A stretch of 64,000 nt of DNA, from assembly GCF_003149045.1 (NCBI RefSeq), contig NZ_QGDU01000010.1:1-64000 (forward strand). Direction: 5' to 3'. The DNA comes from Fibrobacter sp. UWR4 (GTDB lineage Bacteria > Fibrobacterota > Fibrobacteria > Fibrobacterales > Fibrobacteraceae). Made by a program: the position numbers and the translations under genes. Positions 1 to 64,000 of this stretch are shown here, piece after piece. Positions within the stretch are counted from its first letter, which is position 1, and the number at the start of each line of letters is the position of its first letter. The notes below the pieces were generated by a model. It was not told where the DNA came from. It did not search any database and saw only the letters and a list, made by a program, of their open reading frames with translations.

Positions 1-58
1 ATTAAATTTTAGAAAATAGCCCATTTTTTGTTTAATTTAGGCGAAAGTCAACAAAAAA

Positions 59-75
59 GGGTGGCGAAGCCACCC
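59..75. other. Perfect hairpin upstream of the first lipoprotein gene
   Basis: Seven-base arms GGGTGGC and GCCACCC flank a GAA loop. Six A residues (53-58) precede it, so on the minus strand it reads as a stem followed by a T-run and could terminate leftward transcription. No minus-strand gene to its right is evident. It may be a leader structure of the lipoprotein operon or belong to a gene left of the window. Confidence 0.45.
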
Positions 76-144
76 ACACATGTTGATGAAGAGCCGAAAA
101 TAACTTATGTTGTTTTTTTTGGAATGTTTTTTTATATTAGAGTC

Positions 145-774
145 ATGGGGTTATTGAAATTTTCTTCGCTAGCGTTAGCTTTACCACTCGTTCTCTCGGC
201 ATGTTCAATCGATGACGACGATCCGTTAATCTGTTTAGACTTTCCAGACGCTCTGAGCAGCTTCCAGAAAGACTTCGGCTCTTACGACTTCGGAGATTCA
301 CTCACCTTTGTGCATTCAAATGGTTTTGAATTCCAAATGGCTGTAGTGCAAGACAACGTGCATTACCGAGCAGGCTACAGAGACTACCCAAACGAGCGCT
401 CCATCCCTTGTAATTCGGAAACATCACGGACTGGGTCAACCCGCCTTCGCGACGTAATCGTAGAGTCAGACTACCCGATGTTATCTATCCACCTTTCCAT
501 GGATGGTGATGACGACGGTCCCCAAAACATCAGTGTCAACATTGGCAGAAACCAATTTGTACTTGACGAGAACGACTTCAAGGAAAAAAGCAATCCCTTT
601 ACCGGAGAAATCATCACACCCATAGAGTCAATGGTCATCAACGGCAAAAAATACAAGAACGTCGCAGTCGTCAGCGCCCAGACACCATCTTCCGCTAAGA
701 TTTATTACACAGTCAAAAAGGGCATCATCAAAATCGAGTTCGATGATGGAACCTACATTACACGAAAAGAATAA
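145..774 (+). CDS. Putative lipoprotein, unknown function
   Basis: I do not recognise a family. The ATG at 145 is preferred because it begins a typical lipoprotein signal peptide with lipobox LSAC at about residues 16-19; the open frame extends upstream to 28 but gives an implausible N-terminus. The mature protein (about 190 residues) starts with a run of Asp residues and looks beta-rich, as if acylated and facing the periplasm or surface. The next lipoprotein gene follows after 12 bases, so the two probably form an operon. Both proteins share the phrases FGDSL and IKI/VKI near the C-terminus, which suggests distant paralogy. Confidence 0.75.
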   Translation: MGLLKFSSLALALPLVLSACSIDDDDPLICLDFPDALSSFQKDFGSYDFGDSLTFVHSNGFEFQMAVVQDNVHYRAGYRDYPNERSIPCNSETSRTGSTRLRDVIVESDYPMLSIHLSMDGDDDGPQNISVNIGRNQFVLDENDFKEKSNPFTGEIITPIESMVINGKKYKNVAVVSAQTPSSAKIYYTVKKGIIKIEFDDGTYITRKE

Positions 775-786
775 GGGGCAGACAGC

Positions 787-1641
787 ATGAAAAAACTTTT
801 CTCTCTTTTAGTTTGTTCGCTCTTGTTCGCCTGCTCTTCAGATACCGACGACTATCGCTACAGTGTACCGGAAATTAGAGAATTCTCGTCCGCAAAAACA
901 TTCGGCGATTCCCTAATCTATATTGCCGACTCCCTAAGGGTGACCGACATCATAGACCAGTCCTTTTCAAACGGACGAAACGACGGTGACGACTCCAGCA
1001 AGAATCTCCAATTCCATGCCCGTGGCAGAAACTCTTCGATAGATGTTTCACTGGCTTTTAATCCTACGACATACGGAGGAAAAATCACTGTAGGTTGCCG
1101 TCCCATCATTTCAGGCAGCGATTACATCGTTTTTGACGACCCAAAATTTCCAATCGAAAAGGACGGTTATGTCCTTTCGCTCAAGGACTCCGTAAAAGTA
1201 GGAAACGCTACGTATCATAACGTCCTGATCTTTGATGCTTCAAAGAAAGACACTAACGTCTGCAACATGGAAAAATTCTACTACGCTGCAGAAGAGGGAC
1301 TTGTCAAGATTGTCACAAAAAACAAAATGGAATACACCCGCATCAGCGAAAGCGAGTACGAAGCCATAAAGACGGCAAACATCGCCACCCAGGATTCAAT
1401 TGCCCAGGCGGTAGCTGACTCCATTGCAAAAGCGCAGGCGGATTCCGTAGCAAAAGCATTGGCCGACTCCATAATGAAGGCGACGCAGGATTCCCTGGAA
1501 AGAGAAAGGATGGACAGCTTATACAAGGCTTTAGAAACCGTCTATGACTCCTTGTCGCCAAACATCAAGGACGCAGCGAACTGCATCAAAGACCTCGGCC
1601 TTGGCGCGACCCTTTCCAACATGAAAAAATGCCTTGAATAG
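787..1641 (+). CDS. Putative lipoprotein with Asp-Ser/Ala repeat tail
   Basis: No named family recognised. The N-terminus is a signal peptide with lipobox LFAC at residues 13-16. Residues about 20-190 form a globular part resembling the upstream lipoprotein (shared FGDSL). Residues about 195-245 are a helical stretch built on repeats of the form ADSIAKA, probably a coiled coil or extended spacer. The last 35 residues contain two Cys (CIKDL, KKCLE). It follows the first lipoprotein by 12 bases and is probably co-transcribed with it. A similar DSL/ADS-rich stretch interrupts the FKBP protein at 18826, so this may be a common spacer type in this organism. Confidence 0.75.
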   Translation: MKKLFSLLVCSLLFACSSDTDDYRYSVPEIREFSSAKTFGDSLIYIADSLRVTDIIDQSFSNGRNDGDDSSKNLQFHARGRNSSIDVSLAFNPTTYGGKITVGCRPIISGSDYIVFDDPKFPIEKDGYVLSLKDSVKVGNATYHNVLIFDASKKDTNVCNMEKFYYAAEEGLVKIVTKNKMEYTRISESEYEAIKTANIATQDSIAQAVADSIAKAQADSVAKALADSIMKATQDSLERERMDSLYKALETVYDSLSPNIKDAANCIKDLGLGATLSNMKKCLE

Positions 1642-1648
1642 GTCGGAC

Positions 1649-3061
1649 TTAACTTGAGATAAGCTTGCTGTTCTCGTCACAGTACTTCTTGCTTGCAAGC
1701 CGAATCAGATAAATTGTTCCGCGGAAGCAGAGCTCAAGGCACATGGCCATCCAGGCGCCACGAAGACCGTATTTTGTAACGAGGAATGCGGCGAGAGGGA
1801 GTCGCACGACCCACATGCTTACCAGATTCATGATGCTGGGAACGAAGGTGCTGCCTGCGCCACGGAAAACGCCGTTGGCAACAATGGAGGCTGCATAGAA
1901 AGGTTCTGCGAAAGCCTCGATTCTTAAAATGGCTGTACCCAATCTGCGGATTTCTTCGTCGGGTGTAAACAGGCCGATAAGTTCCGGAGCAAAAATGAAC
2001 ATGAGGACCGCGAGTAATGTCATCACCACCATGCCCAGGCCTGTCGTCATGAATCCCATTTTATAGACAAGGTCAAAACGCTTGGCGCCAATACCTTGGC
2101 CAATCAATGTGGTAGCGGCATGACTGATTCCGTGGCCAGGCATGTAGCATAAGCTTTCAATGGTAATGGCAAATGAGTTTGCGGCGATGGCTGCCATTCC
2201 CAAGGGGGAGACGATGGCGGTGAACATCACGTAGGCGCTACACATGACCAGATGCTCCAAACCGATGGGCCATGAAATGCGGAATGCCTTTTTCATCTGT
2301 TTTGCAGAGAAACAAATTTTTTCCTTGGCGCGGAGGCGGAGGCTCTTGCTTCTGAAAAGCAGGAAGTAGAGCATCAGCGACATGATAATGAATTCCGTGA
2401 TGACGGTGCCAAGGGCTGCTCCCATAACGCCAAGGCCTGCGCCGGGCATTGTGAAGCTGATACCGGCGACGGTAATTTCACGGGTTCCAAAAATCAGGAA
2501 GAAATTTAGGATGACGTCCAAAAAGCAGGAGAGAACTTGCAGGGCGCTGGGTAATTTCATGTTGCCGCTGCACTGCAGCATGCCTGCGGCCATTCCATTC
2601 AGCTGCATGGCAGGAAGGCCAAGGGCGATAATCAGGAAGTAGGTGGATGCGTTTTGGTGAAGGCTTGCGTCGGCTCCCAACAATCCAGGAATCTTGTCGT
2701 GCATGAAAACGCCGAAACCCATGAGGAGGGCGCTAAAGCATATACCGAAAAGTAGGCCCACTTTTACCAGGTTCCGGGCGCGAACGTCTCGCTTGGCACC
2801 GATGGCGTGGGCGATCTGTACCGTAAACCCGGGGCTCACCGCATAGCACAAACATCCCAAAAGCCATGTGCTGGAAGCAACGAGTCCGATGGAAGCCGCT
2901 TCGCTGGAACCCAGGTGCCCCACCATGGAGGCGTCAATATACTCCATGACGATGTTGGATATTTGCGCTAGAATTGCAGGAAGACTGAGCTGCCCAATTA
3001 AAAGCAGCATCTGGCTTCGGCTGAGAGCCTTTCCATCTCGTAGTTGTTCTAGGCGGTCCAT
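1649..3061 (-). CDS. MATE family multidrug/Na+ efflux protein
   Basis: Inner-membrane antiporter of the MATE family (NorM/DinF type), which exports cationic drugs or metabolites using Na+ or H+ gradients. The protein has about 470 residues, the normal family length, with about twelve hydrophobic helices in two homologous halves. The N-terminal half starts with LPAILAQISNIVMEYIDASM, matching the family pattern at helix 1. The ATG at 3061 is preferred; the frame stays open to 3103 but that extension is hydrophilic and would approach the divergent azlC start. The substrate cannot be read from the sequence. It converges with the lipoprotein operon across a 7-base gap. Confidence 0.9.
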   Translation of the reverse strand: MDRLEQLRDGKALSRSQMLLLIGQLSLPAILAQISNIVMEYIDASMVGHLGSSEAASIGLVASSTWLLGCLCYAVSPGFTVQIAHAIGAKRDVRARNLVKVGLLFGICFSALLMGFGVFMHDKIPGLLGADASLHQNASTYFLIIALGLPAMQLNGMAAGMLQCSGNMKLPSALQVLSCFLDVILNFFLIFGTREITVAGISFTMPGAGLGVMGAALGTVITEFIIMSLMLYFLLFRSKSLRLRAKEKICFSAKQMKKAFRISWPIGLEHLVMCSAYVMFTAIVSPLGMAAIAANSFAITIESLCYMPGHGISHAATTLIGQGIGAKRFDLVYKMGFMTTGLGMVVMTLLAVLMFIFAPELIGLFTPDEEIRRLGTAILRIEAFAEPFYAASIVANGVFRGAGSTFVPSIMNLVSMWVVRLPLAAFLVTKYGLRGAWMAMCLELCFRGTIYLIRLASKKYCDENSKLISS

Positions 3062-3108
3062 AATTTTTGATAAGTTGTACAAATATAGTTTTCTATATTC
3101 CATCTACC

Positions 3109-3819
3109 ATGAATAATTCCCAAGCTTCATTTAAGAATTCCCTGAGGGTCGCTTTCAAACGATCTCTTCCGGTGCTTACGGGGTACTGGTTTTTGGGCAT
3201 TACTTATGGGGTATTGGCGGAGTCCATGGGATTTAGCTATTGGTATCCGCTGAGCATGGCGGTGTTCATCTTTAGTGGGTCTGCGGAATTCCTGGGCCTG
3301 GGAATGCTGGCTGCAAATTTCAACCCGCTGGCGGCGGCTAGCATGGCCCTCGTGGTGGGTGCCCGACATTTGTTCTACGGCGTTTCCATGTTGGATCGTT
3401 ACAAGGGCATGGGCTGGCGAAAACCTTTCTTGATTTTCTGGCTTACGGATGAAACTTTTGCGGTGAACTACAATGCTCGTGAAGCTACGGCAACAGAAAT
3501 GCTGCTGGTCAGTTTCCTGGATTACTTCTATTGGATTTCCGGCGGCTTTATGGGTTACATGTTCGGCTCTCTCTTGAAGTTTGACATTCACGGATTGGAA
3601 TTTGTGGTGACAGCCATGTTTACTGCAATCTTTATGGATCAGTTCCTGAAGGAAAAGGAACTGCGTCCGGCGTGGATTGGCATTGGCTGCACTGCTGTCA
3701 GCTTGTTTGTTGTGGGCTCCCAGTACTTCGTGATCCCTGCCATGATTGGGATTCTTTTGATGCTGACCGCGTTCCGCAAGAAGCTGGAACCTAGTTATTT
3801 TGAGGAGGTCCGCAAATGA
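3109..3819 (+). CDS. azlC: AzlC-family branched-chain amino acid exporter, large subunit
   Basis: Large subunit of an AzlCD (YgaZ/YgaH-type) inner-membrane exporter of branched-chain or related amino acids. It has about 236 residues with around seven hydrophobic segments. Family hallmarks include the stretches [17 protein letters not shown] near the N-terminus, [13 protein letters not shown], and [14 protein letters not shown]. The ATG at 3109 is chosen because the upstream open frame (from 3067) runs into the divergent MATE gene. The azlD start codon overlaps its end by four bases (ATGA), so the two are translationally coupled. The real substrate is inferred from family only. Confidence 0.9.
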
Positions 3820-4142
3820 CTTCCCAGCAGCAGATTATTACCATCGTGATTCTTGCGGTAATTACGTTTATGACCCGCGCCTTGCCCTTCCTCGTTTTCC
3901 TTGCAGGAAAGCCTACGCCAAAATACATCCAGTACTTGGGCAAGGCCCTGCCCCTTGCTGTTTTTGGGATGCTTGTGGTGTACTGCCTTAAGGATGTGCA
4001 GTGGCTTGAGGGCTCTCGCGGCATTCCCGAAATCTTTGGCATTGCCGCCGTGGTGCTAATGCACCTGTGGCGCCGCCAGCTGTTCCTTTCCATGGCGGTA
4101 GGGACTGCTGTTTACATGATTCTTATTCGCCTCATCGCTTAA
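3816..4142 (+). CDS. azlD: AzlD-family exporter, small subunit
   Basis: Small partner of AzlC: 108 residues with three to four hydrophobic helices and the family motif [10 protein letters not shown] (about residues 17-26). It is translated from an ATG overlapping the azlC stop. AzlC and AzlD together form the exporter, so this gene supports the call for azlC. The gene ends 48 bases before a bidirectional terminator shared with the convergent SDR gene. Confidence 0.88.
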
Positions 4143-4182
4143 GTTAAAATACAAGACCCTGGCGACTTCAATCCTATCTTTG

Positions 4183-4216
4183 AAAAAAAACGCCCGCATT
4201 GCTGCGAGCGTCTTTT
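4183..4216. terminator. Bidirectional rho-independent terminator
   Basis: Nine-base arms (ACGCCCGCA and TGCGAGCGT, one mismatch) form a stem at 4190-4211. It has A8 on the left and a TCTTTT run on the right. It can end azlCD from the left and the SDR gene from the right. Confidence 0.75.
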
Positions 4217-4225
4217 AATTTCCTG

Positions 4226-4265
4226 GATTCTTCACTTCGCGCAAAGCGCTTCGTTCAGAATGACG
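4226..4265. repeat. Short dispersed palindrome, extended variant
   Basis: Nested inverted repeat: ATTCT/AGAAT outside and GCGC-AAA-GCGC inside, followed by GACG. The right half (TTCAGAATGACG) is identical to the right half of the palindrome at 43699-43723, which ties it to the family described there. It lies between the azlD and SDR stop codons. Confidence 0.55.
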
Positions 4266-4304
4266 TCGGGAGCGACGAGATCGCCGCGGGAATGCAGTCT
4301 GTGA

Positions 4305-5078
4305 TTACATGCAGGTGTAGCCGCCGTCAACCGGAACCATGATGCCGGTAACGTAGCTGGAAGCCGGAGATGCAAGGAAGATTGCAGCGGTGTCCAGTTC
4401 GCCTTCGTTTCCATAGCGTTCTGCCGGGATCATAGTCTTAGCATTCTGCTGGAAGAACGGAGTGTCGAGAGTTTCCTTGGTGAGCGGGGTGTAGAAGTAA
4501 CCCGGGCAGATTGCGTTCACATTGATGCCCTTGCTGGACCATTCAGCGGCGAGAGCGCGGGTCAGGTTCACGACAGCACCCTTGGCTGCATGGTACGGAG
4601 CGGAACCGCAGATCTTGTTACCCACAAGGCCGTACATGGAGGCAATGTTGATGATACGGCCATACTTTGCCGGGAGCATTGCCTTCTTGGCGACGGCGCG
4701 AGCCATCTTGAAGGTGCCGCCCAGGTCCACGTTCATTTCGTGGTTGAGCTGGTCGTCGGTAATGTCTTCTGCCGGAGCAACAGCGCCGGTACCAGCGTTG
4801 TTGATCAGGATGTCAATGCGGCCGAACTTGGCGAGGATTTCGTCAACAGCGGCTTCGACCTTAGCGGTGTCGGTGATGTCGCACTGGACAGCGAGAGTTT
4901 CGACGCCATATTCTGCGGCGAGGTCTGCTGCGACCTTGTCGATCATTTCCTTACGACGTGCGATGGCGACAATCTTTGCGCCCTGGTTTGCGAGAGCCTT
5001 AGCCATCTGAACACCGAGACCGGTAGAGCAGCCAGTGACAACAGCGACCTGGCCAGAGAGATCGAAATAATTCTTCAT
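4305..5078 (-). CDS. SDR-family dehydrogenase, gluconate 5-dehydrogenase-like
   Basis: Cytoplasmic NAD(P)-dependent short-chain dehydrogenase of 257 residues, the classical SDR length. The Rossmann glycine motif is TGCSTGLG (about 15-22), followed by NNAG (about 91-94), a catalytic Ser in IINIASMYG, YHAAK (catalytic Tyr and Lys), and the CPGY segment after them. The opening pattern FDLSGQVAVVTG resembles gluconate 5-dehydrogenase / 2-deoxy-gluconate 3-dehydrogenase proteins, suggesting a sugar-acid substrate; this is inference and no sugar-acid operon surrounds it. A purine-rich ribosome site (AAGGAAT) precedes the ATG. It is a single gene, divergent from the aminotransferase at 5346. Confidence 0.85.
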   Translation of the reverse strand: MKNYFDLSGQVAVVTGCSTGLGVQMAKALANQGAKIVAIARRKEMIDKVAADLAAEYGVETLAVQCDITDTAKVEAAVDEILAKFGRIDILINNAGTGAVAPAEDITDDQLNHEMNVDLGGTFKMARAVAKKAMLPAKYGRIINIASMYGLVGNKICGSAPYHAAKGAVVNLTRALAAEWSSKGINVNAICPGYFYTPLTKETLDTPFFQQNAKTMIPAERYGNEGELDTAAIFLASPASSYVTGIMVPVDGGYTCM

Positions 5079-5345
5079 TTTTATTCCTTGTGTGTGTTAA
5101 AATTTGTTTTGCGGAAATAAAATACATTCAAAATTGATGAAAAAACTACAAGGTGACGTTTTTTAGGGGCAATTTATTGTAAAAAGTTATTGTTCTAGGG
5201 GAAAATGCAAATAAAAACGCAAAAATCGAAAAAAAGATGACGTTTAAAAGGATTTCGTAATTCGAAACATTGGAAATCCGGCGAGTGTTTTGCAATTATT
5301 TGTAATTTTTCTCCGTTCATTACTCATTGTTAATTGTTCATTGCT
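5079..5345. other. AT-rich divergent intergenic region
   Basis: This 267-bp stretch separates the SDR and aminotransferase starts and must carry both promoters. I see no convincing -35/-10 pair or operator. The last 30 bases before the aminotransferase ATG are made of imperfect copies of TCATTG/TTAATTG and hold no purine-rich ribosome site. Confidence 0.5.
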
Positions 5346-6578
5346 ATGAAACCTCTAAGCGACCGCACGAACCATTTTACAGAATCCGTTATCCGCTACA
5401 TGACCCGCATTGCCAACGGCTGCGGGGCCATCAATCTTTCCCAGGGTTTTCCGGATTTTGATCCGCCGGTGGAATTGCAGAACCGCTTGGCAGAAGTAGC
5501 GAAGACGGGACCTCATCAGTATGCGCTGACTATCGGCGCCAGGAATTTCCGTGAAGCGGTGTGCCGCAAGCAGGAACATTTCAGCGGGCTGCATTACGAT
5601 CCGGAAAAGGAAATCGTCATTACCTGCGGTAGCACCGAGGCCATGATGATTACCATGATGTCGGTCTGCAATCCCGGCGACAAGGTGGTGATTTTCTCGC
5701 CCTTCTACGAGAACTATACGGCGGATACCATCTTGAGTGGGGCCACGCCCATTTACGTTCCGCTGGATCCCAGTGATTTTAGCTTTGATCCCAACGTTCT
5801 TGAAGACGCCATGAAACAGCCGGGCGTGAAGGCTCTGGTGCTTTGCAATCCTTCGAATCCCAGCGGTAAGGTTTTTACCCGCGACGAACTGAAGGTGATT
5901 GCGGATCTTGCCATCAAGTACGACTTGTACGTGATTACGGACGAAGTGTACGAACACATCATCTTTGCACCTAACGTTCACACTTATATGGCAACGCTTC
6001 CCGGCATGCGTGAACGTACCATTGAATGTTCCAGCCTCTCCAAGAGTTATTCCATTACGGGTTGGCGCTTGGGTTATGTGCTTGCTCCGGAACCTATCAT
6101 GGAACGCATCAAGAAGGTTCACGACTTTACGGTGGTGGGCGCTTCTTCGACCATGCAGGAAGTGGCTGTGACCGCCATGAATTTCGGCGACGAATATTAT
6201 ACGGAACTTCAGGCTCATTACACCCGCATGAAGCAGTTGTTTACCGACGGTCTCCGCAATCTGGGATTCCGCTTTACTGAACCTCAGGGCACCTACTTCG
6301 TGATGATGGATATCTCCGAATTTGGTTATGACCGCCGCATGGCTGCGGGCGAGTTCGGCGCCGTTTCTGGAATTGGTATGAGCGGCTCCGGCGCGGTCCG
6401 CCCCGATGAACTTTTCTGCATGGATTTAGCGAAGAAGGTGGGCGTCGCCGCAGTGCCTGGCTCCAGCTTCTTTAGGGAACCTGTGAACCATCTGGTGCGA
6501 TTCCATTTCGCCAAGAAGGACGAAACCTTGATTGAGGCGTTGAACCGACTGGAATCCGTTAGGAAGATTTTGAAGTGA
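5346..6578 (+). CDS. PLP-dependent aminotransferase, class I/II
   Basis: Fold-type I aminotransferase of 410 residues. Visible family features: NLSQGFPDFDPP near residue 30, the cofactor-phosphate region CGSTEAM, NPSNPSGKVF (substrate/PLP contact), DEVYEH with the PLP-binding Asp, and SSLSKSYSITGWRLGY, where the Lys forms the internal aldimine. The pattern fits the methionine/aromatic aminotransferase branch (YbdL/KAT-like), but the amino donor is not certain. The ATG at 5346 is chosen over a TTG at 5334. No clear ribosome site precedes it. It converges with the 6583 gene across only four bases. Confidence 0.88.
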   Translation: MKPLSDRTNHFTESVIRYMTRIANGCGAINLSQGFPDFDPPVELQNRLAEVAKTGPHQYALTIGARNFREAVCRKQEHFSGLHYDPEKEIVITCGSTEAMMITMMSVCNPGDKVVIFSPFYENYTADTILSGATPIYVPLDPSDFSFDPNVLEDAMKQPGVKALVLCNPSNPSGKVFTRDELKVIADLAIKYDLYVITDEVYEHIIFAPNVHTYMATLPGMRERTIECSSLSKSYSITGWRLGYVLAPEPIMERIKKVHDFTVVGASSTMQEVAVTAMNFGDEYYTELQAHYTRMKQLFTDGLRNLGFRFTEPQGTYFVMMDISEFGYDRRMAAGEFGAVSGIGMSGSGAVRPDELFCMDLAKKVGVAAVPGSSFFREPVNHLVRFHFAKKDETLIEALNRLESVRKILK

Positions 6579-6582
6579 ATCC

Positions 6583-6810
6583 TTAACCGCGAACCTTCTG
6601 TAGCTCGGCTCTATACAGTTCCTCGATGTGCGAGGGACCTTCGCACCATAGCTTGAGACTTTCATCAAAGAGCATTTTCCCGGTTTTGGAATTCAAAAAA
6701 TCGGGTAAAACGTCGGCTGCATCAAGATGGTCTTCCTTGGAAATGGACTCGACAACCATAGTTGTCAAAAGTTCCATTGCGGCCTGAATTTGTTCTTTTG
6801 TTACTGCCAT
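6583..6810 (-). CDS. Small third gene of the DUF3791-DUF3990 cassette
   Basis: This 75-residue helical protein matches no named family that I can recognise. It is acidic in the middle, with ESISKEDHLDAADVLPDF around residues 20-40, and ends KVRG. Its ATG overlaps the end of the DUF3990-like gene by ten bases, so it is translated as the last cistron of that operon. By position it is a candidate antitoxin, accessory or immunity protein for the ADP-ribosyltransferase-like middle gene; this is inference from layout only. Confidence 0.7.
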   Translation of the reverse strand: MAVTKEQIQAAMELLTTMVVESISKEDHLDAADVLPDFLNSKTGKMLFDESLKLWCEGPSHIEELYRAELQKVRG

Positions 6811-7361
6811 ATACGCTCGCTTTTGATAAATGCAAGTTGCTGTAATGCGATTGTTGTTCTAAAGCAGTACTGGTCCTTTAATCGTTCGGGGAGTAACAGG
6901 CGTATGCATATTTCATCTGCCTGTTGAGAACCGACTTCTCCAAATGTCCCTGTCATGTAGGTGGTTATTGTGATGTTTGTTGCGTCGTTTGCAATCTTGC
7001 CACCAACGATATCGTATTTTTCAAAATCCTGAACAAGGGAATTGAAAAGCCCCTTTTTTCGATGAGCGACAATGCAATGTAGCCAGTCGGCATCGGCCGT
7101 TGAAAAGATTTGGGTTCGGAGATTGGCCGGTATGTATTCAAAGGAAGACACAACTCCAAAATTCTGCTGGGTTGGAATTACTCCAGATTCCTGCGCTTTT
7201 CTTGTAGAAATCTTTGCAAAGGATTTAGCTTGTTCCTTGTCTGTTGTAAGGTAGAAACCTTGACCGAAATCCTTATACTTGGCGCACTTAGACAAGTCAG
7301 GTGAAGATACTTCGCAAAAACTTCCGTGGTACAGAATGGTTCGCTGATTCAAATCAAGCAT
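6801..7361 (-). CDS. DUF3990-like protein, putative ADP-ribosyltransferase fold
   Basis: This 186-residue protein has the opening LYHGS (residues 10-14) and DFGQGFYLTTDKEQAKSFA (about 31-49), typical of DUF3990. As I recall, that family is placed with the ADP-ribosyltransferase superfamily. The later QADEICIRLL segment (about 146-155) would supply the acidic Q-x-E-type residue. If active, it would transfer ADP-ribose from NAD+ to an unknown target and could be toxic. It sits between a DUF3791-like gene (one base upstream) and a small gene overlapping its end by ten bases. No signal peptide, so probably cytoplasmic. The enzyme activity is inferred from motifs only. Confidence 0.72.
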   Translation of the reverse strand: MLDLNQRTILYHGSFCEVSSPDLSKCAKYKDFGQGFYLTTDKEQAKSFAKISTRKAQESGVIPTQQNFGVVSSFEYIPANLRTQIFSTADADWLHCIVAHRKKGLFNSLVQDFEKYDIVGGKIANDATNITITTYMTGTFGEVGSQQADEICIRLLLPERLKDQYCFRTTIALQQLAFIKSERIWQ

Positions 7362-7362
7362 T

Positions 7363-7575
7363 TTACACGCCCTTTGACTTGAGGTATTGCCTTATGTCTT
7401 CAAGAACCGCCTGGTCGCCTTCAATATGGAACAAGTCCCACATTCGCTTGATATAGTGAAAAACTCCCTGTTCCTTGAACTGGGTTGCTACTGCAGCAAT
7501 GGACACTCCCGTTTCTTCGGACATAAGTCGAACGAGCCTTGTCTGCATATAGATAATCTGGGTGTTTTCACTCAT
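7363..7575 (-). CDS. DUF3791-like small protein, first gene of the cassette
   Basis: This 70-residue protein resembles DUF3791 family members: an N-terminal helix (YMQTRLVRLMSEETG), a short helix-turn segment (IAAVATQFKEQGVFHYI) and a C-terminal helix ending LKSKGV. DUF3791 genes are often next to DUF3990 genes. The ATG at 7575 is chosen because the longer open frame (to 7677) reads through the palindrome at 7615-7639 and yields no conserved sequence. The stop is separated from the next start by one base. It could be the antitoxin and self-regulator of the operon, though no DNA-binding domain is obvious. Confidence 0.72.
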   Translation of the reverse strand: MSENTQIIYMQTRLVRLMSEETGVSIAAVATQFKEQGVFHYIKRMWDLFHIEGDQAVLEDIRQYLKSKGV

Positions 7576-7614
7576 GTCTCTCAATATATAAAAATTTGGA
7601 TATGGTATCCTGCA

Positions 7615-7639
7615 AAACTCCAACAAGTTGTTGGAGTTT
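7615..7639. promoter_or_regulatory. Perfect 25-bp palindrome upstream of the DUF3791 operon
   Basis: Twelve-base perfect arms (AAACTCCAACAA and its complement) flank a single central G. The palindrome lies 40-64 bases upstream of the DUF3791-like start, where the promoter should be, and no T-run follows it in the operon direction. This placement fits an autoregulatory operator of the kind common in toxin-antitoxin operons. Confidence 0.6.
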
Positions 7640-7757
7640 GAGAAATGCAGCAAAGTTTTACTTTGATTCCTTGACAAATATGGTGTCGCCTATTGGAGTA
7701 GCAGAAACAGCTCCCGCCAACGTGGTTTCAGTCGCCGTCTAAATTGCTAAGTAAAAT

Positions 7758-7785
7758 GCCTCGCAAAAAAATGCGGGGCTTTTTT
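7758..7785 (+). terminator. Rho-independent terminator without an obvious gene
   Basis: GCCTCGCA and TGCGGGGC pair (one G-T) around an A-rich loop and are followed by six T residues. It faces rightward, yet the only open frame just upstream on the plus strand is about 30 codons and ends at 7742. It may mark the end of a lost gene or of a small RNA. Confidence 0.7.
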
Positions 7786-7975
7786 GTTCTTTCATGAAAC
7801 AACTTGTTTCATAGAAAATTGTAAAAACATAAAAATGTTCAAAATAGCTTAAAAATTTGCGGAAATAGACGATTTTTGTTTCTTGAATGTATTGTAACCG
7901 CTCTCCGTATAATTTATTTTTTGAATGTGGGGCAAGCCAGTCCCTGTGAATTTTTGAAGGTTAGGAGAATCTTTT

Positions 7976-8767
7976 ATGCGAAACGTTGTCGCATTCATAT
8001 TTGCCTTGCTCATGCCGTTGGGGGCCTGGGCCGAGGCAAGCAGCTCTTCAAGTAGTTTTGACAAGTTGGAATTGGGAACTCGCCTTGGTGCAGGTCTCAT
8101 GTATGTCATCACGGATTCCGAAAAGGATTATTACCCTTCCAATGGTGGCCCTTGGGGTTCGTTGTCTTTTGATGTGGCGTACGGCTTGACGGAAAATCTT
8201 TACCTGCATTCTGGAGTGGGCCTGGACTATAGGATTTTCTTTGTTTATATAGAAGCTCTTGCGGGAGATGTTCTTGATTACGATGTCGGGGAAGAGCAGG
8301 ACGCTTATGACAAATGTGAAGGAAGTTTTTACTGTGGTAGAGAACATTGGGAATATAATCAAGCTTTCTTGCTGAATGTTCCCGTGCTTTTGCAGTGGAG
8401 GATTCCTCGCATTCTGTTTCTTGAAGTGGGCGTTGTATTTGAGCTGTTGCTTGGGACAATCGAAAATGAGGATGATGGGTGGAGGGATGAATCTTACCGA
8501 AATCGCGATGAGGAAAGCCGCTTTGGGGTGAATGTTGCTATGGGTGTTGGGCATCAATTTAAATCGGGCCTGTTCATTGATTTTCGTGTGCTTTTCCGCG
8601 TGAACGATTTAATTGATGCAGACAAGTTTGCGGATAGTTACTTTATCCCAGTACAAGAATTTGATGGTGATGGAAATGTTGTGTTTGATTTTATGGATTA
8701 TTCCGAACCCTACGGTTCTTATTATAAAATGTTGAAGTTTCAGCTGGGTATAGGTTACTGGTTCTGA
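7976..8767 (+). CDS. Putative outer-membrane beta-barrel protein
   Basis: A 263-residue secreted protein with a clear signal peptide (about residues 1-20, ending AWAEA) followed by a short Ser run. The rest alternates polar and aromatic residues in amphipathic strands, contains two Cys in ECGSFYCGREH-like context near residue 115, and ends on an aromatic residue (GIGYWF), the usual outer-membrane barrel end signal. This resembles PorT/OmpX-like small barrels, but I cannot name the family. Its stop overlaps the start of the TIGR02147 gene (TGATG), so the two are co-translated. It probably heads the operon that continues with the FISUMP lipoprotein. Confidence 0.72.
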   Translation: MRNVVAFIFALLMPLGAWAEASSSSSSFDKLELGTRLGAGLMYVITDSEKDYYPSNGGPWGSLSFDVAYGLTENLYLHSGVGLDYRIFFVYIEALAGDVLDYDVGEEQDAYDKCEGSFYCGREHWEYNQAFLLNVPVLLQWRIPRILFLEVGVVFELLLGTIENEDDGWRDESYRNRDEESRFGVNVAMGVGHQFKSGLFIDFRVLFRVNDLIDADKFADSYFIPVQEFDGDGNVVFDFMDYSEPYGSYYKMLKFQLGIGYWF

Positions 8768-9624
8768 TGAAACCCATTGTCGAATATCTTGATTATCGCG
8801 TGTATATGCAGGAGTTTTACGAAGAGCGTAAGAGAACTTCCGCTTTTACGTGGCGTGAATTTTCCAGGCTCTCCGGTTTTGCTTCGTCGGGATATTTGAA
8901 ACTGGTGTGTGACGGTAAAACACGACTTCGCAAATCTGGTGCGGAAAGTGTTGCCAAAGCCATGGGGCTAACCGGATACCAGGTGGAATACTTTTGCTGC
9001 ATGGTGGAATTTTGCGACGCCCGGACAAACGAAGAAAAACAAGCGGCTTATGGTGAAATGTGCCGTTTGGCAGATGCCAACAAGGTCCGTATTTTAGGTG
9101 GCGAGGCGTACTCCTATTTTTCCAGCTGGATAAATCCCACGTTGCGTGAGTTGGCTCCCATTATGCCGGGGGCAAAGCCTCTGGAAATGGCCCGCATGCT
9201 GTGCCCTTCTGTACCTGCCACCGATGTGCGCTACTCTCTGGATCAAATGGTTCAGATGGGGCTTCTGCGACGAATCGAGAGTGATGGTCGCGTAACTTAC
9301 GAGCAGGCCGATGTAGGTATCAATCCTGTTGACAATGCGGATCACAAGGCTGCCATCAATGTGGCGGTTCGTTCCATGCAAAAGCAGTTCGCCCACCTGG
9401 CAGCCGATGCCCTGGATGAATTCGACGGGTCGGAACGGAACCTGTCGGGAATAACCATGGGTCTGGACCGCGTCGCCTATGAGCGTGTGGCAAAGGAAAT
9501 GACAAAGTTCCGCAAGAAAATTGAATCCATCGTGTCGGAAGTCAAGGACTACGATCGGGTTTACCGAATCAATTTACAGATGTTTCCCCTGACTCGGAAA
9601 TTGGAGGAGAAGGATGAGAAGTAA
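8767..9624 (+). CDS. TIGR02147 family protein, putative regulator
   Basis: A 285-residue cytoplasmic protein of the TIGR02147 family, a paralogous family best known from Fibrobacter. The N-terminus (VEYLDYRVYMQEFYEERK) is the family signature. Residues about 28-75 look like a helix-turn-helix (FTWREFSRLSGFASSGYLKLV, then KSGAESVAKAMGL). The middle, about residues 135-165, is a second winged-helix-like region with LDQMVQMGLLRRI. The C-terminus ends in the family pattern VYRINLQMFPLTRK. It overlaps the upstream outer-membrane gene by one base and the downstream FISUMP lipoprotein by eleven. It may regulate, or be regulated by, the surface proteins encoded beside it; that role is inference. Confidence 0.88.
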   Translation: MKPIVEYLDYRVYMQEFYEERKRTSAFTWREFSRLSGFASSGYLKLVCDGKTRLRKSGAESVAKAMGLTGYQVEYFCCMVEFCDARTNEEKQAAYGEMCRLADANKVRILGGEAYSYFSSWINPTLRELAPIMPGAKPLEMARMLCPSVPATDVRYSLDQMVQMGLLRRIESDGRVTYEQADVGINPVDNADHKAAINVAVRSMQKQFAHLAADALDEFDGSERNLSGITMGLDRVAYERVAKEMTKFRKKIESIVSEVKDYDRVYRINLQMFPLTRKLEEKDEK

Positions 9625-11203
9625 TTTGCTTAATAAAATTCTTGGGATTGTGTTTGCGACGGTCCTCATTCTTTGCGGCTGTTCCGGCTTCACGTCAGAC
9701 CCTCCCATGGCAGGGTCCACAGACGATTCCGGCGTAAATCTGCAGAAGGAATTTGCCATGGCCCGCCAGTATGCCTTGGGTTCCTATGAAATAACGGAAC
9801 ATTCCGAATCTTCTGCGACAGGCGTTATTTCCATTAGTCTTGTTCAGGAATCGGGCTGTGTCAAGCAGGGCGAAACTTACCAGTGGGTTGAAGACTTGAA
9901 TCGTGTAACACAATTAGCAGGCGGTCTGTTTCGCTATAGCTTTGCAGGCGACACTTTAACTCTTACCGCCTTGAATGAAGAACCGGATTATTATGGTAAT
10001 GTTACGGTTCTTACATTCGTTGGCGGCGACCCTGGAAAACTTCAGGGAGTCTGGCTGCAATTAACTCGTTCTGCCTATACCATGTACTGGAATTTTGGCG
10101 AAGCTTCCATTGAAATCCGTGTGCTGGAAAAAGAGAACTTCAACTATATGCAATCCCTCTTTATGTGGATGTTCTATGAAAGTCTTGAAGATTCCAGTAT
10201 GGATATTTATGCGGATCTCATTTACGATGAACACGCCGTTGATCCTGGTCGCTACGGAGTGGCGATTCTTAAGCAGGATCATAGAAGCGAAACCTTTACT
10301 TATAAGGGTGTGACCTATGAACTGAAAATAGATTCTGTTCATTCCTTTGATGATCACTTGTCGCTGACTTTTTCAAGCGGCTCTGCAAAATGTCACCTGG
10401 AATATTTCAGTACCTTGAAAGTGACTTCTGAAATGTGTAAGGCGGAAAATAAGGACGACTTCCATTATTCAGATGCAAATCCTGATGTGATGACCCGTTA
10501 CTCTCGCGGAAACGAAGAGGAATTTGGAAAGTGCGTAAAGCAGCTGATGGATCTTAATAAAGAAAAGAAGACGGCGTGGAACTATTTAAATCCTAATGTT
10601 GACTATGATGAAATGACGGATGAACGCGATGGGCAAGTGTATAAAACTGTAAAAATCGGAAATCAAATTTGGATGGCTGAGAATCTGAATTATGCTAGCA
10701 GGGCATCTTCTATCTTGCTGGATTCGTCCAGTTTCTGCTACGATAATGTTGCGGATTCGTGCGCTATGTATGGCCGTTTGTATTTGTGGAATGCTGCTTT
10801 GGAGGCTTGTCCAGAAGGGTGGCATTTGCCGGACAATGATGAATGGAAAATTTTATTGACCTCAGTAGCATCAAGTGTAGAAGACCATGAAAATTTCTGG
10901 TACTATATCGGAGCTGGAGCAAAGTTGAAAACTACGGCGGTATGGGAGTCTAGTAATGGTGTAGATGGTGTTGGATTTTCGGTGTTACCTGCAGGCGCAT
11001 TTTTTGAAAGAAATGAAACTGAAGAAATAGTGTTTGACAATGCCGGTGGTCTTGATTATGGAAGTTCGTATTTTTGGTCGTCCAGTCCAAGCGGCGATAA
11101 TGCCTATTTGGCGAGATTGTCAAACAAACGTGATGATGTGGATTTAGAAAGTGTGGAAATAGATGGTCTGGGATCTTCCGTTCGCTGCGTGAAAAACTTT
11201 TAA
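9614..11203 (+). CDS. FISUMP-domain lipoprotein
   Basis: A 529-residue lipoprotein with signal peptide and Cys at about residue 21 or 23 (LILCGCSG). Residues about 30-330 are an unrecognised beta-rich domain. Residues about 335-529 are the Fibrobacter succinogenes major paralogous domain (TIGR02145 type): VYKTVKIGNQIWMAENLNY, then ACPEGWHLPDNDEW, GFSVLPAG, YFWSSS and a final VRCVKN. This fold resembles formylglycine-generating-enzyme / C-type-lectin-like domains and is thought to act extracellularly. The ATG has a strong site (GGAGGAGAAGG) and overlaps the TIGR02147 gene by eleven bases, so it is translationally coupled. Confidence 0.9.
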   Translation: MRSNLLNKILGIVFATVLILCGCSGFTSDPPMAGSTDDSGVNLQKEFAMARQYALGSYEITEHSESSATGVISISLVQESGCVKQGETYQWVEDLNRVTQLAGGLFRYSFAGDTLTLTALNEEPDYYGNVTVLTFVGGDPGKLQGVWLQLTRSAYTMYWNFGEASIEIRVLEKENFNYMQSLFMWMFYESLEDSSMDIYADLIYDEHAVDPGRYGVAILKQDHRSETFTYKGVTYELKIDSVHSFDDHLSLTFSSGSAKCHLEYFSTLKVTSEMCKAENKDDFHYSDANPDVMTRYSRGNEEEFGKCVKQLMDLNKEKKTAWNYLNPNVDYDEMTDERDGQVYKTVKIGNQIWMAENLNYASRASSILLDSSSFCYDNVADSCAMYGRLYLWNAALEACPEGWHLPDNDEWKILLTSVASSVEDHENFWYYIGAGAKLKTTAVWESSNGVDGVGFSVLPAGAFFERNETEEIVFDNAGGLDYGSSYFWSSSPSGDNAYLARLSNKRDDVDLESVEIDGLGSSVRCVKNF

Positions 11204-11352
11204 AATAACAACCTTTAGGGATTGCGTATTGCAAATGATTTTCGCTGACGGTTCTGCTGCGAAATTTACGACGAACTCCTAAATTTTCACGATGAATGAA
11301 CTCGCTTTGAACGTAAAATAAGCTAGGTTTATTGGTAGATGGAAAAAGAATA

Positions 11353-12177
11353 ATGAAGTTCCGCACACTTGTTTTATTTGCATTTGCTTTGATTGCCGCA
11401 TTTATGCTTAGCGGTTGCGTTGTTGCTGCCGAGCATCTTTCCAGGGCGAAGATAGAGGTAAATCCCGCTCCAGAAATGCGCGGTGCCGGAGAGAATTTTA
11501 CGTCGGGATACAAGTATCGTTTTTCTGGAGGAGTGAACGCTGCTCCTTCTACGACGCAAAAAGTTCACGGTATTTATAATGAATTGGCAGACTGGTGTGG
11601 CTCTAGATGCCGAGAATTGATGGATGAGCATAATGCGTCAAGTAAAGTGAATCTGGAATATGAATTTGAATACAGCTATGTAAATGGAAGCGCAGAAGTT
11701 CTGGGTAGCGCGGGACCGTTACTTTGGAGTCTTGGTTTAGGCTTTAATAGTGGCGTATATGGATTTGCATCTTTAGGATTGAATACGAAACATTTTGAAA
11801 TAGGTGTTTCCGCAGGCGTTTGGAATAATTTCCGTGATTACGAGCATGAGGGAATTGAATATGAATCCCTTCTGGGCCTTTTACCATCTGTTCGTGATGT
11901 TGCAGGTACCTCACATTCGGCAGGAACTGCCTTATTAGGTTTTTATACGTCTCTTTATTTTGGCTCAATAAGTCTAGAAGTTTCTGCAAGTATGTATGAT
12001 GTGGATCTGGAAAATAAGCGTCTTTCCAGAGAGCCTACAATTTTTACCATGTACACTACAGTTGGTTACCGCTTGGATAAACATTGGAGTGTTAGGGCTG
12101 GGGCCGTTAACCTCCAGGGCAGCGGCGTAGAGGATATGGTCTGGTCCGGATTTGCCGGCGTCAGCTATTTGCTTTAA
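11353..12177 (+). CDS. Putative outer-membrane lipoprotein
   Basis: A 274-residue protein with a lipoprotein signal (lipobox LSGC, Cys at about residue 22). The chosen ATG at 11353 has an AAAAAGAA site just upstream; an earlier start at 11332 would only lengthen the signal. The C-terminal two thirds alternate in amphipathic strands (for example SLGLGFNSGVYGFASLGL) and end VSYLL, which suggests a small barrel or beta-sandwich. No family recognised. It follows the FISUMP gene by 149 bases with no terminator seen, so it may be part of that transcript. It converges with queH, the two stop codons sharing bases. Confidence 0.7.
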   Translation: MKFRTLVLFAFALIAAFMLSGCVVAAEHLSRAKIEVNPAPEMRGAGENFTSGYKYRFSGGVNAAPSTTQKVHGIYNELADWCGSRCRELMDEHNASSKVNLEYEFEYSYVNGSAEVLGSAGPLLWSLGLGFNSGVYGFASLGLNTKHFEIGVSAGVWNNFRDYEHEGIEYESLLGLLPSVRDVAGTSHSAGTALLGFYTSLYFGSISLEVSASMYDVDLENKRLSREPTIFTMYTTVGYRLDKHWSVRAGAVNLQGSGVEDMVWSGFAGVSYLL

Positions 12178-12869
12178 TTTTCTGCGACAGTTTCAGATTG
12201 CACTGTTGCAGAGTCCTTGGCGGCGGCGCGGGCTTCTCTTTCCTTAACCTCCCGCTGGGAGAAAACGCAGCCGCAGAAATTCTGGCGGTAAAGATGGTAC
12301 TGTTCCGAAAGCTCGGTGGAACGCTTGAAGCCGCCCTTCTTCTTCAGGTCCGTGGGCAGTCGCCTTACGCCGTATTTCTGGCACTGTTCTTCCATCACGT
12401 CGTTCAAAACTTGGGCGTCCTTCATGGGGCTGATGGTAAGGGTGGTGGTAACGAAATCTGCGCAAAGTTCTTTTGCAATACGTGCGGATTCTGCCAGGCG
12501 CATCTCGAAACATTTGCGGCAGCGTTTGCCGCCTTCCGGTTCATTTTCAAGACCACGGACGAACTCATAAAATTTCTTGGGTTCGTAAGGTCCTTCAATT
12601 AGCGTCACCGGATTCTTCGTGGGGAACTCCGCTACAAAGCGCTTGATTTCTGCAACGCGAAGGCGGTACTCCTCGTCGGGAGAAATATTGGGATTGTAGT
12701 AGAAAACCGTAATCCTGAAAAATTGCGACAGATACTCAATGGAATGGCTGCTGCAGGGGGCGCAGCAGGCGTGGAGCAGCAAGTGCGGCACTTCGCCACG
12801 CTTTTGCAAACCCCGGATAATATATTCCAGGTCCCGCTGAAAGTTGTGCTTAGGCAGCTTACCTTCCAT
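12174..12869 (-). CDS. queH: Epoxyqueuosine reductase QueH
   Basis: QueH (DUF208) reduces epoxyqueuosine to queuosine in the tRNA wobble position, a cytoplasmic tRNA modification step. The protein has 231 residues. Four cysteine pairs typical of the family are visible: HACCAPCS near residue 32, GKRCRKCFEMR near residue 115, and FCGCVFS near residue 203, which ligate an iron-sulfur cluster and metal. The segment VFYYNPNISPDEEY after the first motif is also conserved. The 12874 membrane gene ends four bases upstream, so they form an operon. The stop overlaps the convergent 11353 gene. Confidence 0.9.
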   Translation of the reverse strand: MEGKLPKHNFQRDLEYIIRGLQKRGEVPHLLLHACCAPCSSHSIEYLSQFFRITVFYYNPNISPDEEYRLRVAEIKRFVAEFPTKNPVTLIEGPYEPKKFYEFVRGLENEPEGGKRCRKCFEMRLAESARIAKELCADFVTTTLTISPMKDAQVLNDVMEEQCQKYGVRRLPTDLKKKGGFKRSTELSEQYHLYRQNFCGCVFSQREVKEREARAAAKDSATVQSETVAEN

Positions 12870-12873
12870 CTTG

Positions 12874-13275
12874 TTATCCGATTACAGCGTAAGTTGCAGT
12901 AAGCCAGTAGCAAATAGTAGTTACTACGGCCAAGGGCCCCATAATCCATTTTTCCTTATAGCTGGTGCTGAAAAACAGGGTTGCCATGTAAAAGGACATG
13001 TAGCACGCAAAGAAAAATGCGAAGATGATGGTAATGATGTTAGGCAAAATGTTGCAGGCTACTTCGGGTAGGACGTGACCTGCAGTAAGCAGGAACCACA
13101 TGGCTACAAACTGCATGATGATGGGCATGACGAACGCGGGGCGGATTTCTTTAGGCATGACCCTGTACTTGCCATTCATGGCGTACATCCCCAGAGGGGC
13201 GCCGAGGGCAAGGGCGATATTTAGACCCAGACTAGGTAAAAACGTAATTGCGCCGACAACTGCAGGAATAATCAT
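12874..13275 (-). CDS. Small integral membrane protein
   Basis: An approximately 133-residue protein with four hydrophobic segments (about 1-30, 48-68, 72-95 and 108-130) and little else. The ATG at 13275 is chosen because it places the first helix right at the N-terminus. I recognise no family. It lies four bases upstream of queH on the same strand, so it may be a queuosine-related or precursor transporter, but other short membrane proteins are possible and the sequence alone does not decide this. Confidence 0.6.
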   Translation of the reverse strand: MIIPAVVGAITFLPSLGLNIALALGAPLGMYAMNGKYRVMPKEIRPAFVMPIIMQFVAMWFLLTAGHVLPEVACNILPNIITIIFAFFFACYMSFYMATLFFSTSYKEKWIMGPLAVVTTICYWLTATYAVIG

Positions 13276-13308
13276 AGAGACAAATATAGTTAGGTTAAGG
13301 CAAAGCTG

Positions 13309-13333
13309 ATGCTGAGTCAAGCTCAGCATGACG
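13309..13333. repeat. Short dispersed palindrome
   Basis: Eight-base perfect arms ATGCTGAG and CTCAGCAT flank a five-base loop (TCAAG) and are followed by GACG. The same arm-loop-GACG plan occurs at 43699-43723 and inside trmB. It lies 34 bases upstream of the 12874 gene start. Confidence 0.65.
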
Positions 13334-13345
13334 AGGTTGAGAAAA

Positions 13346-13389
13346 TAAAAAAAGACGCTCTTCGGAAAAGGAGGTAACCAAAGAGCGTC
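13346..13389 (-). terminator. Terminator, leftward
   Basis: Nine-base perfect arms GACGCTCTT and AAGAGCGTC enclose an 18-base loop that contains GGAGG. Seven or more A residues on the left become a T-run when read leftward. With the hairpin at 13483-13520 it would end the transcript of the 13522 gene. Confidence 0.65.
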
Positions 13390-13482
13390 AAGGGAGTGTT
13401 TGTGTTTGGGTATCCATAAAATACATATTCTAAGTTGGAGTAAGCGGTGGAATCGTACTTTTCTTGTATACTGAAGTAAACA

Positions 13483-13520
13483 GGCGTTTTTTGCTCAAAA
13501 GCTGAAAACGCCGTTTTTTT
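13483..13520. terminator. Terminator just after the 13522 gene
   Basis: Arms GGCGTTTT and AAAACGCC (13483-13490 and 13505-13512) carry T-rich flanks on both sides, seven T on the right. It starts two bases beyond the stop of the minus-strand gene at 13522 and could work in either direction. On the plus strand it has the better T-run, but no plus-strand gene precedes it. Confidence 0.6.
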
Positions 13521-13521
13521 A

Positions 13522-14952
13522 CTAAAAAAGCCATTTTAGCTGGATAATTCCGTGTACAGGGTGAAACTTTTGATGTTGCAAACGCCTAAAAGTAACCACC
13601 ATTTCGCTTTGAATGTGGCTTGTGCCGATGGATGTTTCTGTACGGATGAGGGTGTTTTTCTGGGGCAGTCCCTTTGGGAACTGGAGGACCATACGGGCCT
13701 TGATTTTTGACGCTGGATGGTAGGTTACGTATACCTGGGACTGTGGAATAGAAAAGCCTTCTCCACGGGTAAGGCGGCTCTTGATGGCTCCTTCCAGGGT
13801 GAATTGCTGGAAATATTGCGAAGAAACTTTCGCCCGCAGGTCGTTATCCGGACAGTGGCTTTCGGCTTCCAGGCAGGTCCAGCTGAACATTCCCCGCAGG
13901 AGGCTAGGGCCTGATTCTGCGGAAACTTTCAGGCGGCCTTTTAACGAAACCGCCTGCTGGGACGAATTCCCGAGGGAGTCGGTTTCTATCGGGATGGAAA
14001 CTCGGGCGTTTGCGGATAGCCTGCTGTTCCATAGGGCGGGGAAGGTGGCGGTGACTTGCTGCGTCCCGGTGAATTGATCCTTCAGGAGGGTGGGGCTTAG
14101 TCTTGCGATTTCCGGAATGTCCGTTCCGTGAAAGTAGGCGGTAGTCTGCCAGGAAAATTGCGGCGGTTTGCCATCGGGACTTTTCGGGATGTTTTCGCCA
14201 GCAGGCTTTGCAGTAGTTTTCTGATGGAGACGCAATTTCAGGAGAGGCAGGTCTTGCCCCCGCTGGTACCAGCCGGCCATTTCCATCCACGGGGACTTTA
14301 GCTGGACTCCTCCGGATGCAAGCGCCCGTGGCGTCCGGAAACCATCCCAGTAGAACGCACTTACGGTAACGTTCCTTGCGGGATTAAAACCTAGGGCTCC
14401 CTGCCAGCGGAGGGACGTATCCAGAACTCCCTGGATGTGGAACGCTCCTATGGGATACGATAATGCGGTTCCCCACAACGTGTCCGTCGGTATCTGGCTG
14501 TGTAATTCCCTGGTGGCAATTTGTCCGAAATAGGCTTCGCTTCCGTCGTTTTTATAGGCCAACTGGGAGAAGGATCCCAGGTGCAATGAATAACGGTAAA
14601 ACCGTATATTCACATCTGTAAACTGCCGTTCCAGATGGCCTAGCGAATCCATTCGTGCTGTCCAGGAAACGTAGCCCTCCGGCGTCAGGGACGGAGTTTT
14701 TCTTGATGGTTTCTTTGCGGTCTTTTTCTCCGCGCATGTTTCCAATGCCAGCGCCTGGGACAGGAGGCACGCCTCTTCAAAATTCCCGTCCTGGATCATG
14801 TCCAGAAGTTCGGAAGCTTCCTCCGCCGTAACCAAACCGTCATCCCACCAGTCAAAAATTTTCGCCTGGTCAATGGACTGATCCGACGCCAGTGACGGGA
14901 ATGCTTGTGAAAAAAAGAAAACCAGAAATAAGATGAATCTAGAAATGTACAT
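13522..14952 (-). CDS. Exported envelope protein of unknown family
   Basis: A 476-residue protein with a signal peptide (about residues 1-22, ending SLAS). Residues about 23-75 are acidic and helical (IFDWWDDGLVTAEEASELLD) with two Cys. The remainder is rich in amphipathic strands and ends IIQLKWLF, so it may be an outer-membrane barrel with an N-terminal periplasmic helical domain. I do not recognise the family. The ATG at 14952 is chosen because a strong site (GGGAGAGG) precedes it. The gene is divergent from rsmG and is followed by two hairpins. Confidence 0.65.
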   Translation of the reverse strand: MYISRFILFLVFFFSQAFPSLASDQSIDQAKIFDWWDDGLVTAEEASELLDMIQDGNFEEACLLSQALALETCAEKKTAKKPSRKTPSLTPEGYVSWTARMDSLGHLERQFTDVNIRFYRYSLHLGSFSQLAYKNDGSEAYFGQIATRELHSQIPTDTLWGTALSYPIGAFHIQGVLDTSLRWQGALGFNPARNVTVSAFYWDGFRTPRALASGGVQLKSPWMEMAGWYQRGQDLPLLKLRLHQKTTAKPAGENIPKSPDGKPPQFSWQTTAYFHGTDIPEIARLSPTLLKDQFTGTQQVTATFPALWNSRLSANARVSIPIETDSLGNSSQQAVSLKGRLKVSAESGPSLLRGMFSWTCLEAESHCPDNDLRAKVSSQYFQQFTLEGAIKSRLTRGEGFSIPQSQVYVTYHPASKIKARMVLQFPKGLPQKNTLIRTETSIGTSHIQSEMVVTFRRLQHQKFHPVHGIIQLKWLF

Positions 14953-15037
14953 GGGAGACCTCTCCCTATACACGTTGTTTTGCCCCTGTTTGTACAATTT
15001 ATTTTCGTAAAATTTTATGGATTTCTAATTTTGGGCC

Positions 15038-15838
15038 ATGGCAAATTCAAACTGGTCTAAAAAGCCCAATAAGGGCTCCTGGGGTAAAACTCCTTCTCGC
15101 ATGCCTGCTCGTGGTGCTGATGCTCTGGGTAGTGCCTTCATTCCTCATATGAAGGCTCCCCGTACCGAGTTTCCGCTGTTCAACGGCAAACGTGTCACGC
15201 CTTCTCTGGCTGGACTGGAAAAGTTGATGCTCTACTATGGTGTAGAACTTCAGCAGGAAACCCTGAAGCAGATTTGGGAATACCACCAGTTGATTCGCGC
15301 CAATAACGAAGACCAGGATTTGACTCGCCTGAACGCTTTTGAAACTATGGTGGAACGCCATTATGCGGACTGCACCTTGATTAACGCTTTCGTGGAAAAG
15401 TGGCCGGCTCGCATGATTGACGTAGGCAGCGGCGCTGGTTTTCCGGGTATTCCCCTGAAGATCGTGAATCCCAAGATCAACTTGACACTTTGCGAACCCC
15501 GCCCCAATCGAATCAACTTCCTGAACATGGTGATTGAAAAGTTGGGCCTGCAGAATATTGATGTGTTTGGCCATAAGGTCACAAGCCATAGCATGACCAT
15601 TCCCGTGGATGGCGTCATTAGCCGCGCCTTCGAACTGATGGAAAAGACGTTTCCCCGCCTTCAGAATTCACTGAAGATTGGCGGTCGTGTCTTCTTCATG
15701 AAGGGTCCCGCTGCCGCAGATGAGTTGAAGACTCTCTGTCCGGAAGACTACGGCTACAAACTGCTGGAAAAACATTTCTACACCATTCCCAACAGCACCC
15801 AGGAACGCTCTCTCGTAATCTTCGAAAGGGTTAAATGA
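15038..15838 (+). CDS. rsmG: 16S rRNA (guanine-527-N7)-methyltransferase RsmG
   Basis: RsmG/GidB methylates G527 of 16S rRNA using S-adenosylmethionine. The Rossmann SAM motif DVGSGAGFPGIPLKI lies at about residues 127-141, followed by LCEPRPNRINFL (SAM-ribose contact) and VISRAFELMEKTFP. The protein has 266 residues, against about 210-240 in most relatives; the extra about 50 residues at the N-terminus are basic and low complexity (WSKKPNKGSWGKTPSR). The ATG is the first in frame after an in-frame stop region and no ribosome site is obvious, so a later start is possible. It is a single gene here, not next to mnmG as in many genomes. Confidence 0.9.
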   Translation: MANSNWSKKPNKGSWGKTPSRMPARGADALGSAFIPHMKAPRTEFPLFNGKRVTPSLAGLEKLMLYYGVELQQETLKQIWEYHQLIRANNEDQDLTRLNAFETMVERHYADCTLINAFVEKWPARMIDVGSGAGFPGIPLKIVNPKINLTLCEPRPNRINFLNMVIEKLGLQNIDVFGHKVTSHSMTIPVDGVISRAFELMEKTFPRLQNSLKIGGRVFFMKGPAAADELKTLCPEDYGYKLLEKHFYTIPNSTQERSLVIFERVK

Positions 15839-15844
15839 TGCAAA

Positions 15845-16005
15845 GGGGCGGAGCCCCCAATCAATAAACTCCACCAGAAGTTCAATACCATAACAAATTG
15901 AGGAGGTACTTTAGTACCCCTCAACGAGCGAGGCAAGGAAAGCAAGTGCAAGGCACTTGTGATGCCGCAGACTAGCGACGGGGTTCCAAGGGGCAGAGCC
16001 CCTTG
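15845..16005. repeat. Four-stem intergenic element, copy 1
   Basis: Structured spacer filling the gap between the rsmG stop and the 16014 gene stop. Stems: GGGGC/GCCCC at 15845-15857; a 27-base hairpin with TTGAGG/CCTCAA ends at 15898-15924; CAAGTGC/GCACTTG at 15943-15959; CAAGGGGC/GCCCCTTG at 15987-16005. The same four stems in the same order recur at 35988-36145. Outer stems lie within eight bases of each flanking stop codon. Confidence 0.75.
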
Positions 16006-16013
16006 TATCATTA

Positions 16014-18197
16014 TCAGAATTTGAACAGCATGCCGAAGCGCATCTGACCGTCGCGGACACCGTCGTTGTCGCCTACGTCCTTGATGGTGGCGAAGTCAAA
16101 CTGCAGCATGTCGGACAGCATGAAACCGAAACCGAAGTCTACTTCGCTACGCTTACCGGTTCTGTCGTACAGATAACCTGCACGGAGAGCGATGGTGTTG
16201 GCGTAGGTGAATTCAGCACCCAGGTTGAATACGCCCTGGAGTAGGGAATTCTTTGCAGTGGTCAGACCTTCTCCGCCACGTTCGGGGTAGAGGATGGACT
16301 TCCAGCAAGAGATGTAAAAGGGTTCAGGATTTCCCTTGTTGTCGTCGTACACCACTTCGCGGTTATAGTCTGCCGCAATGACCAGCTTGTAATCCGCGAG
16401 AGCCAGCACTTCGTAGGAAAGTCCCAGACGCCAAGTCAGAGGAATGGGGTCTTCGATGGTCTTGTCCACGTAGTAAACGCTAGGGCCGATGTTTGCAAGA
16501 ACCAATGCCAGGTTCAAACCATCCACAATCAGGTTCTTCTTGAGTACGCCAACGTCGAAAGCGTAACCGAAAGTGGTCGCATCTTCTTCGCCGGTAGAAG
16601 CTCCGGAACTCAAGTCGGAGTAGAAGAACTTGATGGAAAGACCTAAGCCCCAGTCACCGGGGAATCGGGTGCCATAACTAAAGCCACCCACGATTTCAGA
16701 ACTGTTGTATGCCACCAGGTCGTCTGCGTCCACATCGCCAGAGGCTACGGTAGAACCGAAACTGACGAAGTTCACGAAGAAGCCCATGGTACCCCAGTCG
16801 TTCAGCGGGATTGTCATGCCGCCGTACAGGTGGTACAGGTCAGGGATGTTCAGTATAGGCAAAAGCTTTTCGTAGAAGGCGCTCAGCTGGTAGTCGGCGT
16901 CCTTGAACTGTTCCATACCGTTGGCAGTACTGAACCAGACGTCGTTACCTTGGGGAAGGACAGACCAGACCTTGTTCACGGAGAGGCCGTTACCGGAGTG
17001 GTAGTGAACCCATTCATCCTGGACTTCACCGCTGGCTTCTTCTTCTGCGGTACGTTCCAACTCAGCCTTACGGCCACTGGCGGTTGCATAGTTGGGCAGG
17101 TGTCGCCAGACGCCCTTGTCGGTGGCAATCCAGATGCCGCCCTTCTGGTCTACGGAAATGTCATTGACGGTATTGTCGGCGAACTGGACCTGTTCCCACT
17201 TGCGGAGGTTGAAGTGGGAAAGACCACCCTTATGGGCGGACCAGACGTGACCGGAACTATCCACGGCAAGTGCGGTGGGGTTCAAGTCCATGACGCCGTC
17301 TTCTTCGTTGAACAAGCTCCAGCGGTCCTTGTCGTTAACGCTCTTCTTGGGGACGAGACGTGCGACGCCGGCACCGTCTGCTGCGACGAAAAGTTCCTTA
17401 CGGCTTTCGGACCATACCAGGGCCTTGATGTTCTGGCTGGGGAGGACCTTGCCTTTCTGTTCGAACTGACCGTTGCGATAGACGAAGAGGCCGTTTTCGG
17501 TACCGATCCAGATGGATGCACCTTGGCTTACCAAGGCGTTAATGCGGTGAGAACCCAGTTCGCTGTCGTAGTTCTTCCAGCCCTTGCCGTCAAAACGATA
17601 CAGGGACTTGGGGGTGCCGACCCAAAGTTTTTCGGTGCGGCTTTCGTATAGGATTGCTGTGATGGTATCCTTTACGATGAGGTTCCAGGGCATCTTCACT
17701 TCGATGACGTGCTTTTCGTCTTCGGCAGTCTTGATTTCGTTGAAGGCCTTCACCTGACGGAGGTTTTCTTCCAGGCCGCGTTCGGAACCGGCATAGACCT
17801 TCACGGCGTCCTTGACCTTGGCGTTACCCTGAAGGGTGATGGAATGATAGTTCACCCATTCTTCGCCGTCGAACTTCAGGATACCCTCGGCGGTACCTGC
17901 CCACAGTTCGCTCTTGCTAAAGAAGCCGGGCTTGGAACGGGAGGCCATGCACGTAAAATAGGGGGCCGTCTTGGAATCGGCCTTGTAGCTCATACGCCAT
18001 TCGTCGGCAAGGGGACCGAAGGCAAGCCCTGCCGGGTTGTAGTACATGGCAGTTGCGTCGTCGGCCAGGGCGGCGCCTGCTTCGCCCATGCCCAGCTGGC
18101 GGGCACCAACGGGCATTTCAAGAGTGATGATTGCGGACCCTGCGGAGAATGCCAGAGCCGGAGCCAGAAGAAGTGCAGAAAGTAGTTGTTTACGCAA
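16014..18197 (-). CDS. PorV/PorQ-like outer-membrane protein with inserted beta-propeller
   Basis: About 727 residues. The N-terminus is a signal peptide (RKQLLSALLLAPALAFSAG), then GARQLGMGEAGAALADDATA and YYNPAGLAFG, the opening typical of PorV/PorQ (FadL-like) barrels. Residues about 50-430 are a series of propeller blades of the two-component-regulator kind (repeats such as TEKLWVGTPKSLYRFDG, ASIWIGTENGLFVY and GGIWIATDKGVW). The C-terminal about 290 residues continue the barrel and end GQMRFGMLFKF. A propeller thus seems inserted after the first barrel strand. The TTG at 18197 is preferred: GGAGG lies four bases upstream and the signal peptide starts there. ATG at 18221 is the alternative. 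It overlaps the 18190 gene by eight bases. Confidence 0.8.
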   Translation of the reverse strand: MRKQLLSALLLAPALAFSAGSAIITLEMPVGARQLGMGEAGAALADDATAMYYNPAGLAFGPLADEWRMSYKADSKTAPYFTCMASRSKPGFFSKSELWAGTAEGILKFDGEEWVNYHSITLQGNAKVKDAVKVYAGSERGLEENLRQVKAFNEIKTAEDEKHVIEVKMPWNLIVKDTITAILYESRTEKLWVGTPKSLYRFDGKGWKNYDSELGSHRINALVSQGASIWIGTENGLFVYRNGQFEQKGKVLPSQNIKALVWSESRKELFVAADGAGVARLVPKKSVNDKDRWSLFNEEDGVMDLNPTALAVDSSGHVWSAHKGGLSHFNLRKWEQVQFADNTVNDISVDQKGGIWIATDKGVWRHLPNYATASGRKAELERTAEEEASGEVQDEWVHYHSGNGLSVNKVWSVLPQGNDVWFSTANGMEQFKDADYQLSAFYEKLLPILNIPDLYHLYGGMTIPLNDWGTMGFFVNFVSFGSTVASGDVDADDLVAYNSSEIVGGFSYGTRFPGDWGLGLSIKFFYSDLSSGASTGEEDATTFGYAFDVGVLKKNLIVDGLNLALVLANIGPSVYYVDKTIEDPIPLTWRLGLSYEVLALADYKLVIAADYNREVVYDDNKGNPEPFYISCWKSILYPERGGEGLTTAKNSLLQGVFNLGAEFTYANTIALRAGYLYDRTGKRSEVDFGFGFMLSDMLQFDFATIKDVGDNDGVRDGQMRFGMLFKF

Positions 18198-18753
18198 GGT
18201 GCCTCCAATCCGGTACGTCATAATTGCTGCCGCGGGACGGAACCACGGCCTTCCAGCCAGACTTGCTGGGATTTTCCCAGGGCTGCTTGGGCAGAAGTCT
18301 GCAGTCGCAACCAAGGACATAAGGCGGAAGAATTTCAGCGTGGTTTCTGATTTGTTCGCGGGTAATGAAGTTGTCTTCGCTAACGAAATGACAGTATTCC
18401 TTGCCCTTAGGACCTAGTTCGATACGATAGGTGGCTGTACCGTTCTTGTCACCTTCGTCCACCGTGCGGATGGTCTCTTCCATGGTGGCGTTCCACTGGG
18501 CGATAAGGGCTTCCCTCTGTTCGGGGGGCAGGTTCTGGGTTTCTAGCCAGGATCGGAGAGAGGCCTCTGATGGCTTCACTGCGGTCAAGGATTCCCTGGC
18601 AGGACGAACCACGACGGCGTATTGACCGGAAACGTCAATCACAGGCTTGGGCTCATCTTTTTCGTTAGAACTGTGGATTACCACGTATGCGCCAATGGCG
18701 GCAAGGATAATGGACAGCACGATAATGGCGATAACAATGACTATTGATAGCAT
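18190..18753 (-). CDS. Membrane-anchored hypothetical protein
   Basis: A 187-residue protein with one N-terminal transmembrane helix (about residues 2-28) and no cleavage site that I can see, followed by a periplasmic or cytoplasmic soluble domain. The C-terminal part contains CDCRLLP and ends VPDWRHLA. I recognise no family. The ATG at 18753 is chosen because GGAATTG precedes it and the helix follows directly. It overlaps the propeller-barrel gene at 16014 by eight bases, so the pair is co-translated and may work together at the outer membrane. It is divergent from the FKBP gene. Confidence 0.65.
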   Translation of the reverse strand: MLSIVIVIAIIVLSIILAAIGAYVVIHSSNEKDEPKPVIDVSGQYAVVVRPARESLTAVKPSEASLRSWLETQNLPPEQREALIAQWNATMEETIRTVDEGDKNGTATYRIELGPKGKEYCHFVSEDNFITREQIRNHAEILPPYVLGCDCRLLPKQPWENPSKSGWKAVVPSRGSNYDVPDWRHLA

Positions 18754-18825
18754 ATTCAATTCCGTTTGGGTTTTTCCCGTACTTTCAAAAACTAGCATTT
18801 TCTATTTTGTGGGATAGGAGATCAT

Positions 18826-20178
18826 ATGCCGAAACTAAAGATTTTTCTTGTACTGTTGATGAGTTCCCTGTGCTTTGCTGTTCCGTTTAAGACAGAAACC
18901 ATAAAGGATGGCTCTGGCGACCCCATCCGTGCCGGTCAGCTGATCAAGGTGCACTATAAGGGATACCTTTATCTGGATAGTGTTGCGATTGCTGCTGAAA
19001 AGGCTCGCCTTGTGGATTCCCTTCGAGTTGCCGACTCCCTCCGCCTGGCCAATGACCTGAATGCAGACCAAATCGCGGGAGTGTCAAATCCTGACAACTC
19101 CAAGAAAACTGATGCAAAGGGTGTAGCAGCAAAGGATGCTCCCGCTGAGGATTCCTCCGCAGTCAAGGATACCGCAAATCTGGGCAACAAGCTGTTTGCG
19201 GATTCCTACGAAGGAGGCGAACCTCTGGAATTTACCCTCGGTATGGGCCAGGTCATTCAGGGCTGGGAAAAGGGCCTTGTGGGCATGAAGGTGGGTGAAG
19301 TCCGTAAGCTTTACGTTCCCTACCAGATGGCCTATGGTGAAAACTCCCTGGAAGGCATCCCTGCCTATTCCGACCTTTATTTTGAAGTGGAGCTGGTTTC
19401 TGCAGAAAAGCCCATGGAACCGGATGTATTCCCCAAGAACGTGGAAGGTCTCAAGTGGCGTGAAGTGGCCAAGGGTCTTAAGATTAACGATGAAAAGGTG
19501 GGCTCCGGTAAGCCTACTGCCATCGGTTCCGTGCTGAAGGTTCATTATACTGGCTGGCTTCTTTCCGGCCGTAAGTTTGGTAGTTCCAAGGATATGGGCA
19601 AGCCTCTGTCCGTGATTCTTGGTAATGGCAAGATGATCAAGGGCTGGGAACAGGGCCTGGACGGTATGCGTGAAGGTGGCGTCCGCTGGTTCCGAATTTC
19701 TCCCAACATGGGTTATGGGGCAGCCGCCTATTCCATGATCCCCTCCAACTCTACCCTGGTTTTCCGTGTAGAACTGATTTCTTCCGAAGTGGATGAGGAA
19801 ATCGCGAATTCCATGGACTTCTTCCCGGATACAACCGCCTTGAAGATTGAAAATGGTTCCGAAGGTCTCCGTTATGCCATTATCAAGGAAGGTGAGGGTG
19901 AACCGGCCCAGAAGGGTGTTAACGCCAAGGTTCACTATACTGGCTGGCTCACCAATGGCTACAAGTTCGACAGTTCCCGTGATCGTGGCCAGCCCTTCGA
20001 TTTCCCCCTGGGTGGCGGTCGTGTGATTCGCGGTTGGGACCTGGGCGTGCAGGGCATGCTCCCTGGCGAAAAGCGAATCCTGATTGTTCCCCCGGGACTT
20101 GGCTATGGTAGTCGTGGCGCAGGTCCGATTCCTGGTGGATCCACCTTGATTTTCGCTGTGGAATACCTGGGCGAGTAA
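18826..20178 (+). CDS. Exported triple-domain FKBP peptidyl-prolyl isomerase
   Basis: A 450-residue exported protein (signal peptide about 1-18, ending CFA) with three FKBP domains that catalyse proline cis-trans isomerisation and assist protein folding outside the cytoplasm. Domain 1 spans about 20-190, with [19 protein letters not shown] and PYQMAYG. Domain 2 spans about 215-325 ([35 protein letters not shown]). Domain 3 spans about 345-450 ([38 protein letters not shown]). Domain 3 keeps the full active-site pattern. Domain 1 is split by a roughly 80-residue insert rich in DSLRVADS. It is probably transcribed alone, with a terminator at 20207. Confidence 0.9.
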
Positions 20179-20206
20179 ATTCATACAAATCCTATCGTTT
20201 TTCAAG

Positions 20207-20237
20207 GAAAGGGCCTCTAACGGGTCCTTTCTTTTTT
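20207..20237 (+). terminator. Rho-independent terminator after the FKBP gene
   Basis: GAAAGGGCC pairs with GGTCCTTTC (one G-T wobble) around a seven-base loop and is followed by six T residues, 29 bases after the FKBP stop codon. Confidence 0.8.
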
Positions 20238-20265
20238 AATATTGTCTACAATAGACGAGGTTTAG

Positions 20266-20724
20266 ATGAGAATTTCCACAAAGGGTCGATACGCTTTAAG
20301 GGTCATGGTCGATCTGGCTAGGCAGGGCCGTGAAAACTACGTGAAGCTTCAGGCTTTGTCCGCTCGCCAGCAAATTTCCGAAAAATACCTGGAGGGCATC
20401 CTTGGGACGCTGGTCCGCGCCAAGGTGTTGGAAGGTTCCCGCGGAAAGGGCGGTGGATATCGTATGCGCTGTGAGCCCTCTGAATGCAGCGTGTGGGATA
20501 TTCTGAAACTGACGGAAACTTCTGTGGCTCCTGTTTCTTGCCTGGACGACGATGTGAATCGTTGTGAACGAGCGGATTCTTGCATCACCCTTCCTGTATG
20601 GAAGGAATTGGATAGCCTGATTCGTGGTTATCTGGAAAGTGTAAAGTTGGATCAGTTCATCCGTAACCTGCCTGACAGCGAAGGCGAAATTCCTGATGGA
20701 AAGCAGTGGAGCTGTGGGTTGTAA
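20266..20724 (+). CDS. Rrf2-family transcriptional regulator with Fe-S-type Cys cluster
   Basis: A 152-residue DNA-binding regulator of the Rrf2 family. The N-terminus MRISTKGRYALRVMVDLA and the winged helix-turn-helix (about 25-60: LSARQQISEKYLEGIL, then GSRGKGGGYRM) are diagnostic. Residues about 90-110 hold three cysteines spaced C-x7-C-x5-C (SCLDDDVNRCERADSC). IscR and NsrR use similar clusters to ligate a [2Fe-2S] or [4Fe-4S] group, so it may sense iron-sulfur status, nitric oxide or redox stress. It is followed after three bases by two GGDEF genes and probably shares their transcript, an unusual partner set for this family. Confidence 0.88.
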   Translation: MRISTKGRYALRVMVDLARQGRENYVKLQALSARQQISEKYLEGILGTLVRAKVLEGSRGKGGGYRMRCEPSECSVWDILKLTETSVAPVSCLDDDVNRCERADSCITLPVWKELDSLIRGYLESVKLDQFIRNLPDSEGEIPDGKQWSCGL

Positions 20725-20727
20725 ATT

Positions 20728-21831
20728 ATGGAACAGACTTTCGTCCTCCCTACAGTTCTCGTCGCCAATGCGTTTGGTCTTTTTCTAGTCTTGATTTTGA
20801 TCGCCAGTAACTTCTGGCGTCTAAAGGACAAGTCTGCCGAAGGTCGTAGCATTCTTTGCCTCTGGGGCCTGACTTTGGTTGGCTGCGTTCTGGAACCGTT
20901 GGCCTATGCCTTAGACGGTGTTCCTGGAATGGTTGCGTTTTATGCGAACTATACGGTGAATTCCGCGCTCTATATAATTAACATGTTGTGCGCTTTCTGC
21001 TGGTTCCGCTTCCTGGTTAGCCATATGCAGTTCCGATTGAAATTTGTTCACAAGGCGATCCTTGGCGGTTTTTTATCCCTAGGCGCTTTTACGATTATCC
21101 TGAACTGCTTTATGCCGGTGGTATTCGATGTTGATAGCAACAATGTCTATGTCCGTAAGTTGGGATATTACCTTTTCGTGTTTATTGATCACGGCTTTGT
21201 TATCGACAGTCTGATTCTTTATCTGATCGGCCGTAAGAGGGGCGGCCTTCTCAAACTGTTCCCCGTCTGGGTCTATGCCTTGCCTTTCGTGGCGGGAACT
21301 GTCTGCCAGTCTCTCCTCGATGGAGTGTCCGTTCTTTGCTCCAGTTATGCGGTTTCCATTGCGGGACTTCTTGCTAGCCTCCAGAAGAACATGATCTATA
21401 AGGACAATTTGACGGGGGCGTTCAACAAGGCTTACCTGGACTTTATTTCCTATCAGTTCAGCAAGGAAAAAAATAAGAAGGTAACTGCAATCCTTTTGAA
21501 TATTAACGGATTCAAGTCCATTAATGAAACCTATGGACGTGATGTGGGGGACAAGGTCCTTCAGTCCTTGGCCCGCTTGCTGAGTCATGCTGTTGGCGAA
21601 ACGGGAAATGTAATTCGTTATTCTGCGGATGAGTTCTTTATCCTGATGCATTCTCGCACGGCCATGGTGTCTAGCGTGAGCATCGCCCGCGTTAAGGCGA
21701 ACATTGCCGACTACAACAAGCTGCGTGACTGTCCCTGCAAGATTTCCGTGCGAATGGGTGCTTTTGAAATGGATTTTGGAAAGAGTAGTATTAATTCCAA
21801 ACTGAACGAAATGAATCAGGCCTTGTTATGA
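20728..21831 (+). CDS. Membrane GGDEF-domain protein with degenerate active site
   Basis: A 367-residue protein. Residues about 1-215 carry seven hydrophobic segments, probably a 7TM sensor. Residues about 225-350 form a GGDEF domain that starts DNLTGAFNKAYLD, but the active-site motif reads YSADEF instead of GGDEF, so the first two glycines are lost. The preceding Asp/Asn region is LLNINGFKSINETYG, with Asn replacing the usual metal-binding Asp. It therefore probably cannot make cyclic di-GMP and may bind nucleotide or partner the active enzyme downstream. The next gene overlaps its end by four bases (ATGA). Confidence 0.85.
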   Translation: MEQTFVLPTVLVANAFGLFLVLILIASNFWRLKDKSAEGRSILCLWGLTLVGCVLEPLAYALDGVPGMVAFYANYTVNSALYIINMLCAFCWFRFLVSHMQFRLKFVHKAILGGFLSLGAFTIILNCFMPVVFDVDSNNVYVRKLGYYLFVFIDHGFVIDSLILYLIGRKRGGLLKLFPVWVYALPFVAGTVCQSLLDGVSVLCSSYAVSIAGLLASLQKNMIYKDNLTGAFNKAYLDFISYQFSKEKNKKVTAILLNINGFKSINETYGRDVGDKVLQSLARLLSHAVGETGNVIRYSADEFFILMHSRTAMVSSVSIARVKANIADYNKLRDCPCKISVRMGAFEMDFGKSSINSKLNEMNQALL

Positions 21832-22895
21832 TTTTTCTGCCAGCCAACATAGATCATCAGTCTTTCTACCAGTCCAAGTATCGCTTCTACAGGCGTTTTA
21901 CCTACTGGGTTGCCGTGGTTGCGGTTCTTTGCATGCCCATGTACTTTGTATCGGACTGCCAGCTGTTTGGTCGCGTGGCGTGGGAAACCCTGCCTGCCCG
22001 AATTGCACCGTTCTTTCCTTTGGTCGCCTATGTGTGGCTTGCCAAACGAAACCGTAATTACAAGGTCATGGTACCTGTGACATATGTCATGCTCCTTGTC
22101 ATCCTGATTTGCACGATGTGGGCGGTTTATTTCCTTCCGGATAAGACCCATTTTTCGGAGGGCGCCTGCATCATTCAGCTGCTATTCCTCGCAGTCGGTT
22201 TTTCCGCTCCCTGGATTTATTCGACGATCGCCCATTCCTTGATTATAGTTCTTATTCTTGCAACACATCCTTTGATTCACTACCAGAACCTGGATATTCT
22301 CCTTTCCTTGAATATTCCTTGCTGGATCGGTATTTGTGCCTGCCATTATGTAATGGAGAAACTTTATGTGAAACATTACTTGATGTCCGAACGCCTCAGC
22401 TACCTTTCCCTGTATGACGAATTGACTGGGGCTCATAACCGAAACGTAACGAAGACTTTGATCCGTAAGGATGGATCAAAGTTTGTGGATGAGTTCATGG
22501 AGCCGATTAGCCTTGCCATGTTCGATATTGACCATTTTAAGCGGGTGAACGATGATTATGGCCATCCTAGCGGGGATAAGGTCCTGAAGGAATTTGCTGC
22601 TACCGTGTTGGAATCCATACAGGAGAAGGACTGTTTTGTTCGTTGGGGCGGTGAGGAGTTCGTTCTGATTCTCCCGCAGACCACCATTGAGCGTGCCCGC
22701 ACCTTTGTGGAGGATATTCGCCAGAAATTTCATGACAAGGACAATGGCGTGTGCCCTGTGACCGTATCGGCTGGTATTGCCGGTTATAATGGCGAAAACT
22801 ACAAGCTTGCCATCGACAATGCGGACAAGGCTCTTTACCAGGCAAAAAATCAGGGCCGTAACCGCGTGGTGGTTTACGACCCTTCCATGGATTAA
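21828..22895 (+). CDS. Membrane diguanylate cyclase
   Basis: A 355-residue protein that makes cyclic di-GMP from two GTP. Residues about 20-185 hold five to six hydrophobic segments. The GGDEF domain covers about 200-350: YDELTGAHNRN, metal-binding Asp in MFDIDHFKRVNDDYGH, the active-site motif GGEEF, then SAGIA and DKALYQAKNQGRN. The inhibitory I-site RxxD normally eight residues before the motif is absent; the positions read QEKD, so product inhibition is probably weak. It is coupled to the degenerate GGDEF gene by a four-base overlap. Confidence 0.9.
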   Translation: MIFLPANIDHQSFYQSKYRFYRRFTYWVAVVAVLCMPMYFVSDCQLFGRVAWETLPARIAPFFPLVAYVWLAKRNRNYKVMVPVTYVMLLVILICTMWAVYFLPDKTHFSEGACIIQLLFLAVGFSAPWIYSTIAHSLIIVLILATHPLIHYQNLDILLSLNIPCWIGICACHYVMEKLYVKHYLMSERLSYLSLYDELTGAHNRNVTKTLIRKDGSKFVDEFMEPISLAMFDIDHFKRVNDDYGHPSGDKVLKEFAATVLESIQEKDCFVRWGGEEFVLILPQTTIERARTFVEDIRQKFHDKDNGVCPVTVSAGIAGYNGENYKLAIDNADKALYQAKNQGRNRVVVYDPSMD

Positions 22896-22914
22896 CAGAA
22901 AGTTTTTGTTCGTT

Positions 22915-23139
22915 CTAGAGGCCGTCGATTTCGACGACCTTCTTGTTATTGGTGCTGCCCAATACGACGCGGACGTCTCGCTTTTTCACCTTGAAGTGCT
23001 CCGCCAGAAGTTCGCAAATGGCTTCGTTGGCAGCGCCCTCCACGGGAGGTGCCTTTACTTCTACCTTGTAGCTTCCGTCGGGCTGGGGCGTTACGCTTTC
23101 CCGCTTGCTACGGGCGTGTACCTTGATGTTGATTTTCAT
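22915..23139 (-). CDS. yggU: DUF167 (YggU-like) protein
   Basis: A 74-residue protein of the DUF167/YggU family, known for its alpha-beta fold but with no settled function. Family residues include the opening INIKVHARSKR, APPVEGAANEAICELLAEHFKV (about 31-52) and the closing VVLGSTNNKKVVEI. It lies 17 bases downstream of divIVA on the same strand, an arrangement also found in other bacteria, where yggT/yggU occur near cell-division genes. Probably co-transcribed with divIVA. Confidence 0.88.
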   Translation of the reverse strand: MKINIKVHARSKRESVTPQPDGSYKVEVKAPPVEGAANEAICELLAEHFKVKKRDVRVVLGSTNNKKVVEIDGL

Positions 23140-23156
23140 GGGGTGGCGTGTGGCGG

Positions 23157-23675
23157 TTATGCCAGGACGTTGCCGGTCGGGGGAACTTGCCTTCTGGGCT
23201 GCTCCTGGGCTTCCAGATCTCGCTGGTCGTTCTCCATGGCGGAAAGCAATTCTTCCTGACCCTTGATGAGGGAACGGCAGCGGATGAAATAATTGGCGCG
23301 AATCTGCTTCAGCTGTTCGATTTCCATGCGGAGTTCTTCGGCTTCGCGCTTGGTGCTCTCCACTTCGCGAACGGCACGGGCCTTGGCTTCGGCGATGATG
23401 ATTTCCGCTTCCTTTTCGGCGGTCGCCTTCACTTCGTCGATAGTGCGCTGCATGGTAACGACGGCGTCTTGGATGGTCTTTTCGATCTGACGGTAGTAAT
23501 TCACGCGTTCTTCGGCGACTTTCAGGCGTTCGGTCAAGTCGGTACGGTCTCTGGACATCTGTTCGAATGCCTTGGCGGCGGTATCAAGGAATGCCTTGAC
23601 TTCGGCAGGGTCGATGCCTCCGAGGCTTTTCTTGTGGAAAGATTGATTTCGAATGTCAAGAGGTGTAAGTTCCAT
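23157..23675 (-). CDS. divIVA: DivIVA-domain protein
   Basis: A 172-residue protein with the N-terminal DivIVA signature LTPLDIRNQSFHKKSLGGIDPAEVKAFLD shortened here to its start; the pattern spans residues about 3-31. The rest is a long coiled coil (about 32-150) ending in a low-complexity tail (EAQEQPRRQVPPTG). DivIVA-type proteins sense curved membrane and place division, polarity or growth machinery. Which process is served here cannot be told. It heads the operon with yggU and is divergent from rpmH. Confidence 0.88.
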   Translation of the reverse strand: MELTPLDIRNQSFHKKSLGGIDPAEVKAFLDTAAKAFEQMSRDRTDLTERLKVAEERVNYYRQIEKTIQDAVVTMQRTIDEVKATAEKEAEIIIAEAKARAVREVESTKREAEELRMEIEQLKQIRANYFIRCRSLIKGQEELLSAMENDQRDLEAQEQPRRQVPPTGNVLA

Positions 23676-23991
23676 ATTAGACCTGCGATTTCTGAGCCGA
23701 AGCTATTTTGAGACCTAATATAATAAAAAGCCGTATGGTGCCGCATGAGTTTAAAACAAATTGCATTATGGACAAGGGTCTGTGTAAGCATCCTTTTGGG
23801 GACGGTGCCGTTCCAGGTTTTTTCTCCTTGTGTTTATAAATTGTTGATAAAATGAAATGATGGCTGTGGATGGCTAAAAAACGGCGGTAAAAGTTGCTTT
23901 TATGCGGATGGAACCCCTTGATTTATCATGAATAATTACTAACTTTGCAAACCGAAAAATTTTTTTTGGACTTTTAATAAAGGTTACTACA
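23676..23991. other. Divergent region between divIVA and rpmH
   Basis: 316 bp without an open frame of note. It should hold the divIVA promoter on the left and the rpmH-rnpA-yidD-yidC promoter on the right. Small A/T-rich tracts are present (for example AAATTTTTTTT before rpmH). I see no clustered DnaA boxes. Confidence 0.5.
23918..23945 (+). promoter_or_regulatory. Possible sigma-70-like promoter of rpmH operon
   Basis: TTGATT (23918-23923) and TAACTT (23940-23945) are separated by 16 bases and lie about 47 bases upstream of the rpmH start, giving a plausible leader of about 40 bases. It is the best candidate I see, but other weak matches exist in this A/T-rich stretch. Confidence 0.35.
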
Positions 23992-24147
23992 ATGAAAAGA
24001 ACTTTCCAGCCTCACAATCGTAAGCGTGTCAACAAGCATGGTTTCATGACTCGTATGGAAGACCGTTGGGGTCGTGCTGTCCTGAGCCGTCGCCGCGCTA
24101 AGGGTCGCAAGCGCCTGACTATCAGCGACACCATCTACAAGAAGTAA
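23992..24147 (+). CDS. rpmH: 50S ribosomal protein L34
   Basis: A 51-residue ribosomal protein bL34. The translation opens [18 protein letters not shown] and continues with [20 protein letters not shown] and KRLTIS, the near-universal L34 pattern. The gene is followed 15 bases later by rnpA, and then yidD and yidC, the standard cluster. The C-terminal extension DTIYKK is slightly longer than in the shortest relatives. Confidence 0.97.
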
Positions 24148-24162
24148 TTTGGGAATTGGCTC

Positions 24163-24531
24163 GTGGCCAGTCTACGTTCTTATAGGCTGCCCAACCAGCC
24201 CGCTTACCGGCAAGTAGCCGTCCAGGGAAAGTACGTCCGCGGTTCATCGTTCTCGATGAGGTGGATTGACAGTCCGGACGGTTTTTGTCGTTTCTGCTTT
24301 TTAGCGAAAAAGAAAAACGGCAATGCCGTTTACCGCAACAGGTGCCGTAGACTTCTGCGTCCTCTGTTCTATGGGATGGTTCCCCATATTACAAAGCCCG
24401 TCTGGGCTATGATAATTGTGAACGATAAGGCCGAAGAAGTGACTTCGGAACGTTTCCGCGAAACCGCCGAAAAAATCTTCAAGAAAATGGAATGGAGCCA
24501 GGATGCAGACTCCTCCAACCAGAATGGATAA
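24163..24531 (+). CDS. rnpA: Ribonuclease P protein component
   Basis: The protein subunit of RNase P assists the RNA enzyme that trims tRNA 5' ends. The 122-residue sequence has the basic signature helix KKKNGNAVYRNRCRRLLRP (about 49-67) and an RGSSFSMRW strand before it. The start codon is GTG at 24163, preceded by GGGAATTGG. Its end overlaps yidD by 29 bases, a common arrangement. The identity is supported by position between rpmH and yidD as well as by the motif; overall similarity is weak, as usual for RnpA. Confidence 0.93.
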   Translation: MASLRSYRLPNQPAYRQVAVQGKYVRGSSFSMRWIDSPDGFCRFCFLAKKKNGNAVYRNRCRRLLRPLFYGMVPHITKPVWAMIIVNDKAEEVTSERFRETAEKIFKKMEWSQDADSSNQNG

Positions 24532-24772
24532 GGTCCGTCATGTGGCTAGGAGCGTTTTGATCGCGCCTATCCGTCTCTACCAGATTATCCATCCTTATTT
24601 CTTTCATGGCGTCTGCAGGTTCCAGCCCACCTGTTCTCAGTATGCAATTGAGGCAATCCGGGTACACGGAATCCTCAAAGGTTTCTATCTTGCGGTTTTT
24701 AGAATTTTAAGGTGTAACCCCTTCTGTAAAGGCGGTTACGATCCCGTACCTCCTAAAAAGGAAAGAAGATGA
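24503..24772 (+). CDS. yidD: Membrane protein insertion efficiency factor YidD
   Basis: A short 89-residue inner-membrane-associated protein thought to help YidC insert membrane proteins. The family signature CRFQPTCSQYAIEAI (about 38-52) and the later LRCNPFCKGGYDPVP (about 69-83) are both present, with the conserved cysteines. Its start overlaps rnpA by 29 bases and its end overlaps the yidC start by four bases (ATGA), so all three are translated as one unit. Confidence 0.95.
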   Translation: MQTPPTRMDKVRHVARSVLIAPIRLYQIIHPYFFHGVCRFQPTCSQYAIEAIRVHGILKGFYLAVFRILRCNPFCKGGYDPVPPKKERR

Positions 24773-26553
24773 ACAAGAATACCCTTTTCGGAACCATCCT
24801 CGTTGTGGCGATCATGGTTGCCTGGTTTGGCTTTGGCCTTTCCGGAAAGCAGGCTCCTGCTGCTGCAACTCCGGCTGCAACTGAAGCAATCGCTCCCCAG
24901 AGCGAGACTTTGGCTCCTGCCGCAGCCCCTGCACCTGTAGCCGCCCCTGTGGCAGCCGCACCTGTTGCTGCTGATTCTGCAAACGCAGATTCCACCGCTG
25001 CTCCGGTCAAGGTGATCGAACCTCGTACTATCGTGGTGGAAACTGAAAAGTTCATCATGACGCTTAGCAACAAGGGGGCTAAGGTCCAGAGTGTGGTGGC
25101 CAAGGTCCTGCCGGACTCTACAGGTGCTTTCCCGGAACTGATCCAGGATACCACTCTGGGAGCCCTGAACCTGAAACTTGGCGCCTTCGACCTGGGTGCT
25201 GTTCTCTTTGATGCCGGCGAAGTACCCGAAAAGATCGTTGTGGAATCTGATACGACTGTTCAGTTTGTCTTTACAGAAGGAGCAAGCCAGGTAATCCGCT
25301 CCTACAGCTTCACCAAGGATGGCGTTGCTGTTCGTCAGGTGAACAAGTTCATCGGTTTCCAACCCCGCGGTTACGAACTGGCTATGGATGGCGGCCTGAA
25401 GGAAACGGAAGTGATTCCCACGGGTCGTAGCGTCGGTGGCAACTCCTACTACTTTAGCGAAATCATTTACAACAACACCAAGAATGTTGAACGTGAAATG
25501 AATAAGGATGGCGGCGTTCTGGAAAATGAAACCGGCCGCGTAAGCTGGGCTGGCCTTCGCCGCAAGTACATCGCCATGACCATGCAGTTCGACACTCCGG
25601 TGGCAGCTTCCATCAGCGCTACCCCCATGAAGGTTCTCGAAAATGATGCCGATCCGGGTACCTACAAGCTTTCTCTCCGTGACGAAATCCGTTCCGATTC
25701 TCTGGCTTACAGCCTGATGGTACTTCCCTTGGAATGGAACCAGCTGGAAGCTCTGGACAAGGGTTACGAAAAGGTCATCGTCAGCGGTTGGCGCTGGTGC
25801 GGTGCTGACGTGTGGTTTGTCTTTATCTGCAAGATCCTTCTGAAGCTCTTGAACCTGTTCTACAGCATTATTCCGAACTACGGTATTGCAATTATCATTG
25901 TGACCTTCATTGTTCGCGGTATCACCACTCCGTTTACCGTCAAGCAGATGAAGTCTACCAGCGCAATGTCCAAGCTGAAACCTCAGCTGGACGAAATCAA
26001 CGTGAAGTATCGTAGCGATCCCCAGAAGAAGCAGGCTGCCATTATGGAACTCTACCAGAAGAACGGCGTGAATCCGCTGGCTAGCTGCACTGGTGGCTGC
26101 TTGCCCATGATTTTCCAGATGCCTATCTTTATGGGTCTGTTCTTCGTGCTGGGTCGTGCTATTGAACTTCGCGGTCAGCCCGCATTCCTGTGGATCTCTG
26201 ACTTGAGCCGTAGTGACGTGGTGTTCAGCGGATTTAGCATTCCGTTCATCATGCCTGCAGGTCTTGCCCTGCTTCCCATTATCATGGTGATCACTACTTA
26301 CTTCCAAACCAAGGTAACCATGGGCGGTAACGCCGGTATGGATCCTGCACAGGCCAAGATGATGACCTGGATGATGCCAGCCATGATGTTCCTGTTCAGT
26401 GCCGTGATGCCTTCTGGCTTGGTGCTTTACTGGATCGTTTCCAACATATGGAGCATTGCCCAGTACAAGATTATCCGTCGTGACCAGAATGGTTCCTCCT
26501 CCAATAAGACGGTGAAGGGCAAGAAGGTCCAGGACGCAGAAATCGTGAAGTAA
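24769..26553 (+). CDS. yidC: Membrane protein insertase YidC
   Basis: YidC/Oxa1 family insertase of 594 residues. An N-terminal helix (about 6-26) is followed by an Ala/Pro-rich linker (about 28-80), a large periplasmic beta domain (about 85-340) and five C-terminal helices. Within them, PFTVKQMKSTSAMSKLKPQL is the conserved amphipathic and basic loop and TGGCLPMIFQMPIFMGLFF the helical hairpin. The C-terminus ends in a basic tail (KTVKGKK). The length and the large periplasmic domain match Gram-negative YidC. It is the last gene of the rpmH cluster and is followed by a terminator. Confidence 0.96.
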   Translation: MNKNTLFGTILVVAIMVAWFGFGLSGKQAPAAATPAATEAIAPQSETLAPAAAPAPVAAPVAAAPVAADSANADSTAAPVKVIEPRTIVVETEKFIMTLSNKGAKVQSVVAKVLPDSTGAFPELIQDTTLGALNLKLGAFDLGAVLFDAGEVPEKIVVESDTTVQFVFTEGASQVIRSYSFTKDGVAVRQVNKFIGFQPRGYELAMDGGLKETEVIPTGRSVGGNSYYFSEIIYNNTKNVEREMNKDGGVLENETGRVSWAGLRRKYIAMTMQFDTPVAASISATPMKVLENDADPGTYKLSLRDEIRSDSLAYSLMVLPLEWNQLEALDKGYEKVIVSGWRWCGADVWFVFICKILLKLLNLFYSIIPNYGIAIIIVTFIVRGITTPFTVKQMKSTSAMSKLKPQLDEINVKYRSDPQKKQAAIMELYQKNGVNPLASCTGGCLPMIFQMPIFMGLFFVLGRAIELRGQPAFLWISDLSRSDVVFSGFSIPFIMPAGLALLPIIMVITTYFQTKVTMGGNAGMDPAQAKMMTWMMPAMMFLFSAVMPSGLVLYWIVSNIWSIAQYKIIRRDQNGSSSNKTVKGKKVQDAEIVK

Positions 26554-26577
26554 AAAACTTATCCACGGAAATTTAAG

Positions 26578-26606
26578 AGAGCAGACCATCTGGGCCTGCT
26601 CTTTTT
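26578..26606 (+). terminator. Rho-independent terminator after yidC
   Basis: AGAGCAG and CTGCTCT pair around an 11-base loop and are followed by a run of five T, 25 bases after the yidC stop. Confidence 0.75.
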
Positions 26607-26644
26607 GTTATTATTGAGATGAATAACAACAAAAGGGGTTAGTT

Positions 26645-28216
26645 ATGAAAAACAAGACTCTCAAGTTTTTAATGTCTGCAGCGGTTGCTGCGTTCTTTGT
26701 CGGCTGTTCTTCCGACAGCCATTCTCCTAGCAAACCTAAGGATGAAGCTCCCCAGAGTAGCTCTTCCGTAAATATTGATGAATTGCTAGGCATCAGTTCC
26801 AGCTCTGTTGGTGCTTCTGGTTCTGTAGACAAAAGCTCTGCAAGTACCGCGAAGTCTTCCAATTCCAATGCTACCGTAAGTTCTTCTTCCAAGGGATCTT
26901 CTTCTGTGGTGAAGCCGGTAGATACTGAAATTGTTCGCTCTGCTTGCGATAGCAAGATGGATGACGCTGGTTTCCAGGCTCTTGATGCTACCAACTCCAA
27001 GGCTTTTGAGCTGTTCAAGACCTTGGGCGATAAACAGTTTAGCGATGCAAAGGATTTGAGTGCAGAAGTGAAGCCCATGTATGCAAAGATCCTGCAGAAG
27101 TATCCCAATAGTTGCGGCGCTCAGCTGGGTTATGCTGTAGCCAACTTGGTGGACTTGATCAACAATCAGGAAATCAAGAAGTTCTTTGATACTGGCGATG
27201 CTGCTGACGAGGCTACCTGGCTTTACGAAGGTAATATCAAGACTTCCAAGTTCCTGAAGAGCTTTGCCAATAGGGCCGGTGAATCTATCACCATTAACGC
27301 TCAGAATATTATTGCGACTCAGATTCTCCCTGCCTTGGATACTTCTATCGCCTATATGCAGAACGTCCTTGCATATGACGATTACACCATGCAGTTCATG
27401 GCTGATGGAAAAAAGCGTGAACTGGACAAGAGTGAATTCGGTCCTGCAATTGGCGCCATGTTCGGCACCAAGGCGATCCTTACCATATTGGTGAGCCTGA
27501 ACTTTGAATTTGACGATAACGGCTCTTATGACTGGTACACTTACATGACGGACGTAAGTCTTACCGATGTGGGTGTGCATAACGAAAAGCAGACCAACGC
27601 CATTAAGTTCCTGGCAAGTTTGCTGGGCAAGAATGGCGCCTTCTCGACCGTAAACTCCGGCTGGGAAAAACAGTGGAACTCTGTTCCAGCCTTGCTGGAC
27701 AGCGCCCTCCGCGAAACTCGTGCAGGCCTCAAGTATGGCATTAACGAATCCATGGAAGAAGGCTCTCAGGTTTATGACATTTATGTGGTGGGTGATGGTG
27801 CCGACGCCGATGTCAGCGTAAAGGACTTGCAGGATGCTGTAAGCGCCATTGATGTGGTCCTGAACGAAGTACTGGATGGCCCCTATGTCATTGATTTCGG
27901 TGATTTTAGAGGAGACCTGGATTACCAGCTGACTATCGACATCAGAAAGTTCTTTGAAAATACCAAGGGCTATGAACCGTTCCTGCCTTACTACGTATTT
28001 GAAGATCCTTCCGATTTCGGAACATTCTACTTTACGGATGCTGATGGTAAGAAGACTGCTTCTCTCCGTGATTTCCAGGGTGATAATAGCCGAATGACCG
28101 AAGCGAATGTCTACAACAAGCTGTATTTCCCTGATCCGTCCTTTGGTGGAGTCTTCCCCAAGTTCAAGACTCAGAAGGATGTCTGGGACTTCCTGATTCA
28201 GCTTGATCGTCTGTAG
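26645..28216 (+). CDS. Lipoprotein with Ser-rich linker, unknown function
   Basis: A 523-residue lipoprotein: signal peptide with lipobox FVGC (Cys at about residue 20), then a low-complexity Ser linker (about 21-95: SSSVNIDEL, SSSSVGAS, KGSSSVVK). The remainder (about 97-523) is a mostly helical domain starting with ACDSKMDDAGFQALD and containing AQLGYAVANL (tetratricopeptide-like) early on. It resembles imelysin-type or TPR-bearing periplasmic proteins only loosely, so I do not name a family. AAAGGGG precedes the ATG. The downstream 28224 gene starts right after its stop and is probably co-transcribed. Confidence 0.75.
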   Translation: MKNKTLKFLMSAAVAAFFVGCSSDSHSPSKPKDEAPQSSSSVNIDELLGISSSSVGASGSVDKSSASTAKSSNSNATVSSSSKGSSSVVKPVDTEIVRSACDSKMDDAGFQALDATNSKAFELFKTLGDKQFSDAKDLSAEVKPMYAKILQKYPNSCGAQLGYAVANLVDLINNQEIKKFFDTGDAADEATWLYEGNIKTSKFLKSFANRAGESITINAQNIIATQILPALDTSIAYMQNVLAYDDYTMQFMADGKKRELDKSEFGPAIGAMFGTKAILTILVSLNFEFDDNGSYDWYTYMTDVSLTDVGVHNEKQTNAIKFLASLLGKNGAFSTVNSGWEKQWNSVPALLDSALRETRAGLKYGINESMEEGSQVYDIYVVGDGADADVSVKDLQDAVSAIDVVLNEVLDGPYVIDFGDFRGDLDYQLTIDIRKFFENTKGYEPFLPYYVFEDPSDFGTFYFTDADGKKTASLRDFQGDNSRMTEANVYNKLYFPDPSFGGVFPKFKTQKDVWDFLIQLDRL

Positions 28217-28223
28217 TCTTCGC

Positions 28224-29702
28224 TTGCATCGCGATATACTAAAAATAGTTCTCGGGCTGCTGCTCCTTACAGTGGGCAGCTTCGCCTGGAATACAAAGGC
28301 CCTTGTGGATTGCAATGGCCTTTTTTTGCTTGACCAGAAGGAACGTAAAATTAGCGCTTCCGCCTGCATTGTTTCGGATTCCACTCAGGTGAAAAACTGG
28401 ATGGTGCAGGGTGGCTATGCCCAGTTGGGTTTTGAAGGAAGCTGGAAATACGATGGCATGAACGAGTTCTATACCTGGACTCTTTCCGGTAGCAAGGATT
28501 TGAATCTGGGATATGCTTCTGTGCAGTCTGATTTTAGGCACATAAACTTTCGCATAGATGCGATGTCGTTGCCTCTGTTGGCTGCGACTACCCACTGGGA
28601 CGCTCTGGATTCCATGATCTATGCCAGTGCTACTTATGGACGGGGACGTATAGATTCTGTTCACGTAAAGTGGAAGTCCGCTGCGACGCTGAATATTATC
28701 CCTGTGGTGCAGGGCGCCTATGAAAATACGTTCCAGTTCAGACGCTTCAAGTTAGGATCTAAACTGGATCATCACCAGATGGATGTGGGTTTCACCTATG
28801 GTGATACGGATCCCGTAACGGATCGCGAAGGCTACGTATTTAGTGACTCCTCGAATTTCTGGGCGATTGATCCTTCCTATACTTACAGAAATTTTCCCCA
28901 TGAATTTTCTGCAGATTACGTGTATATCTATGCGGACCAACATTTCTTTGGCTTGCTGCGAGAAGAAGGTAGCGAAAAACGATTCTTCTATTTGCCTGCA
29001 GGCTTGGATGTGAACCTGCTTCATCTGAATTACAAGCATTATACCTATGCGGATTCAAATAGGGATGCTCATTGGGAAACTCATGGAACGTACGCTCAGC
29101 TGGACTTGAATATTCCTTGGGAAGAACGTCGCTTTTACGAGACTATGGCGCCTAACCGTGCGCTGACCAGTTCCATTATTAAAACCTTGTCCTTTAGCGT
29201 GTTTACCAGAAATTTCCGCGTGTATGGGACGGGTTCCTTCCGATTCGGGGATCTAGGTTACGAATATGACTGGGACATTGTGAAAGGCGGTTGGCACTTG
29301 AAACCTAGGGCTGGCATTGATGTGTTCTACTTGAATGCCCATGCGGAATTACGCAAGCGTACGGAAACCTCCAATGTGCTCTACGCAAGTCATTATACGG
29401 ATACATTGAGTTGGGATATTGATGTGGTGGGATCTATGGTTTCTGCGGGTATTGCGTTCGAAACTCCCAAGGAACATTTCTTTGCTTCATTGGATGTCTC
29501 TCAGGTGGTGCCCTTCTATTACAATCTTGAAAAGTACCCGCCTGTAAAACAGAGGGTCGTTATTCCGGAAGAAAATCCGGATGCCCCCATTGTGGAGGAT
29601 GTTCCTAACGTCAGTGAAAACGATGTGTCCCATGTGAATGATTTCTTTAGGCTTTTCAGAAACGGCTTTATGATTCGGGTTAAGGCGGGCGTTTTCTTTT
29701 AG
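28224..29702 (+). CDS. Putative outer-membrane beta protein
   Basis: About 492 residues with a signal peptide (hydrophobic stretch LKIVLGLLLLTVGSF, cleavage near residue 24) and amphipathic strands throughout (many Tyr/Trp on alternating positions), ending in an aromatic residue (RVKAGVFF). It therefore looks like an outer-membrane barrel. No family recognised. The start is uncertain: TTG at 28224 follows the previous stop by seven bases, while TTG at 28203 would overlap that gene by 14. Neither has a strong ribosome site. It is probably in one operon with the 26645 lipoprotein. Confidence 0.6.
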   Translation: MHRDILKIVLGLLLLTVGSFAWNTKALVDCNGLFLLDQKERKISASACIVSDSTQVKNWMVQGGYAQLGFEGSWKYDGMNEFYTWTLSGSKDLNLGYASVQSDFRHINFRIDAMSLPLLAATTHWDALDSMIYASATYGRGRIDSVHVKWKSAATLNIIPVVQGAYENTFQFRRFKLGSKLDHHQMDVGFTYGDTDPVTDREGYVFSDSSNFWAIDPSYTYRNFPHEFSADYVYIYADQHFFGLLREEGSEKRFFYLPAGLDVNLLHLNYKHYTYADSNRDAHWETHGTYAQLDLNIPWEERRFYETMAPNRALTSSIIKTLSFSVFTRNFRVYGTGSFRFGDLGYEYDWDIVKGGWHLKPRAGIDVFYLNAHAELRKRTETSNVLYASHYTDTLSWDIDVVGSMVSAGIAFETPKEHFFASLDVSQVVPFYYNLEKYPPVKQRVVIPEENPDAPIVEDVPNVSENDVSHVNDFFRLFRNGFMIRVKAGVFF

Positions 29703-29721
29703 ATGTTTTATGGATATAGCA

Positions 29722-29758
29722 AAAGACTCCTCGGCAAACGCCGGGGAGTCTTTGTTTT
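29722..29758. terminator. Strong bidirectional terminator
   Basis: GACTCCTCGGC and GCCGGGGAGTC (11 pairs, one G-T) around AAAC, with AAAA on the left and TTTGTTTT on the right. It separates the convergent 28224 and 29775 genes. Confidence 0.85.
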
Positions 29759-29774
29759 GATTGAATTGAGAGGA

Positions 29775-31682
29775 TTACTTGAATTTCATTACTCGGGAAG
29801 TATTACCTGTGCGGATGATGTAGGTTCCGCTGGTAGGTACGGTAATGTTACTTCCTTCGCCGCGCTTGATCAGCTTGCCCTTCATGTCATAGACCGCATA
29901 GCCCTTACTTGCGGAAACAGGTTTCACTGCAGTCTGGATTCCCATGATAGCCTTGTTCAGCACCGGGCCGGCCTTGAACTTGATGTCAATAGGATCCATT
30001 CCGTTGATGTAGATCTTAGCTTCGTTGGATTCTGTACCTAGGGATTCCTTATCCATATAGACGTAGATGGTGTCAATGCCGGAAGTACCGACTGTTTGAG
30101 TAGCTCCGTCAATGAAAGCGTATTCATTCTCACCAGTCTTTGCGTAAAGGTGAACTGCGGAATTGTTTGTGTAGACGGAATAGGAAACACCGATGGCGTC
30201 ATAAGGACTTAAGTAGGTGTTCTCAATGTCTCTAACCATTGCGGAAATGTAAAGCGGCGTAGGAACTCCTGCAACAATTTCGCTATTAAAGGTATGAGTC
30301 AAACCTTTGATGAGGTTTCCGTTAGTATCCAAGGCGTCGGCACTTTCCGCTGATAGAATTTCGACCGAGTAGCTCATGCGGAAGGCGGCGAGCTTCTTTG
30401 CTTTTCCATCGATTTCTACAAAGAGTGTCCATCTGCCAGGAGGCAGGCTTATAGCTTTTTTATTGACCTTGGGGTTGTAGGGGTCGGAAAGATCAATGCC
30501 TCCCTTATTCAAGGTGCCCGGCGTTAGCAACTGTGCGGTTTCGCGATCGAAAACGCTGCCGTTGGATAAGTAGTACCTGATGGTTGCTTCGGGCAGATTC
30601 TTCTTGATGGCTTCGCCGCAGAGTGTTTCATCTTGATCCTGACTGCTGGGGAATTCGCTACAGGAATTTGCCTTGCTATGAGCGTAGCACAGTTGATATG
30701 CTACTTCACCCATTACTCGGTCAAGGACGGGGAAAGCGGTAATTTCAGAACGACTCTGGAATGTACTTGTCATGTCTAGGTTAGAACTAATCTGGATGTT
30801 GTCCAGGGAAGATTCCTGATCGCAGTAGAAAATTTCCAGATTGTAGTAATATCCGTCGTCAAGCGCAGATCCTGCCGGGGACTTATAGGAGTCTATGTCA
30901 AGAACGACTCCATTGTGATCGCCCTGCGTTGTTGTTGCCTGTTTGCCATCAATGAACATCCAGGCAAGGCTAGCGTTGTGGACGCTAATTTTCTGGTGAG
31001 GCGCCTTGGCAAAGGATGCTTTTATGGATGTGCAGGTAGCGTAGTGCTTGTCATTGGTTGTGCTCCATGTGTCTTCAGTGACTCGCCTAAAGTTGGATTC
31101 TCCGCAAGATGCATCGCCAGTTCCAAAAACAGCTGCTAGCTGTTCCTTGTCTGTTACGCACTGGGGACCACAAGCTTCAAGTTTGTCAATTTCAGTCTTG
31201 GTTGCTGGATATGTGTTTGTGAATACGGAATAGGAACAAATGCCTTCTGCTCCATCAGGATAAATAGTGTACCAACCATCATCTCCCGGAGATAAAAACT
31301 GGTCCATGTCGGATACGAAGTACAGACTGTCTTGATCATATGCGGCAAAAAGAGTTTTCAGCGGAATGGGTGTTGGGAGGGCATTGACTTCCCAATTGCC
31401 GTAAAACCCAATCATGTCTTCCCGTTCCGTGTCGTTATTTCGATAAAAGACGACGTTGTCCGAAACATCTTCATCGACGGTGTAGCTGAACCAACCACAT
31501 TTGCCTGGAGCGACAGACATTGCCTTACCAGTCTTACCCCCGTCCAGACTGATCATGGGCGTCGCAAACGTCCATTCAGTATTACTCGGGGGAATGAGAA
31601 TGTTGATTGTTTTGGCTGCATGGGTGCTCTGCGCACCTGCAATTGCAGCAGAAATGGCAAGAATCGTATGAATCTTGTTCAT
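29775..31682 (-). CDS. Exported protein with C-terminal sorting-domain-like region
   Basis: A 635-residue exported protein. The chosen ATG at 31682 follows the site AGGAGGC and begins a signal peptide ending AQSTHA. Residues about 25-80 (NILIPPSNTEWTFATPMISL, then FSYTV) form a module of the kind seen at the start of Fibrobacter secreted and fibro-slime-type proteins. The C-terminal about 65 residues (YAVYDMKGKLIKRG, then ITVPTSGTYIIRTGNTS and VMKFK) resemble type IX secretion sorting domains (Por secretion CTD). This suggests export to the cell surface through the T9SS. The middle has several Cys and repeats of Asp/Ser but no domain that I recognise. Confidence 0.7.
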   Translation of the reverse strand: MNKIHTILAISAAIAGAQSTHAAKTINILIPPSNTEWTFATPMISLDGGKTGKAMSVAPGKCGWFSYTVDEDVSDNVVFYRNNDTEREDMIGFYGNWEVNALPTPIPLKTLFAAYDQDSLYFVSDMDQFLSPGDDGWYTIYPDGAEGICSYSVFTNTYPATKTEIDKLEACGPQCVTDKEQLAAVFGTGDASCGESNFRRVTEDTWSTTNDKHYATCTSIKASFAKAPHQKISVHNASLAWMFIDGKQATTTQGDHNGVVLDIDSYKSPAGSALDDGYYYNLEIFYCDQESSLDNIQISSNLDMTSTFQSRSEITAFPVLDRVMGEVAYQLCYAHSKANSCSEFPSSQDQDETLCGEAIKKNLPEATIRYYLSNGSVFDRETAQLLTPGTLNKGGIDLSDPYNPKVNKKAISLPPGRWTLFVEIDGKAKKLAAFRMSYSVEILSAESADALDTNGNLIKGLTHTFNSEIVAGVPTPLYISAMVRDIENTYLSPYDAIGVSYSVYTNNSAVHLYAKTGENEYAFIDGATQTVGTSGIDTIYVYMDKESLGTESNEAKIYINGMDPIDIKFKAGPVLNKAIMGIQTAVKPVSASKGYAVYDMKGKLIKRGEGSNITVPTSGTYIIRTGNTSRVMKFK

Positions 31683-31771
31683 ATAGCCTCCTAACTGATG
31701 AATGCCAGCTAACCCTTGCTGGCGATAGATGTTATTTGTTCCATCTGATGAAAAACTTAAATAAAGAAAAA

Positions 31772-31800
31772 GCAAAAAGGAGGATGAATCTCCTTTTTGC
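31772..31800 (-). terminator. Terminator, leftward
   Basis: Eleven-base perfect arms GCAAAAAGGAG and CTCCTTTTTGC around a seven-base loop, with an A-rich left flank that reads as T-rich on the minus strand. It lies 41 bases beyond the stop of the 31841 gene. Confidence 0.85.
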
Positions 31801-31840
31801 AAAATTGTGTGACGAATTTGACGAATTATTGTCAAGGTTT

Positions 31841-32770
31841 CTATTTGTATTCGTCTCCGTCCAGATTTTTCCTAAGTAGTTTGTACTTGGTCTTGATGGC
31901 GGTGCGAAGGATTGGCCAACCTACCTTCTGGAAGGGCTTTTCCCATAGCTTGTCTGCTGCGCGCTTGATATTTCCATCTACAGAGCGGGGGAGCCAGTCG
32001 GGATCGAAATCGCTAGCAACGCCTGCATCAAGAATCAGCTTCGCATAATTTGCATTGAGGGAATCGTAGGCGCCCCTGCGGATAAAATGAACCTTTTCCT
32101 TGAAGTTGAATCTGCTTTGGAGCAATTTTCGTTTGACGAATCCTGCGCCTTGTGCAATCAGTTCTGGATAGGCGAACATAACGGGCGCTTCTGTATGGTA
32201 TAGTGCTTCCATTCGGACTTCAGCCTCGTCGAATGTATTGGCGAGACCAATTTCCAGCTTATGGACTACATCGTAGAAGGTTTCCTGTTCCGGAGTTTCC
32301 ATCATGTGGAGGAAAAATGCCCCCAACGCAGGCTGCTTCAGGTAAAGAAAGTAGCTTTGGAGGTGGCGCCTGACTTCCGTATTTTCCGTTAAGGAAATTG
32401 CGTCCGCCGGGCTTGCCTCCGCCCTACGGAAGTATTCGTCAAACTTGTTCTGGTAATACACCATGGAGTCGTTGATCAGCAGGAGTCGTTCCAGGGATTG
32501 CATTCCCGTGGGGGCCTTGTCCTTCAGGTAACGCCGCCACATACCAAAGTCAAAACCGTGATTTTCCGTCAGGTAAAGATCGATGTTCTTTTCCTTCAGG
32601 AAATTCACAGTCTCCTTGGAAAGTTCGCGCCTGTTGGTCAGCAGCACAACTTTAAAGTCAGTCTCCGCTAGATGAGTGAGCGCAAACTGGACATAGCCGG
32701 GGAGTGTTTCCCCGGTTTGGTAACTGGCGTACAGAATAAGCTTTGTTACTTGATGAACTTGTTGAATCAC
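31841..32770 (-). CDS. Rhamnan-synthesis F-family (RgpF-like) protein
   Basis: A 309-residue protein resembling rhamnan synthesis protein F (glycosyltransferase-like, PF05045). The diagnostic region is LYLTENHGFDFGMWRRYL followed by LERLLLINDSMVYY (about residues 60-110), which matches the family. Such proteins help assemble rhamnose-rich surface polysaccharides. Here it stands alone, eleven bases after rnr, without other polysaccharide genes. The GTG at 32770 is the only good start, preceded by AAAGG. The usual RgpF is longer (about 580 residues), so this may be a shortened or single-domain version. Confidence 0.75.
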   Translation of the reverse strand: MIQQVHQVTKLILYASYQTGETLPGYVQFALTHLAETDFKVVLLTNRRELSKETVNFLKEKNIDLYLTENHGFDFGMWRRYLKDKAPTGMQSLERLLLINDSMVYYQNKFDEYFRRAEASPADAISLTENTEVRRHLQSYFLYLKQPALGAFFLHMMETPEQETFYDVVHKLEIGLANTFDEAEVRMEALYHTEAPVMFAYPELIAQGAGFVKRKLLQSRFNFKEKVHFIRRGAYDSLNANYAKLILDAGVASDFDPDWLPRSVDGNIKRAADKLWEKPFQKVGWPILRTAIKTKYKLLRKNLDGDEYK

Positions 32771-32781
32771 TTGTCGAACCT

Positions 32782-35133
32782 TTATCTACGTCCGGAACGT
32801 CCACGTCCGCCACGGCCCTTGGCCAGCTTTTCGCCGTAGGCTTTGGCGCCTGTAGACTTTTCCTTTCCGCGAGAGGCTTTACCACGAGCATTGCGACCGG
32901 TGCGTTCAAAGCTGGGGGCATCTGCGTCAGATCCGCGACGACCACGGCGACCGCGACTACCTGCAGAAGTGAATGCTGGTTCGTAATCGTCATCGTCGGG
33001 CTGGCTCAGGTAACCCATGGCTTCGGCAGCTTCTGCACGGTCCATACGTTCGTTGTAGTTACGTGCGTCGTCGTCAATATCCTTGCGGGTACGGCGCTGC
33101 TTCTTGGGTTCGGTCGAAAGCTTTTCTATAAGGCTAAAGTCTGCCTGGCCGCGGAGAGGATCCACACGGAGAAGCTGGACCATGACCTTGTCGCCACGGC
33201 GGAAGGTGCGGCCACTGCGCTTGCCGAATGCAAGACCCTGGTCAGGGTTAAAGACGTAGAAGTCGTCGCCGGCAATATCGCGGTAACGCACCAGGCCTTC
33301 GGCAATGGGGTCGGCGATAGAAACATAGATGCCCCATTCTTCAATTCCGTTAACTGTTGCTTCGAAATTGTCACCGATACGGTTTCTCAGAATCCAGCAG
33401 CTACAGGTCTTGATGGCGATGCGTTCGGTCTTCATGTTCTTGATTTCGTTGGCGGAAATCAAGTCGCAGACTTCAATGACACTTTCCTTACGTTCTGCAG
33501 TAATTTCCTTGCCCTTACGAGCTAGTTCACGATGGCACCATAAGTCGGCGTAACGACGGATGGGGCTGGTGAAGTGGCTATAGTCCTGCCAGTTCAAGGC
33601 GAAGTGTCCAAAACTGTTGGAGTCGTAATGAGCCTTCTGCATACTGCGAAGGATTCGGTTGGTAAGAGTTTCGTCGTCCCCAGCCTTCTTGATCAAATGT
33701 TCGTAAAGCTTGAATGCGGTGGGATTCAAGTTGGTGTCGCCACTGCGGGGCTTGCCCAGTTCGCGGAGCATGACCGGAGAACCCTGGAACAGGTTGGGGT
33801 ACATATAGTACAGTTCCATAATGTCCTTGGTATCCGGAGCTTCGTGGATACGGTAAATACCCTGGAGACCGCGCCTCTTCAATTCCTTGGCGCAGCAGTT
33901 GTTGGCAATCAACATACATTCTTCCACCCAGCTGTTGGAAATGTCTGTGGTGCGGGGATAGATGTCCATGGGTTCGCCGTTCTCGTCGAAGTGGCAACCA
34001 AATTCCGTGCTCTTGAATTCCAGCAGACCATCTTTAGTGCGGTTCTTCTTCAGCTTGGCGGTCACATCGGCCAGGGCCTTCATGTCTTCGTCCCCTTCCT
34101 CCCACAGTTTCTTTGCCTGCTGGTAGGTGAGGGAACGGGTAATACGAACGATACTGCGATGGAAATCCCAGCTTAGGACGTTGGCGTCCTTGTCCAGAAT
34201 AATCATGCAGGTGTGGGCGCAACGGTCCACGTCCTCGTGGAGGGAACAAATATCACTGGACAGTTCATCCGGAATCATGGGAACTGCAGTCCAGGGCAGG
34301 TACTGGGTGTAACTACGTTCCATGGCCTCGTAGTCCAGGGCGCTGCCCTCGGGAACATAGTAGCTTACGTCTGCAATATGGACGCCCAGCTTGTAGCCGC
34401 CGTCTTCCGTACGTTCCACGGAGATGGCGTCATCGTGGTCCATGGCGCCTTCCGGGTCAATACAGAGAATGACCGTCTTGCGGTAGTCCACACGACCCTT
34501 GAAATCCTTGGCGGTAGGTGCCTTGATGCTTGCCACGTAATCCCGGATTTCCTTGCTGAAACCCTTGGGAAGGTTGGCGTCGTCCTGGAACTTCTGGGTG
34601 ACCTCCTTCCAGGTCATGGAATCCAGTTCGGCGGAGTGGTCCACCTTGGCCAGGTAGCTGTGCTTGCGCTTGGGATGAGGATAGAGGGTGAAACTGATGG
34701 TTTCCCCTTCCTTGCCCGGAGCCTGGCGGCGGTGGCACATCTCGAATTCCTTTTCCGTCTCCAGTTCCGTGACGATCCAGTCTTCTTCGCCTACCTGGTG
34801 GAGGATACCGCGGCGGACGCGGGTACTCTTGTCGTCTGTAGTCTGGCGACGGCTGCGGGCTGCCGGACGGCGGTTGTCCCCGTCGCTTGCCTCAGCCATC
34901 TTTTTCAGGCGCTTTTCCCGCTTTTCTTCCAGGGATTCCCCGTCACCGGGCTGGTATTCCTTGTTGCTGGTGCGCTTCAGGAGACCCTGCTCCACCATTT
35001 CGGCCAGCAGTTGCTTAAAGGCTACTTTCTGTTTTTTCGGCAGGCCAAGGGCTGCACGGAGGCGGCTGCCCACCATAGGTTCATCATGAAGAATGGCGAG
35101 AATCTGATCTTCGCTAGGTAACTGCATAGCCAT
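32782..35133 (-). CDS. rnr: Ribonuclease R
   Basis: Processive 3'-5' exoribonuclease of the RNB family, 783 residues. Domains in order: winged-helix N-terminus (about 1-70), cold-shock OB domains (about 95-230), the RNB catalytic domain (about 240-580) with ILCIDPEGAMDHDDAISVE, in which the Asp residues bind magnesium, and an S1 domain (about 620-705: FEATVNGIEEWGIYVSI). The last 90 residues are a Lys/Arg/Gly-rich tail (GRRGRRGSD, SRGKEK and GRGGRGRSGRR), typical of RNase R RNA-binding tails. AGGAGG precedes the ATG at 35133 and lies inside the plsC gene end, one base from its stop. Confidence 0.95.
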   Translation of the reverse strand: MAMQLPSEDQILAILHDEPMVGSRLRAALGLPKKQKVAFKQLLAEMVEQGLLKRTSNKEYQPGDGESLEEKREKRLKKMAEASDGDNRRPAARSRRQTTDDKSTRVRRGILHQVGEEDWIVTELETEKEFEMCHRRQAPGKEGETISFTLYPHPKRKHSYLAKVDHSAELDSMTWKEVTQKFQDDANLPKGFSKEIRDYVASIKAPTAKDFKGRVDYRKTVILCIDPEGAMDHDDAISVERTEDGGYKLGVHIADVSYYVPEGSALDYEAMERSYTQYLPWTAVPMIPDELSSDICSLHEDVDRCAHTCMIILDKDANVLSWDFHRSIVRITRSLTYQQAKKLWEEGDEDMKALADVTAKLKKNRTKDGLLEFKSTEFGCHFDENGEPMDIYPRTTDISNSWVEECMLIANNCCAKELKRRGLQGIYRIHEAPDTKDIMELYYMYPNLFQGSPVMLRELGKPRSGDTNLNPTAFKLYEHLIKKAGDDETLTNRILRSMQKAHYDSNSFGHFALNWQDYSHFTSPIRRYADLWCHRELARKGKEITAERKESVIEVCDLISANEIKNMKTERIAIKTCSCWILRNRIGDNFEATVNGIEEWGIYVSIADPIAEGLVRYRDIAGDDFYVFNPDQGLAFGKRSGRTFRRGDKVMVQLLRVDPLRGQADFSLIEKLSTEPKKQRRTRKDIDDDARNYNERMDRAEAAEAMGYLSQPDDDDYEPAFTSAGSRGRRGRRGSDADAPSFERTGRNARGKASRGKEKSTGAKAYGEKLAKGRGGRGRSGRR

Positions 35134-35134
35134 T

Positions 35135-35884
35135 TTAGGCCTCCTTTTGCGCTTCATTTACGCATGCCGTCTCTGCCTGCATGTAGGGCAGTGCGGACTC
35201 AATCAAATCGTGGACCTCGTCCCTGAGGATTGCCATAGGTTTTTCGGCGTAGTCCTCGGGTTTTATGAGGGGGTGAACCACCACCTTGATCTGGCCTGGA
35301 TAAATAGCCCACTTGACCTTTGGCAGTCGTTCGTTTACACCTATTAATGTAATTGGTAAAATGGGAAAGTGATGCTCTTTCGCCATGCGGAATATACCAT
35401 TTTGGAATTTAAGCATCTTTCCGTCGATACTTCTGTGCCCCTCGGGGAAAACGGACAGGTTATGCCCCTGATTTAGACGGTCCTGGACCATGTTTCCCAT
35501 ACCGGCATTCTTTCTTGGATTCTGGTGAACCGGAATACAGCCGATGGAACTTAGGACCCATCCGAACAAAGGCGCTTTCCAGAGGGCCGCCTTGGCTATG
35601 AAAATAGTGGTGGAAATGGCCAGCCACAGGACGCTAATATCCATGAAACTGGAGTGGTTGGCCACCATGACAAATCCGTTCTTCTGAGGAATGTTTTCTA
35701 CCCCTTCCACTACGATATCGATACCGAAAAGGCGGTGGACCTTGGGCAGGTAAAACAGGCAAATTCTGGTAATCTCGTTTTTTTTCTTGCAGATATAGCC
35801 CTTGTAGATAATGTAGGGTACGCCAATGACGCACATTCCCCCAAATACAAGGACGTAATAAAGTATGGCAAGTAAAAAACGCAT
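35135..35884 (-). CDS. plsC: 1-acyl-sn-glycerol-3-phosphate acyltransferase
   Basis: Inner-membrane enzyme that makes phosphatidic acid by acylating the sn-2 position. It is 249 residues, with an N-terminal helix (about 1-25). Block I NHSSFMD (about 77-83) holds the catalytic His-x4-Asp, and block III FPEGHRS (about 152-158) binds the glycerol-3-phosphate. It is coupled to rnr one base upstream of it. Copy 2 of the four-stem element and a small hairpin lie upstream of the ATG. Confidence 0.92.
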   Translation of the reverse strand: MRFLLAILYYVLVFGGMCVIGVPYIIYKGYICKKKNEITRICLFYLPKVHRLFGIDIVVEGVENIPQKNGFVMVANHSSFMDISVLWLAISTTIFIAKAALWKAPLFGWVLSSIGCIPVHQNPRKNAGMGNMVQDRLNQGHNLSVFPEGHRSIDGKMLKFQNGIFRMAKEHHFPILPITLIGVNERLPKVKWAIYPGQIKVVVHPLIKPEDYAEKPMAILRDEVHDLIESALPYMQAETACVNEAQKEA

Positions 35885-35928
35885 AATGTTCTATTCCTAA
35901 TTCAAGGATAATCTATATAAAAATAATC

Positions 35929-35945
35929 CGCGGGAACAACCCGCG
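35929..35945. other. Small perfect hairpin upstream of plsC
   Basis: Six-base arms CGCGGG and CCCGCG enclose AACAA, 45 bases upstream of the plsC start. No T-run follows on the minus strand, so it is more likely a leader structure than a terminator. Confidence 0.45.
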
Positions 35946-35987
35946 AGTATAAATAAACAATAGAGAATAAAAGAGCTTAAAGAGGGC

Positions 35988-36145
35988 GGGGCAGCGCCCC
36001 CATTCATCTAAAATAACCTGACGAAAGCTCCGGTTGATCTTGAGGAGGTGCTTCAGCACCCCTCAAACAAAAAAGAAAAGGCCAGCCAAGACAAACTTGG
36101 CAAGCCGCATTCTTTTTTCGGGGGTTCAGGGGGCAGCGCCCCCTG
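35988..36145. repeat. Four-stem intergenic element, copy 2
   Basis: Stems in order: GGGGC/GCCCC at 35988-36000; a 27-base hairpin with TTGAGG/CCTCAA ends at 36040-36066; GCCAAG/CTTGGC at 36085-36101; CAGGGGGC/GCCCCCTG at 36127-36145. The arrangement equals copy 1 at 15845-16005. The loops and spacer sequences differ, so pairing rather than sequence is kept. The right end is two bases from the pyrC stop codon. Confidence 0.75.
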
Positions 36146-36147
36146 CA

Positions 36148-37149
36148 TTATTTTAAGCGCCAGTTGAGTTTCTGGCCGGCTGCCAGAGGAACTACGCCAT
36201 TGACGATTTCTGGAACGATCCAGCTTTCCTTCACCACTTCAATCTGTTTTGTGGTGCGGGGAAGCCCGTAGAAGTCTGCGCCAAAGCCTGCGATGAAATT
36301 AGGGAGCTTATCCAGGGCATTTGCGTTTTCGAACTCCTGAACCAGAAGAGGGATAGCCACCGGGGCGCTGTAGACGCCCGCTGCCCCGCAAGGACACTCC
36401 TTTTTACCCTGCTGGTGCGGGGCAGAGTCCGTGCCCAAGAAGAACTTGGGAGAGCCGCTAAAGGCGGCTTCACGGATAGCGGCACGGTCTTCAGGCCGCT
36501 TCGGTAACGGCTTACAGAAATGGTGCGGCCTGAGGGCGTCACCGATGACGTCATCCAGAGTCATCATCAGGTGGTGAACCGTAAAGGTGGCTGCCACATT
36601 GGCGGGCAAGCGCTTGACTGCTTCCACAGCCTTGGCGCTGGACAGGTGTTCAAACACGATCTTCAGCTTGGGAAACTTTTCAGCAAGGATTTCCACGCGC
36701 TTGATAAAGGCGGGTTCGCGGTCCAGGCAGAATTCGCCCGGTTCTTCGCCATGGACGCACAAAATAAGACCAAGCTTTTCCATCATAGCGACAACAGGGA
36801 AAACAGCTTCAAAATCGCTGATACCGTCGGCACTGTTGGTGGTAACGCCTGCGGGGTAGTACTTGCCGGCCACTACGCCTTCTGCCATCATGTCCTTCAA
36901 ATCCTGTTCCGTATAGTTCGGGTTCAGCTTGAAGGTCATGAGGGGCTTAAAGTCCGGGCGGACACTTTTGGCGGCTTCCAGGATTTGCTGCCTGTATTCC
37001 TTGATGGCTGCTGCGGAGGTCATGGCCGGAACGGTATTGGGCATGATGATGGCACGGCCAAACTGGGAAACAAGGTCACGGACATAGCCGGGCATCAAGT
37101 CGCCCTGACGCAGATGGGCATGGAAGTCGTCGGGTAAAGGTAGGAACAT
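36148..37149 (-). CDS. pyrC: Dihydroorotase (class II)
   Basis: Cytoplasmic zinc enzyme of pyrimidine synthesis: closes carbamoyl-aspartate to dihydroorotate. 333 residues, the usual class II length. The opening LPDDFHAHLRQG (about 3-14) provides the HxH zinc ligands; the Lys of GVVAGKYYPAG (about 99) is the carboxylated bridge; FEHLSSAKAV and TVHHLMM supply more His ligands, and LGTDSAPHQ carries the catalytic Asp. It is probably transcribed alone or with the mlaFE genes 21 bases upstream. Confidence 0.95.
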   Translation of the reverse strand: MFLPLPDDFHAHLRQGDLMPGYVRDLVSQFGRAIIMPNTVPAMTSAAAIKEYRQQILEAAKSVRPDFKPLMTFKLNPNYTEQDLKDMMAEGVVAGKYYPAGVTTNSADGISDFEAVFPVVAMMEKLGLILCVHGEEPGEFCLDREPAFIKRVEILAEKFPKLKIVFEHLSSAKAVEAVKRLPANVAATFTVHHLMMTLDDVIGDALRPHHFCKPLPKRPEDRAAIREAAFSGSPKFFLGTDSAPHQQGKKECPCGAAGVYSAPVAIPLLVQEFENANALDKLPNFIAGFGADFYGLPRTTKQIEVVKESWIVPEIVNGVVPLAAGQKLNWRLK

Positions 37150-37170
37150 AGTTGAAATCGCTTAGTGTAG

Positions 37171-38001
37171 TTAGTGAAGAGGCGAGGATTGAGGGTTACG
37201 CAGTTCGCGGAACAATTCTCTGGAAATTTCACTGTCGGAATTGACCCAGTAGTCAAAGCTCTTGGGTTCCGTCAAAGTTTTACGATGCAGGAAGCAAATG
37301 TTGCAGTTCAATTCCTTGGCCATCAGAAGGTCGTGGGTCACGATGATGATGGTGGTCTTAAACAGCGTACGCATGTTGTCGATCAGCGGCAGCAGGTTTC
37401 TACGGTTGTAGTTGTCCAGACCTGCGGTCGGTTCGTCCATCAGGAGCAACTTCGGGTCCATTGCCCAGGAACGGGCGATGGCCACACGCTTCTGCATACC
37501 TACGGAAAGCTGATGCGGGAACAGGTCCGCCTCTTCGCGAACTCGCATCAAGTCCATGGCCATTTTGATCTTTTCCTCAATTTCCTGATCCGTACCCATG
37601 CGGTGGTAACGGAGGGGCAATGCGATGTTATCGCGGACCTTCAAGTTGGAGATCAGGGCTCCATTCTGGAACACCAGGCCCACCTGGCGCTTGGCTATTT
37701 CCAAGGCGGTCAGACGTTCCGGAGGAATGTATTCGCCAAAGTAGTAGATGTTTCCTTTGGAGGGTCTTACCAATCCGGAAATGATTCTCAGGAGGGCACT
37801 CTTGCCTTGTCCTGAACCTCCGCCAATGCACAGGGTCTCGCCTTTGGTTACAGCGAGGTTGGCCCCAATAATCAATTCGTTCTGGGGGTCGGTTTCCGAC
37901 TTGCTGAAAAAACTCAAGGCGCGGGGCTTTGAAAAGAGGGTGCCTGCCAGGTCCTTGTACGTCAGGTGGATGTCTTCTAGTCTTAAGGCTTCGTCCAACA
38001 T
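37171..38001 (-). CDS. mlaF: ABC transporter ATP-binding protein, MlaF-like
   Basis: ATPase of a Mla-type lipid transporter between the inner and outer membranes. 276 residues with Walker A GGGSGQGKSALLR (about 58-70), signature LSVGMQKRVAIARSWA (about 163-178) and Walker B LLLMDEPTAGLDN (about 184-196). The stop is 21 bases before pyrC. Its ATG overlaps the mlaE stop (TAATG), so the ATPase and permease are co-translated. No mlaD-type MCE gene is next to them in this window. Confidence 0.88.
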   Translation of the reverse strand: MLDEALRLEDIHLTYKDLAGTLFSKPRALSFFSKSETDPQNELIIGANLAVTKGETLCIGGGSGQGKSALLRIISGLVRPSKGNIYYFGEYIPPERLTALEIAKRQVGLVFQNGALISNLKVRDNIALPLRYHRMGTDQEIEEKIKMAMDLMRVREEADLFPHQLSVGMQKRVAIARSWAMDPKLLLMDEPTAGLDNYNRRNLLPLIDNMRTLFKTTIIIVTHDLLMAKELNCNICFLHRKTLTEPKSFDYWVNSDSEISRELFRELRNPQSSPLH

Positions 38002-38879
38002 TAGATAATCGAGTTGATATTGTTCATGTAGTCAACAAAGTAGAAGAAAGAGAGAATCACGTCAGCGCACACAATATAGAGGAAGGACTTGATTACGGAA
38101 CGGGAGGTTGCCTTGGGAACCTGACGTACGTCACGGGGGATGTTCAATGCCTGATAGCAGGCGTTGGTCGTGATAATCGCTCCGAAAACCAGGGGCTTAA
38201 GAATGATAAAGATAAAGTCGGTCAAAGAAATGGCGTTGAGAATTTCTGTACTAAGATAGCTCCAGGTCAATTGCAAATTCAAGGCGTTTCCGGACATGAA
38301 AATTGCGCCCTTGGTGGCGAGGTACCCGACGAAAATGGCTGTGGAACTAAAAATGATGTTCATGAAGAACATGGCGATACAACCGCCGATCAGTCCAGGC
38401 ATTACAAGGAAACGGATGGGATTCACGCCCATGGTGGCCAAGGCATCCACTTCGGAATTGATGACCATGCTTCCGATATAGGTGGTAAGAGACGAACCGC
38501 TTCGACCTGCGATAAGGAACGCTGTAAGGATGGGACCGAGTTCTCGGATAATCACGATAACCAGCATATTGCCGATCACGTCCGAGAAACCCATCTTGCC
38601 CATCATGGTCATGACTTCGATAATTACTGCAGTTCCGAACAAGGTGGCCACCACGAAGAGCACGGGGAAAATTTCCACGCCCGTAAAGAAAGTCTGTGTA
38701 ATGATGTTCTTGGCGTCCGTCCTGAAATTACGGTTCTTCGAGAATAAGCTGGCCATGGCCTTGCAGAACAGGGCGAATTGTTGACCAAGGGAACGTCTCA
38801 GGATAAACATCCCCATGCCATGGAAGATTCCTCCCAACAGGCTGAGCTTGAAACGTTTATTGGTCTTTTTATTCTGCAT
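38001..38879 (-). CDS. mlaE: MlaE-family lipid ABC transporter permease
   Basis: Inner-membrane permease of the MlaE/YrbE family, 292 residues with about five hydrophobic helices (for example VIIRELGPILTAFLIAGR and the GSSLTTYIGSM segment, which are the family's conserved core, about 160-205). It carries phospholipids together with MlaF. The gene sits three bases upstream of engB's end and overlaps mlaF by one base, so the order here is engB-mlaE-mlaF in transcription. Confidence 0.9.
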   Translation of the reverse strand: MQNKKTNKRFKLSLLGGIFHGMGMFILRRSLGQQFALFCKAMASLFSKNRNFRTDAKNIITQTFFTGVEIFPVLFVVATLFGTAVIIEVMTMMGKMGFSDVIGNMLVIVIIRELGPILTAFLIAGRSGSSLTTYIGSMVINSEVDALATMGVNPIRFLVMPGLIGGCIAMFFMNIIFSSTAIFVGYLATKGAIFMSGNALNLQLTWSYLSTEILNAISLTDFIFIILKPLVFGAIITTNACYQALNIPRDVRQVPKATSRSVIKSFLYIVCADVILSFFYFVDYMNNINSII

Positions 38880-38881
38880 GA

Positions 38882-39577
38882 TTACTTCAGAGCTTCAAGG
38901 ATGTCTTCCCAAAGATAGTCAAGTCCGATTTTCTTGAGGGAGCTGACGCAGAGCGGATCCGCATCCAGATCGAAATTTTCTCGGATTTTCTTCATTCCCT
39001 GGGCAAGTTCAGTCTTGTTCACCTTGTCCAGCTTGCTGGCGATAATCAAGACTGGGCATCCCGATTCGCGGATGCTTTCCACAGTTTCGATATCGATGGC
39101 GTGACCGCCATGACGGATGTCCACCAGATAGATAAGCCCCTTCAGATCCTGGCACTTTTCCACATATTCGCGAATGAAGTCCGACATTTCGTCACGCTTG
39201 GAATTGCTGACCTTGGCGTAGCCTACGCCCGGAAGGTCTACCAGATAGAATTTCTTGTTGACGCCGAAGAAGTTAATCTCACGGGTTTTACCCGGAGTGG
39301 AGCTGACCTTTACCAGGTTCTTGCGGCCCATGAGGGCGTTCATGAGGGAAGACTTTCCCACATTGGAACGGCCCAGAAATGCGATCTGGGGGAGGCGTTC
39401 TTCCGGAAGCCCCTTCAGGCTTGTGGCTGCCTTTACAAACTCGGCGGAAGTAATCTTGAAGTCGCCGATCTGTACCACAGCCTGTGCGGTCTGTACCTTA
39501 GGCGGTCTTGCCTTTTTACCCTTCAACTTAGGGGCCATGGGGTGTTGTGCTTTTGCGGGCTTGGCAATATCTGTCAT
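38882..39577 (-). CDS. engB: Ribosome biogenesis GTP-binding protein EngB/YsxC
   Basis: EngB (YsxC/YihA) is a GTPase needed for 50S ribosome assembly. 231 residues. G1 is GRSNVGKSSLMNAL (about 68-81), G3 is DLPGVGYAK, and G4 is ASKLDKVNK (the usual TKxD is SKxD here). The N-terminal about 35 residues are basic and Pro/Lys-rich, longer than in the usual 200-residue protein. It overlaps recR by four bases and precedes mlaE by two. Confidence 0.95.
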   Translation of the reverse strand: MTDIAKPAKAQHPMAPKLKGKKARPPKVQTAQAVVQIGDFKITSAEFVKAATSLKGLPEERLPQIAFLGRSNVGKSSLMNALMGRKNLVKVSSTPGKTREINFFGVNKKFYLVDLPGVGYAKVSNSKRDEMSDFIREYVEKCQDLKGLIYLVDIRHGGHAIDIETVESIRESGCPVLIIASKLDKVNKTELAQGMKKIRENFDLDADPLCVSSLKKIGLDYLWEDILEALK

Positions 39578-40170
39578 AAGGAAACTCTCCCTTCGAAAGC
39601 TCGTAGCATGGTGACTTCGTCGACAAATTCTAGTTCGCTGCCCATGGGGATACCGCGGGCAAGGCGGGTGCGCTTCACGTTAGTATTCTGCAGCATGCGG
39701 TCGATCATGAGGGCGGTACTGTCCGCTTCGGGACTGGAACCTAAGGCAAGAACCAGTTCCTCAATGCCTTCCTCCTGGATGCGTTTTACCAGGAGGGGAA
39801 GGTGAAGTTGTTCCGGACCGACTCCGTCCAACGGGGAGATGACTCCACCCAGTACGAAATAAAGTCCCTTGTGCACGCCGGAACGTTCAAAGGGGATGAT
39901 GTCTGAACTCTTTTCTACGACACAAATGGACTTTGCACCGGAGCGATTCCTGCAGGTTTCACAGACTTCTACATCTGTAAAGGCGAAACAGTTGGGGCAA
40001 TGATGGACTTTCGTAACCGCGTTGATTAGGTTATTCGCAAAACGCTCTACATCGTCCTTCCTTCTGGAAAGAATGTGGTAGGCCAGACGTCGGGCGGTCT
40101 TCTGCCCGATGCCAGGAAGGTCTGCGAATTCGCCAATCAGGGCGACAAGACTTTGCGGTTCTACGTTCAT
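39574..40170 (-). CDS. recR: Recombination protein RecR
   Basis: RecR forms DNA clamps that, with RecO (and RecF), load RecA at gaps. 198 residues. The N-terminal helix-hairpin-helix is FADLPGIGQKTARRLA (about 15-30); the zinc motif has CPNC and CETC (about 57-75); the Toprim domain starts SICVVEKSSDI and holds LGGVISPLDGVGPE (about 108-121). It lies between the EAL-HDOD gene (three bases upstream) and engB (four-base overlap). Confidence 0.95.
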   Translation of the reverse strand: MNVEPQSLVALIGEFADLPGIGQKTARRLAYHILSRRKDDVERFANNLINAVTKVHHCPNCFAFTDVEVCETCRNRSGAKSICVVEKSSDIIPFERSGVHKGLYFVLGGVISPLDGVGPEQLHLPLLVKRIQEEGIEELVLALGSSPEADSTALMIDRMLQNTNVKRTRLARGIPMGSELEFVDEVTMLRAFEGRVSL

Positions 40171-40173
40171 CTG

Positions 40174-41406
40174 TTAATTCTCTGCCCAGCTGTAGGATTC
40201 TGTAATACAGTATTTCAACTGAAGTCCGGAAATGCCAAGATCGCTAACGATGGACTGGATTGTCTGGCTGTCGTCCAGTTCTACGGCGTCTGCCAGTTGC
40301 AACAGTGCACCGAGACGTCCTGTGCGACTCAGAAGTGCATCCTTCATCTCGTCGTCGGTAGGTGCGTCGGGAAGAATGGTTTCCAGCGGTGCACGAACTA
40401 ATGCGTCCATACGGCTGAGAAGGCCCACCATAAATGCCTTGGCGCAGAAATCGTCGTTCTCCGGATCCATCTCGCGGGCCAAAGTTTCCAGGAACTTTGC
40501 TCGATGGTTGGCGTTCTGGAACAGGGGCGATGCCTGGGGTGTCATGCCCAGTTCCGGACGGGCGTACAGCATGAGCATCAGCCATTCGTGGATGTTTCTC
40601 ATGCCCACCCAGACGATTGCGTCCTTTACGGATTCAATCTTGCTGTGCTTGGTGTCCGTGTTGGAATTGACGAAACGTAGCAGATTGGTGGCGATATCCT
40701 GGTTCTGTTCCAGAGTCTCGCAAAGTTCCTCCAGGGATGGACGGGAACGCAACAGGAGAATCAATTGCAGGATTGTTGCAGAGGTAGCGTCAATCTTTCT
40801 GCCGGTAACTAATTCCGGTCTTGCGAAGAAGAAACCCTGGAAATAGTCGTAACCCGCATCCTGACAGCGTTTGAAGGTAGCTTCGTCCTCTACCTTTTCT
40901 GCCAGGAGCTTGATGTCCAGGACCTTGAAGAAGCCGGCGGCCTTCGTCATGGATTCAAGACTGTTGTCCACCACGTCCATCTTTACGTAGCTGACGTAAG
41001 GGAACAGGGGCTTAAAGCGCTGGATGAATTCTTCATTGAAGATGAAATCGTCCAGGGCAATTTCAAAACCCAGGGCCTTGTATCTCTGAATCGCCTTCAC
41101 TACTGCTTCGTCCACTTCCACGTCTTCCAGAACTTCCAGCACAAAGCACTTGGGATTCAACAAACCGAACAAGTTGTCCAGCAGCATGTTTCGGCTGCAG
41201 TTGACGAAAGCCTTGTTTTTGCCGATCAGGCGCTGGATGCCGATGTTGTTCAGGACATTCTCGAGGACCTGTGCCGTCGCGAGTACATCGCTGGCAATGA
41301 CCGCCGTATCGCTGGTCGGGGAATCCCTGAACAGCAGTTCGTAGGCAAAAATCTTGCCGTCTCGATCAAGAATCGGCTGACGAGCTAAGTAGGCGAGTGT
41401 TTCCAT
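40174..41406 (-). CDS. EAL-HDOD signalling protein with degenerate EAL site
   Basis: A 410-residue cytoplasmic protein with an N-terminal EAL-like domain (about 1-205) and a C-terminal HDOD domain (about 205-390, including FVNSNTDTKHSKIESVKDAIVWVG). The EAL motif itself is YELLFR, and the metal residues seem incomplete, so cyclic di-GMP hydrolysis is unlikely; relatives such as YuxH and CdgJ act by protein contacts. The start at 41406 follows a 14-bp repeat array by five bases and no ribosome site is seen. It precedes recR by three bases. This adds to the window's two GGDEF genes. Confidence 0.85.
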   Translation of the reverse strand: METLAYLARQPILDRDGKIFAYELLFRDSPTSDTAVIASDVLATAQVLENVLNNIGIQRLIGKNKAFVNCSRNMLLDNLFGLLNPKCFVLEVLEDVEVDEAVVKAIQRYKALGFEIALDDFIFNEEFIQRFKPLFPYVSYVKMDVVDNSLESMTKAAGFFKVLDIKLLAEKVEDEATFKRCQDAGYDYFQGFFFARPELVTGRKIDATSATILQLILLLRSRPSLEELCETLEQNQDIATNLLRFVNSNTDTKHSKIESVKDAIVWVGMRNIHEWLMLMLYARPELGMTPQASPLFQNANHRAKFLETLAREMDPENDDFCAKAFMVGLLSRMDALVRAPLETILPDAPTDDEMKDALLSRTGRLGALLQLADAVELDDSQTIQSIVSDLGISGLQLKYCITESYSWAEN

Positions 41407-41411
41407 TGATT

Positions 41412-41549
41412 AGTAGGCAGTAGGAAGTAGGCAGTAGGATGTAGACAGTAGAATGTAGACAGTAGAATGTTGGCAGTTGGTGAAAAATATAAAGTAGGCA
41501 GTAGGAACCAGATTATTTCTGTCTACTGTCTACCAATAACTGCCTACTG
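41412..41549. repeat. 14-bp tandem repeats with inverted partner
   Basis: Five tandem 14-bp units (AGTAGGCAGTAGGA, later drifting to TGTAGACAGTAGAA) cover 41412-41481. A sixth unit lies at 41493-41506, and inverted copies (CTACTGTCTACC and CTGCCTACTG) at 41518-41549. The whole block can fold into a long stem. It forms the leader immediately upstream of the EAL-HDOD start and begins five bases from its codon, with no other ribosome site. Confidence 0.75.
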
Positions 41550-41572
41550 AATTTAATGCGTAGCATTAAATT
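41550..41572. other. Inverted repeat over the hisG stop codon
   Basis: Ten-base perfect arms AATTTAATGC and GCATTAAATT surround GTA and cover the hisG TAA at 41566-41568. It could be a weak terminator or an mRNA 3' structure, but no long T-run follows. Confidence 0.5.
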
Positions 41573-42405
41573 CGTGCGGACTTGATACCGAAGAGCAGGA
41601 TGCTGCGTGCGCCTGCGTCCCAGAGCTTGTCCATGATGGCGTTGGCATCTTCCTGGGGCACCATGGCCTTTACGGAGTACCAGTCACGACCGTGGAGCTT
41701 GGCAACGGTAGGAGCATCGAGACCCGGAGTCAGTGCTACGGCCTTGTCCAGCACGTCGGCGGGGCAGTCGTATTCGATCATCATGTAGGACTGGGCCACA
41801 AGCTTACCCTGGATACGGCGGATCAGGGTGTTCACTTCTTCCAGGTCAGTCTTCTGGGGGTTGCAGTAAAGAGCGGCGTTGGAGCGGAACAGGGGTTCGC
41901 CGATAATGCGGAGACCTGCCTGCTTCAAGGTTGTACCAGTTTCCACAACGTCCACGATAGCGTCGGCAACACCGAGGCTCACGGAAATTTCAACAGCGCC
42001 TTCCAGAACCACAAAGTTCATGGGCTTCTTGTAGTATCCTTCAACAATGTTGGGGAAGGAGGTGGCGATGGTGGAATCCTTCAGTTCGTCGAGAGTCTGG
42101 ATGGGGCTTTCGTTAGGAACTGCGGCGCACATCTTGGAAGCGCCAAAGGGCAGGTCCAGAACCTTAACAGCCGGGCTCTTGGCTTCGGCGTTGAAGTCGA
42201 TGCCGGTGATGCCTGCGTCAATAATGCCGCGACCCACATACATGGGGATGTCGCTAGGGCGCAGGAAGAAAAATTCGATACCGTTCTTGGTGTCGATCTG
42301 GGTCAAAGTCTTGTAGGGCTTGGATGCCTTGTAACCGCAGGCCTTCAGAAGTTCCTGGGTGGGTTCAAAGAGCATGCCCTTGTTCGGGAGAGCTACCTTA
42401 ATCAT
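41566..42405 (-). CDS. hisG: ATP phosphoribosyltransferase, long form
   Basis: HisG makes phosphoribosyl-ATP, the first step of histidine synthesis. 279 residues: long form with a C-terminal regulatory ACT-like domain (about 210-279, SYMMIEYDCPADVL, then YSVKAMVP) for histidine inhibition. The catalytic part opens IKVALPNKGMLFEP and has the PRPP-type loop DAIVDVVETGTTLKQAG (about 145-161). It follows hisE with a four-base overlap (start codon inside hisE end). The rest of the his pathway is not in this window. Confidence 0.93.
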   Translation of the reverse strand: MIKVALPNKGMLFEPTQELLKACGYKASKPYKTLTQIDTKNGIEFFFLRPSDIPMYVGRGIIDAGITGIDFNAEAKSPAVKVLDLPFGASKMCAAVPNESPIQTLDELKDSTIATSFPNIVEGYYKKPMNFVVLEGAVEISVSLGVADAIVDVVETGTTLKQAGLRIIGEPLFRSNAALYCNPQKTDLEEVNTLIRRIQGKLVAQSYMMIEYDCPADVLDKAVALTPGLDAPTVAKLHGRDWYSVKAMVPQEDANAIMDKLWDAGARSILLFGIKSARI

Positions 42406-42662
42406 AGTTTAGCGTACACTTCTTCGAGGGTGAGACCTTTTTCTGCCATCATGCAGGCAACATAGTACAGAACCTGGGAAAGTTCCAGGCACTGGTCGTC
42501 GCGAGTTTCGTAACGAGCGGCCATCCAGCTTTCGCCGGCTTCTTCCACCAGCTTCTTGCCGATGCCGTGAGCACCCTTCTTGAACAGTTCGGTAGTGCTC
42601 TTGCCTTCGGGCATGGTTCTCTTGCGTTCGCAAACCAGCGCGTAGATTTCTTCAAATGTCAT
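42402..42662 (-). CDS. hisE: Phosphoribosyl-ATP pyrophosphohydrolase
   Basis: HisE converts phosphoribosyl-ATP to phosphoribosyl-AMP in histidine synthesis. 86 residues, the usual length for the single-domain form. The helix pattern LVEEAGESWMAARYE (about 37-51) carries the acidic metal-binding residues (the family EExxE-type), and QVLYYVACMMAEKGL (about 62-76) is also conserved. The gene is first in an operon with hisG, which overlaps it by four bases. The leader holds a hairpin that can cover its ribosome site. Confidence 0.9.
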   Translation of the reverse strand: MTFEEIYALVCERKRTMPEGKSTTELFKKGAHGIGKKLVEEAGESWMAARYETRDDQCLELSQVLYYVACMMAEKGLTLEEVYAKL

Positions 42663-42668
42663 AATTGA

Positions 42669-42692
42669 CCTCGTTTAGATTTTTATACGAGG
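42669..42692 (-). promoter_or_regulatory. Leader hairpin covering the hisE ribosome site
   Basis: CCTCG (42669-42673 on the plus strand) and CGAGG (42688-42692) pair around 14 bases. On the minus-strand transcript the hairpin's second arm, CGAGG at 42673-42669, is the likely ribosome site six bases before the hisE ATG, so it would be sequestered. The stem is only five pairs and may be chance. Confidence 0.35.
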
Positions 42693-42790
42693 GTAAAGAT
42701 AGAAAATGTGCGGGAGAGACGTCTTTTGAAAGGGGCTGCGCAGGGGGAGAATCGCAGGTATAAAAAGAAAGTGGGGGCAGGTGACATCCC

Positions 42791-43678
42791 CTAAAAATTC
42801 ACGGACAGTACAGCGCCCTTATGATCGTCATAAGCGAGAGGGACTATGATGAAACGTGGTTGTTGCGCTGTATGTTTATCGGAAACACGGGCCACTTTTT
42901 CCTGATAGAAAGTATTGCCGATGTACCAGCCGATGGAAGCTCCCATGAGAATGCCTGCCACCGCGTCGGAGAACCAATGGGCTTCTCCCTTGGCGCCTAG
43001 AACCATGCTGGTGGCGATGTAGCCTGCGTAAAGGCTGCAGCCCGCGATGACGTAGGGGTTATCCCTGTTGTAGCTGGCGATACTCATGGCAAGAGCTGCG
43101 TTCGTCATGGAGTGCCCCGAGGGCCAGCCATAGAAAACGCCCCGCTTGAAAAATCCCCAGTCGAAATCTCTGGAAAGTTCCCCAGTGTTCTTGCCCGCTT
43201 CGGGATGGGCACGGCCTGAAACCGCTTTCATTATGTTATTGTAGAGAAACGCCACGGCGGTTGCCTGGGCGGCTACTGCACCGGTGTTGTTCAATGCGGG
43301 ATTGTCGCTGATGAACAGCATGTATCCGGGAACGAGAAAGGGGAAGAACGTTCCCATCATCATGCCGGGGGTAAAGGCAATTCCGTAGGCGACTTCATTC
43401 TGGCGGGCCGCAAAGCGGGCCACCTGCAAATCCACATCGTTAGTGGACAGGATGTAAGTTGCGGAACTTCCCATCATGTGAAACGCTAGCGGCCAGCCGA
43501 AAGCGCTCAACAGCATGTTGTGCCCTAGATGGTCAAAGGGCGAAACCTTCGTTACGTTGTCTAAAACTCGGGCGGAAGAATCCTGCGGACTCGTTTTTGT
43601 TGTGTCTAAAACCGCCTCTTGCCCGTAGACAAAAGTCGCAAGGAAAATTGTGGGGATAAGGGTTGCGAGACGGTTCAT
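42791..43678 (-). CDS. Exported PAP2-family phosphatase
   Basis: A 295-residue membrane phosphatase of the PAP2 family (lipid phosphate phosphatases, undecaprenyl-diphosphate type). It has a signal peptide (about 1-20, ending VYG) and several hydrophobic helices. Motifs: KAVSGRAHP (first PAP2 motif, slightly unusual), PSGHSMTNAA (second) and GEAHWFSDAVAG (third, with the catalytic His and Asp). The natural substrate is unknown. The gene is monocistronic, upstream of the palindrome at 43699. Confidence 0.85.
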   Translation of the reverse strand: MNRLATLIPTIFLATFVYGQEAVLDTTKTSPQDSSARVLDNVTKVSPFDHLGHNMLLSAFGWPLAFHMMGSSATYILSTNDVDLQVARFAARQNEVAYGIAFTPGMMMGTFFPFLVPGYMLFISDNPALNNTGAVAAQATAVAFLYNNIMKAVSGRAHPEAGKNTGELSRDFDWGFFKRGVFYGWPSGHSMTNAALAMSIASYNRDNPYVIAGCSLYAGYIATSMVLGAKGEAHWFSDAVAGILMGASIGWYIGNTFYQEKVARVSDKHTAQQPRFIIVPLAYDDHKGAVLSVNF

Positions 43679-43698
43679 AAAAACTGATGCTGAAAGAG

Positions 43699-43723
43699 AT
43701 TCTGAAACAAGTTCAGAATGACG
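43699..43723. repeat. Short dispersed palindrome
   Basis: Arms ATTCTGAA and TTCAGAAT flank ACAAG, followed by GACG. The same plan occurs at 13309-13333, and a close copy lies within trmB at 48319-48343. It sits between the PAP2 start and the nrnA stop. Confidence 0.65.
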
Positions 43724-43743
43724 TGGTTCGGCATGACTTTAGC

Positions 43744-44688
43744 TTACATCTGTTCCTTAATCAGGTCGATGATTTTCTCGATGGCAACTTCCGGATCCAA
43801 TTCCGTGTCGCCGCCGGCTGCGCGAACGTGGCCGCCACCGCCGAAGTTGCTCACCACCTTGTTTACGTCCACATAGTAGTTGGAACGCATGCTGATTTTG
43901 TACTTGCCGTTGACGGGGTACAGGAAGACGGTAACTTCGGTGCCGCTGACTTCCCGGAGGGTATCTACAACGGTGCCCATTTCGAAAGGCTTCACGTCGT
44001 AGCGATCCATGTCGGCCTGAGTCACGAAGGAATAAACCACCTTGCCGTCCAGGGCCAACTTGGACTTTTCCAGGGCGAAGCCGGTAATGAGGGTCTGCTT
44101 GTAGCTGCGGGTATAGTAAGTCTCGTTGACGATCTTTGCGAAGTCGCAACCCTTGTCGATGAAGTCGCCTACTGCGTTCATGGTGCGCTTGCTGGTGCAG
44201 CTGAACTTGAAGGCGCCGGTGTCGTGAACGATGCCCAGGTACATGCAGTTGGCGGCATTCTTGCTTACCTTGTTTTTATCCAGCTGGAAGAACAGAACTT
44301 CGCTGGCGGAACTTGCTTCCGGTTCCACGATGTTCACGTTGCAGAGGTTCAGGGGGTTGCTAATATGATGGTCGATGTTGCAGGTGAACTTTGCCTTGGC
44401 GAGACATTCCGCACCCTTGGCGCCACAGCGTTCGAAGCTGGGGGTGTCCATCAAAAATGCCAGATCCACATCGCGGCCGTCGTATTCCGGCAAAGTCTTG
44501 TCTGAACCGTTCAGTAGACGGTAACTGTCGGGAAAACCTTCCACGAAAACGGTGGCGTCGATTTGCGGGTAGTTATCCTTGATGTAGTTGTAAAGACCCA
44601 GGGTAGAACCGATGCAGTCTCCGTCGGGGCGGACATGTCCAAAAATCGCAACGGTACTTGCCTTCTCGAGCATTTCGTCAATCGTCAT
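43744..44688 (-). CDS. nrnA: DHH-family phosphoesterase, NrnA-like
   Basis: A 314-residue cytoplasmic enzyme of the bifunctional oligoribonuclease / PAP phosphatase family that degrades very short RNAs and recycles 3'-phosphoadenosine 5'-phosphate. The DHH domain has VRPDGDCIGS (about 19-28) and NIDHHISNP (about 102-110); the C-terminal DHHA1 domain ends GGGGHVRAAGG (about 285-295). The chosen ATG at 44688 follows GAAGG. It probably stands alone between two palindromic features. Confidence 0.9.
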   Translation of the reverse strand: MTIDEMLEKASTVAIFGHVRPDGDCIGSTLGLYNYIKDNYPQIDATVFVEGFPDSYRLLNGSDKTLPEYDGRDVDLAFLMDTPSFERCGAKGAECLAKAKFTCNIDHHISNPLNLCNVNIVEPEASSASEVLFFQLDKNKVSKNAANCMYLGIVHDTGAFKFSCTSKRTMNAVGDFIDKGCDFAKIVNETYYTRSYKQTLITGFALEKSKLALDGKVVYSFVTQADMDRYDVKPFEMGTVVDTLREVSGTEVTVFLYPVNGKYKISMRSNYYVDVNKVVSNFGGGGHVRAAGGDTELDPEVAIEKIIDLIKEQM

Positions 44689-44745
44689 AAGAACCTTCTT
44701 TTTTAAGATATATAGCAAAATGTTTAGGAAATATTTAACTCCGCT

Positions 44746-44780
44746 AAAAACCCCTACCGCTTTTGCGGCAGGGGCTTTTT
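44746..44780. terminator. Bidirectional terminator
   Basis: CCCCTACCGC and GCGGCAGGGG pair (one mismatch) around TTTT, with A5 on the left and T5 on the right. Leftward it ends the 44802 gene. Confidence 0.85.
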
Positions 44781-44801
44781 CGTATAAGGATTTTAGTGGA
44801 A

Positions 44802-45326
44802 TTATTCCTGCATAATGGGGATGGAGAAATTATCTTGCAGGTATTTAATCATATCCTTTTTGACGTTTCCTGCTTTAACTCGGTAGGCGTGACTTACTGC
44901 GTCGAAACCAAAAGATAAAATGTTGCCGGCAATTCCTACGCCAATTGCCGATATGCCACCGACACTCCAGGGACTATTTACATTGGCGTCAACCGCCAGC
45001 ATGATTGCCCCGGCTAGGATTAGCCCCACGGAAGTCCAGGTGGTGATTCTGGAGTATCGATAGAAATCATCTGATTTCATCATGTTGTGTCTGTAGTCTT
45101 GCTGGAACTTGCCGAGAATTTCTGCATGGAAGGGGGATGTTTTTAAATCTACGGAAACCTCTTCGGAATCTGCAACGAAAGGCGGATTAGCTGCGTTGTT
45201 GACTTCGCTTGAATCGGCGGAAGTTCCTGATAAAACCATTCCCTTCGGAACAAGTTGCGCCTGGGCGAGTCCAAAAGACAATAAGAGAATTAGTCCCAAA
45301 AATATTTTGCACATATGTCTAAACAT
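44802..45326 (-). CDS. Exported small membrane protein
   Basis: About 174 residues with a signal peptide (hydrophobic stretch ending GLAQAQ) and a later pair of hydrophobic segments (about 95-118 and 122-140: VGLILAGAIML, then VGIAGNILSFG), then a short tail. No family recognised. The start is uncertain: ATG at 45326, or ATG at 45314 that removes four residues; neither has a clear ribosome site. It is divergent from the 45393 gene across 66 bases. Confidence 0.6.
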   Translation of the reverse strand: MFRHMCKIFLGLILLLSFGLAQAQLVPKGMVLSGTSADSSEVNNAANPPFVADSEEVSVDLKTSPFHAEILGKFQQDYRHNMMKSDDFYRYSRITTWTSVGLILAGAIMLAVDANVNSPWSVGGISAIGVGIAGNILSFGFDAVSHAYRVKAGNVKKDMIKYLQDNFSIPIMQE

Positions 45327-45392
45327 ACAAAAATACAAGTGTTGAAATTTGCAAACACAAAAAATACCAAGCTTATTGTTATTTTTGAAAAT

Positions 45393-46472
45393 ATGAAAAA
45401 GTTCGTGATTCTTTTTGTTCTGGCAATTATCTTTGGCCTAGGATACCTATATACCAAAGGACTGGGAACCGAAAATCCCTTAGAAGAGGGTTCCTTGGAA
45501 ACGGAGGTTTCCGCTGGAGAAAAGTCTCTTTGGGGGGTGACGGATAGAGCCAATATGGTGATGATTGCCTCCGTGGGATTGGGCCATCAGGAACGCCGCA
45601 AGGTCATTAGTGGCCGCCTGTACCAGAATTTTGTACAGCTGTTGAAAACTAACGGTGTCATGGATGACAAACTGACTTTTTCTGATGACTGTAACACCGG
45701 GGCTCGTCTGGAATTTTACCGCGATACAGTTCTGGTGGGTGAATACCGTTTGACGGATCGCATCGGTAAGGATAGTTCCGATGGGGTGTGGCTTCCTCGC
45801 CGAATTTCCAAGGTCTATAAGTTCCTGCGAGATCAGGGCGCCCAGCTGATGCCGTGTGGAAATGATCGTGAATCGGCTACTGCAATGGACTCCACGGAAA
45901 GTTCAAGGCCGACTTTGACCATGCCGAAGTTTGGTGCCGCCCGTAAGGCAAAGAAAAATTTGGAACGGGAAGCTTCCGTGGATAGCCTGGTCAATCAGGC
46001 GGTAGGTCGTTCCAAGCCTGTGGCGGGAATGATGGGAGAAACTCAGAATGCCCTTAAAATTCTGGATGAAATGATCATGGCTCAGGATACTGCCGTGGGG
46101 GAGCCTCTTGTTGATTTGCTCAAGAGGGTGAACCGTATTGAGGTTTCTTTCTATGATGATTCTACTGGAAAGGAATTGAAAAAGATAGAACTGACTTCCG
46201 ACCAAATGGATAGCCTGAAAAAACTTTTGAGTCAAGGTCGGTATGAAACTTTTGCCATTACAGGTGATGTGTCTCTAGTACAATTTGTCAGGGTCACGTT
46301 GTTTGATGAGTTGACGAATCTGGGAGAATTAGTTCCGCAGAATCAGAAATATGGCCATTGGCTTAAAAAGAAGGGGACGAAAAATGGCGGATATTCCTTT
46401 ACCGGTCATTGGATTCCCGAAAATCCGGAAGCCCTAAAATCCTTCTTTTCTATATTTCCGCAGGATTTATAA
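45393..46472 (+). CDS. Membrane-anchored protein, unknown function
   Basis: A 359-residue protein with an N-terminal hydrophobic helix (about 2-20) and no clear lipobox, then a mixed soluble domain with one Cys-containing segment (FSDDCNTGARLEF) and a basic linker (AARKAKKNLEREAS). The ATG at 45393 is chosen because it starts the hydrophobic helix; the frame is open further upstream, to 45315, into the divergent gene. I recognise no family. It is probably the first gene of an operon with the 46485 lipoprotein. Confidence 0.6.
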   Translation: MKKFVILFVLAIIFGLGYLYTKGLGTENPLEEGSLETEVSAGEKSLWGVTDRANMVMIASVGLGHQERRKVISGRLYQNFVQLLKTNGVMDDKLTFSDDCNTGARLEFYRDTVLVGEYRLTDRIGKDSSDGVWLPRRISKVYKFLRDQGAQLMPCGNDRESATAMDSTESSRPTLTMPKFGAARKAKKNLEREASVDSLVNQAVGRSKPVAGMMGETQNALKILDEMIMAQDTAVGEPLVDLLKRVNRIEVSFYDDSTGKELKKIELTSDQMDSLKKLLSQGRYETFAITGDVSLVQFVRVTLFDELTNLGELVPQNQKYGHWLKKKGTKNGGYSFTGHWIPENPEALKSFFSIFPQDL

Positions 46473-46484
46473 GGTGAACGAATT

Positions 46485-47711
46485 ATGAACAAGTTTATGA
46501 AGACCGCTCTTGTCTCTGCTGCTGTAGTGGCTGCCGGCTCTGCCCTGGTTGCCTGTGCAAGCGGAAACAAGATGAACAAGCCCGAAACTTTCCAGAACAA
46601 GACGGGTGTCATTGGCGTTTTCCGTCAGGCAGCTTTCTATTGCTCTGACATTGCTCCCCAGTATATGACCTTGGGCGATTCCAAGATTCTGGTAAAGCCC
46701 AGCTGGAGCAGCGAACAGGACAATCTGTTCTTTAGCGAAATGAAACCGGGTATCGCCACCCTGTATTCCTACGAATACACTTGCTCCAACGAAGAAACCA
46801 AGCTGGTGCTGGATACTGCGGACAATGGCAAGAAGGCTTTCCCGGTTTCCGTGAAGGTTCCCGAATCCGGATTCTGCAAAATCGTGATTTCTTTCCTGGA
46901 AAACGACAACTTGTTCAATCATGATGACGACATGCTGTCCGAACAGTTCATGCAGAACGAAGTTGCCCTGAAGTATAGCGATGTCCCTTACTGCGATGTG
47001 ATCGATACTAAGGGTAACGTCGTTTCCTTTATGGATCGAGATTCCTTGAACCGCGCCAACTATGAAACCGCTCTTGCTGCCTCCCGTAGCTTGACTGCAG
47101 AAGACGCCTACCCGCTGGTTGCTTTGGATGGCCGTGGTCTTGCCCAGACCAGCGGTGACAATTCCCAGGTCGTGCTGGTAACTTGGCACAATGATCCTGA
47201 CAAGTATCGTGATGGCGCTACGATTAAGTTGGATGGTGAAACCCTGTGGGCATTCGCCGATAAGGAATTCCTGAAGTGGTTTCAGGAAAACAGTGACAAG
47301 GTCACCAACTGGAATCTGCGACTGAAGCAACTTTTCGGTAAGGCTCCGAATTATGATGCTGGCTACTTCACTGTTTACTGGGCTAATGTGAAGGACGTGT
47401 TCCGCCCTGCCTATGTTCCTGAAACGGGTGATGTAGTTATGAATGGTGCGTTCTCCTCTAGTTTTGAGGAAGATACCAGCGATAACGCCATGTGGTTCAA
47501 GAACTGGTTCCAGGAAACGGAACATCAGGCCAAAGCTCGCGAAGGCGGCTTCATGTGGACTCGTCTGGGATATACTTATGACTGGGGCCGCACCGATGGC
47601 GGCAAGTACGGCCTGACCGAATTTATCGTGAAGGACGGTGCTGAAATCGAAGTGAAGTTCACCCGTAGCACCAAGGGCTTCCTGAACTGGATCAAGGACA
47701 GAAAGTTCTAA
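46485..47711 (+). CDS. Lipoprotein, unknown function
   Basis: A 408-residue lipoprotein with signal lipobox LVAC (Cys at about residue 24). The rest is rich in beta strands, with several Cys pairs (for example YCSDIAPQY, ESGFCKIV and PYCDVID) that suggest a disulfide-stabilised extracytoplasmic fold. No family recognised. AAGGTGAACG precedes the ATG. It follows the 45393 gene by 12 bases and ends five bases before the convergent trmB stop. Confidence 0.72.
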   Translation: MNKFMKTALVSAAVVAAGSALVACASGNKMNKPETFQNKTGVIGVFRQAAFYCSDIAPQYMTLGDSKILVKPSWSSEQDNLFFSEMKPGIATLYSYEYTCSNEETKLVLDTADNGKKAFPVSVKVPESGFCKIVISFLENDNLFNHDDDMLSEQFMQNEVALKYSDVPYCDVIDTKGNVVSFMDRDSLNRANYETALAASRSLTAEDAYPLVALDGRGLAQTSGDNSQVVLVTWHNDPDKYRDGATIKLDGETLWAFADKEFLKWFQENSDKVTNWNLRLKQLFGKAPNYDAGYFTVYWANVKDVFRPAYVPETGDVVMNGAFSSSFEEDTSDNAMWFKNWFQETEHQAKAREGGFMWTRLGYTYDWGRTDGGKYGLTEFIVKDGAEIEVKFTRSTKGFLNWIKDRKF

Positions 47712-47716
47712 TCGAC

Positions 47717-48505
47717 TTAAAACTTTTTGACGAGGACCCGCCACAATTGCTGGCGGGCTTCTTTGTATTTACGCTCGAAGGCGGTTTCCGGAAACTCCGG
47801 GTTGAAGGCTTCGCAGGAAATCACTTGAGGTGTCATGCCGAGGGCGCTCGGCATCGGCTGTTGGGCTGCGTCAGCCAGGATGCGGGAGGCTTCCGCAAAT
47901 TCCCTGGCGTAAATTTCCCAGTTGGTACGCAATTCGGTGACGTCACCGAGAGCCGTCAAGGTGGGGAAGATGGGATGGAGGTGGAACCTGCGGGTGGCTT
48001 CACTTTCCTTGGGCCAAGGGTTGGGGTAAAAAACTGCGTGGTGCAGGATGTGCCAGCGGCCTGCCTGCTGTTCTTCTAGCGCCAGGCGCCAGAAATCCAG
48101 AAGTTCCCCGCGGACCCAGAATGCGTTGGACGGGCTGCTACCGGTCATGCCGAGATCGCCGGATGTCGGCTGTTCCAGTTGGTGTACATTTCCCGCCTTA
48201 CTGAGACGTATGGCGGACTTGTCTATGCCGATGACGGGTACGCCTGGAAACCTGCGGGCCAGGTGCAAGGTGCTTTCACCGGTGCCGCATCCGGAGTCCA
48301 GGATGACTGCTAAAGCTGATCCTGAAACGAGTTCAGGATGACCTTGGTAAAAATTCTGGACGAACTGTTTTGCGGATTCAAAAGCTTCTCGGGTGTGGTC
48401 TGCCACAGGACGTAAAAAACGGGTGGCTGCATACTTGCGAACCACCTGTTCAAGGTTCTTATAAAGATCTTCTTGATTGGATGTGACTGCGCGGACGCCA
48501 GTCAT
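47717..48505 (-). CDS. trmB: tRNA (guanine-46-N7)-methyltransferase with palindromic inserts
   Basis: TrmB methylates G46 of tRNA using S-adenosylmethionine. 262 residues. The SAM motif LDSGCGTGESTLHLA (about 68-82), GIDKSAIRL and the signature FYPNPWPK (about 158-165) are present, and the C-terminal part matches the family. Three segments carry palindrome-derived sequence: YQGHPELVSGSA (about 53-64), EQPTSGDLGMTGSSPS (about 110-125) and QQPMPSALGMTPQ (about 215-227). All lie outside the catalytic motifs and keep the frame. Its ATG overlaps the stop of the 48505 lipoprotein (TAATG). It is an odd partner for that operon. Confidence 0.88.
   Translation of the reverse strand: MTGVRAVTSNQEDLYKNLEQVVRKYAATRFLRPVADHTREAFESAKQFVQNFYQGHPELVSGSALAVILDSGCGTGESTLHLARRFPGVPVIGIDKSAIRLSKAGNVHQLEQPTSGDLGMTGSSPSNAFWVRGELLDFWRLALEEQQAGRWHILHHAVFYPNPWPKESEATRRFHLHPIFPTLTALGDVTELRTNWEIYAREFAEASRILADAAQQPMPSALGMTPQVISCEAFNPEFPETAFERKYKEARQQLWRVLVKKF
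47737..47762 (+). terminator. Possible terminator inside the trmB coding end
   Basis: CCCGCCA and TGGCGGG enclose seven bases and are followed by CTTCTTTG, a weak T-run. It lies 26 bases beyond the 46485 gene stop and overlaps the last codons of trmB. No other terminator stands between these convergent genes. Confidence 0.45.
47835..47854. repeat. Palindromic insert a in trmB
   Basis: Perfect arms ATGCCGAG and CTCGGCAT enclose GGCG within the coding sequence, giving the residues PMPSALGMT on the minus strand. Confidence 0.7.
48149..48170. repeat. Palindromic insert b in trmB
   Basis: Imperfect inverted repeat GCCGAGATC and GGATGTCGGC around GCC, translated as PTSGDLGMT on the minus strand. 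It shares the LGMT reading with insert a. Confidence 0.6.
48319..48343. repeat. Palindromic insert c in trmB
   Basis: Arms ATCCTGAA and TTCAGGAT enclose ACGAG and are followed by GACC. It translates as GHPELVSGSA on the minus strand, a reading of a palindrome that I know from scattered repeats in several bacterial groups. Its arm plan equals the intergenic copies at 13309 and 43699. Confidence 0.75.
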
Positions 48506-49761
48506 TAACGCTTCCAGATGGAGAGACGGTCGCCACCAACCAGCTTAATGTCGTCAAGCTGCAGATCAATGGTCGGGTTTGGATCATCCTCTGTTGCGGG
48601 AACTGCGGGGGAAGAAAGTTTCCAAAGCAACTGGTTCACGCACTTCAATGTGTAATCAGGGAAAATCAAGTCCTTGATGGAAACATCGTAGGAGTCCCAT
48701 TCGCTAGAGGGACTGAACTCGTATGCCATAATTTCGCGCTTGCCTTCTTCCTTGGTTTCGTCAATCATGGTAAAGATGATGTTGCCGGAACCTCTGGCCT
48801 TGAAAGAAATGGATTCAACGGAGGAAATGTCGTTGCAGTACAGTTCCTTGTTGCTCATGCCAAGTTCAACGCCGATGCTTGCCCAAGGCCACTGCTTGTC
48901 ACCTGTGGAACTTATGAAGGCTTCGCCAAACTTTACCGCTGCATGGGCAAAAATATTGCCGTCTTCCTCATCCAGGGCAGGGGTGGTTCCACCTACGCTG
49001 TTCGTGGACATGACTACAGGGGTAACGTTCTTTTCGGCGTAGCTTAAATACCACCAGCCACCATCATAGGTGTGGGCGGGCATAAAGCGGTTCTGGTAGT
49101 TGCTGTCCTGGAAGTCGTCCAAGAGTAGGTACACGCTTTCGTCGGCAAAGGTGGATGCCTGTGCCTTGGCGCCTTCAACAATCTTCAGGTAGGTGCTGGA
49201 CGTATCGCCCTTCTCGGGGACGAATACCAGACTAATGGGACCTGCAGGGAGGGAATCCATATCGAAGGAACCATCCACAACCTTTGCAGAGTGGTCCAGA
49301 CCACGGACCTTCACGATGCCGGGCCCTTCTACGGTGCCGGAAACCTTTGCGGTCTTGCCAAGTTTGTTGGTGCCAAGTTCAGCCTTGCCGTCCTTTACGT
49401 TTACGTTGAGCTGGAGGGCGTTTCCTTCAAGGGTTGCTTCCAAGGTGTAGTTGCCGTCGGCAACATCTTCGATTACAAGCTTGCCGTCCTTGTCGGTCTT
49501 TGCGTCAATGGCGTCCTTGACGTCAATGCTTTCGCTTTCGATGAGCTTGACCTTGGCGAGAGCTGCGGGCTTTGCGTCTGCAGTTAAAATTTGTGCGGTA
49601 ATAGCGTTGCCCGCTTCGGAACCGGAAGGTCCGCCGCCTGCAACCTTGTCGTCAGAACATGCGGAGAGACCAAGGCCAAAGCCAAGGACTGCAGTAACGG
49701 CTAATGTTCTGTAAGACTTGCGCATGTTGGAAAAATAAAAATTTTTGCGGGAAAAATTCAT
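48505..49761 (-). CDS. Surface lipoprotein with carbohydrate-binding-like domain
   Basis: 418 residues. Signal peptide with lipobox LSAC (Cys at about residue 35). Residues about 45-110 form a carboxypeptidase-regulatory-like beta domain (TDKDGKLVIEDVADGNYTL). Residues about 210-410 look like a CBM11/CIA30-type jelly roll (VYLLLDDFQDSNYQNRF, then GGWWYLSY and IDLQLDDIKLVGG). The ATG at 49761 has AAGGGGGAATA before it and overlaps the stop of the TIGR02147 gene; a shorter start at 49725 is possible. Its stop overlaps the trmB start. Probably exposed at the surface, perhaps binding polysaccharide; that role is inference. Confidence 0.78.
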   Translation of the reverse strand: MNFSRKNFYFSNMRKSYRTLAVTAVLGFGLGLSACSDDKVAGGGPSGSEAGNAITAQILTADAKPAALAKVKLIESESIDVKDAIDAKTDKDGKLVIEDVADGNYTLEATLEGNALQLNVNVKDGKAELGTNKLGKTAKVSGTVEGPGIVKVRGLDHSAKVVDGSFDMDSLPAGPISLVFVPEKGDTSSTYLKIVEGAKAQASTFADESVYLLLDDFQDSNYQNRFMPAHTYDGGWWYLSYAEKNVTPVVMSTNSVGGTTPALDEEDGNIFAHAAVKFGEAFISSTGDKQWPWASIGVELGMSNKELYCNDISSVESISFKARGSGNIIFTMIDETKEEGKREIMAYEFSPSSEWDSYDVSIKDLIFPDYTLKCVNQLLWKLSSPAVPATEDDPNPTIDLQLDDIKLVGGDRLSIWKR

Positions 49762-50624
49762 TATTCCCCCTTTTTGGGCGGTTCAGAACCCGTGCAGGGG
49801 TCGTCCACCTTGTTGGACAGGGGGAACATGGCGATATTTAGCGCATAGACGCGGTCTGCGCGTTCGCTCTTGCGGGCAAACTGCAAAAGACCACGGCGAA
49901 ATTCTTCGATACGGTGGCGAATTTCCGGCAGGTCGGACTCGTCGGCGGTGAAAACCACGCTGGAAATATCACGATCGTCCGGTTTGTGGCGGTCGATGGA
50001 TTCCAGTGCCAATTCCATAGTGCGTCTATGGAAGTCACGGACGGCTGTGCTCTTCACTTCGCCGCCGGTACTGACGATCTGGTCCGTAATGTTCCAGCCG
50101 CCGTTACCATCGGGGACTACAAGACCCAGCTGCTTCATGACGCCAAGGGCGTTGCGGGCTTCATCCTGGGAAATTGCAGGAGTCAGGTTGCCTGCCAGCT
50201 TGCTTAAATCGCTTGTATCCTTGGTAATGCCGATGAGTGCGCGCAGTGCTGCACATGCCCAGCTACCGAAGTAGGAAAGTTCCGGCGTAGAAAGGACGCG
50301 GGTTTCCAGGGAGCGCAGTTCCATCAGGCGGTAGTAAAGCTCGGAAAGGGCCTGCTTTGCCTTGGTCTTGTTAAAACGGTACAAAGTCTTGAAGTATTCA
50401 GCACGACGATCGTCCAGGCCGCAAAGACGGATAAACACCGGCAGGGTGCTTTCGTTCAGATGGCCTTCTTTCTGGAATACTCGAACCAGCCAGGCGGGGT
50501 CAACGCCGGTCTTCTGGCCAAGGTAGCGGTATGAGGTGAAAGGATTGTCTTTTTTTGTTTCAACAAACCAGTCTCTCAAGAACTCACGATATTCTAGATA
50601 CTCTAATACTTCAGGCATGTTCAT
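49761..50624 (-). CDS. TIGR02147 family protein, putative regulator
   Basis: A 287-residue paralogue of the 8767 gene: family opening VLEYLEYREFLRDWFVETK, a helix-turn-helix-like region (about 32-75: YLGQKTGVDPAWLVRVF, then LPVFIRLCGLDDR), a second winged-helix-like part with MKQLGLVVPDGNGGW, and the closing VYALNIAMFPLSNK. The start is uncertain: ATG at 50624 or 50618, or a TTG at 50636; none has a ribosome site, and a TATAAA lies directly upstream, so the mRNA could be leaderless. It is the first gene of the operon with the 48505 lipoprotein and trmB. Confidence 0.85.
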   Translation of the reverse strand: MNMPEVLEYLEYREFLRDWFVETKKDNPFTSYRYLGQKTGVDPAWLVRVFQKEGHLNESTLPVFIRLCGLDDRRAEYFKTLYRFNKTKAKQALSELYYRLMELRSLETRVLSTPELSYFGSWACAALRALIGITKDTSDLSKLAGNLTPAISQDEARNALGVMKQLGLVVPDGNGGWNITDQIVSTGGEVKSTAVRDFHRRTMELALESIDRHKPDDRDISSVVFTADESDLPEIRHRIEEFRRGLLQFARKSERADRVYALNIAMFPLSNKVDDPCTGSEPPKKGE

Positions 50625-51117
50625 AAATTTATACAAAAGTAGCTATAGGGGGGTGTTGTTCAAAGGGGGTGTTGAGAATTGCCGTTGCCTAATTTACAAC
50701 ACCATTTCGCAACACTGGATGTAAAGCATCTCCTTATCCTTCAAGGGGATAAAAATTCTGTGATAAAAGGCTTCCATAAGGGGCACGGGGAGGAAATTGC
50801 TCTTTTTTAAGGTGGTAGAATGCTGGAAAATGTCAAAAAGAAGGACTAAAACGAGGGAAAATGCGTAAATAGTCCTTCGTCGTGAGGAGAAATGCAGTGA
50901 AAATCCCCTGAAAGAAGGACTAAAACGAGAGAAAATGCGTAAATAATCCTTCGTCGTGAGGAGAAATGCAGTGAAAATCCCCTGAAAGAAGGACTAAAAC
51001 GAGAGAAAATGCGTAAATAGTCCTTCGTCGTGAGGAGAAATGCAGTGAAAATCCCCTGAAAGAAGGACTAAAACGAGGGGAAATGCGTAAATAGTCCTTC
51101 GTCAGGAGGGGAACCCC
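50625..51117. other. 493-bp region between the TIGR02147 gene and recD
   Basis: No gene is evident. It contains the TIGR02147 promoter region (roughly 50630-50700, G/C runs CCCCC and GGGGG flanking a TTGAAC) and the 74-bp tandem repeat array that reaches the recD stop codon. Confidence 0.6.
50819..51103. repeat. 74-bp tandem repeat array with hairpin in each unit
   Basis: Four units start at 50841, 50915, 50989 and 51063 (period 74). Each begins AAGGACTA and has a complementary TAGTCCTT 21 bases later, giving a nine-pair stem with GAAGGACTA/TAGTCCTTC; unit 2 has one change in the right arm. The linker (GTGAGGAGAAATGCAGTGAA and on to CCCCTGAAA) is also identical between units. A degenerate half unit precedes the first at 50819-50840. 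The last unit is cut short and is followed by GGGG/CCCC just before the recD stop. Confidence 0.85.
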
Positions 51118-53187
51118 CTACATCATCATAATCCCGGTTTCTCGCTGGATGACTGTGCAACTGGCCGCCTGGAACGTTTCCTCCGTTGCAATGATAGTCA
51201 CCGATTCCTTGGCGCGGGTAATGCCTGTATAGAGAATTTGGTTTGTCAGCAGGGGGTGCCCCTTCTGTTTGGGAAGGAACATGGTGACGTGTCTATATTC
51301 AGAACCTTGGGACTTGTGAATGGTTATGGCGAAAGCCGGTTCAAGAGAATCCTCGGGCAGTAGGGATAGAGGATAGAAGACGAAGTCGTCCTTCTTTAGC
51401 ATGAGGTAGGGACGGTCCTCGTGGAAAATCACCACGCCGGTGTCCCCGTTGTACAGCTTGTACATTGCCTGATTCTGGGTGAGAATCAGGAGCTGTCCCG
51501 GGAAGTACCTGCTTCGCGGGGGGACAAAATCCGGTGCGAATCGGCGGCAGTAATTAATCCAGTGACCGCGAATCTTTTTGCAGGCCACCTTGTTGAGATT
51601 TTCCACCCCGCAGGTTCCGCGGCGTTCTGCGGAAAGTAATCGCAGGGAGAGGGTAAGTGCCCAGAGCTTTTCGCGAATGGCGTCCTGGTCGCCTCGCTGT
51701 TTCTCGTTCAGGAGGGATGCATCAGGTATGATTTGTTCTGCAAGTTCCGGCAGGACGCTGAAAGGTTCCAGCGTGTCGCAAACTAGATTCTGGACTTGTT
51801 CCTCCTCGAGTTTTCGGGAGGCTGCCGTGGGGAACTGCATGGGGGGCTGGTCTGCGGATTCGCCCATCGGCATATCCAGAGATTTCAGCAGGATTTTATC
51901 CTTCGGTTCCTTGCGGCCTTTTTCCTGAGCGGCCTGGCGAACCTTGTCCTGAATTTCCTGGAAGGATACGGTGCCGGATTCGGAGCCTTCTGCACGGGCC
52001 TGTACCGCATGGGCCAACTGCCCGATGTTGGAATCATCGGTAAAGCGGTTGGACTTCAAAAGTTTCACCACGAAATTGCGACCTGCATTTTGACGGGAGA
52101 GGATTTCTCCCAGGACGGCGCCTGCTTCCACAGAGGGGAGCTGGAACGGGTCCCCCAGAATGAAAATTCTGGAGCCTGCGGCGATGGCTTGCAGCAGGGC
52201 AGCGAACAGCGAGATGTCGATCATGCTGGCTTCGTCGATGACGAAAATGGTCTTCTCGCTAAATTGGGTTTCGCTATTGTAGTAGAACTTTCCTGTCTTG
52301 GGAAGGTATTTCAGGAGGCGGTGAATGGTGTAGCTTTCCAGACCCTCCAGCTTCTTGAATACAGGACTATTCTTGTATTCTTCGTTAATATCGGCCAGAC
52401 CTCCGGCAATACTTTCCCGCATGCGGTCGGCTGCCTTTCCGCTAGGAGCTGCCAGCTTGATTTCCCAATCTTCAAGATACTGAGGATTGTTTTCCAGAAG
52501 ATTCCACAGGATGTACAGAACCACGGTGGTCTTGCCGGTACCGGGGCCACCTGTAATGATCAAGTTTTCCCGCTGCCCGCGGAGAATGGCCTGGGCCTGT
52601 TCCTGATTGATGCGGAATTCACCCTGAGGATTTTCCTCGGTGGCAAATCGGGAATTTTTCTTATGGAGGGTAGCGACCTTCTGGGTGCAGCGTTCTACAT
52701 CGGCGTCGTCATGATTCTTGCCGTGGTTGAAATGGATGGCGGCTGCAGTTTCAATGGCGACTTTTGCCTTGTAGTACTTGGTGGCAAAAATAAAGTTGTC
52801 CTTCACCACGAAAAGCTTTCCGGTACCATTCCAGTCAATGATGTTGGTGTACTTGTTTTTTAGAATGTCCGAAATGCCATCCTTCACCACGGATTCAAAA
52901 TCACAGGCGCTGGGTATCTGCGGGTCTTCAACACTGAGCAATAGGCCGTTCCATTTGGTTTCCCATTTCTTGAAGAAGATTTCGGGGTCCAGGGAAAAAC
53001 GGGTGTTGCCCTCTTCCTGGAGGGACAAAAGCATCAGGAGATACTTCTGTGCGTTGATGGAAATGTCGGGCTGCAATTCCTCCATGAATTTTTGGAGGTG
53101 TCCGTTAATGGCGCCGATGCCGCGGGCGTCTCGCAGCAAGTCGAAAAACTGGGAGACGGTGTAGTTGTTAATGATGTCCTTATTCAT
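51118..53187 (-). CDS. recD: RecBCD enzyme subunit RecD
   Basis: RecD is the 5'-3' helicase of the exonuclease V complex. 689 residues. Walker A ITGGPGTGKTTVVL (about 212-225), DEASMID (Walker B, about 320-326), and the C-terminal UvrD-like motif VAFAITIHKSQGSEY shortened here to IHKSQGSEY (about 635). The ATG at 53187 follows AAGGAGG and overlaps the recB stop by eight bases. It is the last gene of the recC-recB-recD operon and ends at the tandem array. Confidence 0.95.
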   Translation of the reverse strand: MNKDIINNYTVSQFFDLLRDARGIGAINGHLQKFMEELQPDISINAQKYLLMLLSLQEEGNTRFSLDPEIFFKKWETKWNGLLLSVEDPQIPSACDFESVVKDGISDILKNKYTNIIDWNGTGKLFVVKDNFIFATKYYKAKVAIETAAAIHFNHGKNHDDADVERCTQKVATLHKKNSRFATEENPQGEFRINQEQAQAILRGQRENLIITGGPGTGKTTVVLYILWNLLENNPQYLEDWEIKLAAPSGKAADRMRESIAGGLADINEEYKNSPVFKKLEGLESYTIHRLLKYLPKTGKFYYNSETQFSEKTIFVIDEASMIDISLFAALLQAIAAGSRIFILGDPFQLPSVEAGAVLGEILSRQNAGRNFVVKLLKSNRFTDDSNIGQLAHAVQARAEGSESGTVSFQEIQDKVRQAAQEKGRKEPKDKILLKSLDMPMGESADQPPMQFPTAASRKLEEEQVQNLVCDTLEPFSVLPELAEQIIPDASLLNEKQRGDQDAIREKLWALTLSLRLLSAERRGTCGVENLNKVACKKIRGHWINYCRRFAPDFVPPRSRYFPGQLLILTQNQAMYKLYNGDTGVVIFHEDRPYLMLKKDDFVFYPLSLLPEDSLEPAFAITIHKSQGSEYRHVTMFLPKQKGHPLLTNQILYTGITRAKESVTIIATEETFQAASCTVIQRETGIMMM

Positions 53188-56100
53188 TTTCACCTCCTTC
53201 CTGTACTTGGACCCGTTTCTTTTTCATGAGCCCTTTCAGTTTATCGAAGGCGTGTTGCAATTCGTCAAAACTTTTCCAGGTGTGGGCGAAAATGCTGTTG
53301 CTCTTGCCTTCTTGAGTTCCGCGGAGGAAGACATAGTAAATGCCGCCGAAGTGCTGGTCGAAAATTTCCTTGTCGGATTTTTCCGGATAGAATTGCTTGA
53401 GCCACTTGACGAGACAGTAGCTGTAAAGTACTCGCTGGATGGAATAATCTTCATCCACTTTCGCTTGGATGGCAACGTCGCTGTAGATGTCGTTTTCAAG
53501 AACGTCGGATTTCCAGTCCAGAATGCTGTAACGTTGATCGCGGACAAAGATCATGTCCATAAAGCCTTTGAACATGCGGGCGATGTAATCGCTGGCTTCG
53601 CCGCTTTCTTCCAGAGTGGCGTTGACGTTGAACTGACATTCCTTCTTGATGCAGTTGGAGGGGATACTTACCAGCGGGAATGTCTTATCGGAACGTTCGC
53701 CACCGACGATGACGGGCAGTTCTGCATGAAGAGTATTCCATACCATTTCCGCCGTGTGGTCCGCCCATTCCTTCTGATGCTTCCAGATGGGAAGCCCCTG
53801 TTTCTTGAAATGATCGTCGATTAGGTTTACCAGTTGGGCGTGATTCTTGGCGGATTCCAGAGACTTGACGGTTTCCCCGAACTCCTTGAATTTCAGATTT
53901 TCAAAAATGGAGTGGAGAGCGTTACCTAATTTATTGCCCTTGGGATATTTAATCAAGTGTGCCTGAAGTGCAGCGCCTTGTGCGTCATTGCCATCATCCT
54001 TATTGGAACGATCTGCACCGGTTTCGCTGATGGATTCATCAGCCTTGCCGTTCAATGTGGAGTAGGAGAACTGAAGGATGCTGAGCTTAGCCATGTTCTC
54101 CTGCAGTTCGTTGACGTAAAGTTCCTGCTGCTCGCGGGAGCCTGCGTCCTGTTCTTCGCAGGAAAAATCGCTAAGCGGTTTCAGGATCTGAGTCTTCACC
54201 ACGTCGCGAAGCATGCCGGGACGCTCTGTGTTCCAGTTATTTTCGGGAAGCTTTTCGATATAGTCCTGATAGTTATCCCACAGGTTGTTGAATGCCCTTC
54301 CCAGGAATTCAAATTCCGGCTTATAGGCATCGCTATCCTTAATGTGCCACTTGCTATAGCGGGGCATAATCAGGACGGAGGAGGCGCGGGTGAAATCTAC
54401 GTAGAACAAACGTTTCCATTCTTCGATTTCTTCGGACTTGCGTACGGCTTTGTCGTCGCTTTCAAAACCCATCTTGGTGGAATCCCCTTCGTGATAAATG
54501 AAGGGACCGCTTACGTTGTCATTAAACTGCTTGAAACCCGCTACGGAAATGACCACAGGAAATTCCAAACCCTTGGAGGCGTGAATGGTCATGACTTGGA
54601 CCGCGTCAAAGTCCGTTCCCTTGGCAACCAGGTTGCCGTCTTCGTCATCGGTGTCGGCGTTATCGTTACGCAGACCTTCCAGATGGCGGATAATATCGCT
54701 GATGCTTGCGTTATTCTGATAGAGGAATGCTATGCAGTAATTTCCAATCTGGCGAAGCTTTGCCAGATTCTGTAACATGGAAAGATCCATCAGGTGTTTT
54801 TCCACCTGGGTATGCTCGTAGACCTTTTCCTGTAATTCTGCAAAACGTCTCTTTTCTGCCAGGGTTTTCCATTCCTGGATTCGCTGGCGAACAATATTCA
54901 TGGGATCGTCAAAGAGATCCTTTTCGGCGTCCGAAAGCTTTACGCGGAAAAAGTCCGTAATCAAAACTTCGTTTAAAAGTCTGCGGTTGCGGGCGGTGAA
55001 GTCGCTTGCGTCAATAGCCTTGAAAAGTGCAATCCATTCTGCACATTCCCTGCCGTTAAACAAGTTGGTATCTTTATAACGGGCAAAGGGAACGCCTGCG
55101 TTTCGCATGACGTCTTCGATGATTTCCATTTCGGAACGGGTACGGGCGAGAACCGCAAAGTCCTTGAAGGTGACGTTGCGAAGTGCCTGTGGGTTATCCT
55201 TGTCGAAAACCTGCAAGGCGGTCTGAGGCTTGTCATTGCCGTTTTTGAAAGTGCAAAATTCTACAATCTTTTCTACGGCAGCCTGGGCGAAGGACATTTC
55301 ATCCATTTCCTTTTCAGGAATGATGAATGGCTTCTGGATCTTTCCATTAAAGGTGGGCTCGCACTTGGTGGCGCCTTCTGGAAAATGAGATTCCGTGAAG
55401 GAGATGGAGGACGTCTTGGAATCCTGATTTTCGTCGGACTCACTTTTGGCGAAAAAGTCCTTGCCGTCTACGGCTTCGAAAAGATGGTTGCAGCCTTCAA
55501 TAATGCTCTGGGTAGAACGGAAGTTGTTCACCAGGTCGTTCTTGACACCTACGGTTTTAATATGTTCAATTGCCTTCTGGTAGACGTTAACGTCTGCACC
55601 CTGGAAGCTATAGATGGACTGCTTGGGGTCGCCCACCACAAAGATAGGGCTGAACAACTGCTTGAAAATATCCCACTGCAGTTGGTTGGTATCCTGGAAT
55701 TCATCAATAATCGCATAACGATACTGTTTGCGGAGTTTCTTACAAAGCAGGGATTCGTTACCGTTTGCGTCCTTGGCGAGAACTGCGTGATGAACCGACA
55801 AAATCATGTCGTTGTAGGATTGGCACTTATGGCTGTCCTTGTAGGCTTGCCACTTGCGGAATAATTCCGGAGTCTGCTCAAAGAGGAAAATGTTCTTGAT
55901 GACGTTCCCGATTTTCTTGTAGATGCCGGCGGAATCATCCAGACCTTCGTAGAAAATGTTCAGTGCGTCAAAAAGCTCTGCAGGCTGGGCGCTCGTCAGC
56001 TCGTTACCGAATTGGGGGGGGCCGAAAATCTTCTTGTCGCCGGAACCGTCCCAGGCTTCCAAGGTTTCCAGAAAGGCCTTGACGCTCTTGCCGTTTTTGG

Positions 56101-56896
56101 CCACGTCCCTATTCTTCTGGTGCTGTACCGCATCGAAGGTGGACCCTTCATACTTTTTCAAGGTGAGATAGGCTTCGCCGATCTTCTTGATTTGCAGAAG
56201 GCCTGTGAAACCGCTACGTTCCAGCATGGCGCAAATTTCATCGCAGGTGGTGTTGATGTTACCAAACGGTAAGCCCTTGGGCTCGCTAAGTTTCACAATT
56301 TCGCTACCGCTGTTGTCGGCGCCTTTATACATGTTGATGGAATTGCACAACAATCCAGAAAGAGTGTCAATAAGGCTCTGTGCCTTTACACCAGCATTAA
56401 GAAGAATCTGGTAAAGACGATCATCCAGCCACTTGCTGCGAGACCATTCCGCAACAATGTCTGTCACGAAGTTTTCGTCAATCATGGCCATGTCAAAAGG
56501 ACGGCCTGCGTCGTAGGCGTTTTCGCGGAGTGTTTTCTGGCAGAAGGAATGGATGGTAAAAATAGGGGCGTTGTCCACTTCACGTAGGGCTTCTGCGAAT
56601 AGCTGGATGTCTTTTACCTTGTTGTACTCAACCTCTTCCTTGTTGTCCTTGTTCAGCTTGTGTGAATCAAGAACTTCCTCAATTTTTTTGCGGATACGAT
56701 CCTTCAATTCACCGGCGGCTTTTTCCGTGTAGGTGACAATGAGGATTTTACTCAGGGGGGTGCCGTCATTAATGAGGCGGGCCACAATCTGCTGGATAGT
56801 GTAGGTCTTGCCCGTTCCTGCAGAAGCTTCAATGCAGAGACTTTTGGAAGGATCGAAACAACTGTTGGAACCGATGTTCTGACTATCAAAATTCAT
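53180..56896 (-). CDS. recB: RecBCD enzyme subunit RecB
   Basis: RecB is the 3'-5' helicase and nuclease of exonuclease V, the main dsDNA-end resection enzyme. 1238 residues. Walker A ASAGTGKTYTIQQI (about 24-37), Walker B IIDEFQDTNQLQWDIF (about 395-410), VQVMTIHASKGLEFPVV (helicase motif V), and the C-terminal nuclease with GFMDMIF, then ILDWKSD (catalytic Asp-Lys, about 1115-1140). ATG at 56896 follows AAAGGAGG. It lies 11 bases after recC and overlaps recD by eight. Confidence 0.95.
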   Translation of the reverse strand: MNFDSQNIGSNSCFDPSKSLCIEASAGTGKTYTIQQIVARLINDGTPLSKILIVTYTEKAAGELKDRIRKKIEEVLDSHKLNKDNKEEVEYNKVKDIQLFAEALREVDNAPIFTIHSFCQKTLRENAYDAGRPFDMAMIDENFVTDIVAEWSRSKWLDDRLYQILLNAGVKAQSLIDTLSGLLCNSINMYKGADNSGSEIVKLSEPKGLPFGNINTTCDEICAMLERSGFTGLLQIKKIGEAYLTLKKYEGSTFDAVQHQKNRDVAKNGKSVKAFLETLEAWDGSGDKKIFGPPQFGNELTSAQPAELFDALNIFYEGLDDSAGIYKKIGNVIKNIFLFEQTPELFRKWQAYKDSHKCQSYNDMILSVHHAVLAKDANGNESLLCKKLRKQYRYAIIDEFQDTNQLQWDIFKQLFSPIFVVGDPKQSIYSFQGADVNVYQKAIEHIKTVGVKNDLVNNFRSTQSIIEGCNHLFEAVDGKDFFAKSESDENQDSKTSSISFTESHFPEGATKCEPTFNGKIQKPFIIPEKEMDEMSFAQAAVEKIVEFCTFKNGNDKPQTALQVFDKDNPQALRNVTFKDFAVLARTRSEMEIIEDVMRNAGVPFARYKDTNLFNGRECAEWIALFKAIDASDFTARNRRLLNEVLITDFFRVKLSDAEKDLFDDPMNIVRQRIQEWKTLAEKRRFAELQEKVYEHTQVEKHLMDLSMLQNLAKLRQIGNYCIAFLYQNNASISDIIRHLEGLRNDNADTDDEDGNLVAKGTDFDAVQVMTIHASKGLEFPVVISVAGFKQFNDNVSGPFIYHEGDSTKMGFESDDKAVRKSEEIEEWKRLFYVDFTRASSVLIMPRYSKWHIKDSDAYKPEFEFLGRAFNNLWDNYQDYIEKLPENNWNTERPGMLRDVVKTQILKPLSDFSCEEQDAGSREQQELYVNELQENMAKLSILQFSYSTLNGKADESISETGADRSNKDDGNDAQGAALQAHLIKYPKGNKLGNALHSIFENLKFKEFGETVKSLESAKNHAQLVNLIDDHFKKQGLPIWKHQKEWADHTAEMVWNTLHAELPVIVGGERSDKTFPLVSIPSNCIKKECQFNVNATLEESGEASDYIARMFKGFMDMIFVRDQRYSILDWKSDVLENDIYSDVAIQAKVDEDYSIQRVLYSYCLVKWLKQFYPEKSDKEIFDQHFGGIYYVFLRGTQEGKSNSIFAHTWKSFDELQHAFDKLKGLMKKKRVQVQEGGENE

Positions 56897-56907
56897 GTTT
56901 CCCTCCT

Positions 56908-59900
56908 TTAGCAAACCACGTTCAGGTTAATGAGTGACTGCTGATGTTCCCTGGCTTCATTCCATTCGCTGGGGAAGGTTTCGAGGGGGTTAAACCCAAC
57001 GTCGTTGCGCTTGTCAAACATGTTTCGCTTGCCGAAGAATTTCCAGACGTCTGCAAGGTCCCTGGAGTAATCGCCAAAGTTATTGTACTCATTGGACAGC
57101 ATATCTGCGGGAACGGCCTTGGAATACTGTTCCACAAAGGCGGTCTCATAAATCTTCTGTAACATTTCCAATGCTTCGCTGGAGGACATGGTGACGCTTG
57201 CTTCTGCAGGCTTCACCGCTTCCAGGTCGGAACTGTAAATGGAAATGTTGACTGTTTCCTTTTGGTCGCTTTTTTTCTGGGCGATGAGGGCTAGGGCTGC
57301 CACATAAGTATTCAAATACTTGCTCTGCTTGAAATGGGGCGTCTTGGTAGGGGACTTGGGTTTGGAGGATGTAATGGAAACCAGGTGATTTAGATCTGCA
57401 TTGCACCAGGGCAGAGTTCCGGAAAGAACCCAGCGGATATCCTGGCCTTGAATATTCTGCAGGATTACAAGTTCCAGTTTTTCCTTATTGCTCCAGGATT
57501 CGGGATTCTTGGCGGGAGAATCATTTTCTACAGCGTTCATTTGCGCGACAACGTTGCCGCACTTGCCTTCGCAGGCTTTAATAAGCTTGTTGCCGTATTT
57601 GTTATCCGGCAATTCGCCATTCAGTTTCAAGTCGTGAATCAATTTCTCCTGGTCTTCCTTCTTGCCGGTGACGGCGGCGGAAACCATGGCGTTCACTAGA
57701 ATGCTGTTGCCTAGATTGTTAAAGTCCACAGGCTCGAAATATTCGGATTCCGGATCCACATCATCTTCACGGTCGTTGGTGTCCAGCATTCTTGTAATGC
57801 GGAACTGGAACGGATCCTCCAGGAATTTCTGGATTTCCCGGAAACTCACGCGCTCTGGTGTTTTGAGGGCGTTCGTGTCTTCTATTTCTTCCCATTCCCA
57901 GTGGAATCGGGTGCGCTTACGGGCTTCATCTTCCTTGTCGGCGGGGTTCACCATGCCGTCGTAGGTGGCGCGGTTTCGCCATTCCTTCGGCGTGAATAGC
58001 TGGCTGTAGGGGCGCTTTTCATCTAGGGGCGTTTCAGTTTCCGGCCAGATGTTCTTAATGGCATTCTTGTGTTCTTCCAGCCAATTTTCTATGTCGTTAC
58101 CGTACTTTTCCTGGGCAGATTTTTTCACTGCATTTTTCAGGAAGTTGCGGATATCGCTAATAATGGAAGAAGCGTAAAGATCTTCGTCTTTGGCGATGTT
58201 CTTGTTGACGTAACTGAGATGGAAGCTGGTGGAAGTGCTCATGAACTGACACAGGAATGCATAGCGCTTCTTGGCTACGGGAGTGTCGTCACCAGGCCAG
58301 GCTGCCACATTGTTGCGGAGGTCCAAAGTGCTTCGAGGATTGTTCCCCGGGAAAGCGCTGGAGCTTGCACCAATAAAGAACACGTGCTTGACAGGGATAA
58401 TGCGGTTGGGAATGAACTTGGCAAATGTAATGCCGTTCACGAAAAGATTTCCGCAGCTGTATTCCGTGCTTTCGGCAGCGCAGTTCAAAGTCTGTATAAT
58501 GCAGGGCCAGGAGATTTCCTTTCGTCCAGCATCAAATTGGTGTTTCAGAATGTCAAAGCCTGTGTTGATCTGCTTGTACACAATTGTTTCGCCTGCGAAA
58601 CCATCCGGTGCGAATGGCATGGAAATCCAATTGGAAAGTTTATCAATGACTTCTTCCAATAGTTCCGGTGTCACGGTCTTGTGATTTTTTGCAAAAGCGA
58701 TCCACTGGTCCAGTTCATCAATAGTATCTGCGAACTTGCAGAGACTCTTGTTGTTACTGCTAGCGATATCTGAGTAGGGGCGAAGTTTCTCGCATTGCAT
58801 GGACCCGTTGGGAAAATCTTCGTCTGTAAATTTGGACAGCAGAAGTCTGCGCAGACCGTTTTTCCAATCGCCTTGTTTTTCATTGCGATCGCGATACATG
58901 TGGATGTTTTCGATCCATCCTTCCCAGGCTTCCACATCTTCGTCGGTAATGCCGCGGGTATGCTGCACCACGGCATTTCTCATCAGGCTAAAAAATGCGG
59001 GCCTGTTGATGGTCTGGATTTCTGGGTCCAGAAGGCCGCAAAGAACCGCCAATGCATTTGCCGTCAGGGAAGCTCGGGCAGGGGAGTCTACGATGGAGAA
59101 GGGGATATGGAGGCCGTCTTTGGACGTCTGGTCGAACGCTTGGTAAATGGCGGTGCGGTAACTGTCCAAGTCCGGAGAGAATACCATAATGTCGCTAATG
59201 CGGTTGACCGGATTCCCGTCGGCATCCCGTTCACTCAGCAACTTGCATATGCGGGAATGGAGAACCTGGATTTCTCTTTCGCGGGTGGGTGCAGATGTCA
59301 AGGAGAAAGTAGGGTCGTTTGCGAAACCTTTTTCAAAATGTTTCAGCAAATCCTGGCTGCAGTTTTTTCGTTCTGCCACCATGGACTGTATCTGCTGAAG
59401 AAGGCCTATGCAGTTCTTATCCGCGCAGCCGTTCTCTCCTGCACCTTTTTCGGTACCCTCAAATTCAAAATCGTAATTGGCGGCTTGGCACCAAAGCTTA
59501 ATATTGTCGCGACCGGAGCGCCCCCAGTTGCAAAGCAGCGCATTTTCGTTTTCGGAATCCACACCTTCTTCTATCTGGGTGGAATTCTCCAGTTCCTCTT
59601 CGGACTGTTCGGAAACTGAAACGTGGAGACGCTTCTTTAGATCTTCGGGAAGGTCCCTTCCGTCGTTTGTCCAGCGGTTGCCGGACTTTTCCCAACGATG
59701 ATATTTTCCGGGGGCGGCCGCATCTTCCCAGAAATCCATACAGGGATTCTGGATGAAGGCGTAAATGTCATGTTCGTCGGCAAACTTTTGCAAAATCACG
59801 CGGTAGAACTGTCCCATACCGCTTAGCCCGAAAATAAATACGGGCAGGATCTTTTCTCCGTCAGTAAAACTTTCGCAGTGAAATTTTTCGCAGGTTTTGT

Positions 59901-60609
59901 ACAGGAAGGGAATTGTCAAGTAATTGACGTCGATGGCACCTTCCATGCCGGCGTTCTTGCGGGCGTTCATGGCGTCAAAGGCGCGGGTTAGTAAGGAGGG
60001 CTTGTCTCCATCTTGATGGAAAATCTTGGAGTAGAGCTTGCGCTGCCATGCTTCACGAGGGCTTCCGTCAAAGAAATCCTTCAGGTCTCCCTGCTTCCAG
60101 CAATCCAGAATTCCCAAAGCCTTTCCTTTTTCGTCACATTTGCCACCACGGGTCAAAACAAATCCCGCTGGCCTGGAAGTCTCGTATTCCAAGAACATGG
60201 AGGCCATTCTCAGGGATAAATCGAAAATATGGTTTTCGTCTAGTTTTCCGTCCACTTCCAGATAGCGGACCACTTCGTCCCCTAAACTTTTATAGTTAGG
60301 TTCTCCCTGACTGTCTTTTTCGTAAAGGTATGCCAGAATGACGCTTTGCAACACGTCACTGTTCAGCTTCTGCTTGGAGATGTCGTCACCTACAAGAATC
60401 TCCATAAGGAAACGGTCGATCATCATGGAGTTGAAATTGGCTAAAGTTCCCTGCTTTTGAACCCAGCGAAGGCGGAACCATTGTTCCATCTTCGGATCCG
60501 GGAAAACGATAATAGGGGCCGCAAAGGGATTTTTCCATGCGGCTTTAACGGTTGCCATCAGGTGATCGGCAAGGCTTTCAAGGTTAAGGGCGAACTTTAG
60601 ATGAAGCAT
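56908..60609 (-). CDS. recC: RecBCD enzyme subunit RecC
   Basis: RecC recognises the recombination hotspot sequence and holds the complex together. 1233 residues. The opening PDPKMEQWFRLRWVQKQG (about 37-54) is the family signature; WFLEY-like helicase remnants follow, and DVWKFFGKRNMF with PLETFPSEW closes the protein. The ATG has no clear ribosome site and lies 125 bases from the terminator at 60679. The three genes together form a complete AddAB/RecBCD-type machine, here of the RecBCD kind. Confidence 0.93.
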   Translation of the reverse strand: MLHLKFALNLESLADHLMATVKAAWKNPFAAPIIVFPDPKMEQWFRLRWVQKQGTLANFNSMMIDRFLMEILVGDDISKQKLNSDVLQSVILAYLYEKDSQGEPNYKSLGDEVVRYLEVDGKLDENHIFDLSLRMASMFLEYETSRPAGFVLTRGGKCDEKGKALGILDCWKQGDLKDFFDGSPREAWQRKLYSKIFHQDGDKPSLLTRAFDAMNARKNAGMEGAIDVNYLTIPFLYKTCEKFHCESFTDGEKILPVFIFGLSGMGQFYRVILQKFADEHDIYAFIQNPCMDFWEDAAAPGKYHRWEKSGNRWTNDGRDLPEDLKKRLHVSVSEQSEEELENSTQIEEGVDSENENALLCNWGRSGRDNIKLWCQAANYDFEFEGTEKGAGENGCADKNCIGLLQQIQSMVAERKNCSQDLLKHFEKGFANDPTFSLTSAPTREREIQVLHSRICKLLSERDADGNPVNRISDIMVFSPDLDSYRTAIYQAFDQTSKDGLHIPFSIVDSPARASLTANALAVLCGLLDPEIQTINRPAFFSLMRNAVVQHTRGITDEDVEAWEGWIENIHMYRDRNEKQGDWKNGLRRLLLSKFTDEDFPNGSMQCEKLRPYSDIASSNNKSLCKFADTIDELDQWIAFAKNHKTVTPELLEEVIDKLSNWISMPFAPDGFAGETIVYKQINTGFDILKHQFDAGRKEISWPCIIQTLNCAAESTEYSCGNLFVNGITFAKFIPNRIIPVKHVFFIGASSSAFPGNNPRSTLDLRNNVAAWPGDDTPVAKKRYAFLCQFMSTSTSFHLSYVNKNIAKDEDLYASSIISDIRNFLKNAVKKSAQEKYGNDIENWLEEHKNAIKNIWPETETPLDEKRPYSQLFTPKEWRNRATYDGMVNPADKEDEARKRTRFHWEWEEIEDTNALKTPERVSFREIQKFLEDPFQFRITRMLDTNDREDDVDPESEYFEPVDFNNLGNSILVNAMVSAAVTGKKEDQEKLIHDLKLNGELPDNKYGNKLIKACEGKCGNVVAQMNAVENDSPAKNPESWSNKEKLELVILQNIQGQDIRWVLSGTLPWCNADLNHLVSITSSKPKSPTKTPHFKQSKYLNTYVAALALIAQKKSDQKETVNISIYSSDLEAVKPAEASVTMSSSEALEMLQKIYETAFVEQYSKAVPADMLSNEYNNFGDYSRDLADVWKFFGKRNMFDKRNDVGFNPLETFPSEWNEAREHQQSLINLNVVC

Positions 60610-60678
60610 GGTGGCAATATACGATAAATACAGGTTGTTCTGTTGGGTATATCGTTCAAAGAGGGACTTTTGTCAAAA

Positions 60679-60711
60679 GAAAAACCCCGCAGAGGGGCCT
60701 GCGAGGTTTTT
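60679..60711. terminator. Terminator between the 60735 lipoprotein gene and recC
   Basis: CCCCGCAG and CTGCGAGG (one mismatch) with A5 on the left and T5 on the right. Leftward it ends the 60735 gene, isolating recC from it. Confidence 0.75.
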
Positions 60712-60734
60712 AAAGCAAAAAATATGGAGGTTGC

Positions 60735-61955
60735 TTAGTCGTTTGCGCCCAGCATAAATTCGCAACCCATGACTGCAGCAGCGTCATCGTAGTAATAGAT
60801 GGTGTTGCCGGTCTTGGGACCAACGCATTCCAAAGTCTTGCCTTCGGGGCAAGTAGTGCCCATGGTACCCATTTCACCATCGCAGAAGGTCTTGAAAGCA
60901 GCCTGGGTGGCGGTGGCAGGAGCGATAAAGCAAAGAGTTTCTGCAAAGCCCTTGCTGAGGCAAGTCATAGCGCCGCCAACAGCAGGTTCGTCGCCGGAAT
61001 TTTCTACGCTAGAGCTGCTTGCGGTTTCTTCGCTGGAACTGCTTGTTACTTCAGGAGCGCTGCTGGTATCGGCAGGCATGCCGGTATCGTCGGTGCAGGA
61101 CTTGAGGGCAGTGGTGTAGTAGGCAATGGGATCTTCTTTGGGGAAACCGCTGGAGCTACGGCTTACGTAACCTTCTTCCGAGCAGAAGCTAGTGCTTTCT
61201 TCCAGAGGATGAGCCATCTTGCAGGCGGCATAGGACATGACGGTGATTTCGTCGTTGTAGCTGTATACGTAGCCTTCGCTTACGCTAGGTACGTAGGTAC
61301 GCTTGCGGGTCTTTCCTTCGTCGGTGTAGGTGTAGGACCATTCTGCGTCAGTTGCCTTGAAACTACAACTTTTGGTGAGCTCAACAACAGGGGTGGCGTC
61401 TTCGGCCAGCTTGTTCACAACCTTACAGGTTTGGCTTTCTGCAGCAAAAAGCTTCTGAACATCAATGTTTGTCAGCTTCTTGGTGGTCACGCGGATCATG
61501 GAGCCGCCTTCGCAATACTGATCTGTTACCAGAGAGCCGTCGTCGTTAATATCCTTGATTTGATGGTCGGTACCCATCAAGCGGCAAACCATAGAGGTGG
61601 AACCGCCGCTTACCTTTGCTGTTTCGGTACGGGTAGCGTTGGTGCCATCGATCTTGTAGGAAATTTCCACAGTGCCGGAAGTGTTATCGCGAGCGTCGGT
61701 GGACTTCAGGGAATAAGGCCATTCCGTATCGGTCATCTTGAAACCGCATGCAACGGGAGCTTCGGTGCTGTTAGAGGAAGCAACATCTGCGTTGCTATTG
61801 GAGCTATTTACGGTAGTGCCTGCAGAGCTGAGGGCGTCCTGGCTATCGGAACTGATTGCGGGAGACGGTTCCGGTGCGGTGGAGTTAGAGTCGCTGCCGC
61901 AAGCCATAAGGCCAAATGCTGCAGTCAAGCCCAGCGCAATTTTCAATTTATTCAT
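60735..61955 (-). CDS. Lipoprotein with duplicated Cys-rich modules
   Basis: A 406-residue lipoprotein, lipobox LMAC (Cys at about residue 19), followed by a Ser/Asn-rich linker (about 20-65). Two similar modules follow: one starting ACGFKMTDTEWPYSL (about 67) and one starting SCSFKATDAEWSYTY (about 195), so the region is an internal duplication. A second Ser-rich linker (about 305-335) leads to a C-terminal Cys-containing domain (TCLSKGFAETLCFI, then GCEFMLG). No family recognised. AAGGAG precedes the ATG. Confidence 0.75.
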   Translation of the reverse strand: MNKLKIALGLTAAFGLMACGSDSNSTAPEPSPAISSDSQDALSSAGTTVNSSNSNADVASSNSTEAPVACGFKMTDTEWPYSLKSTDARDNTSGTVEISYKIDGTNATRTETAKVSGGSTSMVCRLMGTDHQIKDINDDGSLVTDQYCEGGSMIRVTTKKLTNIDVQKLFAAESQTCKVVNKLAEDATPVVELTKSCSFKATDAEWSYTYTDEGKTRKRTYVPSVSEGYVYSYNDEITVMSYAACKMAHPLEESTSFCSEEGYVSRSSSGFPKEDPIAYYTTALKSCTDDTGMPADTSSAPEVTSSSSEETASSSSVENSGDEPAVGGAMTCLSKGFAETLCFIAPATATQAAFKTFCDGEMGTMGTTCPEGKTLECVGPKTGNTIYYYDDAAAVMGCEFMLGAND

Positions 61956-61998
61956 ACGTTTTCTCCTTGACTCCCAAACAGGGATTTTGTTAAAAAAG

Positions 61999-62025
61999 AA
62001 AACAGCCACTTTTTATGGCTGTTTT
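61999..62025 (-). terminator. Terminator after the 62033 gene
   Basis: Ten-base perfect arms AAAACAGCCA and TGGCTGTTTT around seven bases, with an A-rich left flank that becomes T-rich on the minus strand; eight bases beyond the gene's stop. Confidence 0.85.
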
Positions 62026-62032
62026 GAAATAA

Positions 62033-62863
62033 TTATCGTCCAATCTTCTTGTCGGCCTGCTTCTTGAATTCGGACATGGCCTTGTCAATGTTGCTCTTAT
62101 AGGCGGCGATGGTCTTGCTTGCACCGTAGTCAAGATGTCCGCTGCTGTAGTGGGCGTTGTCGTCGCCTTCAAACTTATCCCAGCCGCGGTCGGTGTAGAG
62201 GATCATTTCGCCGTTCTTGTCGACGAGAACCACGTCAACGAAAACGTAGGTTGTTACGTTGTTGGTGATGTTGGTCATCATGCCTTTTTCGTAGAAGAAG
62301 TTGTATTCGGCGACTGCGATTGCATCGACGTCGAGGGTTTCGCAGAGCTTGCCGATGGATCTTCTGTAGGCTTCGTCTACGCGGACGCCGTTGACCCAAT
62401 GCTTGTCACGGGGATTCAGCTGTTCGTAAAGAATGGGGCTCATGCCCTTAGGAGTTACGTAGCGGGTAGAACGGAACAGCTCGGCAAAGGCTTCCATGGA
62501 GCTCTTGTCGTCGCCATAAAAATGGCGGACTTCTTCGTTGGAGGTGACGTCTTCCATGGGAATGACGCTCCAGCCGCTGATGCCGTTGAAGGTGTTGGTA
62601 AGTGCTTTTGCACCGTAGGTGATGACTTCTACCTGGGCGTCGGTCAGCATTTCAACGTTGTCTGCAAGCAGGTTGCCGGCGACGGTTGCGAGAAGGCTTT
62701 TCTTCTTTTCCTTGGTAGATTCAATATCCTTGTATTCTTCGGGGCTGGTGACGCCGAGAATTGCTATTTTCTTAACGCTTCCGATATCGGGCTTTTTGAC
62801 ATTGACGCCTGCGCAAGAGCAGAGAAACAGTGCCAGAGCACTGAGTGCGATGAGTTTTTTCAT
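62033..62863 (-). CDS. Putative lipoprotein, unknown function
   Basis: A 276-residue lipoprotein with lipobox LCSC (Cys at about residue 17). The opening of the mature protein, KPDIGSVKKIAILGVTSPEE, has the phrase KKIAILGV typical of proteins related to the CsgG/GNA1162 outer-membrane lipoprotein group, but the rest does not clearly match. Later segments (VAEYNFFYEKG, then TYVFVDVVLVDKNGEMI) look like a Rossmann-like beta-alpha fold. I call it unknown. The start ATG follows GGAG. It is divergent from glk; the 14-C tract lies 67 bases upstream of the ATG. Confidence 0.7.
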   Translation of the reverse strand: MKKLIALSALALFLCSCAGVNVKKPDIGSVKKIAILGVTSPEEYKDIESTKEKKKSLLATVAGNLLADNVEMLTDAQVEVITYGAKALTNTFNGISGWSVIPMEDVTSNEEVRHFYGDDKSSMEAFAELFRSTRYVTPKGMSPILYEQLNPRDKHWVNGVRVDEAYRRSIGKLCETLDVDAIAVAEYNFFYEKGMMTNITNNVTTYVFVDVVLVDKNGEMILYTDRGWDKFEGDDNAHYSSGHLDYGASKTIAAYKSNIDKAMSEFKKQADKKIGR

Positions 62864-63117
62864 TTTTTTGTTCTCCTTTTGAGATTGTTAGAATTTAATA
62901 AGAAATTTAGAAAACGAAAAAAGTGTTTACCCCCCCCCCCCCCATTGTAAATTTATGTAAACATTTAAAAATGTTTCTATACGTTGCAGGGTTCAGCATA
63001 CGGAGTTTTTGAGGGCTCCTTTCCCTTTATTTGTTTTTGCTGATAGAATAACAGTGATCCGCCAATTCGCAACTAAAATTATCCTATATTCCTGTTGTCT
63101 AAAATCTGGAGTTTATT
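62864..63117. other. Divergent region before glk
   Basis: 254 bp between the 62033 lipoprotein and glk starts. Besides the C tract it is A/T-rich and holds no gene that I can support. It must carry both promoters; I see no convincing pair of -35/-10 boxes. Confidence 0.5.
62930..62943. repeat. Run of 14 C residues
   Basis: An uninterrupted homopolymer of 14 C between the divergent 62033 and 63118 genes. It stands out sharply from an A/T-rich surrounding. Such tracts can vary in length by slippage and change expression, or can be sequencing errors. Confidence 0.8.
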
Positions 63118-64000
63118 ATGGAAATCAAATGGAAAAATCCCGACGCAAAGTTTGACCGTCTTGTTTTGGCTGGCGACATCGGCGGTACCAACACCAACCT
63201 GGGCATTGTTGGCTACAAGGATGGCAAGTTCACCCTGATTCTTGAAACCGTCTGCCCCTCCAAGGACATTGACGGTCTGGATGCTCCCATTCGCGAAACT
63301 TTGAAGATTGCTGCCGAATCTCGCGCAGACTTGAGGCCTTCCCACATTTGCATTAGCGCTGCTGGTCCCGTGGCAAACAACAAGTGCGTCATGACCAACC
63401 TGCCCTGGTCTGTGGATGGCGATGCTCTCACCGCAGCTACCGGCATTCCCACTCTCGTCATTAACGACTTCATGGCCATCAGCTACGGCATCCCCACTCT
63501 GGACGTTGACGATCCGGAACAGATCCACAAGCTGATCCACACCGACGGTTCCACTCCCGCTCCCCAGAAGGCAACCAAGGCTGTGATTGGCCCGGGTACT
63601 GGCATGGGCGTTGGCTTCTTGGCTTTTGACGGCGAAAAGTACATTCCCGCTTCCTCTGAAGGCGGCCACTCTACTTTCGCTCCTTTCGACAAGGACTCCC
63701 AGGAATTCCATGACTACATGGCAAAGAAGCTGGGCACCGTTCCCGGCGTAGAACCTCTCGTATCCGGCATGGGCCTGCGTAATATGTATGAATGGTGGAA
63801 GGAAACCCGCGGCGTTCCCAATAACGAATACTTCCAGAAGATCGAAGAAACCGAACCTAACGATCGTCCCAAGTACATTTCCCGCGCAAGCGACAACGAC
63901 CCGGTTGCAGCCGAAATGATGCGCCTCTTCGTGAAGATGCTGGCCCGCTTCGCTAGCGACGCCGCTACCTTGTTCCTGCCGCTGGGCGGTTTCTATCTGG
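63118..64000 (+). CDS. glk: Glucokinase, truncated by window end
   Basis: Glucokinase (Glk family, PF02685-type) phosphorylates glucose to glucose 6-phosphate. 294 residues are present and the C-terminus is beyond the window. The ATP-phosphate motif LAGDIGGTNTNLGI is at about residues 17-30; NDFMA (catalytic Asp, about 117-121), the GPGTGMGVG loop (about 160-168) and EGGHSTF (glucose-binding, about 181-187) follow. The start ATG at 63118 is preceded by CTGGAG. It fits a cellulolytic lifestyle only loosely. Confidence 0.93.
   Translation, partial: MEIKWKNPDAKFDRLVLAGDIGGTNTNLGIVGYKDGKFTLILETVCPSKDIDGLDAPIRETLKIAAESRADLRPSHICISAAGPVANNKCVMTNLPWSVDGDALTAATGIPTLVINDFMAISYGIPTLDVDDPEQIHKLIHTDGSTPAPQKATKAVIGPGTGMGVGFLAFDGEKYIPASSEGGHSTFAPFDKDSQEFHDYMAKKLGTVPGVEPLVSGMGLRNMYEWWKETRGVPNNEYFQKIEETEPNDRPKYISRASDNDPVAAEMMRLFVKMLARFASDAATLFLPLGGFYL

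Follow-up and report, generated by a model that had tools for sequence, protein, structure and literature searches.

A TrmB-like methyltransferase gene of Fibrobacter sp. UWR4 carries three short segments that are best explained as insertions of GTC- or CGTC-tagged palindromes of the REP type into stretches that encode loops, where selection keeps the in-frame hits and the copies subsequently erode. We give this reading a probability of roughly 0.88. The gene lies in the window analysed here, a stretch of 64,000 nucleotides from contig NZ_QGDU01000010.1. Two of its segments match an element that is dispersed throughout the 3.6-Mb genome, and the corresponding sites in relatives are empty, short or occupied by other palindromes.

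Host gene is a TrmB-like paralogue

The reading frame at 47717..48505 (minus strand) encodes 262 amino acids with zero internal stops. Its product scores 33.5 bits against Pfam PF02390 (Methyltransf_4), for which the gathering score is 24 bits, but reaches just 21 bits with TIGR00091, the TrmB equivalog model, for which the cut-off is 112.65. In contrast, a second gene elsewhere in the genome scores 125 bits for Methyltransf_4 and 114.7 bits for TIGR00091, and this gene is the real TrmB of the genome. The 21-bit score and the separate passing gene rule out canonical TrmB as the identity of the host gene, which had been named trmB in the first-pass annotation.

TrmB, a tRNA (guanosine-46-N7)-methyltransferase, nevertheless provides both the nearest fold and the nearest sequence relatives of the host protein. 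An AF2 model of this protein (mean pLDDT 90.2) has TrmB as its closest solved fold, and the sequence profile is also nearest to TrmB. Because the protein falls below the equivalog cut-off, the true TrmB is encoded elsewhere and TrmB is the closest solved fold, we classify the host as a TrmB-like, SAM-dependent methyltransferase paralogue and assign no substrate to it.

Homologues of the gene are present in 76 of 80 genomes of the genus Fibrobacter, with no internal stop among the matches listed. Core dN/dS values between homologues range from 0.07 to 0.29 and are mostly 0.09–0.17. These low values, together with the open frames among the matches listed, indicate a gene under purifying selection rather than a pseudogene.

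Three segments occupy loops of the protein

In gene orientation, the three segments are copy c (GTCATCCTGAACTCGTTTCAGGATCAGCTTT), copy b (AACAGCCGACATCCGGCGATCTCGGCATGAC) and copy a (AACAGCCGATGCCGAGCGCCCTCGGCATGAC). Copy c (48311..48342, minus strand) is a 32-nt element of type A whose inverted repeat at 48319-48339 forms a perfect 8-bp stem with a 5-nt loop. It matches the element consensus exactly and scores 45.7 bits (E 2.3e-14) with R1, a covariance model of the dispersed element. The copy is read in frame as GHPELVSGSA at a site called S1 (residues 53-63), which has an N-terminal helix before it and motif I after it. Copy a (47832..47862, plus strand) is a 31-nt element of type B with a perfect 8-bp stem and a 4-nt loop (inverted repeat 47835-47854), an R1 score of 36.4 bits (E 7.5e-11) and siblings elsewhere in the genome. 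It is read antisense and in frame as PMPSALGMT at site S3 (residues 212-225).

Copy b (48144..48174, plus strand) is read antisense and in frame as PTSGDLGMT at site S2 (residues 108-120). All three segments had been described as perfect or near-perfect inverted repeats, which holds for copies a and c but not for copy b, whose own inverted repeat consists of 5-bp arms around 12 nt and is at about chance level for a gene of this length. With these short arms and an R1 score of 10.4 bits (E 0.43), copy b was rejected as a palindrome and is kept solely as an eroded homologue of copy a. The two segments have equal length and the same end boxes, and 24 of 31 positions are identical in an ungapped comparison, whereas 2000 shuffles of the codon order of the gene never exceed 21 matches. 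Since this identity lies beyond all shuffles, copy b is classified, on sequence grounds, as an eroded 31-nt member of the same kind as copy a. The orientations agree with the original description, with copy c inserted one way and copies a and b the opposite way.

In the AF2 model, sites S1, S2 and S3 are all loops between helices and strands. Relative to the shortest relatives, the net gain is about 10-11 residues for copy c, 7 for copy b and 13 for copy a, which revises an earlier estimate of 12-16 residues each.

Just below 48308 on the minus strand, on the downstream side of copy c, the motif I codons GTCATCCTGGACTCC look similar to the element's first half, and we take this likeness to be a coincidence of the codon choice for VILDS. 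An origin of copy c by local duplication of these codons was considered and rejected, as the match of copy c to the dispersed family extends to the tail. Furthermore, homologue L062 has the same motif I codons and an S1 without a GTC-tagged palindrome.

A tagged palindrome is dispersed in the genome

The element is a dispersed sequence of 31-32 nt that can be written as GTC-ATnCYGA-loop-TCRGnAT-C-RGCT. A degenerate pattern made from copy c yields 50 matches in the 3.6-Mb genome compared with 0 for a reversed control, and a type-B pattern yields 15 compared with 0. The R1 model, which was built from 47 copies with the host-gene copies excluded, recovers about 97 genome copies at E below roughly 0.01 (E<0.012). 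Compensatory changes are frequent in the stem, with 30 cells in which both sides are changed versus 8.7 in shuffles. The outer AT pairs of the stem are invariant, and the loop has 5 nt in type A and 4 nt in type B.

The GTC that precedes the stem is also invariant; both it and the AT pairs were scored among copies selected with patterns that themselves contain GTCAT. In 49 copies, the base before this GTC is C (20), T (12), G (9) or A (8). A conserved unpaired tail, C and then RGCTKT, follows the stem and was not requested by the search patterns.

Two further full copies of type A are present in the window, neither of them inside a gene according to rough gene calls: 13301..13332 (minus strand, R1 44.5 bits) and 43691..43722 (minus strand, R1 37.2 bits). 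The second of these has a half copy (GTCATGCCG) 14 nt upstream. About 10 of the 49 copies (loci L003, L006, L009, L010, L014, L018, L020 and L023) have a half copy, TCATGCCG or similar, about 14 nt upstream. The half and full copies together constitute a composite of GTCATGCCG, N5 and the full element; the expected number of TCAT occurrences at this position is about 0.2. At locus L160 (G000 C39:14300-19800), copies are located at 1559, 2679/2719 and 3802/3842, a spacing of about 1.1 kb on one contig. Two of these three positions are pairs about 40 nt apart, and the locus possibly comprises tandem paralogues that each have copies.

The same loops are empty or refilled in relatives

An alignment of 74 homologues places the three segments at three variable sites, S1, S2 and S3. 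Outgroups, including Fibrobacter intestinalis, have few or zero residues at these sites. Among close Fibrobacter relatives, L057 has an empty S1, L067 and L078 have a short S1, L064 and L066 are short at both S2 and S3, and L091 is short at all three sites. The search for empty sites suggested by the first-pass annotation was therefore productive in Fibrobacter relatives as well as in outgroups. Its central proposal, that the gene accepted repeated palindrome insertions without losing its frame, is borne out by these empty and refilled sites along with the open frame and the low core dN/dS.

Different palindromes are observed at the same sites in L033, L061, L064, L070, L073, L075, L079, L081 and L088. 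For example, L033 carries GTCATCCCCGGCTCGACCGGGGATC at S1 and GATTCTCGCCTTCGCGAGAATGAC at S2, and other S1 palindromes are GTCATCCCGGCCTCCGAGCCGGGATC in L064 and CATTGCGAGAAGCGAAGCGACGAAGCAATC in L061 and L063. The S3 palindrome GATCCCCGGTCAAGCCGGGGATGAC of L088 recurs in L087 with a second, 24-nt palindrome inside its loop. This pair represents a clean nested event, in which a GATCCCCGG...CCGGGGATGAC palindrome is found with and without the second palindrome, in frame in both cases.

To count hairpins across homologues, only those anchored on GTC or GAC were accepted; counts of untagged palindromes were uninformative because the core is also rich in weak inverted repeats. Tagged hairpins number 14 in S1–S3 (about 6.2 kb over all homologues) versus 4 in the core (36.7 kb), and the respective expectations from synonymous shuffles are 1.3 and 2.5. 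Mapped onto a core tree, the palindrome state requires 13 changes, and well-supported branches force at least 9 of these. The nearest relative, G040, has only about 86% identity in the core protein, a divergence too high for exact insertion boundaries or target duplications to be read. Its S1 insert belongs to a set of 24 copies dispersed through its own genome. The dispersed S1 copy in G040, the forced changes on the tree and the differing palindromes provide strong evidence that each lineage fills the same loops from its own stock of repeats.

In-frame copies occur in many other genes

We placed 92 copies of the element, of which 58 are intergenic, 25 are inside genes and 9 extend across gene ends, in a genome with a coding density of 85%. 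These counts derive from genes called by a simple codon score on retrieved genome stretches, a method that overlooked at least the PriA, GH53 and phosphatase hosts that are evident from Pfam. The copies inside genes are read in all six frames, and at least one quarter of the element copies are in frame inside genes.

Hosts supported by Pfam are RibD (three copies), HemA, HemC, PriA, a YgiQ-type radical SAM protein, Dus, RsgA, an RlmL-like methyltransferase, a DEAD-box helicase, a bacterial topoisomerase (two copies), an aminotransferase, an ATP-grasp protein, an ABC-class ATPase, a histidine phosphatase, a GH53 enzyme and a TonB receptor. The HemC site is empty in L201 and L206 and holds other palindromes in L203, L211 and L212. 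The HemA site (hemA-hemC locus L193, homologues L199-L212) is variable too, with different palindromes across Fibrobacter species. In-frame palindromes are a widespread behaviour of the genome and are not special to the host gene.

Random insertion followed by selection as the probable mechanism

Under the preferred reading, several stem families of the element would insert widely in Fibrobacter genomes, irrespective of orientation. Selection would purge insertions that cause a frameshift, bring in a stop or fall in a structured part, whereas in-frame insertions in permissive surface loops would persist and add about 7–13 residues. Persisting copies would then erode, as copy b seems to have done. 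Because the same loops would be tolerant in all lineages, they could be refilled independently from the repeat family resident in each lineage. The element presumably moves as DNA by means of a mobilising enzyme, and the added peptides are probably mostly neutral. An exact insertion of 31 or 32 nt would shift the frame, and thus a net in-frame insertion requires that bases be gained or lost at the junction. This length, the weak family membership of copy b and the finding of no mobilising enzyme linked to the element count against this explanation.

Random insertion plus selection is the simplest account of the depletion of the element from coding DNA, the use of all frames and both orientations, the loop sites and the eroded copy b. 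We infer that frame-keeping results from selection and not from targeting. There is a small chance that Fibrobacter instead has a system that inserts GTC-tagged palindromes preferentially into loop-coding stretches and adds frame-restoring bases. If so, such a loop-preferring system would act as an inherent supply of short peptide insertions for essential proteins.

The persistence of insertions in a gene under purifying selection, and in the core enzymes HemA and HemC, could also mean that they are kept as useful peptides or as mRNA hairpins with a role in regulation, stability or interaction. This is improbable, however, as the sequence at the sites is unconserved among relatives, the sites erode, and the palindrome family, its orientation and its frame all differ.

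A dedicated Fibrobacter machinery that targets certain loops or repairs the frame, such that the in-frame outcome does not come from later selection, would account for the refilling of the same loops in independent lineages. It would likewise fit host genes that stay open despite an element length that is not a multiple of 3, and the nested in-frame palindromes that distinguish L087 from L088 (+24 nt). We nonetheless regard it as quite improbable, given that only 25 of 92 copies are inside genes versus a coding density of 85% (rough gene calls), that all six frames are used, as random insertion and purging predict, and that no enzyme is linked to the element, which is absent from the Y1 transposase locus.

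Finally, it is very improbable that the segments represent the usual loop variation of the family and are palindromic by chance, an idea that is compatible with the many relatives in which S1–S3 vary in length without a recognisable palindrome, and with copy b taken alone, but that is refuted for copies a and c by their matches to a genome-wide element including its unpaired tail, and is opposed by the concentration of GTC-tagged hairpins at S1–S3 and not in the core.

Relation to known palindromic repeats

GTAG REPs and REPINs are short dispersed palindromes that carry a tag at one end and are associated with RAYT transposases. The Fibrobacter element is likewise short, dispersed, palindromic and tagged at one end, but it lacks GTAG, and it neither flanks the single Y1 transposase gene of the genome nor has a copy in the 3.4-kb locus of that gene, which rules out a RAYT/REPIN system. 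This single Y1 transposase, which is IS200-like (L143, about 1440-1880, minus strand), lies between GC-rich inverted repeats (for example, CCCGCATAGCGGG) that are unrelated to the GTC element.

In a survey of CGTC-1 and CGTC-2 REP families, Proteobacteria, Chlorobi, Bacteroidetes, Spirochaetes and Thermotogae are listed as hosts and Fibrobacterota is not; the stem has 8-9 bp with AT as its first two bases and a 4-5-nt loop, the terminal tag is CGTC (or TGTC/CCTC), most but not all tails fit CCA, no linked transposase gene was found, and RPE-4 and RPE-6 of Rickettsia conorii belong to these repeats (BMC Genomics 2013, PMC3733652). The Fibrobacter element resembles these repeats in having an 8-bp stem starting with AT, a 4- or 5-nt loop and GTC at one end. 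Many dispersed copies, mostly intergenic and some intragenic, several stem subfamilies and the lack of a transposase link (checked here for the Y1 class alone) are also held in common. In contrast, the Fibrobacter tail is RGCTKT and does not fit CCA, C precedes GTC in only 20 of 49 copies, which is a mild preference, and repeated refilling of given loops across sister species is not seen in the sections of the survey consulted. It is well supported that the element works like a CGTC repeat; because the tail differs and the C before GTC is only mildly preferred, we do not claim full membership.

In-frame palindromes in conserved genes have been described in Rickettsia and Wolbachia (PMC3733652, PMC4224334). 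As depicted there, RPE-4, RPE-6 and the Wolbachia palindromic elements are small palindromes that lie in frame in conserved genes, add short peptides and leave the host gene open, and the Fibrobacter element is similar in each respect. Moreover, its copies in conserved genes are absent from homologues, as expected of RPE-like elements. The hosts in those cases are obligate intracellular bacteria, in contrast to a Fibrobacter with a 3.6-Mb genome, and the repeat families are different ones.

Searches of a collection of papers found nothing on Fibrobacter, which is not proof of absence, and no paper on the HPELVSG reading. The kind of element is known, whereas its occurrence in this phylum and the recurrent filling of the same loops are, to our knowledge, new. 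We are also aware of no previous description of such insertions to this extent in a genome of 3.6 Mb.

Implications

The best-known protein-coding palindromes are those of Rickettsia and Wolbachia, which can be attributed to relaxed selection in reduced genomes. HPELVSGS-like readings can be derived from repeats and are unfit as evidence of homology, which is a caution for annotation. Many sister species have independently filled the same loops with repeats of different kinds, a replicated natural experiment that makes the tolerance of proteins to insertion, the keeping of frame and the mover of CGTC-type repeats testable. The same process operates here in a gut anaerobe, a rumen-type bacterium of ordinary genome size, and reaches core enzymes, and it looks like a general, Rickettsia-like route by which short peptides are added to proteins.
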